A DNA stretch of 64,000 bases from Euzebyella saccharophila (GTDB taxonomy: Bacteria > Bacteroidota > Bacteroidia > Flavobacteriales > Flavobacteriaceae): positions 558,001 to 622,000 of the forward strand of contig NZ_JACYFJ010000002.1 of NCBI RefSeq assembly GCF_014855495.1, written 5' to 3'. This document shows positions 1-64,000 of this stretch, in pieces. Each line of letters starts with the position of its first letter. The first letter of the stretch is position 1. The notes below the pieces were generated by a model that saw only the letters and a program-made list of their open reading frames with translations, was not told the DNA's origin and ran no database searches. The position numbers and the translations under genes are program-made.

Positions 1-96
1 AGGTTCCGATTGTGCTTGCAAACTAAATGTTGTAACTACTAAAATTAGTTGGGTAAGGATGTTAGACCTTGTTTTAAGTAGGTAAAGGTTCTTCAT
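1..96 (-). CDS. Secreted protein, N-terminal fragment (cut by window edge)
   Basis: An open frame starts at an ATG at 96 and runs leftwards off the window, giving 32 residues. It begins MKNLYLLKTR, followed by a hydrophobic stretch (TQLILVVTTFSLQAQ) that is a typical Sec signal peptide with cleavage after the A-x-A-like QAQ. Only the export signal is visible, so the function of the mature protein is unknown. It is divergent from the acyl-CoA synthetase at 340, with about 240 bp of AT-rich DNA between them in which I see no convincing gene. Confidence 0.7.
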   Translation of the reverse strand, partial: MKNLYLLKTRSNILTQLILVVTTFSLQAQSEP

Positions 97-339
97 AATT
101 ATCATTATATAAAGTACGAAATTACTACTATTATATATGTATTTTCCTACTTTGTTGTGAAATGAATATTTTTGTAGGTGAATGCCAACTATCTATGGAT
201 AAGTGGTTTTCAACGAGTAATGGAATTTTAGCACCACCTGAAATATGGATTATTCATTATAATTGCATCTCTATTGAAAATATCATTTTAAAATACCGTT
301 CGCTTTTCATAATTTGCAACAGCTTAACTCAAGCCTACT

Positions 340-2112
340 ATGAAAGAAATCACTCGACTATTTGACTTTCCTTACTATCAGTTGGAGAAGTTCAACTTGG
401 AAAAATCATTGGTAACCAAAGTTAACGGTGTATGGAAGTCTACATCTACCAAAGATTATATTGATCAGGCCAACGCCATGAGTAGGGCATTATTAAAAAT
501 GGGTATAGGCCCCAATGACAAAATTGCGGTCATTAGCATGACCAACAGAACAGAGTGGAACATTATGGATATAGGAATTTTGCAACTTGGGGCGCAAAAC
601 GTACCTATCTATCCCACTATTTCAGAAGAGGACTACGCTTATGTCCTTAACCATTCTGAAGCAAAGTATTGTTTTATATCATGCGATGAAGTACATCAAA
701 AGGTTAGTGCCATTCGAGATCAAGTGCCGCACTTGAAAGAAGTATTCTCTTTTGATGAATTGTCCAATTGTAAAAACTGGAAAGAGGTTTTAGAAATGGG
801 AGCGGATAAATCCAATCAAGATGAAGTTGAAAAATTGAAGGATGCCGTTAAGCCTACAGATTTAGCTACCCTAATTTATACCTCGGGAACTACCGGAAGA
901 CCTAAAGGTGTAATGCTTTCGCATCAGAACCTTGTTAGCAACGCCATAGAAAGCTCTAAACGGTTTCCCATTGAAGATGGCAAAACTAAATCATTGAGCT
1001 TTTTGCCCTTGTGCCATGTGTATGAGCGCATGCTTATTTATCTATATCAATATCGTGCGGTTACTATTTATTACGCCGAATCACTTGATAAAATTAGTGA
1101 AAACCTAAAGGAAACCGGTCCGCATGTAATGACAGCGGTACCCCGTCTACTTGAAAAAGTATACGACAAGATATTGGCGAAGGGCACCGAGCTAACCGGT
1201 ATCAAAAAGAAACTCTTCTTCTGGGCCATTGAAATAGGATTACAGTATCAACCTTATGGAGAAAATGGCTGGTGGTACGAACAAAAACTTGCCATTGCCA
1301 GAAAGTTAATATTTAAAAAATGGAAGGAAGGACTTGGTGGCAACCTCCATTTGATTGCATCTGGTAGTGCCGCCTTACAACCCAGACTGGCCAGAATTTT
1401 CAATGCAGCCGAATTTGGATTGATGGAAGGATACGGATTAACCGAAACCTCTCCCGTTATTGCGGTAAATGACATGCGTGACGGTGGATTTAAGATTGGC
1501 ACCGTTGGCAAACCTATAGGCCAAACCGAAGTTAAGATTGCCGAAGATGGCGAAATCTGCATAAAGGGTCCACAGGTCATGATGGGTTATTACAAAGACC
1601 CGGAAAAAACAGCTGAAGTTCTAATTGATGGCTATTTTCACACAGGCGACATTGGAGAAGTGGACAGCCAAGGTTTTTTGAAGATTACCGACCGTAAGAA
1701 AGAAATGTTCAAAACTTCAGGTGGAAAATATGTGGCACCCCAACTATTGGAAAACCGCTTCAAGCAATCTCGTTTCATAGAACAGATCATGGTAGTTGGT
1801 GAGGGCGAAAAAATGCCTGCAGCCCTAATTCAACCAGATTTTGAATATTTAAACGAGTGGGCAAAGAACAATAATATTACCATTCCTGAAAATTCGGATA
1901 TTATTTTAAATGAAAAGGTTCTGGAGCAATTCCAAAAAGAAGTGGATGATGCCAACGAAAAGTTTGCCAAATGGGAAAAAGTAAAACAATTTAGGCTAAC
2001 ACCAGATGTATGGAGCATTAGCGAAGGTCATCTCACCCCCACCATGAAACTCCGTCGAAAAATAATAAAAGAGAAGTATCACACTCTTTACAATGATATT
2101 TACGGTCACTAG
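340..2112 (+). CDS. Long-chain acyl-CoA synthetase (AMP-forming)
   Basis: This 590-residue enzyme activates fatty acids to acyl-CoA through an acyl-AMP intermediate, feeding the beta-oxidation operon just downstream. The AMP-binding P-loop (YTSGTTGRPKG) lies at about residues 180-190. The GYGLTETSP segment is near 363, the YFHTGD motif near 430, and the TDRKKE.....GKYVAP hinge near 449. Length and motifs fit the eukaryote-like long-chain synthetase group (COG1022) better than the shorter FadD group. There is no signal peptide, so it acts in the cytosol or at the membrane face. The ATG at 340 gives the expected N-terminus. It ends 132 bp before marR and probably has its own promoter; I saw no -7 consensus box close to the start. 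Confidence 0.92.
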   Translation: MKEITRLFDFPYYQLEKFNLEKSLVTKVNGVWKSTSTKDYIDQANAMSRALLKMGIGPNDKIAVISMTNRTEWNIMDIGILQLGAQNVPIYPTISEEDYAYVLNHSEAKYCFISCDEVHQKVSAIRDQVPHLKEVFSFDELSNCKNWKEVLEMGADKSNQDEVEKLKDAVKPTDLATLIYTSGTTGRPKGVMLSHQNLVSNAIESSKRFPIEDGKTKSLSFLPLCHVYERMLIYLYQYRAVTIYYAESLDKISENLKETGPHVMTAVPRLLEKVYDKILAKGTELTGIKKKLFFWAIEIGLQYQPYGENGWWYEQKLAIARKLIFKKWKEGLGGNLHLIASGSAALQPRLARIFNAAEFGLMEGYGLTETSPVIAVNDMRDGGFKIGTVGKPIGQTEVKIAEDGEICIKGPQVMMGYYKDPEKTAEVLIDGYFHTGDIGEVDSQGFLKITDRKKEMFKTSGGKYVAPQLLENRFKQSRFIEQIMVVGEGEKMPAALIQPDFEYLNEWAKNNNITIPENSDIILNEKVLEQFQKEVDDANEKFAKWEKVKQFRLTPDVWSISEGHLTPTMKLRRKIIKEKYHTLYNDIYGH

Positions 2113-2186
2113 ACACTTCTAGAAGTAAGCTACTTACCTCTTAATAAAAAAGTATTTTTTTGATTCAAGGGAAGCTATTTTTTTAC

Positions 2187-2214
2187 AAATTTATTATGCA
2201 TGCATAATAAATTT
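2187..2214. promoter_or_regulatory. 28-bp perfect palindrome, probable MarR operator
   Basis: The half-site AAATTTATTATGCA is followed directly by its exact reverse complement, making a 28-bp perfect palindrome centred between 2200 and 2201. It ends 4 bp before a consensus -7 box and covers the -33 region of the marR promoter. MarR proteins bind such palindromes as dimers and commonly repress their own operon. That this MarR binds here is an inference from position. Confidence 0.75.
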
Positions 2215-2217
2215 TTC

Positions 2218-2225
2218 TATATTTG
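2218..2225 (+). promoter_or_regulatory. -7 promoter box of the marR-fad operon
   Basis: TATATTTG matches the Bacteroidota -7 consensus TAnnTTTG exactly and lies 20 bp before the marR ATG, so the leader is short. No clear TTG is found 19-21 bp upstream; that region is inside the operator palindrome. Confidence 0.65.
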
Positions 2226-2244
2226 AACAACCTAAGTCCAACCA

Positions 2245-2712
2245 ATGAAAGAAATTACAATTGATTATGCACTTCGTGCAACCTGGCAAGCAGTGGCCAG
2301 AATGTACAATGAGGAGGCAAAGAAATTTGGTTCTACCATGGCAGTTGGTTTTACGCTTTTGAGTATTGACCCAAAAACTGGAACTCCCTCCACCTCCTTA
2401 GGACCTAAAATGGGAATGGAAGCCACCAGTCTGTCACGCATACTCAAGAGAATGGAAGAACAGGGCTTAATAGAACGCAAACCCAACCCTAAAGACGGTC
2501 GTGGTGTGTTAATTCATCTTACGGATTTTGGGTTGGAGAAAAGAAACGACTCAAAAAATGTTGTGCTTCGATTTAATGAATCCGTACGCTCAAAAGTTTC
2601 CCAAGAAAAGCTGAACGGTTTTTTTGAAGTGATGAATTCCATCAATGAAATGATTGTGGAAAAAAATATGCAGGACAACGACAAAACTATTAATGGTCAT
2701 CAACCTAAATGA
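2245..2712 (+). CDS. MarR family transcriptional regulator
   Basis: A 155-residue protein with the MarR winged helix-turn-helix: recognition helix around MEATSLSRILKRMEEQGL (residues 58-75), then a wing with the basic/acidic turn RKPNPKDGRG. The fold and length are typical. It is the first gene of a co-directional run, 27 bp before the fadN-like gene, and a palindromic site overlaps its promoter. Both points suggest an autoregulated repressor of fatty-acid degradation that senses a fatty acid or acyl-CoA. The ligand is inferred only from the neighbours. Confidence 0.9.
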   Translation: MKEITIDYALRATWQAVARMYNEEAKKFGSTMAVGFTLLSIDPKTGTPSTSLGPKMGMEATSLSRILKRMEEQGLIERKPNPKDGRGVLIHLTDFGLEKRNDSKNVVLRFNESVRSKVSQEKLNGFFEVMNSINEMIVEKNMQDNDKTINGHQPK

Positions 2713-2739
2713 CCTCTTAACCTATAAACATTTTTAAAA

Positions 2740-5145
2740 GTGAACAAACACATTAATAAAGTAGCGGTTATCGGATCCGGTATTATGGGAAGCGGAATTG
2801 CTTGTCATTTTGCCAATATTGGGGTTGAAGTCTTACTTCTCGATATCGTACCTCGCGAACTTACCGAGGCCGAAAAGGCTAAAGGACTCACTTTAGACGA
2901 TAAGGTAGTCCGTAACAGATTGGTCAATGATTCACTAAATGCGGCTTTAAAATCTAAGCCCTCCCCTATCTACCATCAGAAATTTGCCTCTAGGATTACT
3001 ACAGGAAATTTGGAAGATGACATTGCTAAAGTCTCCAAAGTAGATTGGATCATTGAAGTGGTAGTAGAAAGGTTGGACATAAAAAAACAGGTTTTTGAAA
3101 ACCTGGAAAAGCACAGAACTCCGGGAACATTGATTACTTCAAATACTTCCGGAATTCCCATTAAATTTATGTCCGAAGGACGAAGTGAAGATTTTCAAAA
3201 ACACTTCTGTGGTACGCACTTTTTCAATCCTGCCCGGTATCTCAAGCTTTTTGAAATAATTCCGGGACCAAATACTTCACCCGAAGTGCTCGATTTTCTG
3301 AACGGTTACGGGGAAAAATTTCTTGGAAAGACTTCAGTGGTCGCCAAAGATACCCCAGCATTTATAGGGAACCGAATAGGTATTTTCAGCATCCAAAGTC
3401 TTTTCCACATGGTGAAGGAAATGGGAATGACCGTAGAGGAGGTAGATAAGCTTACAGGTCCCGTCATTGGCAGACCTAAATCGGCTACCTTCAGAACGGT
3501 TGATGTCGTAGGTTTGGATACCTTGGTTCACGTAGCCAATGGCATCTATGATAACTGCCCGAACGACGAACGTCATGATTTGTTCAAACTTCCAGATTTC
3601 ATCAAAACAATGATGGAAAACAAATGGTTGGGAAGTAAAACCGGGCAAGGTTTCTATAAAAAAGTGAAAGACGATAAAGGTAAAAGTGAAATCTTGACCT
3701 TGGATTTAGATACTATGGACTATAGGTCTAAAAAAAGTGCCAAGTTTGCAACCTTAGAACTGACCAAAACGGTAGATAAGGTAATTGATCGTTTTGCCAT
3801 TTTAACCGGCGGAAAAGACAAAGCGGGTGAGTTTTATCGTAAGAGCTTTGGTCAATTGTTCGCCTACGTATCTCACCGTATTCCTGAAATCTCGGATGAC
3901 CTATACAAAATTGACGATGCGATGAAAGCCGGCTTTGGCTGGGAACACGGTCCCTTTCAAATTTGGGATGCCGTTGGACTCGAAAAAGGGCTCGAATTTA
4001 TAAAAGCAGAGAATTTAGACGCCGCCAACTGGGTTTCAGAAATGCAATCGGCAGGAATTACCTCGTTTTACTCCGTGAAAGATGGAGCCACTTATTTCTA
4101 TGATATTTCCAAAAAGTCCATGGAAAAGGTGCCAGGTCAAGACGCTTTCATTATTCTTGATAACATTCGTAAAAGCAAGGAAGTTTTTAAAAATAGTGGT
4201 GTAGTTGTAGAGGATTTGGGAGACGGCATTTTGAATGTGGAATTTCAGTCCAAGATGAATACCATTGGTGGGGATGTCCTTAGCGGACTGAACAAGGCAA
4301 TCGACCTTGCCGAAAAAGACTATCAGGGTCTTGTAGTGGGTAACCAAGCAGCCAATTTTTCTGTAGGAGCCAATATCGGAATGATATTTATGATGGCCGT
4401 TGAACAGGAGTACGATGAATTGAACATGGCCATTAAGATGTTTCAGGACACGATGATGCGCATGAGATATTCATCCATACCAACGGTATCGGCACCCCAC
4501 GGAATGACTTTAGGGGGCGGATGCGAACTTTCGCTACACGCCGATAAAGTGGTTGCTGCCGCCGAAACTTATATTGGTTTGGTTGAATTTGGCGTAGGGG
4601 TAATTCCTGGTGGTGGAGGCTCCAAAGAGTTTGCATTACGAGCTCAAGATACTTTCAAGAAAAATGATGTGGAGTTGAATGTGCTACAAGAGTACTTTTT
4701 GACCATTGGTATGGCCAAAGTTTCTACCTCTGCCTATGAAGCCTATGATTTAGGTATTCTTCAACATGGAAAGGATATTGTAGTCGTAAACAAAGACAGG
4801 CAAATTGCTACTGCCAAAGCGCACGCAAAGCTTATGGCGGAGTCAGGATATACCAAACCTGTTAAACGAAAGGATATTAAGGTTTTAGGAAAGCAGGCCT
4901 TGGGTATGTTCTTGGTAGGAACAGATTCTATGGAAGCCAGCAGATATATTAGTGAGCACGATAAGAAAATTGCCAACAAATTGGCCTATGTAATGGCTGG
5001 TGGGGACTTGTCAGAGCCTAGTTATGTTAGCGAGCAATACCTTCTTGATTTGGAAAGGGAGGCCTTTTTGTCACTTTGCACTGAAAGAAAGACCTTGGAG
5101 CGTATACAGCACATGCTAAAAACCGGTAAACCTTTGAGGAATTGA
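2740..5145 (+). CDS. fadN: 3-hydroxyacyl-CoA dehydrogenase / enoyl-CoA hydratase fusion (FadN-like)
   Basis: An 801-residue multifunctional beta-oxidation enzyme that hydrates enoyl-CoA and oxidises 3-hydroxyacyl-CoA with NAD+. The Rossmann NAD site (VAVIGSGIMGSG) is at residues 8-19, followed by the dehydrogenase core with HFFNPARYLKLFEI. The enoyl-CoA hydratase domain is C-terminal, at about 500-640. Its two catalytic acids are present as E596 (GGGCE) and E616 (VEFG), 20 residues apart as in known hydratases. The domain order is that of Bacillus FadN, the reverse of E. coli FadB. Translation starts at GTG (2740), with no ATG nearby. With fadA and the acyl-CoA dehydrogenase it reproduces the fadN-fadA-fadE order. 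Confidence 0.93.
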   Translation: MNKHINKVAVIGSGIMGSGIACHFANIGVEVLLLDIVPRELTEAEKAKGLTLDDKVVRNRLVNDSLNAALKSKPSPIYHQKFASRITTGNLEDDIAKVSKVDWIIEVVVERLDIKKQVFENLEKHRTPGTLITSNTSGIPIKFMSEGRSEDFQKHFCGTHFFNPARYLKLFEIIPGPNTSPEVLDFLNGYGEKFLGKTSVVAKDTPAFIGNRIGIFSIQSLFHMVKEMGMTVEEVDKLTGPVIGRPKSATFRTVDVVGLDTLVHVANGIYDNCPNDERHDLFKLPDFIKTMMENKWLGSKTGQGFYKKVKDDKGKSEILTLDLDTMDYRSKKSAKFATLELTKTVDKVIDRFAILTGGKDKAGEFYRKSFGQLFAYVSHRIPEISDDLYKIDDAMKAGFGWEHGPFQIWDAVGLEKGLEFIKAENLDAANWVSEMQSAGITSFYSVKDGATYFYDISKKSMEKVPGQDAFIILDNIRKSKEVFKNSGVVVEDLGDGILNVEFQSKMNTIGGDVLSGLNKAIDLAEKDYQGLVVGNQAANFSVGANIGMIFMMAVEQEYDELNMAIKMFQDTMMRMRYSSIPTVSAPHGMTLGGGCELSLHADKVVAAAETYIGLVEFGVGVIPGGGGSKEFALRAQDTFKKNDVELNVLQEYFLTIGMAKVSTSAYEAYDLGILQHGKDIVVVNKDRQIATAKAHAKLMAESGYTKPVKRKDIKVLGKQALGMFLVGTDSMEASRYISEHDKKIANKLAYVMAGGDLSEPSYVSEQYLLDLEREAFLSLCTERKTLERIQHMLKTGKPLRN

Positions 5146-5167
5146 TAACAACAGTAGTGAGTTGTTA
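5146..5167 (+). other. Intercistronic hairpin after fadN
   Basis: TAACAAC (5146-5152) pairs perfectly with GTTGTTA (5161-5167) across an 8-nt loop, directly after the fadN stop codon. No T-run follows, so it is more likely an mRNA stability or processing element than a terminator. Confidence 0.35.
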
Positions 5168-5192
5168 GATGTGAATAATTTAGTTTAAAAAG

Positions 5193-5220
5193 GACTTAAG
5201 ACGTAGGACGTAAGACTATG
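5193..5220 (+). repeat. Left inverted-repeat arm of the four-helix-bundle element
   Basis: The arm contains two related sub-repeats, GGACTTAAGACGTA and GGACGTAAGACTATG, in tandem. It ends with the start codon of the enclosed gene, so the initiation codon would be base-paired if the long stem formed in RNA. Confidence 0.7.
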
Positions 5221-5580
5221 GCAGCTAATCATAATTTTAGAAAACTTAAAATCTGGAGCGAAGGAATGGATGTTGTCAAGGAAACATACAAATTGACAAA
5301 TCAATTTCCTAAATCAGAAATGTTTGCATTAGCCAGTCAAATACAGAGATGTTCCGTTTCAATTCCTTCTAACATCGCTGAGGGGACAAGTAGAAAATCT
5401 ACAAAACACTTTTTACAATATTTGGAAACAGCTTTGGGCTCAGCATTTGAATGGAAAACTCAATTGATAATTGCAAATGAGGTTAATTACGTACCCGATG
5501 ATAACTTTATAATTCTTGAACAAAAAATTCAATCATTACAAGGAATGATTTCACGTTTTATGGAAAGCTTGAATAACTAG
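5218..5580 (+). CDS. Four-helix-bundle protein (S23 / 23S rRNA IVS family)
   Basis: A 120-residue, mostly helical protein of the four-helix-bundle family first seen in 23S rRNA intervening sequences and related to the Avd protein of diversity-generating retroelements. Recognisable family features are the N-terminal FRKLKIWSEGMD segment, the TNQFPKSEMFALASQIQRCSVSIPSNIAEG core (residues 27-56), and a helix with FLQYLETALGSAFE. The family function is not established; relatives form pentamers and bind nucleic acid. The gene lies between fadN and fadA but has no metabolic link to them and is bounded by inverted repeats, so it is probably a passenger. The start is fixed by the ATG at 5218 inside the left arm. 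Confidence 0.88.
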   Translation: MAANHNFRKLKIWSEGMDVVKETYKLTNQFPKSEMFALASQIQRCSVSIPSNIAEGTSRKSTKHFLQYLETALGSAFEWKTQLIIANEVNYVPDDNFIILEQKIQSLQGMISRFMESLNN

Positions 5581-5581
5581 T

Positions 5582-5611
5582 CATAAGTCTTACGTCAAAT
5601 CGTCCTAAGTC
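5582..5611 (+). repeat. Right inverted-repeat arm of the four-helix-bundle element
   Basis: It begins two bases after the stop codon of the enclosed gene and contains AGTCTTACGTC, an exact reverse complement of 11 bases of the left arm, then CGTC and TAAGTC, matching further left-arm blocks. It ends 13 bp before the fadA start. Confidence 0.7.
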
Positions 5612-5624
5612 AAAATAAAAGATA

Positions 5625-6815
5625 ATGAAAACAGCATATATAGTTAAAGGATATAGAACAGCGGTCGGTAAATCTGGAAGAGGCGGATTCCGTTTTAAAA
5701 GAGCCGATGAACTAGCGGCAGAGACAATTGAATATCTTATGGGCAAATTGCCCGATTTCGATAAAAAGAGAATCGATGATGTCATCGTAGGTAACGCCAT
5801 GCCAGAAGGTTCTCAAGGGCTCAATATGGGTCGGTTAATTTCCCTAATGGGATTGGATATTGTGGATGTCCCAGGAGTGACGGTTAACCGTTTTTGTTCC
5901 TCGGGACTGGAAACCATCGGTATCGCTACCGCTAAAATTCAATCTGGAATGGCCGATTGTATCATTGCCGGAGGGGTGGAAAGTATGAGCTCGGTTCCTA
6001 TGACCGGCTTTAAAACAGAACTGAATTATGATTTGGTGAAATCTGGGCATGAAGATTATTATTGGGGAATGGGAAATACCGCTGAAGCGGTAGCACAGGA
6101 GTTTAAAGTTTCTCGGGAAGACCAAGATAAATTTGCTTTTAATTCCCATATGAAAGCCTTAAAAGCTCAGGCCGAAGACCGTTTTCAGGATCAAATTGTT
6201 CCTATAGAAGTGGAACAGACATATATTGACAACAACGGTAAAAAAGCCACTAAAAAATATACGGTTACTAAGGATGAGGGGCCTAGAAAAGGAACTTCTC
6301 TAGAAGCTTTGGCCAAACTAAGACCGGTATTCGCAGCCAATGGTAGTGTTACGGCCGGAAACTCTTCCCAAACCAGTGACGGTGCCGCCTTTGTGATGGT
6401 GATGAGTGAGGAAATGGTAAAAGAATTGAACCTAGAGCCTGAAGCCCGTTTGGTAAGTTACGCCGCTGCCGGTGTGGAACCCAGAATTATGGGAATTGGT
6501 CCTGTAAAGGCAGTTCCAAAGGCATTAAAACAAGCAGGCCTTAAGCAGGAAGATATCGAATTGATAGAACTAAACGAAGCATTTGCTTCTCAGTCCATTG
6601 CCGTTATTAGGGAATTAGGCCTTAATAATGACATCGTTAATGTAAATGGTGGTGCGATTGCATTGGGTCACCCTTTAGGGTGCACCGGAGGAAAGCTTTC
6701 CGTTCAATTATTCGATGAAATGCGAAAAAGGAACATGCAAGGCAAACACGGTTTGGTTACCATGTGCGTTGGAACTGGACAAGGAGCCGCTGGTATTTTT
6801 GAGTTTCTTTCTTAA
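5625..6815 (+). CDS. fadA: Acetyl-CoA C-acyltransferase (3-ketoacyl-CoA thiolase)
   Basis: A 396-residue thiolase that cleaves 3-ketoacyl-CoA with CoA to acetyl-CoA and a shortened acyl-CoA. All catalytic residues are visible: nucleophile C91 (NRFCSSGLE), H349 (GHPLGCTGG) and the second cysteine C381 (CVGTGQG). The conserved NEAFA segment is present. Length is normal for the family. It is separated from fadN by the four-helix-bundle element and followed after 60 bp by the acyl-CoA dehydrogenase, all in the same direction, so it is probably co-transcribed from the marR promoter. Confidence 0.95.
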
Positions 6816-6875
6816 GGATTTAGGAGAGATATTACAATTAATCTTAAGATTTAAAGAACTACTAAAACTAATAAG

Positions 6876-8690
6876 ATGAGTACGGAAACAATACAACAAG
6901 ACAATTTATTACGAGGTGGACAATTCTTGGTCAAGGAAACCAAGTGTGAGGATATTTTTACTTTGGAAGACCTCAACGAAGAGCAACGCATGATGCGCGA
7001 TAGTACCAAAGAGTTTGTAGACCGAAAACTTTGGGCGCATTGGGAACGCTTTGAGAAGAAAGACTACGCTTATACCGAAGAGTGTATGCGGGAAGCCGGA
7101 GAATTGGGGCTTCTAAGTGTGGCCGTTCCTGAAAAATATGAGGGAATGGGCATGGGATTTGTTTCCACCATGTTGGTTTGTGATTATATCTCTGGAGCTA
7201 CGGGTTCCTTCAGTACCGCATTTGGCGCACACACAGGAATTGGAACCATGCCAATTACCCTTTATGGTTCTGAAGAACAAAAAATGAAGTACGTGCCTAA
7301 ATTGGCTTCTGGAGAGTGGTTCGGGGCTTATTGCTTAACGGAGCCGGGAGCGGGATCGGATGCCAATTCTGGTAAAACCAAAGCCGTGTTGTCTGAAGAT
7401 GGCAAGCATTACTCCATCACCGGACAAAAGATGTGGATTTCCAATGCGGGATTCTGTAACCTATTTATTGTTTTTGCTAGAATTGAAGACGATAAAAATA
7501 TCACCGGTTTCATTGTTGAAAATGACCCTAGTAACGGCATTAGCCTTGGCGACGAGGAAAAAAAATTAGGTATTCACTCCTCTTCTACCCGACAGGTATT
7601 TTTCAACGAAACCAAGGTACCTGTAGAAAACATGCTTTCGGAGCGTGGCAATGGTTTTAAAATAGCCATGAACGCATTGAATGTAGGTAGAATTAAACTA
7701 GCTGCCGCTTGTTTGGAAGCCCAAAGACGGGTTGTAACCGAGGGTGTGAAATATGCGAACGAAAGAGTTCAGTTTAAAACTCCGATTATCAACTTTGGCG
7801 CCATTAAGGCAAAAATTGCCGATATGGCCGTTAATACCTACGCAGGTGAATCTGCTTGTTACAGGGCCGCTAAAAATATTGAAGACCGTATTGCCATTCG
7901 CCAAGCGGATGGAAACAGTCACCAAGAGGCGGAGTTAAAAGGTGTTGAGGAATATGCCATTGAATGCTCTATCTTGAAAGTTGCCGTTTCTGAAGATGTA
8001 CAACAGACTACTGATGAAGGGGTTCAAATCTTTGGAGGAATGGGCTTCAGTGCCGATGCGCCAATGGAAAAGGCATGGAGAGATGCCCGAATTGCTAGAA
8101 TTTACGAAGGAACCAATGAAATCAACAGAATGCTCTCCGTAGGCATGTTGGTTAAAAAAGCCATGAAAGGCCACGTTGACTTATTAGGGCCGGCTACCGC
8201 CGTTGCTGATGAGTTAATGGGAATTCCTTCATTTGACACGCCAGATTTTTCAGAATTGTTTTCCGAAGAAAAAGACCTTTTGGGCCGCCTAAAGAAAGTA
8301 TTTTTAATGGTTGCCGGAAGTGCCGTTCAGAAATTTGGTCCAGAATTAGAGCAACACCAACAATTGATGTTATCAGCAGCTGACATTTTGATTGAAATTT
8401 ATATGGCAGAAAGTACTTTGCTACGAACTGAAAAGAATGCGAAGCGCTTTGGTGAAGAAAATCAGGGGCCGCAAATTGCTATGGCACAGCTATACTTGTA
8501 CAATGCCACCGAAACTATCATAAGAAAAGGAAAAGAAGCTATCATTTCGTTTGCGGAAGGAGATGAGCAACGCATGATGTTGATGGGTCTAAAGAGATTT
8601 ACCAAGTACACCAACAATCCAAATGTAGTGGCACTGCGCAATCAAATTGCCGATAAAGTGGCAGCAGACAATGGATATACTTTTGACTAA
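6876..8690 (+). CDS. Acyl-CoA dehydrogenase (FadE-like, long form)
   Basis: A 604-residue FAD enzyme that makes the trans-2-enoyl-CoA in the first beta-oxidation step. Family signatures are the CLTEPGAGSDA segment near residue 160, the FGGMGFS segment near 390, and IYEGTNEINR with the probable catalytic base E411. About 170 residues follow the usual acyl-CoA dehydrogenase core. This extra C-terminal domain is typical of long- or very-long-chain enzymes such as Bacillus FadE. It is last in the marR-fadN-fadA operon and is followed by a strong terminator. Confidence 0.94.
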   Translation: MSTETIQQDNLLRGGQFLVKETKCEDIFTLEDLNEEQRMMRDSTKEFVDRKLWAHWERFEKKDYAYTEECMREAGELGLLSVAVPEKYEGMGMGFVSTMLVCDYISGATGSFSTAFGAHTGIGTMPITLYGSEEQKMKYVPKLASGEWFGAYCLTEPGAGSDANSGKTKAVLSEDGKHYSITGQKMWISNAGFCNLFIVFARIEDDKNITGFIVENDPSNGISLGDEEKKLGIHSSSTRQVFFNETKVPVENMLSERGNGFKIAMNALNVGRIKLAAACLEAQRRVVTEGVKYANERVQFKTPIINFGAIKAKIADMAVNTYAGESACYRAAKNIEDRIAIRQADGNSHQEAELKGVEEYAIECSILKVAVSEDVQQTTDEGVQIFGGMGFSADAPMEKAWRDARIARIYEGTNEINRMLSVGMLVKKAMKGHVDLLGPATAVADELMGIPSFDTPDFSELFSEEKDLLGRLKKVFLMVAGSAVQKFGPELEQHQQLMLSAADILIEIYMAESTLLRTEKNAKRFGEENQGPQIAMAQLYLYNATETIIRKGKEAIISFAEGDEQRMMLMGLKRFTKYTNNPNVVALRNQIADKVAADNGYTFD

Positions 8691-8712
8691 TTCAAATAAG
8701 TGTACATCACAC

Positions 8713-8744
8713 AAAAAAGCGTCCTAATTAAGGACGCTTTTTTT
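8713..8744. terminator. Bidirectional terminator (fad operon / GH15 gene)
   Basis: A 13-bp stem with GCGTCCT/AGGACGC core, 5-nt loop, A-run before and T-run after, between two convergent genes; it can serve both strands. Confidence 0.9.
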
Positions 8745-8771
8745 ATTTGTTCATTCATAATCGCTAGTTAC

Positions 8772-10574
8772 TTACTCTCTCATAGATTCTAAAATCTTTT
8801 CGTCACTATGCTTATTCGAGAAATTAATGGCGCATTCAATAAGGGCCAAATGCGAATATGCCTGTGGGAAATTACCCAATAAACGCTTGGTCTTAAAATC
8901 AATGTCTTCACTGAAAAGACCAAGATGATTGCTGTAACTCAAAAGTCTATCAAAATACTCCATCGCCTTTTCTTCTTGACCTATCTTAAAAAGACTGTTC
9001 ACAAACCAAAAAGTACAAACGGTGAATGATGAGGACGGAAGTCCAAAGTCATCTTCATTTTTATATCTGTATAACAATCCGTCGTTACTCAACTCCCGTT
9101 CAATAGCTTCTACCGTACTTACATATTTTTCGTGTTTGGCATCAATACAACCGTACGACTCCATCAATAACACCGATGCATCTAAGTGTTTGGACCCATA
9201 AGACTGCGTAAAGGCCTGTACTTCTTCATTCCAAGCATTTTCATAAATATCTGCCCAAATTTCATCCCTTAAAGGCTTCCATTTTTCAATTTTATGGTGT
9301 TTGTTGAAAATTTTGGCCACTTTTATTGCCCTATCAATGGCCGTCCAGCATAAAACCTTCGAAAAGGTGAAATGGCGATCTTCGGACCTAAATTCCCAAA
9401 TACCTTTATCAGCTTCTTTCCAATGCTTATCAACAATCCAAACAATGCCTTTGGTAATACTCCAAATATCCTCTCCATTGGCAATATCTGTACTGAACTT
9501 ATGTAGATTTTCATAAATGACATCCATAAGAATACCGTAAATATCATTTTGCCTTTGGATATAGGCTGCATTACCTACTCTTACGGGCTTTGAGCCTTCG
9601 TATCCACTTAAATGGTCAAGGGTTTCTTCGGTCAGTTTTTTCTCTTTATTGATTCCGTACATAATCTGTAGCTTTTCATCCTTATCCGGAATCAAATCAA
9701 TAATAAACTGAAGGTATCTTTTGGCCACATTTTTATGTCCCAATTCGCTAACCACCTTTACGACCATAGAGGCATCCCTAATCCAACAAAAACGATAATC
9801 CCAATTACGTACCTCACCTATGGTTTCGGGTAATGAAGTAGTCGCTGCCGCAAGAACGGCCCCTGTTTTATCGTAACTGAGGAGTTTTAGGGTAATGGCA
9901 CTCCTACTAATTTCAGCATTGTACTTCCTGTAATTTGGGGTGTTATTGCTCCAGTTCAACCAATACACCTTGGTTCTTTCCAAGTCTAGATATACCTTTT
10001 CGGTATTGGGAAGAAGTATTTTTTCATTGTAGCCCAATAAAAAATAGCCATCCTCGGTAATTTCAATTTCGCGACCTTCTACAACCGCATTTTTGTTGAA
10101 GGAAGTATATAAAAAAACTGTGTCGAATTTCTCCGCGTGGGTAAGGCTCGCAATAAAGTTATGTTTTACGTAAGTTTTGGTCTCCCCTATGGCATATTCC
10201 AATTTGGGGTCATATAGAACTTTAACCTTAGGCTTTCCGGAGATATATTTTATGAACCGTACGATTTCGGGAGGTGAATGATAACCTCCGGCGGTAAGAT
10301 GGTAACGGGGCATAAAATCATACACTTCAAACACATCCTCCCCATTTTCATATTTGGTACATAAGATGGCCGTGTTTTCAACGTAGGTTTGGGTAATTTC
10401 GTAAGCTTCGTCTACTTCAAAACCGAAACTTCCACCTATTTTTTCGTCCAATAACTTGGCAAAAACAGATGAAGAATCAAATTCTGGCAAACAGCACCAA
10501 TCAACACTTCCCATTTTTGAAATTACTGCTGCACTCCTACAATTCCCTATAATTCCATAGTCTAAATTATCCAT
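8772..10574 (-). CDS. Glycoside hydrolase family 15 protein (glucoamylase/trehalase type)
   Basis: A 600-residue protein with the bacterial GH15 layout: N-terminal beta-sandwich domain starting NLDYGIIGNCRSAAVI, then an alpha/alpha barrel from about residue 235. Motifs seen are the WDYRFCWIRDAS segment, E394 in GIWEFR as the likely general acid, and the FPQAYSHLALIE segment near 570 carrying the likely catalytic base. There is no signal peptide, so it is cytosolic. Characterised relatives hydrolyse alpha-glucans or trehalose. Being divergent from the trehalose-6-phosphate synthase/phosphatase gene (102 bp between starts) favours a trehalase, but the substrate is an inference. Confidence 0.88.
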   Translation of the reverse strand: MDNLDYGIIGNCRSAAVISKMGSVDWCCLPEFDSSSVFAKLLDEKIGGSFGFEVDEAYEITQTYVENTAILCTKYENGEDVFEVYDFMPRYHLTAGGYHSPPEIVRFIKYISGKPKVKVLYDPKLEYAIGETKTYVKHNFIASLTHAEKFDTVFLYTSFNKNAVVEGREIEITEDGYFLLGYNEKILLPNTEKVYLDLERTKVYWLNWSNNTPNYRKYNAEISRSAITLKLLSYDKTGAVLAAATTSLPETIGEVRNWDYRFCWIRDASMVVKVVSELGHKNVAKRYLQFIIDLIPDKDEKLQIMYGINKEKKLTEETLDHLSGYEGSKPVRVGNAAYIQRQNDIYGILMDVIYENLHKFSTDIANGEDIWSITKGIVWIVDKHWKEADKGIWEFRSEDRHFTFSKVLCWTAIDRAIKVAKIFNKHHKIEKWKPLRDEIWADIYENAWNEEVQAFTQSYGSKHLDASVLLMESYGCIDAKHEKYVSTVEAIERELSNDGLLYRYKNEDDFGLPSSSFTVCTFWFVNSLFKIGQEEKAMEYFDRLLSYSNHLGLFSEDIDFKTKRLLGNFPQAYSHLALIECAINFSNKHSDEKILESMRE

Positions 10575-10676
10575 TCAATAAAATTGTTGATTCATATGGG
10601 CATTGAATTGTTATTGCCCTTCTTTTTCACGAAATTTAGAGAAATAAACATCAAAACAAAGCAAAAAAACCAATTT

Positions 10677-12884
10677 ATGGGCAAAACTATCATAATCTCA
10701 AATAGACTACCCGTTCAGTTACAAATTAGCAACGGAGATATAACCGCAATTCCAAGTGTAGGAGGTCTAGCTACCGGAATGAAATCTGTGCATTCTGGAG
10801 GCGATAGTTTATGGATAGGTTGGAGCGGACTTACCAATGAGGAAATACCCAAAGAATTATCGCCAAAAATAGATGCTGCCTTAAAAGAACACGGCTCTTC
10901 AAGGGTAAACCTAACAGAAAAAGAAGTAGATGGCTTTTACTATGGATTTAGCAATCGAACCATATGGCCCCTTTTTCATTATTTTTTAGAGTATTCCGAG
11001 TTTGAATTACAGAACTGGGAGATTTATAAAAGTGTAAACCAAAAATTTGCGGATGCCATTATTGAGGCTGCCGATGATGATGATACCATTTGGATCCATG
11101 ACTACCAACTAATGTTGGTACCGCAGATGGTCCGGGAACAGAAACCTGATATTTCTATAGGATTCTTTTTACACATTCCATTCCCTTCCTTTGAGATTTT
11201 TAGGACGTTACCCTGGAGGGAAAAAATCCTGGAAGGTCTATTAGGATCAGATTTAATAGGTTTTCACACCTATGACTATGAGCGTCACTTTTTAAGTTCG
11301 GTACGCAGACTTTTGGGGCTCGATGTTAGTTTTAATGATATTTATTCTGATGAGCGGGTTATTAAGGTAGATTCGTTTCCTATGGGTATCGATTACAAAA
11401 AATTCAGTGAGGCGGCGAAAAAGAACGAAGATACCGCACCTGAAGACCTCTCAGAATTGCAACGCCGTTTGTATAATCATAAAGAATCAACGGCAGACGC
11501 CAAATTTTTCCTATCCATAGACCGTTTGGATTATACTAAGGGAATTGCAAAAAGGCTGAATGCTTTTGAATATTTCCTCAATAAATATCCGGAATACAAG
11601 GAGAAAGTAAGACTGATTATCTTGGCTGTACCTTCCCGTTCCAATGTACCTCAATATCAATTATTGAAAAGAGAAGTAGATGAATTGGTAGGCCGTATCA
11701 ATGGAGAGTTTTCTACAGTGAGCTGGACGCCCATTTGGTACTTTTATCGTTCCATGCCGTTTGAAAATCTTATCGACCTCTATACCACTTGCGATATTGC
11801 GTGGTTAACGCCAATTCGCGATGGTATGAACCTAGTTGCCAAAGAATATATTGCTACAAGAACGGATAAAACGGGAGTGCTTATTCTTAGTGAGATGGCA
11901 GGTTCCGCCAATGAGATGAACGAAGCGATGCTCGTAAACCCAAACAATTTTGAGCAAACGGCAGATGCTCTAAAAGAGGCCATTAACATGCCGAAAGAAG
12001 AACAGATAGAGCGCAATTCCATTCTGCAAAAAAGGTTGGAGCGCTATAACGTTGAAAAATGGGCCAATGATTTTATGAGTTCACTGTTAGACCAGAAAAG
12101 CAAGGATCACAGCCACGTAGCCAGAAGACTTTCAGTAGATTTGATGGATACCATTATCGACTCCTATAAATCATCCAGTAAGAGGTTACTATTTATTGAT
12201 TACGATGGTACCCTTGCCGGTTTTCACAAGGACCCACAAAAAGCAGCTCCCGACGAAGAACTCTACGAATTGTTGGATAACCTCAATAATCAAAAAGATA
12301 CCGAAATGTTCTTAATCAGTGGTAGGGACAAGGAGACCTTTACCAAATGGTTCTTGCACAAGAAGTATAATATGATTGTGGAGCACGGAGTATGGATTTC
12401 AAGAGATGGGGAAGAGTTTAAGATGCTCGAAAACGTTAAAAAAGACTGGATGGAAAAAATTCTTCCAGTATTGGAATCTTTTGTGGATCGCACCCCAGGA
12501 AGTTTTATCGAAGAAAAAAATTACTCCTTGGCCTGGCATTACCGTAATACCGATCCTGATTTTGGCCAAAAAAGAGCTTCAGAACTCAATACGGTACTTA
12601 CGAGTCTTATAGGAACGGATGACCTTAGTGTGCTTAACGGTAATAAGGTAATGGAAATCAAAAGCAGCAATGTGAACAAAGGTAGGGCTGCCATGAGAAT
12701 GTATGCCGAAGAACAATACGAGTTTGTATTCGCCATTGGAGATGATTGGACCGATGAATTTATGTTTATGGAACTACCGGAAGATTCTATTACCGTGAAG
12801 GTAGGTAGACAAAAAACCAATGCGCGTTACTATGTAGATAGTATTAAAAACGTTCGGGCTTTATTAAGCCGATTTGTTTATTAG
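10677..12884 (+). CDS. Bifunctional trehalose-6-phosphate synthase/phosphatase
   Basis: A 735-residue fusion that makes trehalose from UDP-glucose and glucose-6-phosphate. Residues 1-490 are a GT20 synthase: IISNRLPVQ at the N-terminus, WIHDYQLMLVPQ, LHIPFPSFEIFRTLPWRE, and an RDGMNLVAKEY donor-site motif. Residues 500-735 are a HAD-type phosphatase with D508 and D510 in DYDGTLAGF and a late GDDWTDEFMF motif. Both halves keep their key residues, so both activities are expected. I chose the ATG at 10677 because it directly precedes the conserved core; an upstream ATG at 10584 would add 31 unrelated residues. A terminator follows the gene. Confidence 0.94.
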   Translation: MGKTIIISNRLPVQLQISNGDITAIPSVGGLATGMKSVHSGGDSLWIGWSGLTNEEIPKELSPKIDAALKEHGSSRVNLTEKEVDGFYYGFSNRTIWPLFHYFLEYSEFELQNWEIYKSVNQKFADAIIEAADDDDTIWIHDYQLMLVPQMVREQKPDISIGFFLHIPFPSFEIFRTLPWREKILEGLLGSDLIGFHTYDYERHFLSSVRRLLGLDVSFNDIYSDERVIKVDSFPMGIDYKKFSEAAKKNEDTAPEDLSELQRRLYNHKESTADAKFFLSIDRLDYTKGIAKRLNAFEYFLNKYPEYKEKVRLIILAVPSRSNVPQYQLLKREVDELVGRINGEFSTVSWTPIWYFYRSMPFENLIDLYTTCDIAWLTPIRDGMNLVAKEYIATRTDKTGVLILSEMAGSANEMNEAMLVNPNNFEQTADALKEAINMPKEEQIERNSILQKRLERYNVEKWANDFMSSLLDQKSKDHSHVARRLSVDLMDTIIDSYKSSSKRLLFIDYDGTLAGFHKDPQKAAPDEELYELLDNLNNQKDTEMFLISGRDKETFTKWFLHKKYNMIVEHGVWISRDGEEFKMLENVKKDWMEKILPVLESFVDRTPGSFIEEKNYSLAWHYRNTDPDFGQKRASELNTVLTSLIGTDDLSVLNGNKVMEIKSSNVNKGRAAMRMYAEEQYEFVFAIGDDWTDEFMFMELPEDSITVKVGRQKTNARYYVDSIKNVRALLSRFVY

Positions 12885-12902
12885 ACACTAAAAACTTGAT
12901 GC

Positions 12903-12938
12903 AAATAGCCTTCCGAAAAATGGAAGGCTATTTTTTTA
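12903..12938 (+). terminator. Rho-independent terminator after the trehalose synthase gene
   Basis: AAATAGCCTTCC pairs with GGAAGGCTATTT around a short loop, followed by a T-run. Confidence 0.9.
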
Positions 12939-13014
12939 AATTGAAAGGTTTCATATTGTAATATATTCAGCAGATTGCGACCAAATATCCATCAAAAGGG
13001 GACAAACCCCTTGT

Positions 13015-14208
13015 ATGAAATCAGTACTGCTAAAAAATTACCACTTGAAACCCAAACCATACATTCTTCCCATCATAATTATTGCCCAATTTGCCTGCAC
13101 CTCCGTCTGGTTTGCAGGTAATTCCATTGTGACGGAATTGGCACAGGCAACGGGTTTTGGGGAAGAACTTAAAGGTTATATACTTTCTTCGGTGCAATTC
13201 GGATTCATATTGGGAACACTCACTTTTGCCCTTCTAATGATTGCCGACCGATTTTCGCCTTCCAGGGTGTTCTTGTTTTCCGCCCTTCTAGCTGCTTTAT
13301 GCAACGTATCGCTATTGCTTCCTGAACTTTCAAAAATGGTGTTGCTAAGCGCCCGATTTGGAACAGGTTTTTTCTTAGCAGGCATTTATCCCATAGGAAT
13401 GAAAATTGCTACGGACTACTATGAGAGTGGGCTGGGCAAGGCTCTAGGATATTTGGTTGGTGCGCTAGTTTTTGGTAAATCCCTACCCTACTTTATAAAA
13501 AGTCTAGATTTAGCTAGCTATACTTCGGTAGTACAATATACCTCTGGGTTCACGGTAGCTGGAGGAATTCTCCTCTGGGCCTTGGTCCCTGACGGACCTT
13601 TTAGAAAACAGAGTAAAAAGTTGAATTTAAAGGCTGGACCTGATTTATTTAAAATTACATCCTACCGAAAGGCGGCCTTTGGTTATTTTGGGCACATGTG
13701 GGAACTGTATGCTTTCTGGGCTTTTATTCCGTTCGCCATGTATTCCTATCTCAAAATGAATCAAATTACATTGCCCGTATCCGTTTTATCTGCCGTTGCC
13801 ATTGCTATTGGTGGCGTATCCTGCATTTTTGGAGGATATCTTTCCCAAAGTTATTCCAGCAAAAAAGTAGCCTATTTTTCTTTATGGATATCGGGATTAT
13901 GTTGTTTGCTTTCGCCGTTTATTTTCTTTTTACCCACATGGATTTTTATGCTGTTCTTCGGTATTTGGGGCATGGCCGTTACGGCAGACTCTCCCCAGTT
14001 TTCAAGTATGGTAGCCTCTACGGTAACTTCAGAAATGAAGGGAACCGCCTTGGTATTGGTCAATTGTATCGGCTTTGCCATCAGCATCTTCAGTATTGAA
14101 CTACTATCTTACCTTACCACGGTCATTCCCGCATACTTCGTATTTTTGGTCTTGGCCCTAGGTCCTATTTTCGGGCTGCTTCAATTTAGAAAAATGCAAA
14201 CGAACTAA
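13015..14208 (+). CDS. MFS transporter
   Basis: A 397-residue, strongly hydrophobic protein with about 12 predicted transmembrane segments in two halves, typical of the major facilitator superfamily. An RFSPSRVFL turn after helix 2 fits the usual MFS loop between helices 2 and 3. It should sit in the inner membrane. The substrate cannot be read from the sequence. The next gene (M1 peptidase) starts 3 bp after its stop, so the two are likely translated from one mRNA. Confidence 0.85.
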   Translation: MKSVLLKNYHLKPKPYILPIIIIAQFACTSVWFAGNSIVTELAQATGFGEELKGYILSSVQFGFILGTLTFALLMIADRFSPSRVFLFSALLAALCNVSLLLPELSKMVLLSARFGTGFFLAGIYPIGMKIATDYYESGLGKALGYLVGALVFGKSLPYFIKSLDLASYTSVVQYTSGFTVAGGILLWALVPDGPFRKQSKKLNLKAGPDLFKITSYRKAAFGYFGHMWELYAFWAFIPFAMYSYLKMNQITLPVSVLSAVAIAIGGVSCIFGGYLSQSYSSKKVAYFSLWISGLCCLLSPFIFFLPTWIFMLFFGIWGMAVTADSPQFSSMVASTVTSEMKGTALVLVNCIGFAISIFSIELLSYLTTVIPAYFVFLVLALGPIFGLLQFRKMQTN

Positions 14209-14211
14209 TTT

Positions 14212-15834
14212 ATGAAACTGAAACTAACCCTCTTTTCCGCCTTCGCCTTGATTTACTTTTCACATCAAGCACAGGAATTTACAGAGCAAGATACCCTAAG
14301 GGGCAGCATCACCCCTGAACGCGCTTGGTGGGACCTTACTTTTTACGATTTATACGTAGATGTAGATGCGGATGAAAAATTTATTTCAGGAAGCAACATT
14401 ATTCGGTATAAAGTACTTGAACCACACCAAAAACTTCAGGTTGATTTACAACCTCCCATGAAAATTGAAAAAGTAACTCAGAACGGGAAGTCCTTAAATG
14501 TGGTTTCCAACGGAAATGCGCATTTCGTGGAATTAATCGAAAAACATAACAAAGGGGACGAAAATGAAATAAAAGTCCATTTTTCCGGAAAGCCTAAAGA
14601 AGCGGTAAGAGCACCTTGGGACGGTGGTTTTTCTTGGAAAAAAGATAAGAATGGGAAGCATTTTATAGCCACCTCCAATCAAGGTTTAGGCGCTAGCGTT
14701 TGGTGGCCTAATAAAGACCATATGTACGATGAAGTGGACAGTATGAACATTCGCATCAAAGCTCCTAAAGGGCTTATGGATGTGTCCAATGGCCAATTAA
14801 TCAAAGTAGATGAAAATTCAAATACCTACCATTGGTCAGTTGTCAACCCTATCAACAATTACGGAGTAAATATTAATATTGGCGACTATGTTCATTTTGA
14901 GGAAACTTTTGAAGGCGAAAAAGGAGATTTACAAATGGACTATTACGTGTTCTCCTATAATTTGGAAAAGGCGAAAGAACATTTTAAGGATGCTCCTAAA
15001 ATGATGAAAGCTTTTGAACATTGGTTTGGCCCCTACCCTTTTTATGAAGATGGTTTTAAATTAGTGGAGGTGCCTTATTTAGGAATGGAACACCAAAGTT
15101 CTGTCACTTACGGAAATCAATATAAAAAAGGGTATTTGGGCAGAGACCTCTCTGGGACGGGTTGGGGACTTAAGTTTGATTTTATCATCATTCATGAAGC
15201 CGGTCATGAGTGGTTTGCGAATAATATTACCTACAAAGACATTGCGGACATGTGGGTACATGAGGGATTTACGGCCTACTCCGAAAATATTTTTATCGAT
15301 TACTACCATGGTAAAGAAGCCGCTGCGGATTACGTGATAGGCACCCGAGCCAATATTCAGAACGACAAACCTATAATTGGTCCCTACGGAGTCAACCAAA
15401 GAGGCAGTGGCGATATGTACTATAAAGGAGCCAATATGCTTCATACCATTAGATATTTAATAGGTGACGATGAAAAATGGAGGCAAATTTTACGCGGGCT
15501 CAACAAAGAGTTTTATCATAAAACTGTAACTACCGAAGAGATTGAAAACTACCTTACCGAGCATTCAGGATTGGATTTATCTAAGGTTTTCGACCAGTAT
15601 TTAAGAACCACCAAAATTCCTGTTTTAGAATATCAAATCACCCATAACGGCTTTAGATATAGATATAACAATGTGGTGGATGGCTTTGAAATGCCTCTAA
15701 AAATAAAAGTTGGAAATAAAGAGTTAGAATTAAAACCTACTGCCCAATGGGCGGAAATGAAAGTTAACAATGAAAAAATATCCAATCTTGAGGTGGATCG
15801 AAATTACTATGTGGAATCCAAAAAGTGGAATTAA
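14212..15834 (+). CDS. M1 family metallopeptidase (exported)
   Basis: A 540-residue zinc aminopeptidase of the M1 (gluzincin) family. An N-terminal signal peptide (KLTLFSAFALIYFSHQAQ) indicates export. The zinc site is complete: H328-E329-x-x-H332, with the third ligand E351 18 residues later (WVHEGF). The exopeptidase substrate motif appears as GMEHQS near residue 289, a variant of GAMEN. At 540 residues it lacks the large C-terminal helical domain of PepN-type enzymes, as in several Bacteroidota relatives. It follows the MFS gene by 3 bp, which suggests linked peptide breakdown and transport, though this is an inference. Confidence 0.92.
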   Translation: MKLKLTLFSAFALIYFSHQAQEFTEQDTLRGSITPERAWWDLTFYDLYVDVDADEKFISGSNIIRYKVLEPHQKLQVDLQPPMKIEKVTQNGKSLNVVSNGNAHFVELIEKHNKGDENEIKVHFSGKPKEAVRAPWDGGFSWKKDKNGKHFIATSNQGLGASVWWPNKDHMYDEVDSMNIRIKAPKGLMDVSNGQLIKVDENSNTYHWSVVNPINNYGVNINIGDYVHFEETFEGEKGDLQMDYYVFSYNLEKAKEHFKDAPKMMKAFEHWFGPYPFYEDGFKLVEVPYLGMEHQSSVTYGNQYKKGYLGRDLSGTGWGLKFDFIIIHEAGHEWFANNITYKDIADMWVHEGFTAYSENIFIDYYHGKEAAADYVIGTRANIQNDKPIIGPYGVNQRGSGDMYYKGANMLHTIRYLIGDDEKWRQILRGLNKEFYHKTVTTEEIENYLTEHSGLDLSKVFDQYLRTTKIPVLEYQITHNGFRYRYNNVVDGFEMPLKIKVGNKELELKPTAQWAEMKVNNEKISNLEVDRNYYVESKKWN

Positions 15835-15856
15835 TCAGATATTATAAAAATCTATT

Positions 15857-15895
15857 AAAAAAGGGCCGATTTAAAATAAATCGGCCCTTTTTTAT
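15857..15895. terminator. Bidirectional terminator
   Basis: AAGGGCCGATTTA pairs with TAAATCGGCCCTT over a 3-nt loop, with A- and T-runs on the two sides, between convergent genes (M1 peptidase and ThuA fusion). Confidence 0.92.
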
Positions 15896-15915
15896 TCTCT
15901 GCGATTGTATTGAAT

Positions 15916-18900
15916 TTACTTTCCCGTAAATTTTACGCCTGTAATGGCCATTTGAGGGGTAGCAACACCTTCTCGTGGTTTATACACAAAATATAGTTGT
16001 TCCGTTTTGGCATCTACGGGCTTGTTCAAGGGAATGGCTACTGCGCCACCCGGTTGTCCTGCCGCAGGGGCATCCATACTTCCTTGCCCCAATAATTCAC
16101 CATCTGGGGCATTGAGTCTTACCTCCATATCTATACCATCTTTGGGCGCCTCTTGCCAACCCGCTGTCACCATTGCCATTGAAACCCCATTTAAATCAAT
16201 ATTTTCCAGAGCAAACCATCCTTCTCCATCCGGTAATAACAGCATGTCCATTCCGTTAAAGGAAACAGGAGAAAAGCCTTGTGCTTTTGTTGATTCTTTA
16301 AAAGGAACAGTGCTTCCTTGCAAAGCAATAGATTGTACTCCCGTTAAAGGTTTTACGCCATTTTTACCTTTATCCGTATAACTGGCCGTAATAATCATAG
16401 CATTGTCGCTTGGTGATGGATTTGGAACAATAGTCCCCTCTAGAGGTAATGACTTCTCTTTTTTATCCGTATCTGCCAAGGACAGGATGTAGGCAGCAAT
16501 CTGCCTTGTTTCATCATCGGTAATATTAGGGTGAGCCGCCATGGCCGCTTCTCCCCAGACCCCGGAACCTCCTGAAACGATTTTCTTCTGTATGTACTTT
16601 GCCGCTCCACGGTCCTTTATATACTTAGCTGCGATTTCGCTGTAACTAGGTCCAATGGACTTTTCCGCTTCTTTATGGCAGGCTTTACAGTCCATACCCT
16701 GCGTTAACGCCTTACCTGTTACCGCAGCAGATACTTCTTGGTGTCCCAATGATTGATTCACTTGGTCTAGACCTTCCATATAGTCTACGGAAACAAAAAC
16801 ATTATCTAGATCAATATCTTCATCTCCATCAGGGTCGGAAACCATAACCTTATAATTTACAGGTGTTCCAGCTATAAAGAAGGTCGAATTACCTCCCTGC
16901 AAGTCGATGGTAATTTCAGGTCTTGAATTACCGGCCACTATGGTTTCTGCATTACTTTTGGAACTGGCTCCTTTATCGTCTTTCACTTCTACCGAAAGCT
17001 TAAATTCACCGTTTTTCTCATAGGTATAACTCAATTTAGGTTCGGAAGTTTCCTTAGTTTCTCCATTCCCTAAATCCCAAATATAACTGACGGCATCACC
17101 TTCTAAATCTTCCGCTTTAACCTCGGCGGTTACCTCGAACGGTAATTTCCCTGTGTGTTTTTCAACAATCAATTGATCGATCATTGGTGGACGGTTGCCT
17201 CCATTATATTCAATATAACTTAAGCCTGAATCATCATTTGCGGAGAACCAACCGCTACCATATTCCAAAAGGTAAATCTTACCGTCAGGCCCTAATTCCA
17301 TATCAATCAGGTTTCTTAACTGAATATCGGAGGCAAAAGGTTCCATTTTATTGAAAGTACCATCTTCAAAAAGACTTACAGCCATCATCCAACCTCGCAT
17401 CCATTCATAAATAATGGTCTTTCCATCATAATATGATGGCAATCCGCCGCCATCGGTATACATATCTGAATAGTACGTTGGTCCGGCCATGGCATTTCTT
17501 CCGCCACTACCTACTTGCGGAAATAAGGAAGTTTCAGCATACGGATAATAAATATAGGCAGGTTTGGTTGGTGGCAATTCTCTCAGACCAGTATTGAATT
17601 TAGAATCGTTGATTGGTTTTTCGGGATTGAACGCCTCTCCACTCTTACCGGTAGCATAATCATAATCGCGATAGGCGTAATTATTTCCAATAAACAAAGG
17701 CCATCCAAAATTACCGGCCTCCGTGGCCATATTCATTTCATCATAACCTCTAGGGCCACGGGTTTCCAAACTATCATTAGCAGCATCCGGCCCAACTTCA
17801 CCCCAAAAAAGGTTTCCATTTTTAGGATCTACAGAAATACGATAGGGGTTTCTATGGCCCATTGTATAAATTTCCGGTCTTGTTTTTTCGGTTCCCTCTG
17901 GAAATAGGTTCCCTTCCGGTATCTCATATGTACCGTCTTCTTTTACCTTAATTCTTAAAATCTTACCGCGTAAATCATTGGTATTACCAGAAGATCGTCG
18001 CGCATCATATTGTTCATGGTCTGGTAAATCGTTCAAGGGAGCAAAGCCACTGTTAATATATTTTACTCCTTTTTCATTGAAGGGTGTAGAATTATCCCCG
18101 GTAGAAAGATATAGTAACCCATCTCCCCCAAAGGCGATGGAACCACCCGTATGGCAGCAAATTTCACGTTGGGAATCCACATCTATAATAACTTGTTCGG
18201 ACTCCATATCAAAAACGCCATCTTGAAATTTGAAGCGAGAAAGTCTGTTGACCCACTTATCTCCTGTTGGGGCGTAATATGCGTATACCCAATGGTTATT
18301 AACATAATCTGGGTCTTTTTGTAGTCCCATCAAACCTTCTTCTGCGTTAACACCAGGTGTATTAAGCGTCTTGAAATAGACATCCAATTTCGCCACCTCT
18401 TTCATTTCTTCGGTTTCCGCATTAAAATGCAAGACTTCTCCCCTTCTTTGGGCAATTAATACATCGTGATTAGGCAGAATTGTCATTTCAGTGGGCTCAA
18501 AAAACTCACCTCCAACCAATTGTACTTTACTAAACCTATTGGAATCAGGCGGAAGTTGGGTGGTGGCCTTCGTATAATCCAAATTGTTATTTTCGCCAAT
18601 AGCGTATTTGATACCTCCCAAGACGTGCTTTAAAAATGCATCCTCCTGATAACTTTCCGATGTGTGGCCGGCACCAGTGTAAAAGGCCCTTCCCCCATCA
18701 TATTCGTGGTACCATGCAAAAGGATGGTTATCGCCATTTTTACCACCTTCGTAGGTAGATTCATCAACGGTCATGATTACATTCACATCTGGATTGATGT
18801 TCTTATAATTGTAAATTTCATCGTTACGGTGCCAAACCGAATCCTTAAAATGTTGGTTGGCAATGAAATTTTTGTCCTTGATAATAAAATCGGCTTCTGG

Positions 18901-19320
18901 AGTGCCTGCCGGATGCGAAAGAAACTGGGCCCCAACCAATTTAGTATACCAACCCCAATCGTATTCCGTATCGGTTGCGGCATGAATTCCAACAAAACCA
19001 CCGCCCGCTTGAATATATCTTTCAAAGGCAGCTTCTTGCTTATGGTCAAGCACGTTCATGGTGGTACTCAAGAAAATAATGGCCGAATACTGCTTTAAAT
19101 TTTCTTCATTAAAAAGTTCGGCATTTTTGGTGGTATCCACTTCAAATCCGTTTTCGGAGCCAAGCTTTTGAAGTGCTGCAATTCCATCAGGTATGGAAGC
19201 ATGTTTAAAACCCATGGTCTTGGAGAAGACCAATACTTTTGGTTGTCCTTCCCTTTTGTTGTCACAATTGGTAAGCACCAAACCTAAGATGACCATTAGG
19301 GCCAACGTAAATTTTTTCAT
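15916..19320 (-). CDS. ThuA / sugar dehydrogenase / PKD / cytochrome c fusion lipoprotein
   Basis: A giant 1134-residue lipoprotein with a signal peptide ending in the lipobox LTNC. In order it shows a ThuA domain (about 25-240, trehalose-utilisation type, glutamine-amidotransferase-like fold), and a six-bladed glucose/sorbosone dehydrogenase domain (about 265-690; NDLRGKILRI typical of soluble PQQ-type enzymes). These are followed by a PKD domain (about 700-790), a small cytochrome c domain with the heme motif CKACH at 878-882, and a C-terminal galactose-binding-like region. Such fusions are common in Bacteroidota and are thought to oxidise carbohydrates at the cell surface or periplasm, passing electrons to the heme. 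The substrate is unknown. A near-consensus promoter (TTG, 21 bp, TACTTTTA) lies upstream. Confidence 0.88.
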   Translation of the reverse strand: MKKFTLALMVILGLVLTNCDNKREGQPKVLVFSKTMGFKHASIPDGIAALQKLGSENGFEVDTTKNAELFNEENLKQYSAIIFLSTTMNVLDHKQEAAFERYIQAGGGFVGIHAATDTEYDWGWYTKLVGAQFLSHPAGTPEADFIIKDKNFIANQHFKDSVWHRNDEIYNYKNINPDVNVIMTVDESTYEGGKNGDNHPFAWYHEYDGGRAFYTGAGHTSESYQEDAFLKHVLGGIKYAIGENNNLDYTKATTQLPPDSNRFSKVQLVGGEFFEPTEMTILPNHDVLIAQRRGEVLHFNAETEEMKEVAKLDVYFKTLNTPGVNAEEGLMGLQKDPDYVNNHWVYAYYAPTGDKWVNRLSRFKFQDGVFDMESEQVIIDVDSQREICCHTGGSIAFGGDGLLYLSTGDNSTPFNEKGVKYINSGFAPLNDLPDHEQYDARRSSGNTNDLRGKILRIKVKEDGTYEIPEGNLFPEGTEKTRPEIYTMGHRNPYRISVDPKNGNLFWGEVGPDAANDSLETRGPRGYDEMNMATEAGNFGWPLFIGNNYAYRDYDYATGKSGEAFNPEKPINDSKFNTGLRELPPTKPAYIYYPYAETSLFPQVGSGGRNAMAGPTYYSDMYTDGGGLPSYYDGKTIIYEWMRGWMMAVSLFEDGTFNKMEPFASDIQLRNLIDMELGPDGKIYLLEYGSGWFSANDDSGLSYIEYNGGNRPPMIDQLIVEKHTGKLPFEVTAEVKAEDLEGDAVSYIWDLGNGETKETSEPKLSYTYEKNGEFKLSVEVKDDKGASSKSNAETIVAGNSRPEITIDLQGGNSTFFIAGTPVNYKVMVSDPDGDEDIDLDNVFVSVDYMEGLDQVNQSLGHQEVSAAVTGKALTQGMDCKACHKEAEKSIGPSYSEIAAKYIKDRGAAKYIQKKIVSGGSGVWGEAAMAAHPNITDDETRQIAAYILSLADTDKKEKSLPLEGTIVPNPSPSDNAMIITASYTDKGKNGVKPLTGVQSIALQGSTVPFKESTKAQGFSPVSFNGMDMLLLPDGEGWFALENIDLNGVSMAMVTAGWQEAPKDGIDMEVRLNAPDGELLGQGSMDAPAAGQPGGAVAIPLNKPVDAKTEQLYFVYKPREGVATPQMAITGVKFTGK

Positions 19321-19441
19321 GTTGATGTTGAGTTTGATAGTTTAATACAATTGCTAAAAGTAAGGATTCATGCCTTATTAGCCCAAGTTTTTTAATGTAA
19401 AACGCTATTTTTAAATGTTCTATTGAGAATCTTGCAAAACG

Positions 19442-20032
19442 ATGAAAAATATTGAAGAATATTACTTTCCCACTGAAATAGAATGGAGAAATTGGTTGCT
19501 GGAAAACCATACAGCGTCTCAAGGCATCTATCTCATTTTTTATAAGGTTGACCACCCTAAAGAAAGCATGAGATGGGAGGAAGCAGTGCAGGTGGAACTT
19601 TGTTTTGGATGGATTGATAGTACGGTAAAAAGTTTGGGCAATGGTAAAAGAAGACAATATTTCTGCCCAAGAAATCCTAAGAGTGTTTGGAGCAAGGTAA
19701 ACAAAACCTATATTGAAGAACTAACCGCTGCCGGAAAGATCCATGCTTCAGGGTTTGAATCAATTAAAATTGCCAAAAAGAACGGCTCATGGTCACAACT
19801 TGATGATGTTGAAAACGCCATAATACCCAAGGACTTACAACAAGCTTTCAGCCAACATCCCATAGCCCATAAAAATTTTATAAATTTTACCCACAGCCAG
19901 AGAAAAAGTTACTTATATTGGCTTTTTATTGCCAAACGAGAAGCAACACGGCAAAAGAGAATTTTAGAAATAATTCAACTTAGCTCAGAAAATATTAAGT
20001 ATAGAATTACAGGCTCTTGGGGCCAAAACTAG
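19442..20032 (+). CDS. YdeI/OmpD-associated family protein
   Basis: A 196-residue cytosolic protein. The N-terminal half has the family hallmarks: W-x-x-W followed by the GIYLIFYK strand, the MRWEEAVQVELCFGWIDS segment (residues 46-63) and RRQYFCPRNPKSVWSK. The C-terminal half has the H..F..F..SQRK.YLYWL segment near 142-158 and R.KRI.EII helix. Proteins of this family have been linked to bacteriocin or peptide resistance in a few organisms, but the biochemical activity is not known. It starts 121 bp from the divergent ThuA fusion. Confidence 0.85.
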   Translation: MKNIEEYYFPTEIEWRNWLLENHTASQGIYLIFYKVDHPKESMRWEEAVQVELCFGWIDSTVKSLGNGKRRQYFCPRNPKSVWSKVNKTYIEELTAAGKIHASGFESIKIAKKNGSWSQLDDVENAIIPKDLQQAFSQHPIAHKNFINFTHSQRKSYLYWLFIAKREATRQKRILEIIQLSSENIKYRITGSWGQN

Positions 20033-20117
20033 AAATTTGGTTTTCCTTAACATCATAAATTTCTCATAACAAGGTCGATTTTCCTATTTTTATCCACTTT
20101 AAGCCTATCTGACCACT

Positions 20118-20810
20118 ATGAAATTTAGACTCCTCTTTTTACTTTTTATTTCTACCCTTGTTTTAACGGCACAAGATAATGGAGAAGACCAACTAGGTTC
20201 TTGGCACATGTACTTTGGAACCAATAAATTATCAGATAAATATAGTCTTCATACCGAGGCACAACTCAGGTATTATGAGAATGGGAAAAACTTTAATCAG
20301 CTATTGCTTAGAACCGGTATCAACTATCATATTAATCCCAATGCCATTGCAACCCTCGGCTATGGTCATATTACAACGGACGGAAGTTTTGAGGAATTCC
20401 CCAATGAGACAAATTCCATTGAACATCGAATTTTTGAGCAGTTCATTTTAAAGAATAAAGTTTGGGAATTTAATTTTGAGCACCGTTACCGCCTAGAACA
20501 ACGTTTTATCGATTTTGGTGATCGAAACGACACCCAACATCGAGCGCGGTACCGGCTACAGGTAACACTACCGCTTACCGATATCTTTTTCTTAAATTTC
20601 TATGACGAAATATTCCTAAACCTACAGGACCAAGTATTTGGCCAAAATCGTTTGTATGGTGCCCTGGGCATCAATGTCACCCATAACCTTAGCACCCAAT
20701 TAGGGTATTTAAAAAACCATTTTCCAACGGCACATTATGACCGTCTACAAATTGGTGTTTTCTATAATCCTGATTTAAGAAAACTGTTCTCAAAAAAAGA
20801 ACAAAGCTAA
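20118..20810 (+). CDS. DUF2490 family outer-membrane beta-barrel protein
   Basis: A 230-residue exported protein with a clear signal peptide (LLFLLFISTLVLTAQ). The rest alternates polar and hydrophobic residues as in small beta-barrels, with family segments LGSWHMYFGTNKLSDKYSL, RTGINYHINPN and EHRYRLEQRF. Function is unknown; an outer-membrane location is inferred. It ends 78 bp before the YceI gene, which has its own promoter. Confidence 0.82.
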   Translation: MKFRLLFLLFISTLVLTAQDNGEDQLGSWHMYFGTNKLSDKYSLHTEAQLRYYENGKNFNQLLLRTGINYHINPNAIATLGYGHITTDGSFEEFPNETNSIEHRIFEQFILKNKVWEFNFEHRYRLEQRFIDFGDRNDTQHRARYRLQVTLPLTDIFFLNFYDEIFLNLQDQVFGQNRLYGALGINVTHNLSTQLGYLKNHFPTAHYDRLQIGVFYNPDLRKLFSKKEQS

Positions 20811-20834
20811 CATAAGAATTAATTGACCTCTCCT

Positions 20835-20865
20835 TTGTCATACCTTTTTTATATATCTAAATTTG
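20835..20865 (+). promoter_or_regulatory. Promoter of the YceI lipoprotein gene
   Basis: TTG at 20835-20837, a 20-bp spacer and TAAATTTG at 20858-20865 match the Bacteroidota sigma-A promoter consensus; the ATG is 23 bp downstream. Confidence 0.7.
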
Positions 20866-20888
20866 GCAACAACTAAATCCTAAATACA

Positions 20889-21530
20889 ATGAGACAATTA
20901 ACATCCATTGCGGCTTGCTTAATACTACTATTTACCGTGAGCTGTAAAGAAACCAAAAAAGAAGAAAAGGCAAATGCCGAGGCGGAGGTGGAATCTTCCA
21001 CAGAACAGTATCGTCTGGTCCAAGACTCTGTAAAAGTAAGTTTTACGGCCTATAAAACAACAGAAAAACTACCTGTTGGAGGTCAGTTTAAGGAAATTAA
21101 AATCACCAATTCCAACGGTGGGGCAACGCCATTAGAAACTTTAAATGGAGTTGAATTTAGTATTCCGGTCAGCAGTCTTTTTACCAATGACGCAACAGGT
21201 ACTAGAGACCCCAAAATCTTGGAATTTTTCTTTGGAGCCATGAATGACACCGAATTGATTTCTGGAGTTTTTAATGTTAATGAGAGTGGTGAAAGCTCCA
21301 TAGACGTGACGCTTAATGGCGAAACTTCCACCATTCCATTGACGCAAAAGAAAGTTTCTGAAACAGCTTTGGCCTTTGATGGCGTCATGAATTTAGAAAA
21401 CTGGGATGCACTCGCAGCCGTTTCCTCCATCAACAAAGCTTGTGAAGCTTTACATACAGGAAAAGACGGCGTAAGTAAAACTTGGAGCGAAGTAGCCGTA
21501 CACGCAGAAGTTGTAGTTGAAAAAAACTAA
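20889..21530 (+). CDS. YceI-like domain lipoprotein
   Basis: A 213-residue lipoprotein: signal peptide with lipobox TVSC at C19, followed by a charged linker (KETKKEEKANAEAE). The rest is a YceI-like lipocalin-type barrel with the opening V-K-V-S-F-T-A-Y-K-T strand, GQFKEI and a late W...AV.AEV strand. YceI proteins bind isoprenoid-like lipids and are often induced by stress. The lipid ligand here is unknown. It has a consensus promoter and a terminator of its own, so it is likely monocistronic. Confidence 0.85.
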   Translation: MRQLTSIAACLILLFTVSCKETKKEEKANAEAEVESSTEQYRLVQDSVKVSFTAYKTTEKLPVGGQFKEIKITNSNGGATPLETLNGVEFSIPVSSLFTNDATGTRDPKILEFFFGAMNDTELISGVFNVNESGESSIDVTLNGETSTIPLTQKKVSETALAFDGVMNLENWDALAAVSSINKACEALHTGKDGVSKTWSEVAVHAEVVVEKN

Positions 21531-21563
21531 ATAAGTAAACAGTTTCTTTTATAGCTTTTGTAC

Positions 21564-21604
21564 AAAAAACATCCATTGGAAGGCATTCCATGGATGTTTT
21601 TTTG
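21564..21604 (+). terminator. Rho-independent terminator after the YceI gene
   Basis: ACATCCAT/ATGGATGT arms, extended by TGGAA/TTCCA, with a T-run of seven after the stem. Confidence 0.9.
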
Positions 21605-21662
21605 TGTTCCTATCTTTTTTTAGCGCAAAGAAATCTAATCCTATCTCAGAAACCTTAAATAC

Positions 21663-21693
21663 TTGAGAAGTATAATTCTAATTTTTACATTTC
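21663..21693 (+). promoter_or_regulatory. Promoter of the superoxide dismutase gene
   Basis: TTG at 21663-21665, 20-bp spacer, TACATTTC at 21686-21693 (one mismatch to TAnnTTTG); 22 bp before the ATG. Its geometry is the same as in the YceI promoter. Confidence 0.6.
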
Positions 21694-21715
21694 GTCAAAT
21701 CTAAAAACTAGAACA

Positions 21716-22324
21716 ATGAGAAAGATTTATTTTATTATAGTAACTGCAAGTATACTGGCCTTTACAGGATGTAAGGAAACTAAAAAAAATGCTGACAGTG
21801 CTGTGGATTCAATGGAAAAAGAAATGGAAAACATGGAAGAGACCGCCAAGGAGATGGAGGAAAGTACCATGGACCAAACAATTACTTTAGCTATGAATTC
21901 CGCAAGTGATAGTGGTGTAAAAGGTGATGTTACATTTACCCAAAATGGGGAAGAAGTAATGATGATGGCCAAATTTACGGGACTGCAAGCCGGAAATCAT
22001 GCTATTCACTTGCATGAAACAGCCGATTGTTCTGCCCATGATGGTAAATCTGCCGGAGGCCATTGGAACCCAACAAATGAGATACACGGTAAATGGGGAG
22101 ATGAAGAAGGCTACCACAAAGGTGATATCGGTAATTTTGTTGCAGATGAAGACGGTAATGCCAGTGTAGAATTTTCTACTGACGAATGGTGTATGGATTG
22201 TGATGACGATACCAAGAATATTGTAGGTAGAGCCGTAATTGTGCACCAAGGAAAAGATGACTTTACTTCACAACCCAGCGGTGATGCCGGCGCTAGAGTA
22301 GCTTGTACCGCCATCATTAAATAA
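21716..22324 (+). CDS. Cu-Zn superoxide dismutase family lipoprotein
   Basis: A 202-residue lipoprotein (lipobox FTGC at C19) with an acidic, Met/Glu-rich helical linker (residues 28-52), then a Cu-Zn SOD domain. All metal ligands are present: Cu H98, H100, H116 and H177; Zn H116 (bridging), H124, H134 and D137. The structural cysteines C105 and C197 and the active-site arginine R194 are also kept, so it should dismutate superoxide in the envelope. An extra Cys pair (C159-x-x-C162 in the WCMDCDDD loop) is not usual for the family. It has its own promoter and terminator and lies before an ECF sigma factor gene. Confidence 0.93.
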   Translation: MRKIYFIIVTASILAFTGCKETKKNADSAVDSMEKEMENMEETAKEMEESTMDQTITLAMNSASDSGVKGDVTFTQNGEEVMMMAKFTGLQAGNHAIHLHETADCSAHDGKSAGGHWNPTNEIHGKWGDEEGYHKGDIGNFVADEDGNASVEFSTDEWCMDCDDDTKNIVGRAVIVHQGKDDFTSQPSGDAGARVACTAIIK

Positions 22325-22335
22325 TTCTCCATATT

Positions 22336-22364
22336 GAATAAAACACCAATTAGGTGTTTTATTC
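22336..22364 (+). terminator. Terminator after the superoxide dismutase gene
   Basis: A perfect 12-bp stem GAATAAAACACC/GGTGTTTTATTC with loop AATTA. It lies between the SOD stop and the chosen start of the sigma factor, which argues against the longer sigma-factor ORF start at 22334. Confidence 0.85.
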
Positions 22365-22393
22365 ATATATTTATTCCCACCTTAAACTCCTCT

Positions 22394-22936
22394 ATGGATT
22401 TAGATGAATTAGTAAAACGATTCCAGAAAAAAGACGTGCTCGCATTTGAACAATTGTACGGCATGTACTGGGAGAATATATGCGGGGCCATTAATATTAT
22501 TGTCAAGAATAAATATATGGCAGAAGAAATCTGCCAAGATGTATTTACAAAAATCTGGCACAATGCAGAAACCTATAACCCTTCAAAAGGTAGGTTTTTC
22601 ACATGGACATTGAATATAGCGCGTAATGCTGCTATCGATAAAGTGCGCTCAAAATCCTATAAAGATCAAAAAAAGAACCTTTCTGCAGACTACTTCGTAG
22701 GTATTTTGAACAGAGCGGATACAGATAATCATCAAGATGATGCTCCTGTAGATTTAACCGCACTTAAAAAGATGGTTTTAAACCTCAAGGAAAAGTGTCT
22801 AGAAATAATTGAAATGCTCTATTTTAAAGGGTATACCCAAAAAGAAGCATCTCAACAACTGGATATTCCAATTGGTACAGTTAAAACTAGAAATAGAAGC
22901 TGTATTTCCAAATTGAGGGAAAATATGAATGTGTGA
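22394..22936 (+). CDS. ECF-type RNA polymerase sigma factor
   Basis: A 180-residue sigma-70 family protein. Region 2 (about residues 8-80) includes AEEICQDVFTKIW and the FFTWTLNIARNAAIDKVRS segment for core binding and -10 recognition. Region 4 (about 120-175) has the helix-turn-helix around GYTQKEASQQLDIPIGTVKTRNRSC. The ATG at 22394 was chosen because it begins the conserved region and lies after the upstream terminator. Its last codons overlap the start of the anti-sigma gene (TGATG), so the two are translationally coupled. The gene order suggests a stress response, but the signal is unknown. Confidence 0.92.
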   Translation: MDLDELVKRFQKKDVLAFEQLYGMYWENICGAINIIVKNKYMAEEICQDVFTKIWHNAETYNPSKGRFFTWTLNIARNAAIDKVRSKSYKDQKKNLSADYFVGILNRADTDNHQDDAPVDLTALKKMVLNLKEKCLEIIEMLYFKGYTQKEASQQLDIPIGTVKTRNRSCISKLRENMNV

Positions 22937-23739
22937 TGGAAGTAGAGAAGTACATAGAATCAGGTATACTGGAGCTGTATGTAGCTGGTCTTCTAAGTGA
23001 AGAGGAAAACTTTGAAGTATATCAGAATGCTCAGAAATATCCAGAAATCAGGAAAGAGATTTTGGAAATAGAAAAAGCAATTCTGCAATTGACCAAAGCA
23101 TCTTATCCAGATTTGGTTCTTAGAAAAGGATTTGATGATATTCGCTCTAGAATAGGCATTAAGAAAGAGCCTAAAGTTGTTCAGCTACCTAAAGAAGAAA
23201 AAACAAATTGGACAGCCTATTCTGGTTGGGCCGCTGCCATATTGCTAGGACTTGGATTGTTCTGGTTCTATAACCAAAATAATGAGTTGCAATCAGATAT
23301 AAAAGTTGTTGAACAGCAAAATGAGGTACTAGAGCAACAAATATTTGAAGCTCGCGGTTCCTTGACCAATACCCAAGAGTTACTCAATGATCTTAGGGAT
23401 AAGGATGTAGCCGTAGTTTCTTTGGGTGGACAAGAAGTTTCACCAGAATCTTATGCCAAAGCTTATTGGAACAAAAGGGAAAACAAAGTGTTTATAGATG
23501 CACAGGGATTACCAGAACCACCAGATGGAATGGTATACCAAGTATGGTCTCTTAAACTGGACCCTTTGACACCAACAAGTATGGGATTGTTGGAGGATTT
23601 TACCATGGATGAGAATAAAGTTTTTGTCTTGAACAATCCTAACGAAACCGAAGCATTTGGGATTACCTTAGAGCCTGCAGGTGGTAGTGAATCTCCAACT
23701 TTGGAACAGCTCTATACCCTGGGAGCGGTAACCTCTTAA
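22936..23739 (+). CDS. Anti-sigma factor (RskA-like, membrane-bound)
   Basis: A 267-residue protein. The cytosolic N-terminus (ESGILELYVAGLLSEEE) is an anti-sigma domain. One transmembrane helix (about residues 97-112, AAAILLGLGLFWFY) is followed by a coiled-coil stretch rich in Gln and Glu (about 115-150), then a periplasmic RskA C-terminal domain with MVYQVWSLKLDPLTPTSMG. It should hold the adjacent sigma factor inactive at the inner membrane. The ATG overlaps the sigma stop codon. A terminator follows. Confidence 0.9.
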   Translation: MEVEKYIESGILELYVAGLLSEEENFEVYQNAQKYPEIRKEILEIEKAILQLTKASYPDLVLRKGFDDIRSRIGIKKEPKVVQLPKEEKTNWTAYSGWAAAILLGLGLFWFYNQNNELQSDIKVVEQQNEVLEQQIFEARGSLTNTQELLNDLRDKDVAVVSLGGQEVSPESYAKAYWNKRENKVFIDAQGLPEPPDGMVYQVWSLKLDPLTPTSMGLLEDFTMDENKVFVLNNPNETEAFGITLEPAGGSESPTLEQLYTLGAVTS

Positions 23740-23761
23740 AAAAAACATAAGGACAACAATC

Positions 23762-23792
23762 AAAAAACCTTGGCATCACACCAAGGTTTTTT
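23762..23792. terminator. Bidirectional terminator
   Basis: AAAAAACCTTGG pairs perfectly with CCAAGGTTTTTT around a 7-nt loop, between the convergent anti-sigma and glycosyltransferase genes. Confidence 0.92.
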
Positions 23793-23796
23793 GATT

Positions 23797-24579
23797 TCAT
23801 TCACTATAAGATAAATGCAACAACTTGTTATGCAACTTTTTAAGTTTTTCAGCGGAGTAACCAGACTTGAACAAAATTACTAGGAGCAAGTTGCTTAAAT
23901 TAACACGTAAATAAGAGTTTTTTTCATATTTTCTAGCGGATACCAACATATCATTTTTAATGATGGTATACTTGATATTGGACTTTTTCATACGTTTAAA
24001 AAACTCAAAATCCTCCATTAATACCTGTGACTCGTCAAAACCATTCAATTTTTGGAATTGGTTCTTTTCAATAAATAGACATTGGTCACCTCCTCCTGTA
24101 AACAATCCATCTTTTGCTGTAAAATAGGCATTGATGCTTAATAAGATACTTTTCTTATCAAACTGATATGAAAAGAACCCAGCATCAAATCCAGATGCAA
24201 TAGTATCTACAATATTCTTGGCAAAGTCTGAGGGTGGTAGTACATCTGCATGTAAAAACGCCAAAATAGAGCTCTGTGAATGTTGAGCCCCCATATTCAT
24301 TTGTACCGCCCTACCCTTTTCATTAGCCCTAATCCACTTCACCTTTGGCCCAAATTTTAGTTCTTCCGAACCATCGGAATTTAAACCGGAAAGAACAACG
24401 ATTACCTCCATGAGCAAATCCCCCCCCTCATTCACTAGTTTGGGAACAAGTAATTTTAGATTATCCTTTTCGTTATGCGCAGGAATGACCACGCTTAAAT
24501 TGAACTTTTTGTTTGTTTTCAAATAGATAAATATGGACTTATGATTAAACGGAAAGGTTATTTCTATCCGTTCGACCAA
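23797..24579 (-). CDS. Family 2 glycosyltransferase (TIGR04283-type)
   Basis: A protein of up to 260 residues with a GT-A fold. The nucleotide-binding start is LSVVIPAHNE (about 28-37), the metal-binding variant HAD (FLHADVLPP) is near 113, and acceptor-side motifs GGGDQCLFI and FDESQVLMEDFEFFKR are near 163 and 185. The sequence resembles the TIGR04283 glycosyltransferases named for arsenosugar clusters. DUF547, another companion of those clusters, is divergent next door, but the arsenosugar radical-SAM enzyme is absent here, so the substrate is open. The start is uncertain: no in-frame ATG precedes the core. TTG at 24579 gives 260 residues and TTG at 24519 gives 240. Confidence 0.85.
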   Translation of the reverse strand: MVERIEITFPFNHKSIFIYLKTNKKFNLSVVIPAHNEKDNLKLLVPKLVNEGGDLLMEVIVVLSGLNSDGSEELKFGPKVKWIRANEKGRAVQMNMGAQHSQSSILAFLHADVLPPSDFAKNIVDTIASGFDAGFFSYQFDKKSILLSINAYFTAKDGLFTGGGDQCLFIEKNQFQKLNGFDESQVLMEDFEFFKRMKKSNIKYTIIKNDMLVSARKYEKNSYLRVNLSNLLLVILFKSGYSAEKLKKLHNKLLHLSYSE

Positions 24580-24630
24580 ACCATAGTATGATTTTTACGT
24601 AAATAAAGTTACAATACTTAAATTACAAGA

Positions 24631-25419
24631 ATGAACCCTATCCTATATAAATTTCTATGCTTTTCGCTTTTTACTATTTCAACCGTTTGGGCCAACGACA
24701 TGGATTTTTCCACAAATCAAGATACTGATTGGAACAAAGTCTCTGAAAATTTTTTGAAAAATATCCGAGATGGAAAAAGTACGGCAGATATACGAACGCA
24801 ACTTTATAACACTACACTACAGGAATTAGAAACCTCCTTGGACACGGATAAAAAAAAACTGGCGTTCTGGATCAATATTTACAATGCATACATCCAAGAA
24901 ATCCTATCCAAAAGTCCAGAAAAATATCAAGACCGGTCCAATTTCTTTAAGGCAGAGCAAATACCTATTGCCGGAAGAATGGTTTCGTTTGAAAAAATTG
25001 AGCACGGTATCATAAGAAAATCACAATGGCCATTAGGGCTTGGACTTGTGAGGAAATGGTTTCCAAACAAATTTGAAAGAAAACTTAGGGTGGATAATAG
25101 GGATTTTAGAATACATTTTGCCCTAAACTGTGGAGCAAAAGATTGCCCTCCAGTAGCCATATATAAGGCAGCTGAAATTGAAAATCAGTTAGCTAAAGGA
25201 TCGGAAAATTATCTTAAGAAAACAACGGAATTCAATGAGACTACGGGCGAAGTTACGGTAACTCCTCTTTTTAGTTGGTTTAGAGGCGATTTTGGATGTA
25301 AGCGTGGTATTAAAAAGATTTTAAAGAAATACCATGTTATTCCACGTACAAAGCATATTGATTTGATTTACAAAAATTATGATTGGACGTTGGATCTTGA
25401 CAATTGGACCAAACTATAA
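24631..25419 (+). CDS. DUF547 domain-containing exported protein
   Basis: A 262-residue protein with a signal peptide (FLCFSLFTISTVWA). The DUF547 core has the hallmark KKLAFWINIYNAY segment (residues 76-88), and later IRFALNCGAKDCPPV-like FALNCGAKDCPPVA with two cysteines, and the FSWFRGDFG motif near 210. DUF547 has a papain-like fold in some predictions but no proven activity. It is divergent from the glycosyltransferase with 51 bp between the starts, so the two probably share a regulatory region. Confidence 0.85.
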   Translation: MNPILYKFLCFSLFTISTVWANDMDFSTNQDTDWNKVSENFLKNIRDGKSTADIRTQLYNTTLQELETSLDTDKKKLAFWINIYNAYIQEILSKSPEKYQDRSNFFKAEQIPIAGRMVSFEKIEHGIIRKSQWPLGLGLVRKWFPNKFERKLRVDNRDFRIHFALNCGAKDCPPVAIYKAAEIENQLAKGSENYLKKTTEFNETTGEVTVTPLFSWFRGDFGCKRGIKKILKKYHVIPRTKHIDLIYKNYDWTLDLDNWTKL

Positions 25420-25428
25420 TACATTAAT

Positions 25429-26526
25429 TTAAAAAGCTTCTTTAATGGTAAAGTAAAAGTTACCGCCTTCTGCAGACATTCCATAATCAACTCTTAACCG
25501 CACGCCATCGCGTTTATTGATGACATACCTTAGACCCACGCCAGCTGCCGGCTTATATTGGGAGCTAAAGGTTTCCCCCAAGTTAGGAGCCACGGTTGCC
25601 GTAGACCCAAAAGCAACGCCCCCAAATCTTCCAGCAATTGGAAAACGGTACTCCATTGCCAAAGTTAGTTCTGCATTATCTTGAAACCTTCTATTATTAA
25701 ACCCTCTTGTGCGTTTTGAACCTAAATAATACAAATCATAGAAAGGAGTATTTTCCGTGCTGCTCGCTATAAAAAAGTTAGCGGCAATCACCTGCTTCTT
25801 GCCTACCTTTTGGTAGTATCTATTATCCAATTCAAATTTGGAATAATTAAAAGAGGAACCTAAAAATTTAGCGGAGGTAAAAAAGTTTCCCTGCAAATAA
25901 AAACCTTTGGTAGGAAAAAAGATGTTGTCCCTCGTATCATAAATGGCCTGCAAACCTATATTACTGACAGTTCCGTCTTTTTTTCCAGATACATTTGAAG
26001 CTTCCAGAATACCCCCCTCTTCCACCTTTAAATTGGTAAAAACATCCAATTCATATCCTACACCTATAGAAAAGTTGGGTACAATTTCTCTTAGCAAGGA
26101 TAAACGAACCCTCGGGAATGTTACTTCATACGTTTCTTCGTCTTCCTCCAAGGCATTGATACCAACCCCATAGAAATTATAGAAATATTTATAAAACCCA
26201 ACCTCTCCCAATAACCGCCACCTTTCATTATCCTTATAAAATTCAAAAGGGGCATAAACGAGAATTTGACTTTTGGTAGTATAACTTGCACCTAATTGCA
26301 CAGAAGACGGCCTGGTCTCGTTGTCTTCACCTCTTAACCAAAAATTACCAATACCCAAACCTCCAAAACCAAAAGCGGTTTCAGGCGTATAAAATGCCAC
26401 GGGAAAAGCCGAAATCTTAAGATTCTTAACTATGGAATCGTTTGAGGAATTTTTGTTATTCTGGGAAAATATGCTTTGCGTAATAACTATACAAAGAAGA
26501 AGGATAATTTGACCTTTTTTAAACAT
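25429..26526 (-). CDS. Omp85/BamA-like outer-membrane beta-barrel protein
   Basis: A 365-residue exported protein with a signal peptide (ILLLCIVITQSIFSQ). The whole mature part is barrel-like, ending with phenylalanine as outer-membrane proteins do (FTIKEAF). Omp85-type features include GLQAIYDTRDNIFFPTKGFYLQG, LGSKRTRGFNNRRFQDNAELTLAMEYRFP and GVGLRYVINKRDGVRLRVDYG. There are no POTRA domains, so it is a barrel-only member (surface antigen/D15 family), unlikely to be the essential BamA. Its cargo is unknown. It converges on the DUF547 gene with 9 bp between the stops. Confidence 0.85.
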   Translation of the reverse strand: MFKKGQIILLLCIVITQSIFSQNNKNSSNDSIVKNLKISAFPVAFYTPETAFGFGGLGIGNFWLRGEDNETRPSSVQLGASYTTKSQILVYAPFEFYKDNERWRLLGEVGFYKYFYNFYGVGINALEEDEETYEVTFPRVRLSLLREIVPNFSIGVGYELDVFTNLKVEEGGILEASNVSGKKDGTVSNIGLQAIYDTRDNIFFPTKGFYLQGNFFTSAKFLGSSFNYSKFELDNRYYQKVGKKQVIAANFFIASSTENTPFYDLYYLGSKRTRGFNNRRFQDNAELTLAMEYRFPIAGRFGGVAFGSTATVAPNLGETFSSQYKPAAGVGLRYVINKRDGVRLRVDYGMSAEGGNFYFTIKEAF

Positions 26527-26790
26527 GCACTTGTTCTAAATTTCTAGAGATAAAATACTTTTTCTACAAAGTGAAGAAAATACATGTATTTGCTCGAAAA
26601 AAAAGGCCCAATTGAAATTAAAAATTGCTTAGAAAAATTACTTTTTTATACACTGACAAAGGAAGATGTTACCAACTAGCCTAATGACTCGCTGATTAAC
26701 ATTCTCCATATTGGGGCATTGGCGCAATGATAATTGCCCTAACATATAAATGTTTGATTTTGAATAAGTAACAAAAACTTTAATTAAGTA

Positions 26791-26898
26791 CTATTTTTTT
26801 GATTTGAGCAATTTTCTCAAACCTCTATGTGCGGTGACTACCTTTAAACACAACCACATCATGAATGATAGCCATATCACAAAAAAAACATACTCCAT
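26791..26898 (-). CDS. Possible 35-residue single-span membrane peptide
   Basis: ATG at 26898, TAG at 26791. The peptide begins MEYVFFVIWLSFMMWLCLKV, a complete transmembrane-length hydrophobic stretch, and continues with a basic tail (HRGLRKLLKSKK). This positive-inside layout is what a real small membrane protein would show, but an ORF this short could occur by chance and no recognised family applies. Confidence 0.3.
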   Translation of the reverse strand: MEYVFFVIWLSFMMWLCLKVVTAHRGLRKLLKSKK

Positions 26899-27065
26899 AA
26901 CACTATTAATTTAGGGGAACTACTAGGTTAACGTTTCTTTTAAAATTGAAATTTTCTATAATTTCAGTATAGCAATTTAAGTTTTGGAGATATAAACTTA
27001 GAAAACCTATTTAAACTTTCCTACAAAAAAGTTAAAAATGTAAAATTTATTAACAAAAATTGTGG

Positions 27066-27098
27066 AAAAAAAGTGCTCCAAGGTTAATTGGAGCACTT
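27066..27098 (-). terminator. Terminator of the DUF4331-TPR operon
   Basis: AAGTGCTCCA/TGGAGCACTT stem (27071-27098) with an 8-nt loop. On the minus strand a T-run follows the stem. Confidence 0.88.
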
Positions 27099-27147
27099 AG
27101 AAAAAACCAACACACCTAAAATAATTGAGATGTTCTTTCCGAATTTT

Positions 27148-28425
27148 CTAAAGATTCACAATATCTTGCTTAGTGCCAGGTCCTAGTTCATAGACAGCGC
27201 TCAATAGCTCTTGTTTTAAATCTATAACTTTCTTATCATATCCGGCAGCCTTATAAATTTCCGCAGCGTTCAGTAGTATTCCGGGTTCAAAAGTCTTTCC
27301 CTCAATTTGGGATTCCACAATTTCCAAGGCCTTTTCCACATTACCCATTTTGAAATAACTATAGGCTAGTAGACTATAGGATTCTGGTGTAGGCCTATTG
27401 GCAACCTCCTTTTTTGCCAACCTAAGCGCTTTTGCATATTCCTCTGTTTCCGTTAGATAAAGTGATACGTTATGGGCATTGTACATATCTCCGTAATCTG
27501 GATTACTTACATGCTGAAAATATTTTTCCAAGTTGTTCAGGCTTTTTAAATCATCGCCCATATAACCGGCAATTTCCGCCTTTAACAAATAATAATCGGG
27601 TGATTTATAATTCTTGGTAACGGAATCCAATATTCTCATAGCCTCTTTTGGTCTATTTTCATGGGAGAATACAATCCAAGCAATTCCTTTTTTGGCGTAG
27701 GCATTACCAGGATCAATTTCCAATGCTTTTAGGTAATGGTTATACGAGTCTTTAATTCTGCCTGCATGCCCATAATAATCTGCCAAATTGGTATAGGACC
27801 AAAGTTTCAAGGATTCATTTTTGGCAGTTTCGACTTTCTTCATAGCTTTTTCCATAAAACGAATGGTAGCATCTAAATCGCCCTTATAATCATTCCATTT
27901 TGCCAATCGTATCAAATACCCAAAATCTGTCATATCCTTGATACTATCCAATTGTGCCCTTGCCGTATCATAATTGCCCAATTCCATATGTACATCAAAC
28001 AGAAGACATTGGCTTTGGTTAATACCGTTGTTTGTTGCCCTAGCGGAATCTGCCATCTGCAAAGCCTCCATAAACCTATGTTGGGAAATATAATTTCTGG
28101 CCAAGGCCCTATAATAACCTGCCTTGCCTACAGCTGCAATCTCTACAGCTTTTTCCAATACCTGCTCGGCTTTTTTTAAATAAGCTATTTTTCCGGTATT
28201 CTGAAAGAAGCGACTGTATTCACTTCCTACGATTCCAAAGCTCATTAGCTGGGAACTATCCTTTTTGATTTTAGAATCCCACAGCTCAAAATATTTGGAA
28301 GTGTTACTCCTTGGCTCAGATGCCAAATAAATGTCATAGTCTTCCTTTTGGGTAATTTGGTTATTATTCTCACTGGAACAAGATGCGAACAATAGAAGTA
28401 CCAACCCGTAAAGTAAATTCTTCAT
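27148..28425 (-). CDS. Tetratricopeptide repeat lipoprotein
   Basis: A 425-residue lipoprotein (LVLLLFASC, C16 is the lipidation site). About eight TPR-like helix pairs fill the mature part; examples are the repeat around LEIDPGNAYAKKGIAWIVFSHENRPKEA and YSLLAYSYFKMGNVEKALEIVE. It probably works as an envelope scaffold. It is the last gene of a run after the two half-DUF4331 genes, separated by 138 bp with a hairpin, and is followed by a terminator. In related genomes DUF4331 and TPR proteins often occur together, as I recall; partners are unknown. Confidence 0.85.
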   Translation of the reverse strand: MKNLLYGLVLLLFASCSSENNNQITQKEDYDIYLASEPRSNTSKYFELWDSKIKKDSSQLMSFGIVGSEYSRFFQNTGKIAYLKKAEQVLEKAVEIAAVGKAGYYRALARNYISQHRFMEALQMADSARATNNGINQSQCLLFDVHMELGNYDTARAQLDSIKDMTDFGYLIRLAKWNDYKGDLDATIRFMEKAMKKVETAKNESLKLWSYTNLADYYGHAGRIKDSYNHYLKALEIDPGNAYAKKGIAWIVFSHENRPKEAMRILDSVTKNYKSPDYYLLKAEIAGYMGDDLKSLNNLEKYFQHVSNPDYGDMYNAHNVSLYLTETEEYAKALRLAKKEVANRPTPESYSLLAYSYFKMGNVEKALEIVESQIEGKTFEPGILLNAAEIYKAAGYDKKVIDLKQELLSAVYELGPGTKQDIVNL

Positions 28426-28516
28426 TTTATTAGTATTTTGGTTTTTTCAAGATGTTTTCCGCCATTACCCTGAGTTAACTCTTAAAAATCAACAACATCC
28501 TTTAGGATAAAGGAAA

Positions 28517-28539
28517 GGGAGGATGGTTCGCACCCTCCC
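28517..28539 (-). other. Intercistronic GC-rich hairpin
   Basis: GGGAGG pairs with CCTCCC, with two more pairs after a mismatch and a TTCG-containing loop, between the second DUF4331 gene and the TPR gene. There is no T-run on the minus strand, so it could be a processing or stability element giving unequal expression of the two genes. Confidence 0.35.
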
Positions 28540-28563
28540 AGTTCTTCTTCATAGATAAATATC

Positions 28564-29388
28564 TTATTCAGGCATGTCCAAGTATGGAAAGGTAACTGTA
28601 GGAGATGCGGTAAACGATACCCCATCTGATACCAATATGGGAAAGGTACCTACACCTTCTACCTCTTGACCGTTGAAACGTGCGCCGTCTCCTCCACCGA
28701 ACAACAAGATCAAGGAAACATCAATTACATCATCTTGCAGTGTTCTTCCGGTCAGTCCAATGGCACCCTCGTAATTTGGAGCTCCGGAACCGGGATTGAA
28801 ATATGTGGTAGGTAAATTAGGAGCCACTTCCAAAACATCATTTGCCAAAACAGTGGTCAAAACCTCTGCGGAAACAGGATTATCCGTAAAACCATCCTTC
28901 TCAGGACCATTTAAGATATCCCCTAAAATATTTGGTTGGTAATTAACATCCTCTTCGTTTAGCCCCAACAAATTGGCATATACATCGTGCAAGCCTTCCA
29001 AGCGGTTTTCAAAGTCTTTTTGATAAAACTCTGCTATTCTGTGCGGCTCTGCTTGATTGTAAGGATCTTTAAAATCCTGAATACTCAAAACAGTGTTTAT
29101 TCCTGGCCTACCCATAAAATCAACTTGTGCATAAGTACCGGAGAAATCAGGCATTTCCTCTTCCTCCATATCGTCATCAGGCTCCATCATTTCCTCGTCC
29201 GGTTCCATCATATCTTCACATGGTTGACAGGATGTTCCTCCACAATCCACGCCTGTTTCAGTTCCGTTCATGATACCATCACTACAAGTGGCCTGTACAA
29301 TGGCATTATCATCATCCTCACTACACGCCACAAATACAGTGACAAAGCAAAGAGACATCAGCATATATTTTAAATTAATAAGTTTCAT
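28564..29388 (-). CDS. DUF4331 C-terminal-half lipoprotein
   Basis: A 274-residue lipoprotein (lipobox FVAC). A cysteine-rich start (CSDGIMNGTETGVDCGG..CQPC, residues 35-58) and a low-complexity acidic linker (EPDEEMMEPDDDMEEEEMPD) precede the folded part. That part matches the second half of DUF4331 proteins: FMGRPGINTVLSIQDFKDPYN near 92-112, then the helical middle, and GLTGRTLQDDVIDVSLILLFGG near 225-246. The N-terminal half of the family is encoded by the preceding gene 25 bp upstream. Function is unknown; the two halves probably associate. Confidence 0.82.
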   Translation of the reverse strand: MKLINLKYMLMSLCFVTVFVACSEDDDNAIVQATCSDGIMNGTETGVDCGGTSCQPCEDMMEPDEEMMEPDDDMEEEEMPDFSGTYAQVDFMGRPGINTVLSIQDFKDPYNQAEPHRIAEFYQKDFENRLEGLHDVYANLLGLNEEDVNYQPNILGDILNGPEKDGFTDNPVSAEVLTTVLANDVLEVAPNLPTTYFNPGSGAPNYEGAIGLTGRTLQDDVIDVSLILLFGGGDGARFNGQEVEGVGTFPILVSDGVSFTASPTVTFPYLDMPE

Positions 29389-29413
29389 TCTTTTCTATTT
29401 ATAAGTTTGTTAA

Positions 29414-30094
29414 TTATTGTTTTCCGTTAGTGGTTACCCATGTTTTATAGACCTCAAGTCCCAAAACATTGGTAGCGGTAGTCTCTCCAAGAATACTATT
29501 TGGGATCTCTACAACCAATGCCATGGTATTGGCACCATCAAATGTATCTACGGCTTCTCCCTCTGGTAAAAAACCTTCCGGTGCCTCTCCACCAATTACT
29601 TTGTTAAACTGATTGAAGTCAAAAAAGAAAGCGTCTTGACGTGGACCAGCGAATAATGAAACTCCATCTTCAGTAGTAGTTACGATGGCGTTTTCATCTG
29701 AAATTGCCACCTTGCCAAGAGGCATATCTACCATTACTTCACTGGTTTTACCCAACATTGAAGGTTCTACAGGGCCAAAGAAATACATGTTACCATTTCT
29801 TGGTATAGCTTGGATGACCAAATCCTCAATAAGGTCATTGTCCGTATCTATGTTAATCTCTGTTAAGACATCTTCATCAAAAGTACCATAGGCCAAATCT
29901 GGAACAACATCTGTTTGTAAGTCTACCACGAAAACGGTATTATCCGGATTGCTAGGCGATTCAAATCCATAAAAATCCGCAATATCTGCGGTGTTTCCCG
30001 TGGTACTGGGAGCATCAATGTGATCGGCTGCTACTAATACAATACCAATCGCGGCCAGCATTCCCAGACCAATTAAAAGTTTTGTTTTTTTCAT
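29414..30094 (-). CDS. DUF4331 N-terminal-half exported protein
   Basis: A 226-residue protein with an N-terminal hydrophobic segment (LLIGLGMLAAIGIVLVA), either a signal peptide or an anchor. The mature part starts ADHIDAPST..TADIADFYGF and has NTVFVVDLQ, the classical opening of DUF4331 proteins (HxDAP, then D.AD.Y.F). It ends where the second half of the family would begin; that second half is the next gene. Both halves have their own export signal, so this is a true gene split, not a frameshift. First gene of the operon; function unknown. Confidence 0.82.
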   Translation of the reverse strand: MKKTKLLIGLGMLAAIGIVLVAADHIDAPSTTGNTADIADFYGFESPSNPDNTVFVVDLQTDVVPDLAYGTFDEDVLTEINIDTDNDLIEDLVIQAIPRNGNMYFFGPVEPSMLGKTSEVMVDMPLGKVAISDENAIVTTTEDGVSLFAGPRQDAFFFDFNQFNKVIGGEAPEGFLPEGEAVDTFDGANTMALVVEIPNSILGETTATNVLGLEVYKTWVTTNGKQ

Positions 30095-30390
30095 TTCTAA
30101 TTTTTTAAAGATTGTGATTAATTATTTCAACCTTACGTACGGCATATTTATTGGAGGGTTTGGTTTCAAATGTTAAAGTAATGTTAATGTATTTCGGTTT
30201 TTATTGTGTTGAGCCACGCAACTTTTAGTAAATACAATAATAATTGGTGAGATGCCGCAGATTCACAAAAACCGCTCTATTCCATTGAAATTTCCTTAGT
30301 TTGACCACGTTAGGAAATCAAAATATAACCTTGCTTCATTAAGTTTAAACTGAATTTTATAGTAATTTGGCCCTTTAAACTGAGGTTGAT

Positions 30391-31578
30391 ATGAACCCTT
30401 CAGCAAGCGGTTGGATAGATAAGTTCGGTTCTTTGATTGCGGACCAACATGATGCATTTCAAGATTTTTCTACCTTCTACATACTACTAAAGAAGTTAGG
30501 ATTTGTATACGGTATTAATGTTGCGATTCCTAATTTCATTCCCACGGAGCATGAACTTTCTGAAGACGAAAAGGCTAAAATTAATCTTATAACGGCTCTT
30601 TATGGCACCTTTAGATTAGAAAGTAACAGCACTAATTTTAAGGATTTTACCTCTTCTGTTTTTAAATTTTACAAAGAGCTTAAAATTGGAAATAGTTCCT
30701 TACTTAACCGATTGCTGATAGGAAAAAATACATCTGCCCAATTAGAGCAACTTATAGACTCGCGTGCTTTTCTTGAAGAGAATCTAATCGGAAAAACATT
30801 TAGCAGTTTTATAACCAATTCGCTATTATTTATAGATGTTCTTCTATACAAACAATACTTGGAGGATGCCAGCGAAATTAGAAAGCAAGCTCAGCGATTG
30901 GAATATTTGACCATTAACATTACCTACCACGCTCTTAATTCCAAAAAAAAGAACAGAAGTGATGTACGTTTGGAGCAATTGTTCGCTTCTTCTCTCACTT
31001 TTATTGAAGTAAACGAAAAATCATTTGATGGGCATTACCGCAAACAGTTGGTGGGCAACAAATCGCCTTGGGAAAACCAATATTTTTTAGATATCGCCTG
31101 CCTCACGGTTTGGGAAGATCATTCATTGGATTATCAGGAATCGGAATTCGTTTTCGGATTCGGAAAGGATTTAGGTTTTGGGGAAACGGACATTAAAAAG
31201 TCACTTTTTGAGGTACAAGAATTTTTCAAAATTAATTCTAGATCGGTACCCTTTTTAAAGGATCACAATCTAGCCGTTCAATTTTACGACAGTATGGCGA
31301 AGGTGGTCAACAAGCTTATTTTAAGAAATAGCAAGCGACTTCAAAAAGAACTTTCCCAAAGTAAAGAACTGGTCTATCTGTTATCCAAATCGACCGTCAA
31401 AGATTTAACTTCTGAAGAGAAGAAAAAAGTGCAAAATCAGTTGTTGGATATATTTAAAAGTATACCGTCTTTGGCAATTTTTTTACTTCCCGGAGGGGCT
31501 GTTTTACTACCTATTTTTATCAAGCTCATTCCTAAATTGCTTCCCTCCGCTTTTGATGACAATCGTATTGAAAAGTAA
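30391..31578 (+). CDS. LETM1-related protein
   Basis: A 395-residue protein without a signal peptide and mostly helical. The C-terminal 50 residues resemble the core of LETM1/Mdm38: a helix ending FKSIPSLAIFLLPGGAVLLP, then FIKLIPKLLPSAF (about 355-388), one hydrophobic segment with the conserved prolines. The rest has no recognisable domain. Relatives in flavobacteria are annotated as LETM1-related biofilm-associated proteins; eukaryotic LETM1 acts in mitochondrial cation exchange. Activity here is unknown. It stands alone, divergent from the DUF4331 genes. Confidence 0.75.
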   Translation: MNPSASGWIDKFGSLIADQHDAFQDFSTFYILLKKLGFVYGINVAIPNFIPTEHELSEDEKAKINLITALYGTFRLESNSTNFKDFTSSVFKFYKELKIGNSSLLNRLLIGKNTSAQLEQLIDSRAFLEENLIGKTFSSFITNSLLFIDVLLYKQYLEDASEIRKQAQRLEYLTINITYHALNSKKKNRSDVRLEQLFASSLTFIEVNEKSFDGHYRKQLVGNKSPWENQYFLDIACLTVWEDHSLDYQESEFVFGFGKDLGFGETDIKKSLFEVQEFFKINSRSVPFLKDHNLAVQFYDSMAKVVNKLILRNSKRLQKELSQSKELVYLLSKSTVKDLTSEEKKKVQNQLLDIFKSIPSLAIFLLPGGAVLLPIFIKLIPKLLPSAFDDNRIEK

Positions 31579-31658
31579 CTTTTTTCCGATACTTTTACAA
31601 CTATAAGAAATATCTATTTAAAGATTTAAGTATTTTTAATTCAATATTTTAAACACTA

Positions 31659-32414
31659 TTACTCTAACCATAACTTAAAGTCTTTTACTCGTTCCCTACT
31701 AACAATAATTTCCTGCTCCGAGAAGTGGGAAAGCTTAATTTTCAACCTTGAATTGGTATAGGAAATGATATCTTTAATGTGGTTTATGTTGACGTAGAAT
31801 TTTCTGCTCACCCTAAAAAAGTCTTTAGGCTCCAAATCCTCTTCCAAGTTTTCAAGGGTGGTATCCAACAGGTAATTTCTACCATCGGAAGTAGCGGCAT
31901 ACGTACCTTTGTTCTTGCTGTAAAAACATTCAATCTCTTCCGCATTCAAGATTTTAAGATGTTGCCCAACTTTGGCGGTAAACCGCTTTTTGAATTCCCT
32001 TTCCAATGGGTTGACCAATAGTTTTTTGATATCATCAAAATCAAGTGTAAGCTCTTCCTTTTTAGGGCGAAGCGTTTTGTATTTGGCTACAGCCACCTCC
32101 AATTCTTCTTCGTCAATAGGTTTTAGCAAGTAATCTATACTGTTAAGCTTGAATGCCTGTAGGGCATACTCATCATAAGCCGTGGTAAAAATAATAGCAC
32201 TTTTAACCTTTACGTGCTCAAAAATCTCAAAGGAAAGTCCATCAGAAAGTTGAATATCCAAAAATATCAAATCAGGATGGTCGTTATTCTGAAACCACTC
32301 AATGGATTCTTTCACAGAGTGCAGCAATACGGCGGCATCCATGCCCATTTTCTGTAAAAGCCTAGAGAGTCTTCGTGCGGAAGGTTTTTCATCTTCAATA
32401 ATCAGGGTCTGCAT
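31659..32414 (-). CDS. LytTR-family response regulator
   Basis: A 251-residue two-domain regulator. The receiver domain (1-120) has E7/D8, the phosphorylation site D53 (LIFLDIQLSDG) and the conserved lysine in YLLKPID. The LytTR DNA-binding domain is at about 145-250 (FYSKNKGTYAATSDGRNYLLDTTLENLEEDL, FFRVSRKFYVNINHI). It is the last gene of the operon that begins with the sensor kinase at 34937, so the two are a cognate pair. Targets are unknown. Confidence 0.94.
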   Translation of the reverse strand: MQTLIIEDEKPSARRLSRLLQKMGMDAAVLLHSVKESIEWFQNNDHPDLIFLDIQLSDGLSFEIFEHVKVKSAIIFTTAYDEYALQAFKLNSIDYLLKPIDEEELEVAVAKYKTLRPKKEELTLDFDDIKKLLVNPLEREFKKRFTAKVGQHLKILNAEEIECFYSKNKGTYAATSDGRNYLLDTTLENLEEDLEPKDFFRVSRKFYVNINHIKDIISYTNSRLKIKLSHFSEQEIIVSRERVKDFKLWLE

Positions 32415-32450
32415 AAGGGTCGGTTCGTCTTTATGTTGGTATTGAATATA

Positions 32451-32795
32451 TTACTGGTCTTCGTTCATGAATTTCTGCAACTGGACTTCCTCCCAACGTT
32501 TTAACCAGTTGGGTTTTAGATTTTTCCATGAAAATATTTTCCCCTTAAATGCCAGCCAACCGTGAACCGTTAAAATGACACCCCAAATAATGGGCGTTAA
32601 TATAATGTTCAACCATAAAAAATACTGAAAGTCAGCAGTCAAAACCTCTTTTGCTTCAAAAAACCCATAAATCTTGCCCTTGAAAGCAAAAAGCAATACA
32701 TTGGCGATAAAGTATATGGCTGCGTGCTCATAAAAATCCCTGATACGGTCTACTTTTGTTCTAGCTTCTTTATATCCTAATTTTGATTTGGTCAT
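32451..32795 (-). CDS. 2TM domain protein
   Basis: A 114-residue protein of the 2TM family: a basic N-terminal helix (EARTKVDRIRDFYEH), a first transmembrane segment, a short loop, a second segment with PIIWGVILTVHG, and the family tail KRWEEVQLQKFMNED. It is the most diverged of four copies in this operon. Function is unknown; the inner membrane location is inferred from the two hydrophobic segments. Confidence 0.88.
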   Translation of the reverse strand: MTKSKLGYKEARTKVDRIRDFYEHAAIYFIANVLLFAFKGKIYGFFEAKEVLTADFQYFLWLNIILTPIIWGVILTVHGWLAFKGKIFSWKNLKPNWLKRWEEVQLQKFMNEDQ

Positions 32796-32824
32796 TACTC
32801 TTTTTTTGATTGATAAATAAACTC

Positions 32825-33148
32825 TTAATATTTTTTAGCTTCCTCCCTATCTTCTTCCATAAACTTTTCAATTTGGCGTTTCTCCCAACTTTCAGTGAAA
32901 ATCGGGTTCCAATTAAAAACTTTGGCCGCATGAAAAACAAGTCCAATACCCCAAAAGAAGGGAGTACTAAACGTAGCTATACTGAAGAATGCCTCATTAA
33001 AACTCTCCCCCCCACTAATTCTAGCGGATACGGTTACCGTCATTACAAACAGATTAACCAGCGTAAATACGGTAGCATGAGTGTAAAAACCTTTTAATTC
33101 TGCCACTCTTTTTTTTGCTCTTGATTTCTTTGATCTTCTATCTTCCAT
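32825..33148 (-). CDS. 2TM domain protein
   Basis: 107 residues with the same plan as its neighbours: AKKRVAELKGFYTHA, two hydrophobic segments with FFWGIGLVFHA in the second, and the tail ESWEKRQIEKFMEED. It is tandem with the other 2TM genes and co-transcribed with the kinase and the regulator. It may modulate the kinase, whose C-terminus carries the same domain. Confidence 0.88.
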   Translation of the reverse strand: MEDRRSKKSRAKKRVAELKGFYTHATVFTLVNLFVMTVTVSARISGGESFNEAFFSIATFSTPFFWGIGLVFHAAKVFNWNPIFTESWEKRQIEKFMEEDREEAKKY

Positions 33149-33161
33149 AATTTCTGTTTTA

Positions 33162-33464
33162 CTATTCCCAGCGCTTAACCTGGTCGTCTTCTTGCATGAA
33201 CTCCCTTATTTTGCGCTCTTCCCAATTTCTTCCAAAAAATGGACTCATGCCGTATACCTTAAACCACTGGAACACCAATCCTATTCCCCAGCCAAATGCC
33301 GCCCAAAGAAACCAAGGGTAACTCCATTGGTCTACATAATAATTTAAGCCTGCCAACATGCTAATAATGACAATATAGGAGATAAGGCTCGTATAAAATT
33401 TCTTTATTTCGGCCACACGTTCCTTTGCCCTAATATATCTGTTCTCTTTCTCTAATTCTTCCAT
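33162..33464 (-). CDS. 2TM domain protein
   Basis: 100 residues: RAKERVAEIKKFYTS, two hydrophobic segments (second with AFGWGIGLVFQW), and the tail NWEERKIREFMQEDD. It is closest in layout to the 2TM domain fused to the kinase (PWFLWAAFGWGIGL against PWVLFPICGWGIGL). It lies 13 bp before the next 2TM gene. Confidence 0.9.
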   Translation of the reverse strand: MEELEKENRYIRAKERVAEIKKFYTSLISYIVIISMLAGLNYYVDQWSYPWFLWAAFGWGIGLVFQWFKVYGMSPFFGRNWEERKIREFMQEDDQVKRWE

Positions 33465-33599
33465 TTTGTTTGGTTTTAGTTGTTGTTTCTTTTACAAATT
33501 TGGGGTTTCAAACCCATGTTTTAAAACCTATATTCCCCAATTGTTGATTTTAAAGGATGAATTGAAATCCCTTTTAAAATCTATATGTATACCAATCAT

Positions 33600-34937
33600 T
33601 TAAAATTTGTCATCTCCCATCAATTCACGCATCTTCTTCTCTTCCCAGCGTTTTCCCCATAAGGGATTGATACCATAAGCCGCTAGTCCGTGAATAGTTA
33701 GACCTATACCCCACCCACAGATTGGAAATAGTACCCAAGGAAAAGAAGTTGTTTTCATGTTTAAATAGGCCAAAAACGGAATAACAATGAGATAGGCCAA
33801 TAAATTTCCATAGAACGACTTAATATTCTCAACTCGCTTTTTTGCCTTCTCATATCGTTTCTCATCTATATATTCTTGTTGGTTTTCCATAACGGACACT
33901 TGCCTTGATAGCATAGGCAGATATACTTTAAATTGATTCTTGTTTTTATCAATTCTCACCGTACGGTCCGTCAAAACGGCATATCGCTGCCTAATGTTCT
34001 GCAACCCCACGCCCGTACTTTTTTTAACCACCTTCTTTTCTTGAAGGTTATTGGAAACCACCAACATACCTTCCTTCTCAAAAACCCGAATATGCAATGG
34101 CTGGCCAGAGGTAACAATATTATGCTTTACTGCATTCTCTAACAAGAGCTGTAACGAGAGCGGAATTATCTTTGCCTCGGGGTTTGAGCTACGCTCCGGA
34201 ATTTCAAAAACAATACTATCTTCAAACCTCATCTTTAAGAGTTGAACATAGGTTTTTGCAAAGGCCAACTCCTCATCTACAGAAATTAGGTCTTTATTCT
34301 TTTGTTCAAGTACATACCTATAAACTTTTGATAAAGAGGTGGTAAATTTTTGTGCTTGCACTGGGTCTTCTTCAATCAAACTGGTCAATACATTTAAGCT
34401 ATTGAACAAAAAATGTGGGTCTAACTGGTTCTTCAAAGCATCAAATTGAGCCGATGCCGTACCCGCAATTATCTTCTGTTCCTTGACCTTGGTTTCCTGC
34501 CGGTACTTGTAATAGTAAAATCCGTAAAAGAGTACCAGGACAATTCCGGAAATAAAAAGAGAATAATAGTAGTCTCCCGGTCTCTCATCAATCAAAAACT
34601 GCCAAAAGTCTTGTTGATGCAAAACAACCACGACAATTGTCCTTGCTATAAAAATACCGACTACTGAAATTCCAAAATTAGCCAACAACCCCAGGAACAA
34701 TCTTCTAATAGACTTAAAATTGCTGCCTATTTTCTGGTCTAGAAACCGCCACATGTACACATTGGCCAAGTATAATATGATGGAGAAAATTAGATTCTCA
34801 TAATACCTTCGCCAAATTACAGCCAAATCAAACCCGTTGCTAAATCTACCCGTAAAGTAGAAACTGGCAAGGACCACCAAATAAATAACGGTGCCAATAA
34901 GAATGGCAAAGGCTACATCTTTAATAAATTTCTGCAT
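33600..34937 (-). CDS. LytS-type sensor histidine kinase with C-terminal 2TM domain
   Basis: A 445-residue membrane kinase. The N-terminal 140 residues contain four hydrophobic segments. The His_kinase domain has the phospho-acceptor H175 in LDPHFLFNSLN. The ATPase domain follows, with N-box LLENAVKHN near 267 and G-box GVGLQNIRQRY near 318. After it, a 2TM domain occupies about 355-445 (KRVENIKSFYG, two hydrophobic segments, CGWGIGLTIHG, RWEEKKMRELMGDD). A second membrane domain downstream of the catalytic domain is unusual. It is the first gene of the operon ending in the LytTR regulator at 31659. Confidence 0.92.
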   Translation of the reverse strand: MQKFIKDVAFAILIGTVIYLVVLASFYFTGRFSNGFDLAVIWRRYYENLIFSIILYLANVYMWRFLDQKIGSNFKSIRRLFLGLLANFGISVVGIFIARTIVVVVLHQQDFWQFLIDERPGDYYYSLFISGIVLVLFYGFYYYKYRQETKVKEQKIIAGTASAQFDALKNQLDPHFLFNSLNVLTSLIEEDPVQAQKFTTSLSKVYRYVLEQKNKDLISVDEELAFAKTYVQLLKMRFEDSIVFEIPERSSNPEAKIIPLSLQLLLENAVKHNIVTSGQPLHIRVFEKEGMLVVSNNLQEKKVVKKSTGVGLQNIRQRYAVLTDRTVRIDKNKNQFKVYLPMLSRQVSVMENQQEYIDEKRYEKAKKRVENIKSFYGNLLAYLIVIPFLAYLNMKTTSFPWVLFPICGWGIGLTIHGLAAYGINPLWGKRWEEKKMRELMGDDKF

Positions 34938-35191
34938 AATTCAAACCTCTGTTTAAGTGAGGATTTTTTTCATCTATGGTTAAATATAAGGAAAAGACAG
35001 GCTGCTGCTTTTTTTACTTAAACTACCACCTAATAGATTCCAAATTACAATTCCTTACAAAAATCCATACAACCTATCATAACTTATAAAATAGCTTTCC
35101 CAACTGTAATATTCCTCTACCGAATTGCATTTAGCAGACCTTTTCCTCCGTAACCTACATTTTGACTATCTTGGAAAACAAAAACAGTCCT

Positions 35192-36187
35192 ATGAAAAAA
35201 TTGCTTCCTTTCCTTATTGTTTTAATACTAGTAGTATTTAGCTCAAAAGAACTCACTGCACAAGGTGTTTATAAAGACCAATTTGCCCATACTTTTTCCA
35301 TTGTAGCCAAGGATACGGCTACTGGGGAAATGGCCGTTGGGGTGCAAAGCCATTGGTTTTCAGTAGGAACCATTGTTGCTTGGGGCAAATCTGGCGTGGG
35401 AGTGGTAGCCACACAGTCTTTTGTCAACCCAGCCTATGGACCGCAGGGATTGGATTTAATGTCAAAAGGAATGAGTGCTAAAGAGGCGCTAACCACGCTC
35501 ACTGCCAAAGACGAAGGCAAAGCCTTTAGACAATTAGGCTTTTTGGACGCACAAGGTAATGCTGCATCCTTCACAGGAGAAAATTGTGTAGCCTCTGCAA
35601 GTCATTACGTTGGGGAGAATTTTGCCGTACAGGCCAATATGATGCTCAATGACGATGTAATACCTGCCATGACGAAGGCTTTTGAGGAAAATGCTACTCT
35701 TCCACTAGCAGAAAGAGTGGTACTTACCATGTTGGCTGCTCAAAAAAGTGGCGGTGATATTAGGGGAAAACAATCCGCAGTCTTAATAGTTGTGGGAGCC
35801 GAGCCTACAAAGAATGTGTGGGAGGACAAAAAAGTAGATTTACGTGTAGATGATAGTACTGAACCCCTCAAAGAGCTAGACAGGCTTCTAAAAGTACATA
35901 GGGCGTATGAGCATATGAACAAAGGGGATTTAGCGGTAGAGGCAAATGATATGAGTACTGCATTGGCCGAATATGGTGCCGCACAAAAGATGTTTCCAGA
36001 CAATCTTGAAATGAAATATTGGACTGCCATTGCCCTTGCAAATAGCGGACAATTAAAAAAATCACTACCCATTTTCAAATCAGTTTTTGAAAAGGATGCC
36101 AATTGGAAGACCTTAACAAAACGCCTTCCAAAATCTGGTCTTTTGACCGTTTCAGAAGGCGATTTGGATAAAATTTTAAAGCTTTAA
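35192..36187 (+). CDS. DUF1028 domain-containing exported protein
   Basis: 331 residues from the ATG at 35192, which begins a signal peptide (LLPFLIVLILVVFSSKELTAQ); an upstream in-frame start at 35162 would hide the signal. DUF1028 covers about 30-225: FAHTFSIVAKD, GEMAVGVQSHWFSVGTIV, GVGVVATQSFVNPAYGPQGLDLM. The family is assigned to the Ntn-hydrolase-like fold, but its reaction is unknown. The C-terminal 90 residues are helical and TPR-like (AYEHMNKGDLAVEANDMSTAL). It ends 4 bp from the convergent Gfo/Idh/MocA gene. Confidence 0.85.
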   Translation: MKKLLPFLIVLILVVFSSKELTAQGVYKDQFAHTFSIVAKDTATGEMAVGVQSHWFSVGTIVAWGKSGVGVVATQSFVNPAYGPQGLDLMSKGMSAKEALTTLTAKDEGKAFRQLGFLDAQGNAASFTGENCVASASHYVGENFAVQANMMLNDDVIPAMTKAFEENATLPLAERVVLTMLAAQKSGGDIRGKQSAVLIVVGAEPTKNVWEDKKVDLRVDDSTEPLKELDRLLKVHRAYEHMNKGDLAVEANDMSTALAEYGAAQKMFPDNLEMKYWTAIALANSGQLKKSLPIFKSVFEKDANWKTLTKRLPKSGLLTVSEGDLDKILKL

Positions 36188-36191
36188 ATGC

Positions 36192-37319
36192 CTAGGATAA
36201 TGTAAATTCTGGCAATTTAATGATTTCTCCACCTTTCAACGCCGATTCATGGGCCAAAATACCCACACAAGTGATGTTGGCAGATTGCTTGGCATTGGGA
36301 TAAGGTGATGTATCTTTTACCAAAGCATCCACAAAAACGTGGACCAAATGGGGGTGAGACCCACCATGACCTGCCCCTTGGGTAAAAGACAAATGCTGGT
36401 TATCATCTGTATCATATACTCCCTGAGTGGTAAAACGCTGGATTTCTTCTGGTAACAATTTGGCAAAATCAGGACTTTCAATTTCTTCTGGTATTTCTGG
36501 TTCCGGTTTCTTTGCCGTATGTACCACCAAAGGCTTTCCTTCAATTAATGGCCATTCCACGGACTTTTTTGAACCATAAACTTCAAAACTCTCCCTGTAC
36601 TGTCTAGCAACATCAAAAAGGGAACGGTACACTTGGGCGCTTAAATCTGAATCCTTGAATTTAATATGGGTGGTTTCTACAGCAAAAGGAGAATTGTAAT
36701 GTCCAATCAGCTCTTCACGGATAGTTCCGGAGCCAAAGCAGGAAACATATTCTGCCTCACCTCTGGTTAAAGCCAATACAGGTCCTACACAGTGAGTTGC
36801 GTAATGCATAGGCGGTAATCCTGGCCAGTAATTGGGCCACCCATCCATATCCTGTTGATGACTCGCCTTTAAAAACTGAACCTTTCCTAACTCACCATTA
36901 TCATACAATTCTTTCATGTACAAAAATTCGCGGGCATAGACTACGGTTTCCATCATCATGTAGGTGAGTCCCGTTTCTTCCGTCAATCGCACAATTTCTT
37001 CGCATTCTTCAACAGTAGTAGCCATAGGTACTGTACACGCCACATGTTTACCCGCTTTTAACGCTTTAATGGATTGAATGCCATGATCGGGAATAGGCGT
37101 ATTGATATGAACGGCATCAATATCCGGATCTTTTAAAAGCTCATCATAGTCCGTATAGCGTTTTTCAATGCCAAAGGCATCGGCCAATTCGTTCAATTTA
37201 GATTCATTTCGCTGTGAAATAGCTACTAGATTGGCATTGGGGTGTTTTAAATAAATCGGTATAAATTCCGCTCCAAAACCTAATCCAACTATTGCTACAT
37301 TTATTTTTTTATCACTCAT
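36192..37319 (-). CDS. Gfo/Idh/MocA family oxidoreductase
   Basis: A 375-residue NAD(P)-dependent sugar oxidoreductase. The Rossmann site VAIVGLGFGAEF is at 8-19; the conserved CTVPMA segment is the family's K/P-containing motif with threonine in place of the usual catalytic lysine of EKP. The typical substrate-binding C-terminal domain follows. There is no signal peptide. It lies 10 bp downstream of the sugar isomerase/epimerase and belongs to the operon with the ThuA-azurin fusion. Family members often act on keto-sugars or inositols. The EKP lysine replacement suggests altered chemistry. Confidence 0.88.
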   Translation of the reverse strand: MSDKKINVAIVGLGFGAEFIPIYLKHPNANLVAISQRNESKLNELADAFGIEKRYTDYDELLKDPDIDAVHINTPIPDHGIQSIKALKAGKHVACTVPMATTVEECEEIVRLTEETGLTYMMMETVVYAREFLYMKELYDNGELGKVQFLKASHQQDMDGWPNYWPGLPPMHYATHCVGPVLALTRGEAEYVSCFGSGTIREELIGHYNSPFAVETTHIKFKDSDLSAQVYRSLFDVARQYRESFEVYGSKKSVEWPLIEGKPLVVHTAKKPEPEIPEEIESPDFAKLLPEEIQRFTTQGVYDTDDNQHLSFTQGAGHGGSHPHLVHVFVDALVKDTSPYPNAKQSANITCVGILAHESALKGGEIIKLPEFTLS

Positions 37320-37329
37320 TTATATGTAA

Positions 37330-38187
37330 TTATTTAAATGTTTGCTTTAAAAATTTTAATCCTTCCGATGCAAATTGATCTTGACTGTTCGCTATGGTTT
37401 TCCAGATACAAACCGCACCCGCCAATTCCTTTATTTCAGGCGTGAAGCTTTCAATTACGATGGCACCTTTGTACCCAATATCTGTAAGTCCTAATTGAAA
37501 GTCTTGCCATGGGGTCAATCCGGTACCGGGAATTCCCCTATGATTTTCGGAAACCTGAACGTGTATCAATTTATCCCCAACGGTATTGATAGCTTCCCGA
37601 ATGTTCTTTTCCTCAATAGTCATATGAAAACCATCTAAAAGTACCTTTGCGTTGCTTTCATTGATGTCACAAGTTAGTCGAACTACATCCGAAGCGGTAT
37701 TCACCATGTCCGACTCAAAACGGTTAAGTGGTTCCAACGCAATGTTCTGTCCTTGATCTTTAGCAATCTCACAAACCCTTCTTAGATTTTTTACCGCTAA
37801 TTCCCACTCTGCCTTTCGCTGTTCTTCAGGTATCATTCTTGCCTTACCCACCATACTATACATAGGGCCGGCAAGAAAATCTACCTCCAACAGATTGCAG
37901 AGCTCAAAACACTGCTCAACATATGTGAAACAATTTTTATGTAGGGTCTCGTCTTCACTAGTCAGGTCTTTGGTGGGACCAAAAACCCCACAAACTGAGG
38001 GTTCCAAACCATTTTTCTGTAATTCTTCCTTTACTACTTTCCCATCGATCAAACTAGGGTCCTCTACCGGTATTTCCACCAGATCATATCCCAATTCTTT
38101 TATTTTAGGAAATAGGGAAACCGATTCCGTAGTAAAAGGGGATTGCCATAACCAAGTACTCACCCCAAATTTGTATGCGTTTGACAC
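37330..38187 (-). CDS. Sugar phosphate isomerase/epimerase (xylose isomerase-like TIM barrel)
   Basis: 285 residues forming a single AP-endonuclease-2-type TIM barrel. Metal-ligand segments seen include EIPVEDPS near 38, IALEPLNRFESD near 148 (Glu), VLLDGFHMTIEE near 181 (Asp/His), HVQVSENHRGIPGTG near 212 and IVIESFTPE near 246 (Glu). Characterised relatives include D-tagatose 3-epimerase and keto-sugar enzymes. It is the middle gene of the operon, 25 bp after the ThuA fusion and 10 bp before the oxidoreductase. The substrate is unknown. Confidence 0.88.
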   Translation of the reverse strand: MSNAYKFGVSTWLWQSPFTTESVSLFPKIKELGYDLVEIPVEDPSLIDGKVVKEELQKNGLEPSVCGVFGPTKDLTSEDETLHKNCFTYVEQCFELCNLLEVDFLAGPMYSMVGKARMIPEEQRKAEWELAVKNLRRVCEIAKDQGQNIALEPLNRFESDMVNTASDVVRLTCDINESNAKVLLDGFHMTIEEKNIREAINTVGDKLIHVQVSENHRGIPGTGLTPWQDFQLGLTDIGYKGAIVIESFTPEIKELAGAVCIWKTIANSQDQFASEGLKFLKQTFK

Positions 38188-38212
38188 GTTTATATTTTTT
38201 AATTCCTATTTA

Positions 38213-41200
38213 TTAATTGGTAACCACTTTCATTACCCCTTGCATGATTCTCCAATGCCCAGGGAAGGTACAGATATAAGGGTACTCTCCAGGTTCTGAT
38301 GGCGCCGTGAATTTTAAGGATACCTTCTCCTCCGGATTTATCAAGGCAGTGGCAAATAGCACTTCGGACATTTCAGGTACATAGTTTTTTGAAGCCCCGT
38401 CAGGGTCTGCCGCCATTTTATCAGCCGCGGCCCCTACCTTGTCCTTAGTTCCCGGTTTTACGATAACCAAGTTGTGCTGCATAAAATCAACATTGTCCAG
38501 CACCAGCTCTACTTTTTCACCGGTTCCAACTACAAATTCGGTCAAATCAAACTTCATTTCATTTTTGACCACTTTCATGTTGATGACTACCCTTTCCGAA
38601 TCATCTTCCTCTTCTCCCAAGCCATTAGCCGTACCCTCGGAAGCATAATTTTTCACAAACACTTCGGCAATCGTACTGCCTCCAAAAGAGTTTTTGGCAC
38701 TTGCCGAAAAATCGGTTTCTACCTCATACTTCCAAGTGCCCGCAAGCGGCAAATTCTTTTTATCGGAACGCAGATATAACTGATCTGGTTTCCCATAAAC
38801 ACCACCGCCGCCACCTGTATCCTCTACACGTATGGCCAAAACATTTTTTCCTTTTTTGAACAGGGAATTATCTATCTGGTAATACCTGTTTCTATCATAT
38901 TCCCCTTCGGTAACCCCTATTTGCGTTCCGTTTAAATAGATAATATCAGAATCGTCAATAGGCCCCAAGGAAATATAGGTTCTTCCTACGGGATCAAATT
39001 CAAATGACTTTCTAAACCAAATGATTCCGTCTATGTTCAAACCGGCATCTTCAATGAATTGTGGCAATTCCATGGTTTTCCAATTGCTATCATCAAAGTC
39101 TGTCGCTTCGCGCTTGGCCACTTCCACTTTTTCCACGCTAAAATTGGGATTATCCGCAAAGTAGGCCGAGTTAAATCCTTCCTTATGTTTCGCCGCAGCC
39201 GCATAAACTGCCTTGGACAACCAACTGTCTTCCAAAATAGTGTCGTCCTCACTTAAATCGAACAATAGTTTTCCAATCGCATCGGAAGGTCCTCTTTCCG
39301 CCAAATAAAGGATGGCCGCCATGCGCACAGAGGCATCCTTGTCATACAGTACTTTTGATTCTTCTACAACCTTATCCGAAGCTTCTGTTCTTGGTAACAT
39401 TTGTAATGCCGCCTTACGAACCGCTGCCGATGGATGACGAAGCGCTCCTTGCACTACTTCCCTAGCTTCTTTATTGGCATCCAAGGACACAAGACCATCA
39501 ATGGTCCACAATGCGTGGAAAGCCCCAACATTCATTCCCGTTTCGTCTTGTGATTGGTTTTGAACTAATTCAAAAAGCTCCGGAAGTATTTTAGTATTAC
39601 CGCTTTCTACCAATAAACGCTGGGCCGTTATTCTCCAGAACATATTGGTATTTTGCAACTGCTCCAATAGTTCATCTGAATCTGAAGCATCCAAAACCAA
39701 ACTTTCCATTTGCCCCTCACCCTTGGGAACAATTCTCCAGATACGACCTCTAGATTTGTCACGTAATGGGTTTACATAAGCGTTTCCATCACCATTCTCG
39801 GCTTTGTAACCGCCTCTTTCCTCACTCGGGGTTGGGTTGTGCTGAATAATGAAATTGTACCAATCTGCCACCCAAACATTACCATCAGGACCTACTTTTG
39901 CTTCTACCGGTGACACCCACTCATCTGAACTTGCGAACAGGTTACCACCGTCCACTTCCTCGTACCCGGCACCAACTTTTTTAATTTTGTTGATGTGGAC
40001 CAAATTTCCGGTGGGTTCACAAACAAAGGCCATTTTATTCCAATACTTGCTAGGATAATTTCTAGCCGTATAAAAATGGTGCCCTGCAGCAGCCGTAAAT
40101 CCTCCAAAGACATCTACTTGCCTTATATTATCGGTTATAGGCTGCATGGAATAGTGACCATCTATTTTCAGACTTCCGGTTGCGGGTATTCCTTTTATGT
40201 CATCCATTAAAGCGTTGGGTATACCAACATAAACACTATGGGTATTGTTGGCGGTGGACGCAAAGATTGAATTGTCTTCCATAAGTCCCAAGCCCCAAGT
40301 ATTGTTGCTGGTATTGGTCAATACCTCAAAAGTTTCCTTTTTAGGATGGAATCTGTATACATTCTGATTGAACTTAAAATCATCACCAAAAATTTGACCT
40401 TCAAACCCGGAATACCCAACTACTCCATACAATTGATTGTCTATTCCGTATTGTAAATTGGATGGTCCAGCATGGGTATCAAAAGTGCCCCAGCCGTCTA
40501 TCATTACTTCGCGAACATCTGCTTTGTCATCCCCATCGGTATCTTTTAAGTATAAGAAATGAGGTGCCTGAGAGACTACGATTCCGCCATCATAGAATGA
40601 AAAACTAGTAGGAATATTGAGGTTTTCGGCAAAAATGGTAAACTTATCGGCCTTTCCATCGCCATCCGTATCCTCGCAAATTTTAATTCTGTCATCCCCC
40701 ACTCCATTGTCATTTCTTACTGTATTGGGGTAATCAACGGTTTCAATGACCCAAAGCCTACCTTTTTCATCCCAATTAATGGCTATGGGATTGATAATAT
40801 CCGGTTCAGAAGCAAAAAGCTCCAATTTAAATCCTGCCGGGACTTGGATAAGTTTTTCAGATTCTTCTGGAGATAAAGGCAACTGATATTTAGGAGCTGG
40901 ATCTCTTTTTTCATAATTGGGGATATTGGCCCTTTCTTCATATTGAAGCACAGGTATGGTCGATGCAAAAGCTTCCCAATTTTTTTTGGCGGTATCGTCC
41001 ACTGCCCATAGAATGCCCTCTTTTACCAAATTTTGAAATCCAGGATGGGTCCATGTGCGCTCATCATGCCCGTATGCGGTATAAAACACTTTTCCCTCTC
41101 CATAGTTTTTCACCCAAGTCCATGGTTCGTGATGGCCTCCCTCTACTCTCTCCATTAGAACCTCAATATCATCTGCAATCTTATCATGTACATAAGTTTC

Positions 41201-41710
41201 ATCCCAAGTAGAAAATGACTCTATATTTTGCATTATGGGATGCTCTTTTTTGATAATTTCCGTTGTAAATGTCCCCATACCATGCTCCTTGAACTGGGCT
41301 CCTACCATATTAATATATTCAGGAGAGTTCTTAAAACAGAAACTTGCACAGTGTAAGGGAACAAAAGCGTGCCCCTCTTTTACGTATGAAAGCAATGCCT
41401 CTTCTTGGCTTGGGGTAATTTCTTCATGATTGGCGTAAATAATGAGACCATCGTACAAGGATAGGTTCTCGGCATTTAAATCATTTACATCCTCTGTATA
41501 GGTAATATTTATTCCGTCTTTTGTTAATGCAGATGCCAAAATGGGGAAGTATGCCTTTGAATTATGATGTTCTATTTCATGACCTAAAAAGAGCATTTCT
41601 ATTCTTCTGGGTTGATCATCCTTCCAAGCCTGCTTTTTTTCTTTGGAACCACAACTTACCAAAATGAGTAAAAAAACGAGGGTTCCAAGCGTTGAGAAAT
41701 TGAGTTTCAT
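38213..41710 (-). CDS. ThuA / membrane-dehydrogenase / HEAT / azurin-like fusion lipoprotein
   Basis: A 1165-residue lipoprotein (lipobox LVSC). Domains in order: ThuA (about 30-255); a PVC-type dehydrogenase beta-propeller (about 275-660, FELFASEPDIINPIAINWDEKGRLWVIE and repeated DTDGDGKAD turns); HEAT-like repeats (about 670-830); a galactose-binding-like domain (about 850-1010); and a C-terminal cupredoxin (about 1045-1165). The type 1 copper ligands are complete: H1079, C1147, H1152 and M1156 in azurin spacing (C-x4-H-x3-M). There is no CxxCH heme motif, so the azurin-like domain may replace the cytochrome c of related proteins as electron acceptor. It is the first gene of a three-gene sugar operon, with an AraC regulator divergent. 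Confidence 0.88.
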   Translation of the reverse strand: MKLNFSTLGTLVFLLILVSCGSKEKKQAWKDDQPRRIEMLFLGHEIEHHNSKAYFPILASALTKDGINITYTEDVNDLNAENLSLYDGLIIYANHEEITPSQEEALLSYVKEGHAFVPLHCASFCFKNSPEYINMVGAQFKEHGMGTFTTEIIKKEHPIMQNIESFSTWDETYVHDKIADDIEVLMERVEGGHHEPWTWVKNYGEGKVFYTAYGHDERTWTHPGFQNLVKEGILWAVDDTAKKNWEAFASTIPVLQYEERANIPNYEKRDPAPKYQLPLSPEESEKLIQVPAGFKLELFASEPDIINPIAINWDEKGRLWVIETVDYPNTVRNDNGVGDDRIKICEDTDGDGKADKFTIFAENLNIPTSFSFYDGGIVVSQAPHFLYLKDTDGDDKADVREVMIDGWGTFDTHAGPSNLQYGIDNQLYGVVGYSGFEGQIFGDDFKFNQNVYRFHPKKETFEVLTNTSNNTWGLGLMEDNSIFASTANNTHSVYVGIPNALMDDIKGIPATGSLKIDGHYSMQPITDNIRQVDVFGGFTAAAGHHFYTARNYPSKYWNKMAFVCEPTGNLVHINKIKKVGAGYEEVDGGNLFASSDEWVSPVEAKVGPDGNVWVADWYNFIIQHNPTPSEERGGYKAENGDGNAYVNPLRDKSRGRIWRIVPKGEGQMESLVLDASDSDELLEQLQNTNMFWRITAQRLLVESGNTKILPELFELVQNQSQDETGMNVGAFHALWTIDGLVSLDANKEAREVVQGALRHPSAAVRKAALQMLPRTEASDKVVEESKVLYDKDASVRMAAILYLAERGPSDAIGKLLFDLSEDDTILEDSWLSKAVYAAAAKHKEGFNSAYFADNPNFSVEKVEVAKREATDFDDSNWKTMELPQFIEDAGLNIDGIIWFRKSFEFDPVGRTYISLGPIDDSDIIYLNGTQIGVTEGEYDRNRYYQIDNSLFKKGKNVLAIRVEDTGGGGGVYGKPDQLYLRSDKKNLPLAGTWKYEVETDFSASAKNSFGGSTIAEVFVKNYASEGTANGLGEEEDDSERVVINMKVVKNEMKFDLTEFVVGTGEKVELVLDNVDFMQHNLVIVKPGTKDKVGAAADKMAADPDGASKNYVPEMSEVLFATALINPEEKVSLKFTAPSEPGEYPYICTFPGHWRIMQGVMKVVTN

Positions 41711-41869
41711 AGGGTGTTAATTTTCAGTTATCAATAATAGTGATAATACACACTTAAAATTTACCCTCTAATATCACATACTGACTGTTTTATATCATAA
41801 AAATAGAATTAATGGAATTTTAATGATAATTTAGTTGTTGAACTACAAGAATGCACCTTAAACCATATT

Positions 41870-42736
41870 TTGAAAGCAGCTTTAGAAAAATCGCCCATTC
41901 CCGTTTCCCGCGCATATGTTGCCAAACTATTAAACGAGCCCGTCTTTGACCCCCATTGGCACTTTCACAGCGAATACCAAATATTTATGGTCTTAAAGGG
42001 TAACGGCACCCGATTTATAGGCGATAGTGTAAAACCTTTTAAAACAGGTGATATCACCTTTACCGGCTCTAACCTGCCGCACCTTTGGCGTAGCGACCAA
42101 GAACAGGAACAGGATCAAAACATTGCATGGAGCAAAGGGGTGGTCATCTATTTTAAGGAGGACTTTTTAGGTGATAATTTTCTTAGAACGCAAGAAGCTA
42201 TAAGACTTAAAAACCTTTTTGACAAAAGCTTGCGCGGAATGGAGTTTACAGGACAAACCGCAATGAAACTTCAAAAAATGATTCTAGAACTGATAACACT
42301 TGAAGGATTGGACGGTATATTACACCTGTTAAATATATTAAAAACCATTAGCCAAACCGAAGATTACAATTTATTGGCTAGCCCAGGATATACCAACACA
42401 CTTAGAGAGGCAGACACAGAACGTATGTATATGGTGTACGCCTACGTGATGAAAAATTTTAAAAATAAAATCGCCCTTTCAAAAGTAGCGGAAATGACCA
42501 ATATGACACCCACATCGTTCAGCAGATATTTTAAAGTGCATGCCAACAAATCATTTACCCAATTTGTAAGTGAAATTAGAATAGGACACGCTTGCAAACT
42601 TTTGATCGAGAAAAAGAAAAATATTTCCTCTGCCTGCTATGAGAGTGGATTTCAAACCCTGAGCAATTTCAACAAGCAATTCAAGACCATCACCAAGAGG
42701 ACTCCAAGGCAATACAAAAAGGAATACGGATTGTAA
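41870..42736 (+). CDS. AraC family transcriptional regulator
   Basis: 288 residues: an N-terminal cupin sensor (HWHFHSEYQIFMVLKGNGTRFIGD, residues 30-53) and a C-terminal pair of helix-turn-helix motifs (LSKVAEMTNMTPTSFSRYFK and the later SACYESGFQTLSNFNKQFK). The N-terminus matches the family from a TTG at 41870; the ATG at 41851 is out of frame. It is divergent from the ThuA-azurin sugar operon (159 bp between starts) and is the natural candidate to control it in response to a sugar. Confidence 0.9.
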   Translation: MKAALEKSPIPVSRAYVAKLLNEPVFDPHWHFHSEYQIFMVLKGNGTRFIGDSVKPFKTGDITFTGSNLPHLWRSDQEQEQDQNIAWSKGVVIYFKEDFLGDNFLRTQEAIRLKNLFDKSLRGMEFTGQTAMKLQKMILELITLEGLDGILHLLNILKTISQTEDYNLLASPGYTNTLREADTERMYMVYAYVMKNFKNKIALSKVAEMTNMTPTSFSRYFKVHANKSFTQFVSEIRIGHACKLLIEKKKNISSACYESGFQTLSNFNKQFKTITKRTPRQYKKEYGL

Positions 42737-42780
42737 GAAAGCAGCACGCAATAAAATCCTGTTTAGTTAATGAAATCAGC

Positions 42781-42788
42781 TAATTTTG
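42781..42788 (+). promoter_or_regulatory. -7 box giving a leaderless or near-leaderless mRNA
   Basis: TAATTTTG matches TAnnTTTG and ends only 4 bp before the ATG at 42793. Transcription from about 5-8 bp downstream would start at or next to the start codon. No clear TTG -33 element is seen. Confidence 0.55.
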
Positions 42789-42792
42789 CGAC

Positions 42793-44343
42793 ATGTTAAA
42801 AACGTTACAAATACGTCTTACCCTTGAGGAAGAAGCCATAGAAGGTCAATTGAAAAGAAGGGCGGCCACCTATTTAGGTCTGAATGAGGCCGAATTTGAA
42901 CTGGCTATTCTTAGAAAATCTATAGACGCCCGAAAACCGGAAGTGGTCTTCAACTATAAGCTGGCTGCTTACGTGGGAGAAAATGCTCCCAAAACCGATT
43001 ATACTTTTGACTATAAGGATGTTTCCAGTGCACCTGAAATACACATCATTGGATTTGGGCCTGCCGGTATGTGGGCCGCATTGCGTTGTTTGGAACTTGG
43101 CTATAAGCCAATTGTTTTTGAAAGAGGAAAAGATGTTCGGGAACGTAGGCGAGATTTAAGGGCCATCAACCAACAGCATAGTGTTAATGAAAACTCCAAT
43201 TATTGTTTTGGAGAAGGCGGGGCGGGTACCTACTCAGATGGCAAACTTTACACCCGAAGCCTAAAAAGAGGTGATGTAAAGAGAATCTTTCACAGTTTGG
43301 TGCATCACGGGGCCACGGAACAAATTTTAATTGATGCCCACCCCCATATTGGTACCAATAAACTTCCCAAAGTGGTCAAAAACATTAGAGAGACCATAAT
43401 TGAGTACGGCGGGGAAGTTCATTTTAATGTTCAACTAACCGATTTAATCATTAAAAATAAAACCATACAGGCCGTTGTACTCAATGATTCCGAGGAACTA
43501 CCGGTTCAACGGGTTATTTTGGCCACGGGACATTCGGCAAGGGACGTTTTTCAACTTTTGGATAAGAAAAAAATTGACATTCAGGCCAAATCCTTTGCCA
43601 TGGGCGTACGGGCAGAACACCCCCAGCACATTATCGATTCCATTCAATATCATTGTGATGGAAACCGAAATGAATTGCTTCCTGCAGCATCGTACAGTCT
43701 GGTACACCAAGTAAAAGGTAGGGGCGTTTATTCCTTTTGCATGTGCCCTGGAGGGTTTATAGTTCCCGCAGCTACTGCACCCGGCGAGGTGGTTGTCAAT
43801 GGCATGTCTCCCTCCAAGAGAAATAATAAATTCGCCAATTCCGGCATTGTCGTAGAAATAAATATTGATGAGGATTTAAAACGATACGAAAAATTTGGTG
43901 CTTTAAGAGGTCTGGAATTTCAGAAGGATTTGGAACGGCTGGCCTTTACAGCCGGTGGAAGAACGCAAACAGCACCTTCTCAACGAATGACCGATTTTGT
44001 GGAAGGCAAGCTTTCCGAAACCTTAAACGATACATCCTATCAACCTGGATTGAAAAGTGCCCCGCTCCATTCCTTGCTGCCCAAACTAATAGGTAGCAGA
44101 CTACGAAAAGGATTTGAAGAATTTGGAAAAAAAATGAGAGGCTACTATACCGAAGAAGCCAATATAGTAGGTGTAGAATCACGCACCTCATCACCCGTGA
44201 CCATCCCTAGAAATGATACATTGGAGCACCCCACCATTAAAGGTCTGTTCCCTTGTGGGGAAGGAGGCGGCTATGCCGGAGGTATCGTTTCCGCTGCCAT
44301 GGATGGTGAACGGTGCGCAGAGGCCGCCATTGTAGGATTGTAA
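42793..44343 (+). CDS. NAD(P)/FAD-dependent oxidoreductase (COG2509-like)
   Basis: A 516-residue flavoprotein with an N-terminal extension of about 80 residues before the FAD-binding motif HIIGFGPAGMWAA (83-96). Further FAD and family motifs: YCFGEGGAGTYSDGKLYTR near 137, ILATGHSARDVF near 240, the FCMCPGGFIVPAAT segment near 315, and GLFPCGEGGGYAGGIVSAAMDG near the C-terminus. The family is annotated as uncharacterised FAD-dependent dehydrogenases. No signal peptide. It precedes the DEAD-box gene by 53 bp. Confidence 0.88.
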   Translation: MLKTLQIRLTLEEEAIEGQLKRRAATYLGLNEAEFELAILRKSIDARKPEVVFNYKLAAYVGENAPKTDYTFDYKDVSSAPEIHIIGFGPAGMWAALRCLELGYKPIVFERGKDVRERRRDLRAINQQHSVNENSNYCFGEGGAGTYSDGKLYTRSLKRGDVKRIFHSLVHHGATEQILIDAHPHIGTNKLPKVVKNIRETIIEYGGEVHFNVQLTDLIIKNKTIQAVVLNDSEELPVQRVILATGHSARDVFQLLDKKKIDIQAKSFAMGVRAEHPQHIIDSIQYHCDGNRNELLPAASYSLVHQVKGRGVYSFCMCPGGFIVPAATAPGEVVVNGMSPSKRNNKFANSGIVVEINIDEDLKRYEKFGALRGLEFQKDLERLAFTAGGRTQTAPSQRMTDFVEGKLSETLNDTSYQPGLKSAPLHSLLPKLIGSRLRKGFEEFGKKMRGYYTEEANIVGVESRTSSPVTIPRNDTLEHPTIKGLFPCGEGGGYAGGIVSAAMDGERCAEAAIVGL

Positions 44344-44396
44344 TTAATTTCTACCACTTACTTAAATAAGCGTACCTTCGCGCCTTATTTTCAAGT

Positions 44397-45692
44397 ATGA
44401 ACTTTAAAGAACTTGGCCTCGCCCAACCCATTTTAAAAGCCCTTGATGCAGAGGGGTATACAACTCCTACCCCTATCCAAGAACAAGCCATACCCATTTT
44501 GTTAAAGGGAAAGGACTTATTGGGAGTGGCCCAAACGGGAACAGGTAAAACCGCCGCTTTTAGTATTCCTATTATCCAGTTGCTTTTAGAACAAAAAGAA
44601 GCATCTACCTCCTATAAAAAAGTAAAGGCATTGATTGTTACCCCTACAAGGGAATTGGCCCTTCAAATTGGGGAAAGCATTACTGCCTATTCCAGATTTA
44701 CCGGTTTAAGAAACACTGTCATCTTTGGCGGGGTAAAGCAAGGAAAACAGGTAAAAGCATTGGAAAAAGGAGTGGAAATCCTAATCGCTACCCCAGGTAG
44801 ATTATTGGATTTAATGGGACAAGGTTTTGTGTCTTTTAAAGATTTGGAATATGTAGTCTTAGATGAAGCGGACCAAATGTTGGATATGGGCTTCATTCAT
44901 GATATTAAAAAAATAATCGCAGCATTACCCCCAAAACGCCAGTCGCTCTTTTTTTCGGCTACTATGCCAAAGGATATCGTGGAGCTTTCCAAAAAAATGT
45001 TGGGTGATTTTGAAAGGGTAACCATAAAGCCCCAGCAAGCCACTGCCGAGCGCGTGGAACAGGGTGTTTACTACGTAAGCAAAAGAAACAAGACCCGTTT
45101 GTTGATCCATTTATTAAAGGAACGCCCAAAAGATTCTACATTGGTATTCTCCCGAACCAAACACGGAGCCAATAAAATTGTAAAAAAATTGGACCAGGCG
45201 GGAATCAAGGCTGCGGCCATACACGGCAACAAATCGCAAACGGCCAGACAAAAAGCTCTTGGAGCCTTCAAAGAAGGAAAATTGAAAGTGTTGGTGGCAA
45301 CGGATATCGCTGCAAGGGGCATTGATGTGGAAGAATTGGCCTTGGTCATTAATTTTGATTTACCTAATGTACCGGAAACCTACGTGCACCGTATTGGTAG
45401 AACCGGGCGGGCAAGTGCCAGTGGTATCGCCCTTTCTTTCTGTGATAAGGATGAGCGACCCTATTTGAAAGATATAGAAATGTTGATCAAGCAACGTGTA
45501 CCTTTAATGCCTGAGCACCAATTTGTTGATGATGAACCTGAGCAGGAAAAAGCTTCTGAAAAAAAACCCGCCAACAAGACCAATAGCGCAAAAAAAGGTC
45601 AGGGACATCGGCGAAGAAATTCCAATTACAGAGGTAGAAACAAAAATCGAAGAAATAGAAGACAGGGAGGCAATTCTAAAGACAAAAATTAA
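44397..45692 (+). CDS. DEAD-box RNA helicase (RhlE-like)
   Basis: A 431-residue ATP-dependent RNA helicase with all family motifs: Q-motif phenylalanine/GYTTPTPIQEQAIP at the N-terminus, motif I AQTGTGKT near 47, Ia PTRELA near 83, II DEAD near 155, III SAT near 186, V ARGIDVEEL near 307, VI HRIGRTGRA near 331. A basic, low-complexity tail (about 385-431) rich in Arg, Asn and Lys probably binds RNA. Likely roles are ribosome assembly or cold adaptation. It ends 8 bp from the convergent PerM-like gene. Confidence 0.95.
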   Translation: MNFKELGLAQPILKALDAEGYTTPTPIQEQAIPILLKGKDLLGVAQTGTGKTAAFSIPIIQLLLEQKEASTSYKKVKALIVTPTRELALQIGESITAYSRFTGLRNTVIFGGVKQGKQVKALEKGVEILIATPGRLLDLMGQGFVSFKDLEYVVLDEADQMLDMGFIHDIKKIIAALPPKRQSLFFSATMPKDIVELSKKMLGDFERVTIKPQQATAERVEQGVYYVSKRNKTRLLIHLLKERPKDSTLVFSRTKHGANKIVKKLDQAGIKAAAIHGNKSQTARQKALGAFKEGKLKVLVATDIAARGIDVEELALVINFDLPNVPETYVHRIGRTGRASASGIALSFCDKDERPYLKDIEMLIKQRVPLMPEHQFVDDEPEQEKASEKKPANKTNSAKKGQGHRRRNSNYRGRNKNRRNRRQGGNSKDKN

Positions 45693-45700
45693 CCCCTAGA

Positions 45701-46729
45701 CTATAACCGCTGTTCTTGCGCATCGGCTTTGCCATATTCTTTCTTATAAATTTTCACTATAATCAGGAAAAGGCTAATCAACAACGGACCGAATATAAGT
45801 CCTATGAACCCAAATAACGGAACCCCTACAATGACACCAATAAGCGTAATCAAGGGGTGCACATCATCCAATTTCTGTAAAATGTAAAGTCGGATAATAT
45901 TATCCGTTGAGCCCACCACAATCAATCCGTATATGAGAATTCCCCATGCCTGAACATCATTTCCGCTGGCCAGGGTAAGAATAAATACAGGTAGAATTCC
46001 TACCAAAGTTCCTATAAAGGGAATCATGGATCCAACTGCCACTATGGCGAACCAAAAGAAAGGGTTCTCAATGCCAAAAATAAAAAAACCTACAAGAGCC
46101 ACTAGGCCCTGGGCCACAGCTACCAAAGGAATGCCCAAGGCATTGGAACGCACCATTGCCTGTACTTCCTTACCAATTATCCGTAAGTTCATTTTACTAA
46201 TGGGAATATATTCAAACAAAGACTCTTTTAATTCCTTTCTATTGGTCAACATATAGTACAACAAGAAGTACATGATAGCAATAGAAATGAATAGGTTAAA
46301 AGTGCTGCCTGCAAAAGCGGAAACACTTTCCGTTAGCCAAGCAGATGCCCCAGATGGGTCTATCTGTGAACTTACATCGTAATCCACCGTTTTTTCCACT
46401 ACAAAAAGTTGGTCTTTGATAATTTCAATAACACTTTCAGATTTTTCTACGGCCTTGCCCATTTTACTCCCCAACATGGCAATGAGACCACCTACCGGAA
46501 TCAAAATTCCTATAAATGACACCACCATCAATAAACCCGCGGCAATATTAGGGTTCCATCCTTTTTTAATTAGTTTAATCATCCACTTACGAAAAATGAC
46601 ATAGAGCGTTACAGCTCCTAGAACACCTGTTAAATAGGGTACAATTTCCCAAAAAATAAGCCCTCCAATTACTAAAATGAGAAGTAGGACAAATATTTGT
46701 CTTATGATATTTGGGTGGATAGATTTCAT
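45701..46729 (-). CDS. AI-2E family transporter (PerM/TqsA-type)
   Basis: 342 residues from the ATG at 46729 (an in-frame start at 46762 would add 11 residues). There are about eight transmembrane segments, including tandem helices at the N-terminus and a re-entrant-like C-terminal part with VGVPLFGFIGLIFGPLLISL near the end. The family includes TqsA, named for quorum-signal export, and Na+/H+ antiporter relatives; the substrate here is unknown. Confidence 0.88.
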   Translation of the reverse strand: MKSIHPNIIRQIFVLLLILVIGGLIFWEIVPYLTGVLGAVTLYVIFRKWMIKLIKKGWNPNIAAGLLMVVSFIGILIPVGGLIAMLGSKMGKAVEKSESVIEIIKDQLFVVEKTVDYDVSSQIDPSGASAWLTESVSAFAGSTFNLFISIAIMYFLLYYMLTNRKELKESLFEYIPISKMNLRIIGKEVQAMVRSNALGIPLVAVAQGLVALVGFFIFGIENPFFWFAIVAVGSMIPFIGTLVGILPVFILTLASGNDVQAWGILIYGLIVVGSTDNIIRLYILQKLDDVHPLITLIGVIVGVPLFGFIGLIFGPLLISLFLIIVKIYKKEYGKADAQEQRL

Positions 46730-46930
46730 AAAATAGGAAGTATATAAGATTGCTTTTTGCAAGACGAAATGTATACTCTCTTAAGGACAACCGCTATCCT
46801 TTACACACCTTTTTTTGACTGTATCCGAACAATCATTACTTAAAAGTAAAGTGAAGATTTTAACTTTTAATTGAATATTCTTTTGATAGGGAAATTGCTA
46901 AATTGCCGGATATCAAACTACCCATTCAAA

Positions 46931-47764
46931 ATGAAAAAGAATCTGTTACTTTCCAGTCTTTTGTTTTTTACCCTTACCATCACTTTAGGTCAAAGTCCAA
47001 TTGTGATGACCTACAATATAAAATATGACAATAAGGAAGATAAGGTCAACAATTGGAATTTTAGAAAGGAAGCCATGTTGGATTTAATTGTCAATCACCA
47101 ACCTGATGTCATTGGTATGCAAGAGGTTCTTCATAGGCAATTAGAATTTTTGGATAAGGGCTTAGAGAATTATGCCTATGTGGGAGTGGGCAGGGATGAT
47201 GGAAGGGAAAAGGGTGAGTACTCCCCTATCTTTTACAACTCTAGCGAATATGAGGTTTTGGAATCCAACACGTTTTGGTTGTCTAGATCACCCGAAAAGG
47301 TTTCCGTAGGTTGGGATGCTTCTATGGAGAGAATTTGTACCTACGCAAAATTTAAGGAAAAAAAGAGCCAGAAAGAGTTTTGGATGTTCAATACGCATTT
47401 TGACCATAGGGGCGATAAGGCACGGAAAAAATCGGTTCGTTTAATTCTTAAAAAGATGGATGAAATAAACTCTGAAAATCTGCCGGTAGTATTGACCGGA
47501 GACCTTAATCTGCTACCGGAACAAGCGCCCATTCAATATTTGAGCAAGAGAATGAGTGACGGTCTAATAACTTCCAGAAAAAAGAATGAAGGTCCGCATG
47601 GCACTTTTAACGGATTTAACCTGGAGGACCCTATCAGTAATAGAATAGACTATATTTTTACCCGAGGCTTTTCTGTTAACAATTACCAGCACATAGACGA
47701 ACGATTAGATAATGACAAACATATTTCCGATCATCTACCGGTAGTTGCTGATTTGGTAAGGTGA
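46931..47764 (+). CDS. Endonuclease/exonuclease/phosphatase family protein (secreted)
   Basis: 277 residues from the ATG at 46931, which starts a signal peptide (LLLSSLLFFTLTITLGQ). The EEP fold motifs are present: MTYNIKYDN, IGMQEVLHRQ (metal-binding Glu), FNTHFDHRG (His/Asp), LTGDLNLLP (GDxN), RIDYIFTRG and SDHLPVVADL (catalytic Asp-His). Such exported enzymes may be nucleases or phosphodiesterases; sphingomyelinase-type relatives exist. Its stop abuts the stop of the convergent M23 gene with no bases between. Confidence 0.9.
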   Translation: MKKNLLLSSLLFFTLTITLGQSPIVMTYNIKYDNKEDKVNNWNFRKEAMLDLIVNHQPDVIGMQEVLHRQLEFLDKGLENYAYVGVGRDDGREKGEYSPIFYNSSEYEVLESNTFWLSRSPEKVSVGWDASMERICTYAKFKEKKSQKEFWMFNTHFDHRGDKARKKSVRLILKKMDEINSENLPVVLTGDLNLLPEQAPIQYLSKRMSDGLITSRKKNEGPHGTFNGFNLEDPISNRIDYIFTRGFSVNNYQHIDERLDNDKHISDHLPVVADLVR

Positions 47765-48898
47765 TTATTTAGAAATTGACTGGCCTATAGACAGCAGGCT
47801 TTGGTCCACAAAAGCCCTTTGTTTCTTGAACTTAATATGTACCCAATTTCCAGACAAACCCAATACTTGGAGGGAGTCCTGTAATGCTACCTCACCAATT
47901 TTTTTATATGCTGTATGGGGTCCTTGCCTTAAATTGGCTCTGGATGCTGAAATTATGGCCCATTTTTCATTCGGACTACTCTTCAGTTCCGTACTATCCG
48001 GCCGTTCTCTCATTTTAACGAATGGCAAAGGGTCAATTGCTCCTCTGTAACCTTCATAGATTCCAAAGTGTAAATGGGGAGCAGTGGTTCTAGCATTTCC
48101 TGTATTCCCAACTAAACCTAGGGTATCTCCAAGTTTTAAACGCTCACCTGTCTTTACTAGAATACTATCCAAGTGGGCATAGTAAAGTGAAAGACCCAAA
48201 ACCCCCGTTCGTTGCCAAACTTGTTTTCCTCCTAGACCTTTATTCGCTACAGAACTTACCCTCCCCGACGTCACGGCTAAAACTGGAGTTCCGCGTTCCG
48301 CAAAAACATCAATTCCCTCGTGAGACCTTCTTCCTCCATCCCGAGTAGCGCCCCAAAAACTTAAAATTGCTTTATTGCTCTTTCCAAGTACTGGAAAAGC
48401 AAAAGATGGCTCCGTATATAGTTCCAACTGAAATGATGTAGTTCCATAAATTTCTGGCTGTACAACCAGTTTATAAATGCCATTTTTTTCTACTTCATAG
48501 GACAAAGACCGCTCTCCCTTATCATTGGCAAGGATGGCATTAGAACTTTCATCTTCTTCAAAAAGGTTAATAAAGAATTTTTTATCCAGGGTATCTGTTA
48601 GAATTTTAATTTTCAAAATTTCCCCTCTTTGCAACTCCAGATTATAGCTACGTGCAACGGTACTTTTTGTATAAAAATATCCGGTCTCCACATACGGTAA
48701 AGGTACTTCTAAACTATCTAGAAGACTGAGTTCAAAATCATTTTTCCAACTTGTAAATAAAAGGCTGTCCCTTTGAAAATTCCTTTCATATAATTCGCGT
48801 GCCGTTGGTTGTGTGATTATATCGGTAACCTTTCTAACTTGATTACACCCCGGTACCAAACAACAGAAAATAATTACTAATATTGACTTTGACCCCAT
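47765..48898 (-). CDS. M23 family metallopeptidase lipoprotein
   Basis: 377 residues from the ATG at 48898, which begins a lipoprotein signal (ILVIIFCCLVPGC). An upstream in-frame ATG at 48949 is unlikely because a terminator lies between. The peptidase domain (about 190-300) has the zinc ligands in HEGIDVFAERGTPV and HLHFG. An SH3-like domain is C-terminal (about 315-370, ANLRQGPHTAYKKIGEV). It probably cleaves peptidoglycan cross-bridges or regulates a partner in the envelope. Confidence 0.92.
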   Translation of the reverse strand: MGSKSILVIIFCCLVPGCNQVRKVTDIITQPTARELYERNFQRDSLLFTSWKNDFELSLLDSLEVPLPYVETGYFYTKSTVARSYNLELQRGEILKIKILTDTLDKKFFINLFEEDESSNAILANDKGERSLSYEVEKNGIYKLVVQPEIYGTTSFQLELYTEPSFAFPVLGKSNKAILSFWGATRDGGRRSHEGIDVFAERGTPVLAVTSGRVSSVANKGLGGKQVWQRTGVLGLSLYYAHLDSILVKTGERLKLGDTLGLVGNTGNARTTAPHLHFGIYEGYRGAIDPLPFVKMRERPDSTELKSSPNEKWAIISASRANLRQGPHTAYKKIGEVALQDSLQVLGLSGNWVHIKFKKQRAFVDQSLLSIGQSISK

Positions 48899-48916
48899 AC
48901 AATCGAAAGAAAAAAA

Positions 48917-48948
48917 TGAAAAAGCCAAGTGTAGACGTGGCTTTTTCA
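48917..48948 (-). terminator. Terminator of the alpha/beta hydrolase gene
   Basis: TGAAAAAGCCA/TGGCTTTTTCA, a perfect 11-bp stem, lies just after the hydrolase stop and before the M23 start. Confidence 0.82.
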
Positions 48949-48960
48949 AACTATCTGTTT

Positions 48961-49791
48961 TTACTTGCTTATAAAGTCTATAAGTAGCTCGTTTAACTCT
49001 TCGGCATGAGTAATATTAAGACCGTGTGGTGCACCTTTTATAATCTTATAAGTATTATCCTTTATACCTTTTGCCGCCTGTTCTGCAGAAGTAGCAATGG
49101 GTACCGTTTCATCGGCATCACCATGAACTATTAGTGTAGGTACAGTGACATTCTTTAGCTCAGACCGAAAATCTGTCTGCATCCAAGCAAGGGCCGCCTG
49201 AATGGTAGCTCTTGGAGAAGCGTGACTGGCAATAATAAAATCATAGTCCAACTGTGCTTGGCTAACTTTATCCTTATTACTCTCATAGTTATAGAATCCT
49301 TTATGGAAGTCCTTTAAAAATCCTACCCTATCTTTTTGCAGGGCATTTTTAATATCGTCCAAGGCCGATTCCGGCACCCCGTCCGGATTATCATCCTTCT
49401 TCTTGACCAAAGGAATAATCGAACTTACCAAGGCTGCTTTAGATATTTTGTTAGGTCCATAATCGGTTAAATATCTAACTACCTCACCACCGCCCATGGA
49501 AAACCCGACAATAATGGCATCTTCAAGCTTGAGACCTTCAATTAAGGTATGTAAGTCGCTAGCCAAGGAAGAATAGTCGTATCCATCCCATGAAACCGAG
49601 GAAATGCCGAAGCCTCTACGATCATAAGTGATACACCTATATCCAGATTCAACTATTTTCCAGACCTGTTGTTCCCAAGATTTGTTGCTTAAGGGCCAAC
49701 CATGAATTAAAATTACCGGTTGCCCTTCGCCGTGATCCTCATAAAATATATCTACGGATTCCTTTCCTGTTGTATTTGTTATAAATGGCAT
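48961..49791 (-). CDS. Alpha/beta hydrolase (non-heme chloroperoxidase/esterase type)
   Basis: 276 residues. The fold motifs are VILIHGWPLSNKSWEQQ (oxyanion hole), nucleophile serine in VGFSMGGGEVVRYL, catalytic aspartate in LIVHGDADETVPI and histidine in GAPHGLNITH, so it is a complete serine hydrolase. The sequence pattern is that of the cofactor-free haloperoxidase/aryl esterase group. No signal peptide. The substrate is unknown. Confidence 0.9.
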   Translation of the reverse strand: MPFITNTTGKESVDIFYEDHGEGQPVILIHGWPLSNKSWEQQVWKIVESGYRCITYDRRGFGISSVSWDGYDYSSLASDLHTLIEGLKLEDAIIVGFSMGGGEVVRYLTDYGPNKISKAALVSSIIPLVKKKDDNPDGVPESALDDIKNALQKDRVGFLKDFHKGFYNYESNKDKVSQAQLDYDFIIASHASPRATIQAALAWMQTDFRSELKNVTVPTLIVHGDADETVPIATSAEQAAKGIKDNTYKIIKGAPHGLNITHAEELNELLIDFISK

Positions 49792-49862
49792 ATAAATTTA
49801 TTTTTAGTTCAGCGAAATGTAGGACCATTTCTAACTTATCATTGATGCAAACCATAAACTTG

Positions 49863-49893
49863 TTGCTTTGAACAAAGATTTAAGTTAGCTTTA
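49863..49893 (+). promoter_or_regulatory. Probable promoter of the TfoX-like gene
   Basis: TTG at 49863-49865, 20-bp spacer, TAGCTTTA at 49886-49893 (one mismatch to TAnnTTTG). It ends 5 bp before the ATG, so the mRNA would have almost no leader. Confidence 0.5.
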
Positions 49894-49898
49894 AGTAT

Positions 49899-50258
49899 AT
49901 GGCGTACGATAATTATATGGCCGATAGGCTACGGAATTTATTAAGGGAAAAATCCATCTATTTTGAAGAAAAGAAAATGATGGGCGGACTTTGTTTTATG
50001 GTCGATGAGAAAATGTGCTTCGGTCTCATGAGCGATAAATATGCTGATACGTCCCTATTGATGTGCCGCGTAGGACCCGAAAATTATGAGAGTGCCCTAC
50101 AAAAGCCACATTGTTCTAAAATGAACTTTACCGGACGTGCGATGAAAGGCTTTGTTTTTGTTTCTGCCGAAGGATTGGATACCGAAAAAGATTTGGAAGA
50201 GTGGGTTCAGCCTTGTTTGGATTATAATCCTCTCGCCAAGAAAAGTAAAATGAGATAA
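49899..50258 (+). CDS. TfoX/Sxy N-terminal domain protein
   Basis: 119 residues: N-terminal helix ADRLRNLLREK, then the family core KKMMGGLCFMVDEKMCFGLM, LLMCRVGP, and the late MNFTGRAMKGFVFV strand. Only the N-terminal TfoX domain is present, with no C-terminal helical-hairpin domain, as in many non-competence relatives. A role in competence is not implied. It is convergent with the alcohol dehydrogenase gene. Confidence 0.88.
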   Translation: MAYDNYMADRLRNLLREKSIYFEEKKMMGGLCFMVDEKMCFGLMSDKYADTSLLMCRVGPENYESALQKPHCSKMNFTGRAMKGFVFVSAEGLDTEKDLEEWVQPCLDYNPLAKKSKMR

Positions 50259-50263
50259 GAAAA

Positions 50264-50285
50264 AACCCTTCCGTTAAGAAGGGTT
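50264..50285. terminator. Bidirectional terminator
   Basis: AACCCTTC/GAAGGGTT with a 6-nt loop between the convergent TfoX-like and alcohol dehydrogenase genes, with A- and T-rich flanks. Confidence 0.8.
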
Positions 50286-50296
50286 CTTTATAGATA

Positions 50297-51352
50297 TCAG
50301 CTATCTTTTAATGATTGCATATCAATTACAAATCGGTATTTCACATCTGACTTCACCAATCTATCATAGGCTTCATTAATATTCTGGATATTAATCATTT
50401 CAATCTCAGAGACTACATCGTTCTCCCCGCAAAAATCGAGCATTTCTTGGGTCTCTTTAATACCACCGATCATAGAACCCGCAATTCTCTTTCTTCCCAT
50501 AATAATTCCGCCACCATGCAATGACTCAAGAGGTTCTACAGCTCCAACAAGCACCATCGTCGCATCTCTTTTTAAAAGGGATACATAGGGGTTCATATCA
50601 TGTCCCACCGGAATAGTGTTCAATAAGAAATCAAAGGAACCGGCGTGTTCTTTCATTTGTTGCTCATCTTTAGAAATTAAAACCTCATCTGCCCCCAGTT
50701 TTTTTGCGTCCTCACTTTTATTGGGAGAGGTGGTTATCATTACGGTATGTGCTCCCATGGCATGGGCAAATTTGATACCCATGTGGCCCAATCCTCCCAG
50801 ACCGATCACGCCAACCTTATCTCCTTTTTTAACATTCCAGTGAGACAAAGGAGACCAAGTAGTAATTCCGGCGCAAAGCAAAGGTGCAGCTGCCTTGGGA
50901 TCCAGATTTGGAGGTATATGAAGTACAAAATTTTGGTCTACCACTATTTTTTCGGAATAGCCACCAAAAGTATGTCCGTCCAGATGCTTGTCCGGTCCAT
51001 TATAAGTCATCACAGCACCATTTTCGCAATACTGTTCTAAATCATCCTCGCAAGCACTGCATGTCTGGCAAGAGTCGACCATACAACCAACCCCAACCAA
51101 ATCATTTGCTTTAAAATTTTCTACGTTTTCACCTACTGACACTACTTTTCCAATAATTTCATGTCCAGGCACTACCGGATATTTAGAGTTCTTCCAGTCA
51201 TTTCGAACTTGATGCAAATCGCTATGGCAAACGCCACAATACAATATCTCAATTTCAACGTCTTCTGCAGTAGGTTTTCTTCTATTAATTTCGAATGGTT
51301 CTAAATCTGCTTCTTTTGATGAGGCAGCATATGCTTTAGTTTCTTTTGACAT
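50297..51352 (-). CDS. Zinc-dependent NAD(P)+ alcohol dehydrogenase (CAD/YahK type)
   Basis: 351 residues. Catalytic zinc site C42 (LYCGVCHSD) with the GHEIIGKV histidine; structural zinc cysteines in GCMVDSCQTCSACEDDLEQYC; nucleotide-binding GLGGLGHMGIKFA. The layout is that of cinnamyl-alcohol-type medium-chain dehydrogenases, which reduce aldehydes with NADPH. It may detoxify aldehydes. It lies downstream of dps with a hairpin between. Confidence 0.92.
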   Translation of the reverse strand: MSKETKAYAASSKEADLEPFEINRRKPTAEDVEIEILYCGVCHSDLHQVRNDWKNSKYPVVPGHEIIGKVVSVGENVENFKANDLVGVGCMVDSCQTCSACEDDLEQYCENGAVMTYNGPDKHLDGHTFGGYSEKIVVDQNFVLHIPPNLDPKAAAPLLCAGITTWSPLSHWNVKKGDKVGVIGLGGLGHMGIKFAHAMGAHTVMITTSPNKSEDAKKLGADEVLISKDEQQMKEHAGSFDFLLNTIPVGHDMNPYVSLLKRDATMVLVGAVEPLESLHGGGIIMGRKRIAGSMIGGIKETQEMLDFCGENDVVSEIEMINIQNINEAYDRLVKSDVKYRFVIDMQSLKDS

Positions 51353-51425
51353 ACATTTAATTTTAGCTCAATCTAGCTTATTAAAAAATTCACTATTTGT
51401 TCAATACAGTTAATTATTGAACACA

Positions 51426-51449
51426 AAGCCCCACCAGATGGCGGGGCTT
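51426..51449 (-). terminator. Probable dps terminator
   Basis: AAGCCCC pairs with GGGGCTT, with a GC-rich loop that can extend the stem. Only a short T-rich run follows on the minus strand, so it may be leaky. Confidence 0.65.
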
Positions 51450-51474
51450 GAGCAAATCTTTAAACTTTAGTGCA

Positions 51475-51954
51475 TTAAATTTCCTCGGCCAACCATGCTT
51501 TCATCATCCAAACCGTTTTCTCCTGTTCTGTGATAAAATCGCTCATCATGGCATTGGTACCTTCATCCCCGGATTTATCCGTAGCATCTAAAATACGACG
51601 TTCAATGACCAATAATTCCTTTAGGGAATCCACTATCAATCTAATGGAGTCCTCATCATTGGAGACATTCTTTCCCACAGGAACCTTTGATGTTTTTATA
51701 TAGTCTTCAAAGGTATGTAGTGGTACGCCTCCCAAAGTTAAAATACGCTCGGCAATCATGTCTACCTTTTCATTGGCGTCATCATAAAGCTCCTCGAATT
51801 TTGGGTGAAGCTCAAAAAAACGCTTCCCTTTAACATTCCAATGGATTCCTCTTAAATTCTGATAATACCTTTGAAAATTGGCCAAAAGCTCATTCAAATC
51901 CTCGCTTACTGTTTTAGAATCTTTTTCACTTAATCCTATGCTATTCAATTTCAT
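51475..51954 (-). CDS. dps: Dps family ferritin-like protein
   Basis: 159 residues. The inter-subunit ferroxidase ligands are all present: H38, H50, D65 and E69, with the standard spacing of Dps proteins (HWNVKG, LHPKFEELYDDANEKVDMIAERI). As a dodecamer it should oxidise and store iron with peroxide and protect DNA. The N-terminus is short and not strongly basic, so DNA binding is uncertain. It is divergent from oxyR, 107 bp apart, as expected for OxyR control. Confidence 0.95.
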   Translation of the reverse strand: MKLNSIGLSEKDSKTVSEDLNELLANFQRYYQNLRGIHWNVKGKRFFELHPKFEELYDDANEKVDMIAERILTLGGVPLHTFEDYIKTSKVPVGKNVSNDEDSIRLIVDSLKELLVIERRILDATDKSGDEGTNAMMSDFITEQEKTVWMMKAWLAEEI

Positions 51955-52061
51955 TTCGTTTCTATATTTTTGATTACACCATAAAATTATAAAATATCAG
52001 AGGCTTAAATAATAAGTTTTATTGATAGTTTTTATAACTTTATCGCTTTAATTTATTTACA

Positions 52062-53000
52062 ATGACAATAACGCAATTGCAATATGTTTTGGCGGTCGCA
52101 GAACATAAAAATTTTACCTTGGCTGCACAAAAGAGCTTTGTTACCCAACCTACTCTGAGTATGCAGGTCCAAAAATTGGAGGATGAACTTGATATACTCA
52201 TTTTTGACCGAAGCAAAAAACCGATTACCATTACTGAGGTGGGAAAAAAAATTGTTAACCAAGCCAAGAATATTGTCAACGAGGCCAACCGTATTCAGGA
52301 CATTGTAGACCAAGAAAAAGGATTTATTGGCGGGGATTATACGCTGGGTATTATACCCACTGTAATGCCCACCCTACTGCCCATGTTTCTTAAGACCTTT
52401 ATAAAAAGGTATCCAAAGGTCAACCTTATTATTAAGGAACAAAGCACGGAAAATCTCATTAAAAATCTTCAAGACGGTCATTTGGATGCAGGAATAGCAG
52501 CCACGCCTTTGGAAATTGAATACCTAAAGGAGCGCCCCTTGTACTATGAACCTTTTGTGGGCTATGTTCCTCCCGGTCATAGGCTTTATCAGCAACCAAA
52601 ACTTAAACCCGAAGATTTGGATATACAAGATGTTCTTCTATTGCAAGACGGTCATTGTTTTAGGGATGGAGTAATCAATCTTTGCAAGGCACCTAGAAAT
52701 TTTCAGGAAGAACATTTTAGGTTACAGAGTGGAAGTTTTGAAACCTTGGTCAATTTAGCTGATGAGGATTTGGGAATGACCTTACTTCCCTACCTTAATA
52801 CTTTGGAATTGGACGAGCAGAAAAAAGAAAAATTGAAATACTTTGAAGCCCCTTCTCCTGCTAGGGAAGTGAGTCTTATCTACCACAAAAGCGAATTAAA
52901 AATTCAAATTACAGAAGCATTACGAGACGTAATTTTAGGCATTGTGAGAGGCGCCATTGCCTTTCAAGACGTAAAAATAGTAAGCCCTTTAAATAAATAG
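52062..53000 (+). CDS. oxyR: Hydrogen peroxide sensor regulator OxyR
   Basis: A 312-residue LysR-type regulator: winged helix-turn-helix at the N-terminus (FTLAAQKSFVTQPTLSMQVQKLEDELD, residues 19-45), then the regulatory domain. The redox cysteines are C199 (DGHCFRDG) and C208 (VINLC), at exactly the E. coli OxyR positions, so it should form the peroxide-induced disulfide. It is divergent from dps, a classical target. A strong terminator follows. Confidence 0.95.
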   Translation: MTITQLQYVLAVAEHKNFTLAAQKSFVTQPTLSMQVQKLEDELDILIFDRSKKPITITEVGKKIVNQAKNIVNEANRIQDIVDQEKGFIGGDYTLGIIPTVMPTLLPMFLKTFIKRYPKVNLIIKEQSTENLIKNLQDGHLDAGIAATPLEIEYLKERPLYYEPFVGYVPPGHRLYQQPKLKPEDLDIQDVLLLQDGHCFRDGVINLCKAPRNFQEEHFRLQSGSFETLVNLADEDLGMTLLPYLNTLELDEQKKEKLKYFEAPSPAREVSLIYHKSELKIQITEALRDVILGIVRGAIAFQDVKIVSPLNK

Positions 53001-53020
53001 ACTTGAAATATACAAAAGCA

Positions 53021-53048
53021 AACCGCCCTCCAGATTTGGAGGGCGGTT
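53021..53048. terminator. Bidirectional terminator
   Basis: AACCGCCCTCCA pairs perfectly with TGGAGGGCGGTT over a 4-nt loop between convergent oxyR and the small gene. The flanks are not T-rich on the plus side beyond TTAGTTTTA. Confidence 0.88.
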
Positions 53049-53052
53049 AGTT

Positions 53053-53250
53053 TTATGCTTTTAGATAAATTAAACTTTGTTGTAATTCTGGCTTATCAGT
53101 TAAGTATTGCTGTAACCATAATTTAAGCTCTTCCACTTCTTCTGGCAACAATCTCTCTACTGCCTTTTTAAGCTCTTTCAAAAATAACCTAGAATCGAAA
53201 CTAACTTTTTTCAATACAGTTTTAGTGTACTCAAGCATACCTTTTGCCAT
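53053..53250 (-). CDS. Small conserved helical protein (flavobacterial, function unknown)
   Basis: 65 residues beginning MAKGMLEYTKTVLKKVSFD, then amphipathic helices (LFLKELKKAVERLLPEEVEELKLWL) and the tail ELQQSLIYLKA. I recall near-identical small proteins in many flavobacteria, but no function is known. No hydrophobic segment, so it is cytosolic. Strong conservation for such a short protein points to a regulatory or ribosome-related role, which is speculation. Confidence 0.82.
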   Translation of the reverse strand: MAKGMLEYTKTVLKKVSFDSRLFLKELKKAVERLLPEEVEELKLWLQQYLTDKPELQQSLIYLKA

Positions 53251-53373
53251 TGACTTTTTATTTAGTTAATTGTTCTTTGGGGACTTTTTTAGTCAACCTA
53301 AAGTTAAACATTAAACGTCCTTTTTTAGTGTAATTCCGCTGTTAAATCTTAGCTAATTTCTTGTTAAATACCC

Positions 53374-53381
53374 TATTTTTG
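53374..53381 (+). promoter_or_regulatory. -7 box of the carboxypeptidase gene
   Basis: TATTTTTG matches TAnnTTTG and lies 20 bp before the ATG at 53401. No clear TTG at the -33 position. Confidence 0.5.
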
Positions 53382-53400
53382 GTACACCAAGCAAATTCAT

Positions 53401-54669
53401 ATGAATAGAATATTTCTTTCCATCCTACTTATCGTTTTACTTTCGGCTTGTGCCAGTAGTTCCAAGATCATTAACAAAACGTCTAAAGAATTATTACAAA
53501 CGGAGTTTTACGATAATCATTTTACCGGCATGCTTATTATTGACCCCTCCACCAATGACACCCTATTGGACTACGATAGCGAGAAATATTTTATACCAGC
53601 AAGCAACACTAAAATATTTAGCCTATACGCTTCATTAAAAATGCTTCCGGACAGTATTCCGGCATTCACGTACATCAAAGAAAATGATACTACGTACATT
53701 CAAGGTACCGGTGATCCTACCCTACTGCATCCTTATTTCAATAGTGACAAAGTATTGGAATTTCTAAAAGGTCAGCCTAATCTTAAATTTAAAATGAACA
53801 ATCTTAGGGATGAAAAATTAGGCCCTGGTTGGTCGTGGGGCGATTACCAATATTATTATCAAGTTGAGCGAAGCGCTTTACCGCTTTACGGAAATGTCTT
53901 AACGATGACCAATAGTACAGAACCTAAGGTTCAGCCTTCCATTTTTAAGGATAGTATTCTAGCTATTAATTCTCGTGATAACCGAGAGCAGGAAAAAAAT
54001 ATCTTCTACTTTGACTCCAATAGGAAAGACACTTTAGAAGTACCTTTTAGAACCAGTGAAATGCTTTCCAAATCTATTCTGGAATCTGAGCTGGGAAAGG
54101 ACATTGTACTAAGTGATGATTTTCCTGTGGGCCCAAAATCAGTTTTTTATAGCATGCCCAAGGACACGGTGTTAAAGCGGATGATGCATGTTAGCGATAA
54201 TTTTATTGCCGACCAACTACTTATATTAGCCTCTTCCACCCTATCTGATACACTCAGCATCCATAAGGCTCAAAAATATGTGCTGGAAAATTTTTTAAAT
54301 GATTTGAAGCAAGAACCTCGCTGGGTAGATGGTTCCGGCCTTTCAAGATATAACCTCATCAGCCCAAAATCAATTGTTCATGTTTTACATGAAATGTACA
54401 GGGACATAGAAAGGGAGCGACTTTTAAGCTTCTTTCCAGCTGGGGGAGCTTCCGGAACTTTAAAAAGATGGTATCCTGGCGACCCAGAACCTTATGTTTA
54501 CGCCAAAACCGGAAGTTTGAGCAATAACCATTGCCTGAGCGGCTTTATAAAAACAAAATCTGGAAAGACCCTAATTTTCAGCTTTATGAACAATCATTTC
54601 AGGAAGCCTTCCTCTGAAATAAAAAAACGTATGCAGACGATTCTAGAAACCGTTAGAGACACTTATTAG
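53401..54669 (+). CDS. dacB: D-alanyl-D-alanine carboxypeptidase (PBP4/S13 family)
   Basis: A 422-residue lipoprotein (LIVLLSAC, C17). The penicillin-binding motifs are complete: S68-x-x-K71 (PASNTK), S265-D266-N267 (VSDNF) and K369-T370-G371 (AKTGS). It should trim peptidoglycan peptides as a carboxypeptidase or endopeptidase in the periplasm. The gene has a -7 box and its stop overlaps the stop of the convergent NudK gene by 4 bp. Confidence 0.92.
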
Positions 54670-55262
54670 TGTTGTTGGCTCTCTACAAGTCCATGTATTT
54701 GTGCATATTGCAAAAGCATAATGGATTTGGAGTCTTTGATTTCACCATTTGAAATCATCGTCATAGCTGTTGTAAAAGGCATCTCCAGAACTTCAATATT
54801 TTCGGTTTCATCTGCCGCACCGCCGCCCTCGTTCACTTTCATTCCGGCTTCGTATTCGCCTACGAAAAAATGAAGTATTTCCGTTACCGACCCTGGAGAC
54901 ATATAACTCTCAAAGACCTTCCTAACCTTATCTATTTGATATCCGGTTTCTTCTTCTACCTCTTTTTTTACGCATTCTTCCGGGTTCAATCCGTCCAACA
55001 GTCCTGCACATACTTCCACCATCATACCGTCTTCATTACCGTTCACGTACGTAGGCATCCTGAACTGTTTGGTCAATACTACGGAGCCTTTCTTTTTGTT
55101 ATATAATAAAATAGCAGCTCCGTTACCCCGGTCGTATGCTTCACGCTCTTGGGTCTCCCACGAACCGTCGTCTTTTTGATAATCGTACGTGTATTTATTT
55201 AAGGTATACCAGTTGTCCGATAGTACTTCCTTGGTGATATTCTTTATTCGGGAATTGTTCAT
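54666..55262 (-). CDS. nudK: GDP-mannose pyrophosphatase-like Nudix hydrolase (NudK)
   Basis: 198 residues. It resembles E. coli NudK throughout: [15 protein letters not shown], Nudix box region [24 protein letters not shown] (residues 88-111), [18 protein letters not shown], and the [10 protein letters not shown] segment. Expected to cleave GDP-mannose or similar nucleotide sugars. It follows the GMC subunit gene by 9 bp and is likely the last gene of that operon, though a metabolic link to sugar oxidation is unproven. Confidence 0.9.
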
Positions 55263-55271
55263 CTAGGCTTT

Positions 55272-55865
55272 TTACAAACTCCATTTATTCCCCACTTCAG
55301 ATAGGGGTTTACAAGGTTCATATACCCCTGGGACAGGGTCATAACTCAACACATTTTCGCCAATTTCTTCGGAGGTGGTATAGGCCCAAATAGCCATTGA
55401 TTTCATTGACCTGTAAAATCCTATAGGTTGTTGGTCACCAACGGTGGTTCCCCATATTCCAGGATTGAATTTCCCAGAGTTGGCCTCTTGTTCCTTCAGA
55501 AAAGCAATTTTGTTCTCGTTATTCAAATCTGCAAAATTAGAGCCATACGCTTTGTTACTTTGTTGGTTAAAAGTGGCAATATCCGCTCTCATCGATTTTT
55601 GACCTTCTTCATCATAGGTATGCGCTATCACCTTGTCAATAAATATATCCGCTTTAACATCTAGAGCTCCCGGAGTTTGGGTTCTAGGCAGAATGGTATC
55701 TAAAAGTGATGCAATGGTTACCGCTTCATCCTGCGTGAAAAACTCAGGCTGCCAGTCTACTCTTTTTTCCTCTTTACAAGCTTGAAACAATGAAAATAAA
55801 GACGGAGCCATCACTGTAGCTCCTGCCAACAAACCCGTTCTTTTTAATGCTTTTCTCCTATTCAT
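55272..55865 (-). CDS. Gluconate 2-dehydrogenase subunit 3 family protein
   Basis: 197 residues starting with a twin-arginine-like export signal (MNRRKALKRTGLLAGATVMAP) that also ends near a cysteine (LFQAC), so the protein may be Tat-exported and lipidated. The mature part has FFTQDEAVTIASLLDTILPRTQTPGALD, the family hallmark, and later a GWW-like FYRSMKS region. Known family members escort a GMC-type flavoprotein to the periplasm and couple it to a cytochrome. It starts 3 bp after the GMC gene stop, so the two form a complex in all likelihood. Confidence 0.9.
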   Translation of the reverse strand: MNRRKALKRTGLLAGATVMAPSLFSLFQACKEEKRVDWQPEFFTQDEAVTIASLLDTILPRTQTPGALDVKADIFIDKVIAHTYDEEGQKSMRADIATFNQQSNKAYGSNFADLNNENKIAFLKEQEANSGKFNPGIWGTTVGDQQPIGFYRSMKSMAIWAYTTSEEIGENVLSYDPVPGVYEPCKPLSEVGNKWSL

Positions 55866-55868
55866 AAC

Positions 55869-57569
55869 CTATAAATTCATTTTTTTCAATTCTGATACCG
55901 CATGGTCTGCCGCCCGGGCCGTAATCGCCATATAAGTAAGTGAAGGGTTCACGCATGATGATGATGTCATACAAGCTCCATCCGTTACAAAAACATTCTT
56001 GGCACCATGTACCTGGTTAAATTCATTTAACACGGAGGTTTTTGGATCACGACCCATTCTGGCCGTTCCCATTTCATGTACACCATATCCTGGGGGATGC
56101 TCCTTATCAAAACCTAAGACATCCTTGACGCCTGCCTTTTCCAGCATTTCCACGGCATCTTCCTGGATTTGTTTATTGAGTGCCTTTTCGTTCTCCTTAA
56201 ATTCCGCATCAATGGTAAGCGTTGGTTGGCCCCACTTATCCAATACATCCTTATTAAGGGAAATTTTGTTCTCATGGTAAGGCAAGCATTCGGCAAAACC
56301 GGTAATGAAAAACTCCCACGGACCTGGTTTTAGAAGTTCGTCTTTAAAGTCGGCTCCAAACTCTTCCTTATTGGCAGCATTCCCGCCTCTGTAGGCTCCT
56401 CCCTGATAACCAAATCCTCTTAAAAATTTGTCCGATTTACTGTTTTCATCAATATTCCAATAGCGGGGAATGTAAATTCCGTTGGGTCTTCGGCCTTTAT
56501 AATAGGTATCTTCAAAGCCTTCCACTTTTCCAATGGCCCCAACCCTATAGGTATGGTCCATTAGGTTATGACCCAATTCGCCGCTATCATTTCCTAAACC
56601 GTTTTCAAATCTATCGGAAACGGAGTTCATTAAAATATGGGCGGTACTGAGTGCGGAAGCGTTTACGAAGATAATTTTAGCGGAAAACTCCATATCCTCG
56701 CTTGTTTCCGCATCAATAATTCTCACGCCTGTCGCTTTTCCTTTTTTGTCATCATATATAACCGATTGTACAATCGAGAAAGGCCTAATGGTAAGATTTC
56801 CGGTTGCATTGGCGGCTGGCAAGGTAACTGCATTACTACTAAAATATGCACCAAACGGACATCCACGGCTACATCTGTTCCTATACTGGCATTGCCCTCT
56901 TCCATTATGCGGTTGTGTTAAGTGGGCTACACGCCCTATGGTCATGTTTCGTCCGGGAAAGTTCTTTTCAATTCTAGACTTTACGTGTTTCTCAACACAG
57001 TTAAGTTCCATTGGAGGTAAAAAATGGCTGTCTGGCAATTGCGGAAGTCCCAAGGCCTCTCCGCTAATTCCCGCAAATTTTTCCACATACGTATACCAAG
57101 ATTCTAAATCCTTATATCTAATGGGCCAATCTATTCCATGGCCATCTTTGGCATTGGCCTCAAAATCCAAATCGCTCCATCGATAGGTTTGTTTTCCCCA
57201 TAACAAGGATTTTCCACCCATTTGATGCCCTCTCAGCCAAAGAAATGGCTTTTCTTCAGTATATGGATTTGATTCATCATCTGCCCAGAAGTGCTCTGTA
57301 TCCTGACCTACCCAGCCAGAACGTATATTTTTGTAGTGCTTTTTTTTCTGTTCAGGGGTGAGTCCGCCCCTATAGTCCATATCCCATGGATCCAAGTTCA
57401 TGGTAGGATAATCTATAACGTGTTCCACTAAAGGGCCACGTTCCAACACCAAGGTTTTTAATCCTTTTTCACAAAGTTCTTTGGCTGCCCATCCACCGCT
57501 AATTCCAGACCCTATGACAATGGCATCATAGGTCATTTCCTTTTTCGCATCAATATTATAATTGGCCAT
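55869..57569 (-). CDS. GMC family oxidoreductase (sugar dehydrogenase flavoprotein)
   Basis: 566 residues from the ATG at 57569; an in-frame start at 57620 would add 17 residues. FAD-binding site YDAIVIGSGISGGWAAKEL near 13-31. There is a cysteine-rich loop (QCQYRNRCSRGCPFG) near 222, the catalytic-histidine region VHEMGTARMG near 497, and the C-terminal NPSLTYMAITARAADHA signature. Without its own signal peptide it is probably exported bound to subunit 3 encoded next. Relatives oxidise sugars, some to 3-keto derivatives. The electron acceptor is not encoded beside it. Confidence 0.92.
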   Translation of the reverse strand: MANYNIDAKKEMTYDAIVIGSGISGGWAAKELCEKGLKTLVLERGPLVEHVIDYPTMNLDPWDMDYRGGLTPEQKKKHYKNIRSGWVGQDTEHFWADDESNPYTEEKPFLWLRGHQMGGKSLLWGKQTYRWSDLDFEANAKDGHGIDWPIRYKDLESWYTYVEKFAGISGEALGLPQLPDSHFLPPMELNCVEKHVKSRIEKNFPGRNMTIGRVAHLTQPHNGRGQCQYRNRCSRGCPFGAYFSSNAVTLPAANATGNLTIRPFSIVQSVIYDDKKGKATGVRIIDAETSEDMEFSAKIIFVNASALSTAHILMNSVSDRFENGLGNDSGELGHNLMDHTYRVGAIGKVEGFEDTYYKGRRPNGIYIPRYWNIDENSKSDKFLRGFGYQGGAYRGGNAANKEEFGADFKDELLKPGPWEFFITGFAECLPYHENKISLNKDVLDKWGQPTLTIDAEFKENEKALNKQIQEDAVEMLEKAGVKDVLGFDKEHPPGYGVHEMGTARMGRDPKTSVLNEFNQVHGAKNVFVTDGACMTSSSCVNPSLTYMAITARAADHAVSELKKMNL

Positions 57570-57730
57570 AAATAATTTAAAATTTACCCTCCCAAGATAG
57601 GGATATTTCAAGGAGTCCACAAAAAAATACGATATATCAAAAAGTCTTGTACTTCTCCCTTCTCAAGATGCTAAAGATTCCAAAAGTTGTACCTTTTACT
57701 GCTCCAAACTAAACCAAACAAAAATTTCTA

Positions 57731-59293
57731 ATGAAAAAATTTATTGCTCTATTTTCGGTATTATCCTTTCTTTTTGGATGTAATAGTCCCGCCGATAAAA
57801 AAACAAAAGACAAACTTCCCCGGGTGGCCATTGCGGGAATAGGTATCGAATCCAGTACTTTTTCACCAGCTACGACGGATGAGGCCGCCTTTCATGCGCG
57901 TATTGGAGATTCCATTTTTGGACGCTATCATTTTTTTGCGGATACCACTAGTATTCGCCAAAGGGCCGAATGGATACCCACCGTATTGGGAAAATCAATA
58001 CCCGGAGGGATTGTAACCCGCGAGGCCTACGAGTCCTTGGTAGAAAAAACCTTAAAGATGCTTGAGGCAAATGCACCTTATGACGGATTGTTTTTTGATA
58101 TACACGGCGCCATGAGTGTTCAAGGTATTCCTGATGCAGAGGGAGACCTCATCAAAAGAATTCGAGAAGTTGTAGGGCCAGAAGTCATGATTTCTACCTC
58201 CATGGATCTTCATGGAAATGTTTCCTATGATCTTGCCAAACATTCCGATTTAATTACCTGCTATAGAATGGCCCCTCATGAAGATGCCCTGGAATCCAAA
58301 CAAAGGGCGATTACCAATTTATTGGATCGTTTGGAAAGTGGTAAGGGCAAACCGGCCTACAAAGCGTATGTTCCAGTTCCTATTTTACTTCCAGGCGAAA
58401 AAACAAGTACCCGCATAGAACCAGGAAAGAGTCTGTATGCAAAAGTACCGGACGTTGCTGATGAAGATGGAGTTATTGATGCCGCAATTTGGATCGGTTA
58501 TGCTTGGGCAGACGAACTCAGAAACCATGCGGTTGTCATGACGTATGGAGATGATGAAGAAGCTGTTAAAAAAGGAGCCGAATATTTGGCCAATTCTTTC
58601 TGGGAAGTACGCAATCAGTTTGAGTTTGTAGCCCCTACTGCCACTTTGGACGAGAGTCTTGCAAAAGCACTTTCAAGTAACAAAAAGCCATTTATGATAA
58701 GTGATATGGGCGACAACCCAACTGCTGGTGGCGCGGGCGATGTTACATGGACCTTAAATGAGTTATTAAAAAGACCGGAGTTTAAAAAAGAAAACGGCCC
58801 CTCCACTATTTATGCTTCTTTACCCGGACCTGACTTAATCGAAAAGGCGTTGGTAGTTGGTGTTGGTAAAAGAGTGAAGGGAATGGTAGGTGCCCAGGTT
58901 GATGACCGGTTTGCCCCTCCTATTGAATTGGAGGGTACCATTACCGCAATCAAGGAAGGTGACCGAGATGCAGAAGTTGAAGTGGTCGTAAAGGTGGGTA
59001 GCATCCATGTTATTGTGACAAAAAAACGAAAGCCTTACCACCATAAAAAGGATTTTACGGATTTACAGCTCGACCCGGAAAACTCGGATATTGTAGTGGT
59101 GAAAATTGGTTATTTGGTACCTGAGCTATACGACATGCGAAGTGATTGGATCATGGCCCTCACTCCTGGTGGAGTAGACCAAGATTTGGAAAGATTAGGC
59201 TACCAAAATATTAAGAGACCTATGTTCCCGTTGGATGCGGACATGGAGACTCCTAATCTAAAGGCACAGTTAATTCCGTTGGCCAACCAATAA
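57731..59293 (+). CDS. M81 family metallopeptidase lipoprotein (MlrC-like)
   Basis: A 520-residue lipoprotein (LSFLFGC, C17). N-terminal MlrC domain: VAIAGIGIESSTFSP, GLFFDIHGAMSV near 117, MDLHGNVSYDL near 158 (zinc-site residues), TCYRMAPHEDALE. C-terminal MlrC domain: MISDMGDNPTAGGAGDVTW near 318. MlrC of sphingomonads degrades linearised microcystin; environmental homologues process other small peptides or amides, so the substrate is not known. Stand-alone gene, 8 bp from a convergent response-regulator gene. Confidence 0.88.
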   Translation: MKKFIALFSVLSFLFGCNSPADKKTKDKLPRVAIAGIGIESSTFSPATTDEAAFHARIGDSIFGRYHFFADTTSIRQRAEWIPTVLGKSIPGGIVTREAYESLVEKTLKMLEANAPYDGLFFDIHGAMSVQGIPDAEGDLIKRIREVVGPEVMISTSMDLHGNVSYDLAKHSDLITCYRMAPHEDALESKQRAITNLLDRLESGKGKPAYKAYVPVPILLPGEKTSTRIEPGKSLYAKVPDVADEDGVIDAAIWIGYAWADELRNHAVVMTYGDDEEAVKKGAEYLANSFWEVRNQFEFVAPTATLDESLAKALSSNKKPFMISDMGDNPTAGGAGDVTWTLNELLKRPEFKKENGPSTIYASLPGPDLIEKALVVGVGKRVKGMVGAQVDDRFAPPIELEGTITAIKEGDRDAEVEVVVKVGSIHVIVTKKRKPYHHKKDFTDLQLDPENSDIVVVKIGYLVPELYDMRSDWIMALTPGGVDQDLERLGYQNIKRPMFPLDADMETPNLKAQLIPLANQ

Positions 59294-59301
59294 AAACCTT
59301 A

Positions 59302-59727
59302 TTAAAGATAATTGGCATTAAAAGTCTCTTCCAATAGTGGTTTGGATAAAGGCTTATCAAAATGCCCTTTTACGGAAGGGTGTTCTTTTGCTTTCTTTCG
59401 GTCTTTAGAATTGGTAAAGGCCGAAAGAATGTAAACATCTGTGGAAGATTTTCCCTTTGTCATTTTATCAAAATTCGCGAGAAACGTCCAGCCATCCATA
59501 CCGGGCATAATCAAATCCAAAAGAATGATGTCGGGCTTTTCTTCCTCATTATCAAGAGAATCCGAGTATATTCCTAGAGCCGTTTCGGCATTATCAAAAT
59601 CAACCACATGACAGTTTCCATTCCACTGCTCAATACCATAGCGAGTGGCAAAAAGGGAAACAAAATCATCATCAATGACCCAAACAACCAAGGGGGCTTT
59701 GGCTACTTGTTTAGAATCCATAAGCAT
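59302..59727 (-). CDS. Single-domain response regulator (receiver only)
   Basis: 141 residues: the acidic pocket D19-D21 (VIDDDF), phospho-acceptor D71 (IILLDLIMPGMDGW), the SAF switch region and lysine in HFDKPLSKP. There is no output domain, so it acts by protein interaction, in the manner of CheY. No kinase gene is adjacent. The start may be the ATG at 59727 or the one two codons downstream. Confidence 0.9.
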   Translation of the reverse strand: MLMDSKQVAKAPLVVWVIDDDFVSLFATRYGIEQWNGNCHVVDFDNAETALGIYSDSLDNEEEKPDIILLDLIMPGMDGWTFLANFDKMTKGKSSTDVYILSAFTNSKDRKKAKEHPSVKGHFDKPLSKPLLEETFNANYL

Positions 59728-59864
59728 TCAAGTTCTAACAAAACTAATTTTAGGGGCATAATGGTTAGTGTGTTTGCCGGTAAATATAGGTAAAAGAGGT
59801 AATTAAATACTTAATTAAATAAGTTACAACACATTTTAAGTTTATACATAGCCCTTATAACTCC

Positions 59865-60662
59865 TTAAAATCGGTTATCGCCACCTACAATATCTCCAAG
59901 GGTGCCTAAAATACTACCTTCGCCTTTGTCTTTTCCACCACGGGGAATAGAAGCCAGTACCCTACCTGCCAAACGGCTGAAAGGCAAGGATTGTATATAA
60001 ACGGTTCCGGGACCACGTAAAGTGGCAAAAAATAGCCCTTCGCCGCCAAATACCGTATTTTTGATCCCACCTACAAATTCAATGTCGTAATCCACTTCTT
60101 GAGAGAAACCAACGATACAACCGGTATCTACTTTGAGTACTTCACCGGGTGCCAATACTTTTTTGGCCAAGGTACCGCCTGCATGGACAAAGGCAAGACC
60201 ATCCCCTTCCAGTTTTTGCATGATGAAACCTTCACCTCCAAAAAGCCCACGACCTAACTTTCTTGAAAATTCAATACCAACTGAAACACCTTTAGCGGCA
60301 CATAAAAAAGCATCTTTCTGACAGATAAATTTTCCATTTTTTTCGGAAAGATCAATGGGTACTATTTTACCGGGATAAGGCGATGCAAAACTCACTTGTT
60401 TTTTCCCCATTCCAACGTTTAAAAAAGCCGTCATAAAAAGACTTTCTCCGGTTAGAATTCGCTTTCCGGCGGAAAAAATCTTTCCTAAAACTCCTTTTTC
60501 TTGATTGGAACCATCTCCAAAAATGGTATCCATTTTTATATCGGAATCCATCATCATAAAGCTTCCGGCTTCGGCAACCACTGCTTCTTGAGGGTCGAGT
60601 TCAATTTCAACGTATTGCATCTCTTCGCCGTAAATCTGGTAATCTATTTCGTGTGCATTCAT
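59865..60662 (-). CDS. AIM24/TIGR00266 family protein
   Basis: 265 residues of beta-rich sequence with the family marks: YVEIELDPQEAVVAEAGSFMMMD near the N-terminus, GKIVPIDLS, the GGEGFIMQKLEGDG segment near 150, and GGIKNTVFGGEGLFFATLRGPGTVYIQSLPFSRLAGR near 205-240. The fold is a double-stranded beta-helix; the bacterial role is unknown. Followed on its upstream side by the DUF4442 gene in the same direction, 67 bp apart. Confidence 0.88.
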   Translation of the reverse strand: MNAHEIDYQIYGEEMQYVEIELDPQEAVVAEAGSFMMMDSDIKMDTIFGDGSNQEKGVLGKIFSAGKRILTGESLFMTAFLNVGMGKKQVSFASPYPGKIVPIDLSEKNGKFICQKDAFLCAAKGVSVGIEFSRKLGRGLFGGEGFIMQKLEGDGLAFVHAGGTLAKKVLAPGEVLKVDTGCIVGFSQEVDYDIEFVGGIKNTVFGGEGLFFATLRGPGTVYIQSLPFSRLAGRVLASIPRGGKDKGEGSILGTLGDIVGGDNRF

Positions 60663-60729
60663 TTTTTTGATTGATTTATTATGATGCCTATTAGTAGTCT
60701 AAAAGAGCCGGTTTGTTACAAAAAAATTC

Positions 60730-61197
60730 TTATTTCGAACTCTTCACCTTTACCGTCCATTCAAAATTAAAAGTAGATACCACTATCCCATCTTCATTTA
60801 CCCCCACAGATTTCATCCAAAAGGTTTGCCCTTCTCCAGTCGCTACCGTTTTATCAATGGCCTCTTTTATCAAATGCCCATCATTACAGGTAAAGGTGAT
60901 TCTTCCTGTGGCTTTTTTAGAGAAGTTCGCATTATTATTGGCTACCAACATGCTTATTTTTTTTCCGCTTTGGCGAATTTGATTGATGACCATGGCCCCC
61001 GTACTGAGCTCCGCCGCCATACCCTGCACGGCCCAAAACATACTCTTGAAAGGGTTCTGATTACGCCACGAATGTTTGACGGTAACCACGCAGCTACCCT
61101 CATTTATCGATTTAACACGAACTCCTGTCCACCAAGCGGCAGGTAACTTTAAAAAAGTGAATTGATTAAACTTTTGTGCGGTAACGCCCATATTCAT
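60730..61197 (-). CDS. DUF4442 hotdog-fold protein
   Basis: 155 residues from the ATG at 61197. A TTG at 61212 is also in frame, but a consensus -7 box at 61210-61217 overlaps it, which favours the ATG. The thioesterase-like hotdog segments are NPFKSMFWAVQGMAAELSTGAM near 45-67 and the ATGRITFTCNDG strand. Relatives are annotated as DUF4442 or PaaI-like thioesterase proteins. A role in acyl-CoA hydrolysis is possible but not shown. Confidence 0.82.
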   Translation of the reverse strand: MNMGVTAQKFNQFTFLKLPAAWWTGVRVKSINEGSCVVTVKHSWRNQNPFKSMFWAVQGMAAELSTGAMVINQIRQSGKKISMLVANNNANFSKKATGRITFTCNDGHLIKEAIDKTVATGEGQTFWMKSVGVNEDGIVVSTFNFEWTVKVKSSK

Positions 61198-61209
61198 TAA
61201 GGTTTTCCT

Positions 61210-61217
61210 CAAAAATA
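61210..61217 (-). promoter_or_regulatory. -7 box of the DUF4442 gene
   Basis: On the minus strand TATTTTTG matches TAnnTTTG, with a TTG 18 bp upstream. It ends 13 bp before the ATG at 61197. Confidence 0.55.
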
Positions 61218-61273
61218 TGCAAAATAACCGAATTTCAAATTGTTAATTAATTCTTAAATTTTAGTACTTTGTT

Positions 61274-61305
61274 TTGCATAGTACCTTTTTTTAGAAATAT
61301 ATTTG
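61274..61305 (+). promoter_or_regulatory. Promoter of the DUF4870 gene
   Basis: TTG at 61274-61276, 21-bp spacer, TATATTTG at 61298-61305, a full match to the Bacteroidota consensus; the ATG is 20 bp downstream. Confidence 0.7.
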
Positions 61306-61324
61306 CATAAGAAATTACTAAGTC

Positions 61325-61807
61325 ATGGAAAGTACAATCACCAAACACGAACGAAATTTATCGGCCATCATACATGCTTCTACCTTTTCGAAGTTTGTGG
61401 TTCCCTTTGGCAACTTTATCATTCCATTGGTATTATGGACCGCCAATAAAAATGAATATGAGTTTGTAGACTACAACGGAAAGCAGGCCCTTAATTTTCA
61501 AATTAGCCTTTTGTTATACTCGGTTATTTTAGCAGCTATTAGTATACCGTTTTTCATTGGATTCTTTCCTGATATTTTTGACTTTGGTCTCTTTGGTTTC
61601 GATAGGCTGAACAATTATAACAACTTTTCGATTCAGCTAAATCCCGACAATTTTCACTTTGGTTCATGGCTCATTCCATTAAGCCTAGCCGGTTTAGTGC
61701 AAGCGGCTTTATTCTTACTAAATGTGGTTTATAGCATTCTAGCAACCATCAAAACCAATGAAGGACATTATTTTGAGTATCCGCTGTCCATAAAATTTAT
61801 CAAATAG
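61325..61807 (+). CDS. DUF4870 membrane protein
   Basis: 160 residues. The N-terminal family segment has a helix with FVVPFGNFIIPLVLWTANKNE, then FVDYNGKQALNFQISLLLYS. About three to four hydrophobic segments follow, ending with FLLNVVYSILATIKTNEGHYFEYPLSIKFI. The DUF4870 family is of unknown function, and many members sit beside PspC/PadR-type genes, as here. Inner-membrane location is inferred. Confidence 0.88.
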   Translation: MESTITKHERNLSAIIHASTFSKFVVPFGNFIIPLVLWTANKNEYEFVDYNGKQALNFQISLLLYSVILAAISIPFFIGFFPDIFDFGLFGFDRLNNYNNFSIQLNPDNFHFGSWLIPLSLAGLVQAALFLLNVVYSILATIKTNEGHYFEYPLSIKFIK

Positions 61808-61981
61808 AAATACCAGGGTCTCATCAGCCCTTAATCCTAGTAGAGTTTATTCATCAATCAATCATCATCAGAATGTTTATTCATCGATCAAAAAACGAAC
61901 AGTCAACCCATGCAGAAGACATTTACAGAAAAAACGCGTTCCCCCAATGCGAAGGAACTGCATAAAAAGCGAAACGAAATT

Positions 61982-62311
61982 ATGAATGTAGAGAATACAA
62001 AAGCGCAGATGCGCAAAGGGGTTTTGGAGTACTGCATCCTGTCCATTCTTAATGGAAAGGACAAGTATGCCTCTGAGATACTTCAAACCCTAAAAGACGC
62101 AAAAATGCTCGTAGTGGAGGGTACTATTTACCCCCTACTGACCCGATTGAAAAATGCGGGACTATTGAGCTATAGATGGGAAGAGTCTACCTCTGGCCCA
62201 CCAAGAAAATACTACGCCCTAACAGAGACCGGCAAACTTTTTCTAAAAGAACTTGATGCCACTTGGGACGAGCTTAGAACCGCCACCAATTTGGTAACCA
62301 GCAACAAATAA
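61982..62311 (+). CDS. PadR family transcriptional regulator
   Basis: 109 residues from the ATG at 61982 (an upstream in-frame ATG at 61910 adds a non-conserved, highly basic 24 residues). The winged helix is clear: RKGVLEYCILSILNGKDKYASEILQTL, LVVEGTIYPLLTRLKNAGLLSYRWEES, GPPRKYYALTETGK. A typical PadR repressor. It lies 46 bp upstream of the PspC gene and in this arrangement usually controls it. Confidence 0.92.
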   Translation: MNVENTKAQMRKGVLEYCILSILNGKDKYASEILQTLKDAKMLVVEGTIYPLLTRLKNAGLLSYRWEESTSGPPRKYYALTETGKLFLKELDATWDELRTATNLVTSNK

Positions 62312-62357
62312 TTTAAAAGAAAAAAGGCCAACGGCACACCGCCTAAACATAAAGACA

Positions 62358-64000
62358 ATGAACAAAACGATAAATATAAACCTAGCCAACATGCTTTTTC
62401 ATATGGATGAGGAAGCATATAACAAAATGCAACGCTACCTAGAATCGGTCAAGCGTTCTTTTGCCAATACCCCGGGCAGCGAAGAAATCATAGCTGATAT
62501 CGAGGCGCGCATCGCGGAACTTTTTAGTGAAAAACTCGAGAATGAACGCCAGGTCATCACTACCAAAGAAGTTGATGCCGTGATAGCCATTATGGGACAG
62601 CCAGAAGACTACATGGTAGATGAAGATATGTTTGAAGACGAACCAAAATCGACCCATTCAAAGTCTAGAAAACCTAAAAAATTCTATAGGGATACGGAGC
62701 ATAAATATATTGCCGGGGTTTCTTCGGGCTTGGGCCACTATTTTAATATAGACCCACTTTGGATTCGTCTCATTTGGATTATACTCACCATCGGTTCTAC
62801 TGGAGCCTTCATTTTCATCTATGCCCTTCTGTGGTTATTGATACCGGAGGCAAGAACAACTTCGCAAAAATTGGATATGCGGGGAGAGGATATCAACATC
62901 AGCAATATAGAACGCAAGGTCAAGGAAGGCTTTGATGATGTTGCCCAAAAAATTAAGAGCGTCGATTACGAAGGTGTTACCCAAAAGGTAAAAAATGGCG
63001 GAAAGTCGTTTTTTGATACCCTAGGTGATATTATCATGTTTTGCTTTAAGATTTTCGGGAAGTTCATAGGTATTATTCTCGTAGTCATAGGAGCCGCTAC
63101 CATTATTGGAATGTTCATTGGCATGCTAACCATGGGCACCTTAGGTTGGGTAGACTTACCCGGAATGGATGGCTTTCTGAACAACATAACAGGTGCTCTA
63201 ATCTGGGTATTTTCTCTTTTGCTCTTCTTTGCAATAGGTATTCCCTTCTTTTTCTTGATGTACTTAGGACTAAAAATCTTGGTCAACAACTTAAAATCCA
63301 TAGGTAACGTAGCCAAATTTTCTTTGCTAGGGCTATGGCTCATCTGTATCATTTCATTGATTGTTTTAGGTGTCAGGGAAGCTGCATCGCACGCCTTTAC
63401 CGGTAGCGTTAAGGATGATTATGAGCTTAATATTAGTTCAGAAACGGATACCCTCAATTTACAATTAGTGGCATCGGAATTTTATGATGATGGAGAATAT
63501 GTTCGTATGAACGATATGATTCTTGTATACGATAATGAGGGCAACCCTATGTTACAATCAGAGGATGTGCGTTTCAATATTAGAAAAGCGACCGATTCCG
63601 TTGCTAAAATCACTATTAGAAAGGAAGCCAACGGACCTTCATTTGACGAAGCAAGGGCAACTGCAGAAACCATAGATTACCAATACGAGCTTAGAGGTCA
63701 AACTCTTCTTTTAAACAGTTTTCTAACCACTACCGATAAAAGCAAGTTTAACGACCAAGAAGTTAGGGTTAACCTTTATTTACCCGAAGGACAATTCTTA
63801 AAGTACTCCCCTGCAAACTCACGTAATTGGACTATTAGGGCAGAACACGACCCTGAAGTAGATGAACCTGAAGACTACCTTTGGCAGATGGGAAATGATG
63901 GTGAACTTAAATGTCAGAATTGCCCAGAAGAAATCATGAACGAATCCAATGATGAAAACAGGATTCGAATCAACGAAAATGGGATTGATATCAATATAAA
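62358..64000 (+). CDS. PspC domain membrane protein (C-terminus cut by window edge)
   Basis: An open frame begins at the ATG at 62358 (MNKTININLANMLFHMDEEAY) and runs to the window end, 547 codons, with no stop. An N-terminal helical region (1-90; LESVKRSFANTPGSEEIIADIEARIAELF) precedes the PspC domain at about 113-175 (HKYIAGVSSGLGHYFNIDPLWIRLIWIILTIG). Several further transmembrane segments span about 215-345, followed by a soluble beta-rich part. It is the probable output of the PadR regulator and may sense envelope stress as PspC does. The remaining C-terminus is outside the window. Confidence 0.9.
   Translation, partial: MNKTININLANMLFHMDEEAYNKMQRYLESVKRSFANTPGSEEIIADIEARIAELFSEKLENERQVITTKEVDAVIAIMGQPEDYMVDEDMFEDEPKSTHSKSRKPKKFYRDTEHKYIAGVSSGLGHYFNIDPLWIRLIWIILTIGSTGAFIFIYALLWLLIPEARTTSQKLDMRGEDINISNIERKVKEGFDDVAQKIKSVDYEGVTQKVKNGGKSFFDTLGDIIMFCFKIFGKFIGIILVVIGAATIIGMFIGMLTMGTLGWVDLPGMDGFLNNITGALIWVFSLLLFFAIGIPFFFLMYLGLKILVNNLKSIGNVAKFSLLGLWLICIISLIVLGVREAASHAFTGSVKDDYELNISSETDTLNLQLVASEFYDDGEYVRMNDMILVYDNEGNPMLQSEDVRFNIRKATDSVAKITIRKEANGPSFDEARATAETIDYQYELRGQTLLLNSFLTTTDKSKFNDQEVRVNLYLPEGQFLKYSPANSRNWTIRAEHDPEVDEPEDYLWQMGNDGELKCQNCPEEIMNESNDENRIRINENGIDINI

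Follow-up and report, generated by a model that had tools for sequence, protein, structure and literature searches.

An IVP/S23 gene bracketed by inverted 7-nt arrays between fadN and fadA of Euzebyella saccharophila, probably one copy of a widespread selfish element

A gene for a small four-helix-bundle protein of the IVP/S23 family lies between fadN and fadA in the genome of Euzebyella saccharophila, bracketed on both sides by inverted arrays of a 7-nt repeat (heptad). We consider it probable, though by no means assured, that this locus belongs to a small and widespread type of selfish element that consists of an IVP/S23 gene and its two inverted arrays and occupies gene junctions, mostly within operons. 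To our knowledge, S23/IVP proteins have been recognized for decades without a function, and we know of no explanation for bacterial 7-nt repeat arrays beyond slippage. Here the two are tied together by position, by the matching of arms within each locus, and by co-occurrence across genera, so the function of IVP proteins becomes directly testable as the binding, copying, or moving of heptads.

The fadN–fadA locus

We analyzed a window of 64,000 nt, the whole stretch of DNA presented here, from a genome designated G000, and compared it with two further genomes of the same genus, G001 and G002. An earlier note on this DNA had described a gene that splits fadN from fadA between two arms able to pair over 24 bp, and its reading of the anatomy was borne out: ORF coordinates and domains place the end of fadN at 5145 and the start of fadA at 5625, an 11-bp block at 5207–5217 (GACGTAAGACT) recurs as its exact reverse complement at 5586–5596, the start codon ATG at 5218–5220 faces a CAT at 5582–5584, and the minimum free energy (MFE) structure predicted for the RNA of the element contains 24 arm–arm base pairs. 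The arms pair in both the MFE and the centroid predictions (z of -2.82 relative to dinucleotide shuffles). A feature missed in that note is that the arms are degenerate tandem 7-nt repeats, GACKTAR; TRF reported period 7 at 5193–5216 with the unit GACGTAA and nowhere else in the window, and a 35-nt lag-7 scan of the same 64,000 nt detected no other heptad array.

The 120-aa protein, whose stop codon TAG is at 5578–5580, scored above the curated cut-offs of both PF05635 (124.6 bits, cut-off 33.8) and TIGR02436 (115.7 bits, cut-off 24), and its nearest solved structures were 2RLD and 2GSC, the latter named XCC0516, a Xanthomonas campestris locus name. Between fadN and the left arm is a segment with almost the same sequence as the left arm of a different IVP element that occupies the same junction in G002, and this segment is probably the relic of an older left arm (Table 1). 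The inverted-complement score between the flanks of the gene, 18, was the highest among the 59 ORFs of at least 110 aa in the window (median 9), with a lead of just one point over the next ORF (17), so this single locus is only moderately exceptional and cannot settle the matter. The runner-up, at 27148–28425 on the minus strand, has non-heptad flanks that include a normal-looking terminator.

Table 1. Features of the IVP locus and its host genes, in window coordinates
Feature	Position	Strand	Evidence
fadN-like host gene, upstream	2740–5145	+	3HCDH_N, 3HCDH, and ECH domains
Relic, probably of an earlier left arm (taacaacagtagtgagttgttagatgtgaat)	5146–5176	+	G000 versus G002 junction comparison
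Left arm, an array of degenerate heptads, GACTTAA GACGTAG GACGTAA GACT	5193–5217	+	Sequence; TRF; MFE and centroid pairing
IVP/S23 four-helix-bundle gene, 120 aa	5218–5580	+	PF05635 and TIGR02436 matches
Right arm, heptad array as inverted complement, including the CAT facing the start codon	5582–5611	+	Sequence; folding; arm score 18
fadA-like thiolase host gene, downstream	5625–6815	+	Thiolase_N and Thiolase_C domains

Inverted heptad arms at other loci

We scored the local inverted complementarity between the 80 nt upstream and the 80 nt downstream of the IVP gene at 212 places, comprising a first set of 95 loci, nearly all from the Flavobacteriaceae, the family of the window, and a second set of 117 places drawn from across the phylum together with a few contigs classified in other phyla. 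True pairs of arms in the first set had a mean score of 15.56 compared to 9.92 for arms paired across loci; none of 10,000 permutations reached the mean of the true pairs, and the direct (10.2 vs. 9.4) and reversed (9.3 vs. 9.3) controls remained near background. The second set gave 15.71 for own pairs and 9.29 for cross pairs, the own-pair mean again being reached by no permutation, and individual loci exceeded the 95th percentile of cross pairs in 37 of 95 and 57 of 117 cases, respectively. Predicted MFE structures contained 16.4 arm–arm pairs with the real arms and 9.0 when right arms were swapped among loci. Across the 212 places, autocorrelation of the flanks peaked at 7, 14, and 21 nt both upstream (z of about 20, 13, and 10) and downstream (about 21, 24, and 15) of the gene, so that the period is exactly 7; the same autocorrelation detected no such peaks within the IVP gene or in the upstream coding sequence. 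The heptad word varies by locus, yet the two arms complement each other in inverted orientation far better within loci than across them. This arrangement recurs in hundreds of related loci across bacteria, which points to a widespread and largely overlooked kind of selfish element.

The genome of the window itself carries six PF05635 genes, and by inspection each is flanked by heptad-like repeats of a different word (AGTTAAG, AAGTTCA, CGTTGTT, GCAGTAG, and others); in the 6 × 6 matrix of left against right arms, the diagonal averaged 15.8 and the remainder 9.4. Two of these copies (L006 and L002) are located between atpA and atpG and between two parts of metH. Farther afield, ten copies on cyanobacterial plasmids had a mean arm score of 19.3 compared to 10.6 for cross pairs, and one on a Nostoc plasmid, between nrdB and nrdA, has plain heptads such as GTAGGGA/TCCCTAC. 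Among the cyanobacterial plasmid copies, L328, L335, and L337 sit at nrdB–nrdA (antisense), cas6–cas4, and cas10–cmr3, and L335 has similar units on both sides that run in the same direction and are not inverted. A few copies, L080 (genome G109) and L300, have units of 8 rather than 7 nt. A search for IVP genes in phage records gave no match. We also considered the rule that each protein clade has its own heptad, but the correlation of arm type with protein relatedness across sites, while significant, was weak (r 0.15), so a simple rule of this kind was not established.

IVP genes were co-directional with both neighbors at 180 of 201 loci and antisense to both at three, and their host operons are varied, including metH, atpA–atpG, argE–argH, nrdB–nrdA, and cas10–cmr3. 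Site-matched IVP genes at three sites in the three same-genus genomes had dN/dS values of 0.04–0.12, which indicates that the protein is maintained by purifying selection in these related genomes. For one copy in G000 (L007), the corresponding gene in G002 (L321) is riddled with stop codons.

Gain, loss, and replacement at fixed junctions

We compared the fadN–fadA junction in 94 distinct cases. In 32 of them only 1–18 nt separate the two genes and heptad arrays are absent, another 30 have 24–135 nt, and 31 have 408–713 nt, all of which fit the pattern of an IVP gene plus arms except L194, whose insert is of different appearance. IVP genes are present at this junction in about 30 genera. At least seven of the 24–135-nt junctions hold heptad hairpins without the gene, predicted to fold far below shuffled sequences, and in the one remaining case, G001 (L040), arms of the window type enclose a site from which most of the IVP gene has been deleted. 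Four others of the 24–135-nt junctions, in four genera, carry an unrelated GC-rich hairpin (gagcccctagccccc...gggggctagggggc-like) at fadN–fadA. In G002, whose fadN is about 93% identical to that of the window, the junction holds a different IVP gene with arms of the AGTATTG type.

Comparisons at other sites within the genus revealed similar turnover. A second IVP gene lies between fadA and fadE in G002, where G000 has 60 nt; we rejected these 60 nt as a clean empty site because they are not identical to the sequences that border the G002 element on its outer sides. Between argE and argH, G001 and G002 carry an IVP gene and G000 a 76-nt heptad hairpin without one, for which reason this site was rejected as cleanly empty as well. 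At ruvC–hemW, the gene is present in G001, and heptad arrays without it are found in G000 and G002. These junction states and same-genus comparisons indicate that, at fixed junctions, the IVP gene together with its arms has been acquired, lost, and exchanged for another.

The earlier note had set its proposal against a picture in which all relatives carry the gene at this spot between non-pairing flanks, and that picture does not describe the 94 junctions, which include empty ones, or the flanks of relatives, which pair. It had also suggested that aligned junctions would reveal empty sites and target duplications; the former are evident at 1–18 nt, and no duplication was identified at sites too short or too diverged to show one. 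Our search for recent transposition among paralogue pairs found clear ORF homology, poorly aligned arms, and no clean unit ends, and neither an insertion enzyme nor a recent transposition event was identified for the element, the mobility of which we infer.

Dispersed heptad arrays

A 44-nt pattern of seven heptads spaced by AG served to count arrays in 120 Flavobacteriaceae genomes, one per genus. Of the 89 genomes that carry PF05635, 74 had long arrays, compared with four of the 31 that lack it (p 3e-12, with kinship and general repeat content uncontrolled), and the difference persisted when the comparison was confined to genomes of 2.8 Mb or more (65/77 vs. 4/17, p 2e-6) or to those in a single contig (12/12 vs. 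0/4). The number of arrays correlated with IVP copy number across all 120 genomes (Spearman 0.71) and among the IVP-bearing ones (0.48), and pattern hits totaled 2617 in genomes with the gene and 16 in genomes without it, overlaps within one array being counted separately. A period-8 control was much rarer and weakly associated (21/89 vs. 2/31, p 0.04). Most heptad arrays, where the listed positions are comparable, lie away from any IVP gene. This link between IVP genes and arrays is a correlation within one bacterial family, uncorrected for kinship, and it suggests that IVP proteins may act on heptads in trans.

Sequences related to the arms do occur elsewhere in G000, at odds with the alternative raised in the earlier note that no other genomic copies exist; to its further question, whether each such copy flanks a four-helix-bundle gene, the answer is no, with most GACKTAR sites in the genome flanking none. 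Several heptads (GAGTTAG, GACATAG, GAACAAC, and CCAACAA) make up long compound arrays in G000, with no IVP gene in the array itself, on contig C8 at 366 kb, 969–983 kb, and 1263 kb and on contig C17 at 110 kb (L008–L037).

Proposed mechanism and alternative explanations

In the mechanism we propose, the unit would ride on the host transcript and the arms would be its recognized ends. As RNA, the arms may pair in a long-range stem by which the IVP cistron is set off, and RNase III might cut this stem as in rRNA intervening sequences (IVS), a step proposed solely by analogy with the Coxiella IVS. The earlier note had suggested such cutting, or else a stem that could hide the start codon. The left arm is rich in G (23%) and poor in C (9%), with the opposite bias in the right arm, so each arm should pair little with itself. 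The IVP protein, in turn, may recognize heptad arrays and help the unit or the arrays to spread. A bolder version, which we hold only tentatively, is that IVP proteins are trans-acting makers or spreaders of heptad arrays, with the IVP gene and its arms as the autonomous form and the dispersed arrays and stem-only hairpins as its derivatives. If true, this would account for the 7-nt satellites that are long known from cyanobacteria, Xanthomonas, and Bacteroidota but lack an explanation, as well as for the origin of rRNA intervening sequences.

The locus could instead be an IVS at the level of RNA alone, in which RNase III cuts the heptad stem from the operon mRNA, selection on RNA pairing keeps the arms, and nothing else moves. 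Arm pairing in the predicted MFE structures, the 90% of IVP genes co-directional with their operon, and the excision of the Coxiella IVS by RNase III in vitro (PMC4990558) all favor this explanation, which we nevertheless regard as rather unlikely: arm mismatches comprised 146 of the G-U type and 207 of the A-C type, and with no excess of G-U there is no sign of selection maintaining pairing in the sense RNA, while the shared period of 7 and the dispersed arrays that track IVP copy number are left unexplained. The dispersed arrays might instead be ordinary satellites produced by polymerase slippage, which is Mrazek's view of 7-nt repeats as summarized in PMC4679880, with IVP genes merely ending up in or beside them. 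Many arrays in G000 are free of IVP genes, and heptamer satellites are found in many bacteria with no link to IVP genes in the portions of the published accounts considered here (PMC4679880, PMC4692102), but such passive landing seems improbable given that the arms at each IVP gene are inverted copies of one heptad rather than direct runs, that tight empty fadN–fadA sites have no heptads, and that genomes without the gene rarely have long arrays.

Purifying selection and the occurrence of IVP genes at fadN–fadA in so many genera would also fit a domesticated host gene, a regulator of several operons including that of beta-oxidation, in which translation or mRNA stability would be under the control of a conserved hairpin. 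We find this hard to accept, because the same junction in related genera holds unrelated IVP genes, stems only, or nothing, and because copies are found in many unrelated operons. Finally, the idea that an ordinary gene is enclosed by an inverted repeat through chance, in line with a single-locus score barely the best in the window, is refuted by the permutation tests of own against cross pairs at the 212 places and receives almost no credence from us. The selfish element described above remains our preferred reading of the locus.

Comparison with known systems

The element resembles MITEs and insertion sequences in its terminal inverted repeats, its empty and occupied sites, and its internally deleted forms, but differs from them in having no transposase, no observed target duplication, and arms that are not conserved among copies. 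The protein is distantly related in sequence to Avd of diversity-generating retroelements, although it falls below both curated cut-offs (NF033474, 28.4 bits against 80, E 1.6e-6; bAvd PF22296, 23.8 bits against 40, E 6.7e-5), and unlike Avd it has no adjoining reverse transcriptase: none was detected among the five proteins scanned, and the neighboring ORFs read as metabolic or regulatory. This distant relation makes a nucleic-acid-binding role for IVP proteins plausible and offers a lead.

Bacterial heptamer satellites include the STRR of cyanobacteria. The arms resemble these and the TAACTGA and GGGAATC satellites in being intergenic tandem 7-nt arrays, sometimes as inverted pairs, and some of the lineages with such satellites are known to carry IVP genes. 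TAACTGA repeats have been reported from Beggiatoaceae, cyanobacteria, and Bacteroidetes (PMC4679880) and GGGAATC repeats, including about 70 inverted pairs, from Xanthomonas (PMC4692102). Unlike the satellites as described in those papers, the heptads here bracket an IVP gene and track the presence of IVP genes across genomes. Apart from work on the Coxiella IVS, we found no paper in the open-licence full-text literature that connects heptamer repeats with IVP/S23 genes.

The closest likeness is to the intervening sequences of 23S rRNA in Coxiella and Leptospira, which share the protein family (PF05635/S23p), a terminal inverted repeat tight around the ORF that forms a long predicted stem, and the loss of the ORF through deletion. 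In the Coxiella IVS, a terminal stem and an S23p gene occur together with tandem GACAGAT heptamers just 5' of the S23p start, much as heptamers stand immediately before the start codon here, and the RNase III cut falls where the first heptamer begins (PMC4990558). The window element differs in lying between the protein-coding genes fadN and fadA, outside rRNA, and in belonging to a type whose arms vary by locus, and an Rfam search of 15 loci including L001 gave no match. In related genomes, moreover, purifying selection maintains the IVP protein; the Coxiella S23p, by contrast, is according to its authors decaying and probably not made (PMC4990558). Given the location outside rRNA, strict membership among 23S rRNA intervening sequences fails and a working likeness stands. 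The proposal of the earlier note that this is an operon analogue of an rRNA IVS is thus well supported anatomically, by the shared family, the close terminal inverted repeat, the heptamers at the start, the turnover at the junction, and the copies in many operons, while the target duplication and insertion enzyme of a mobile unit were not identified. Through this likeness, rRNA intervening sequences gain a probable wider family in protein-coding operons.
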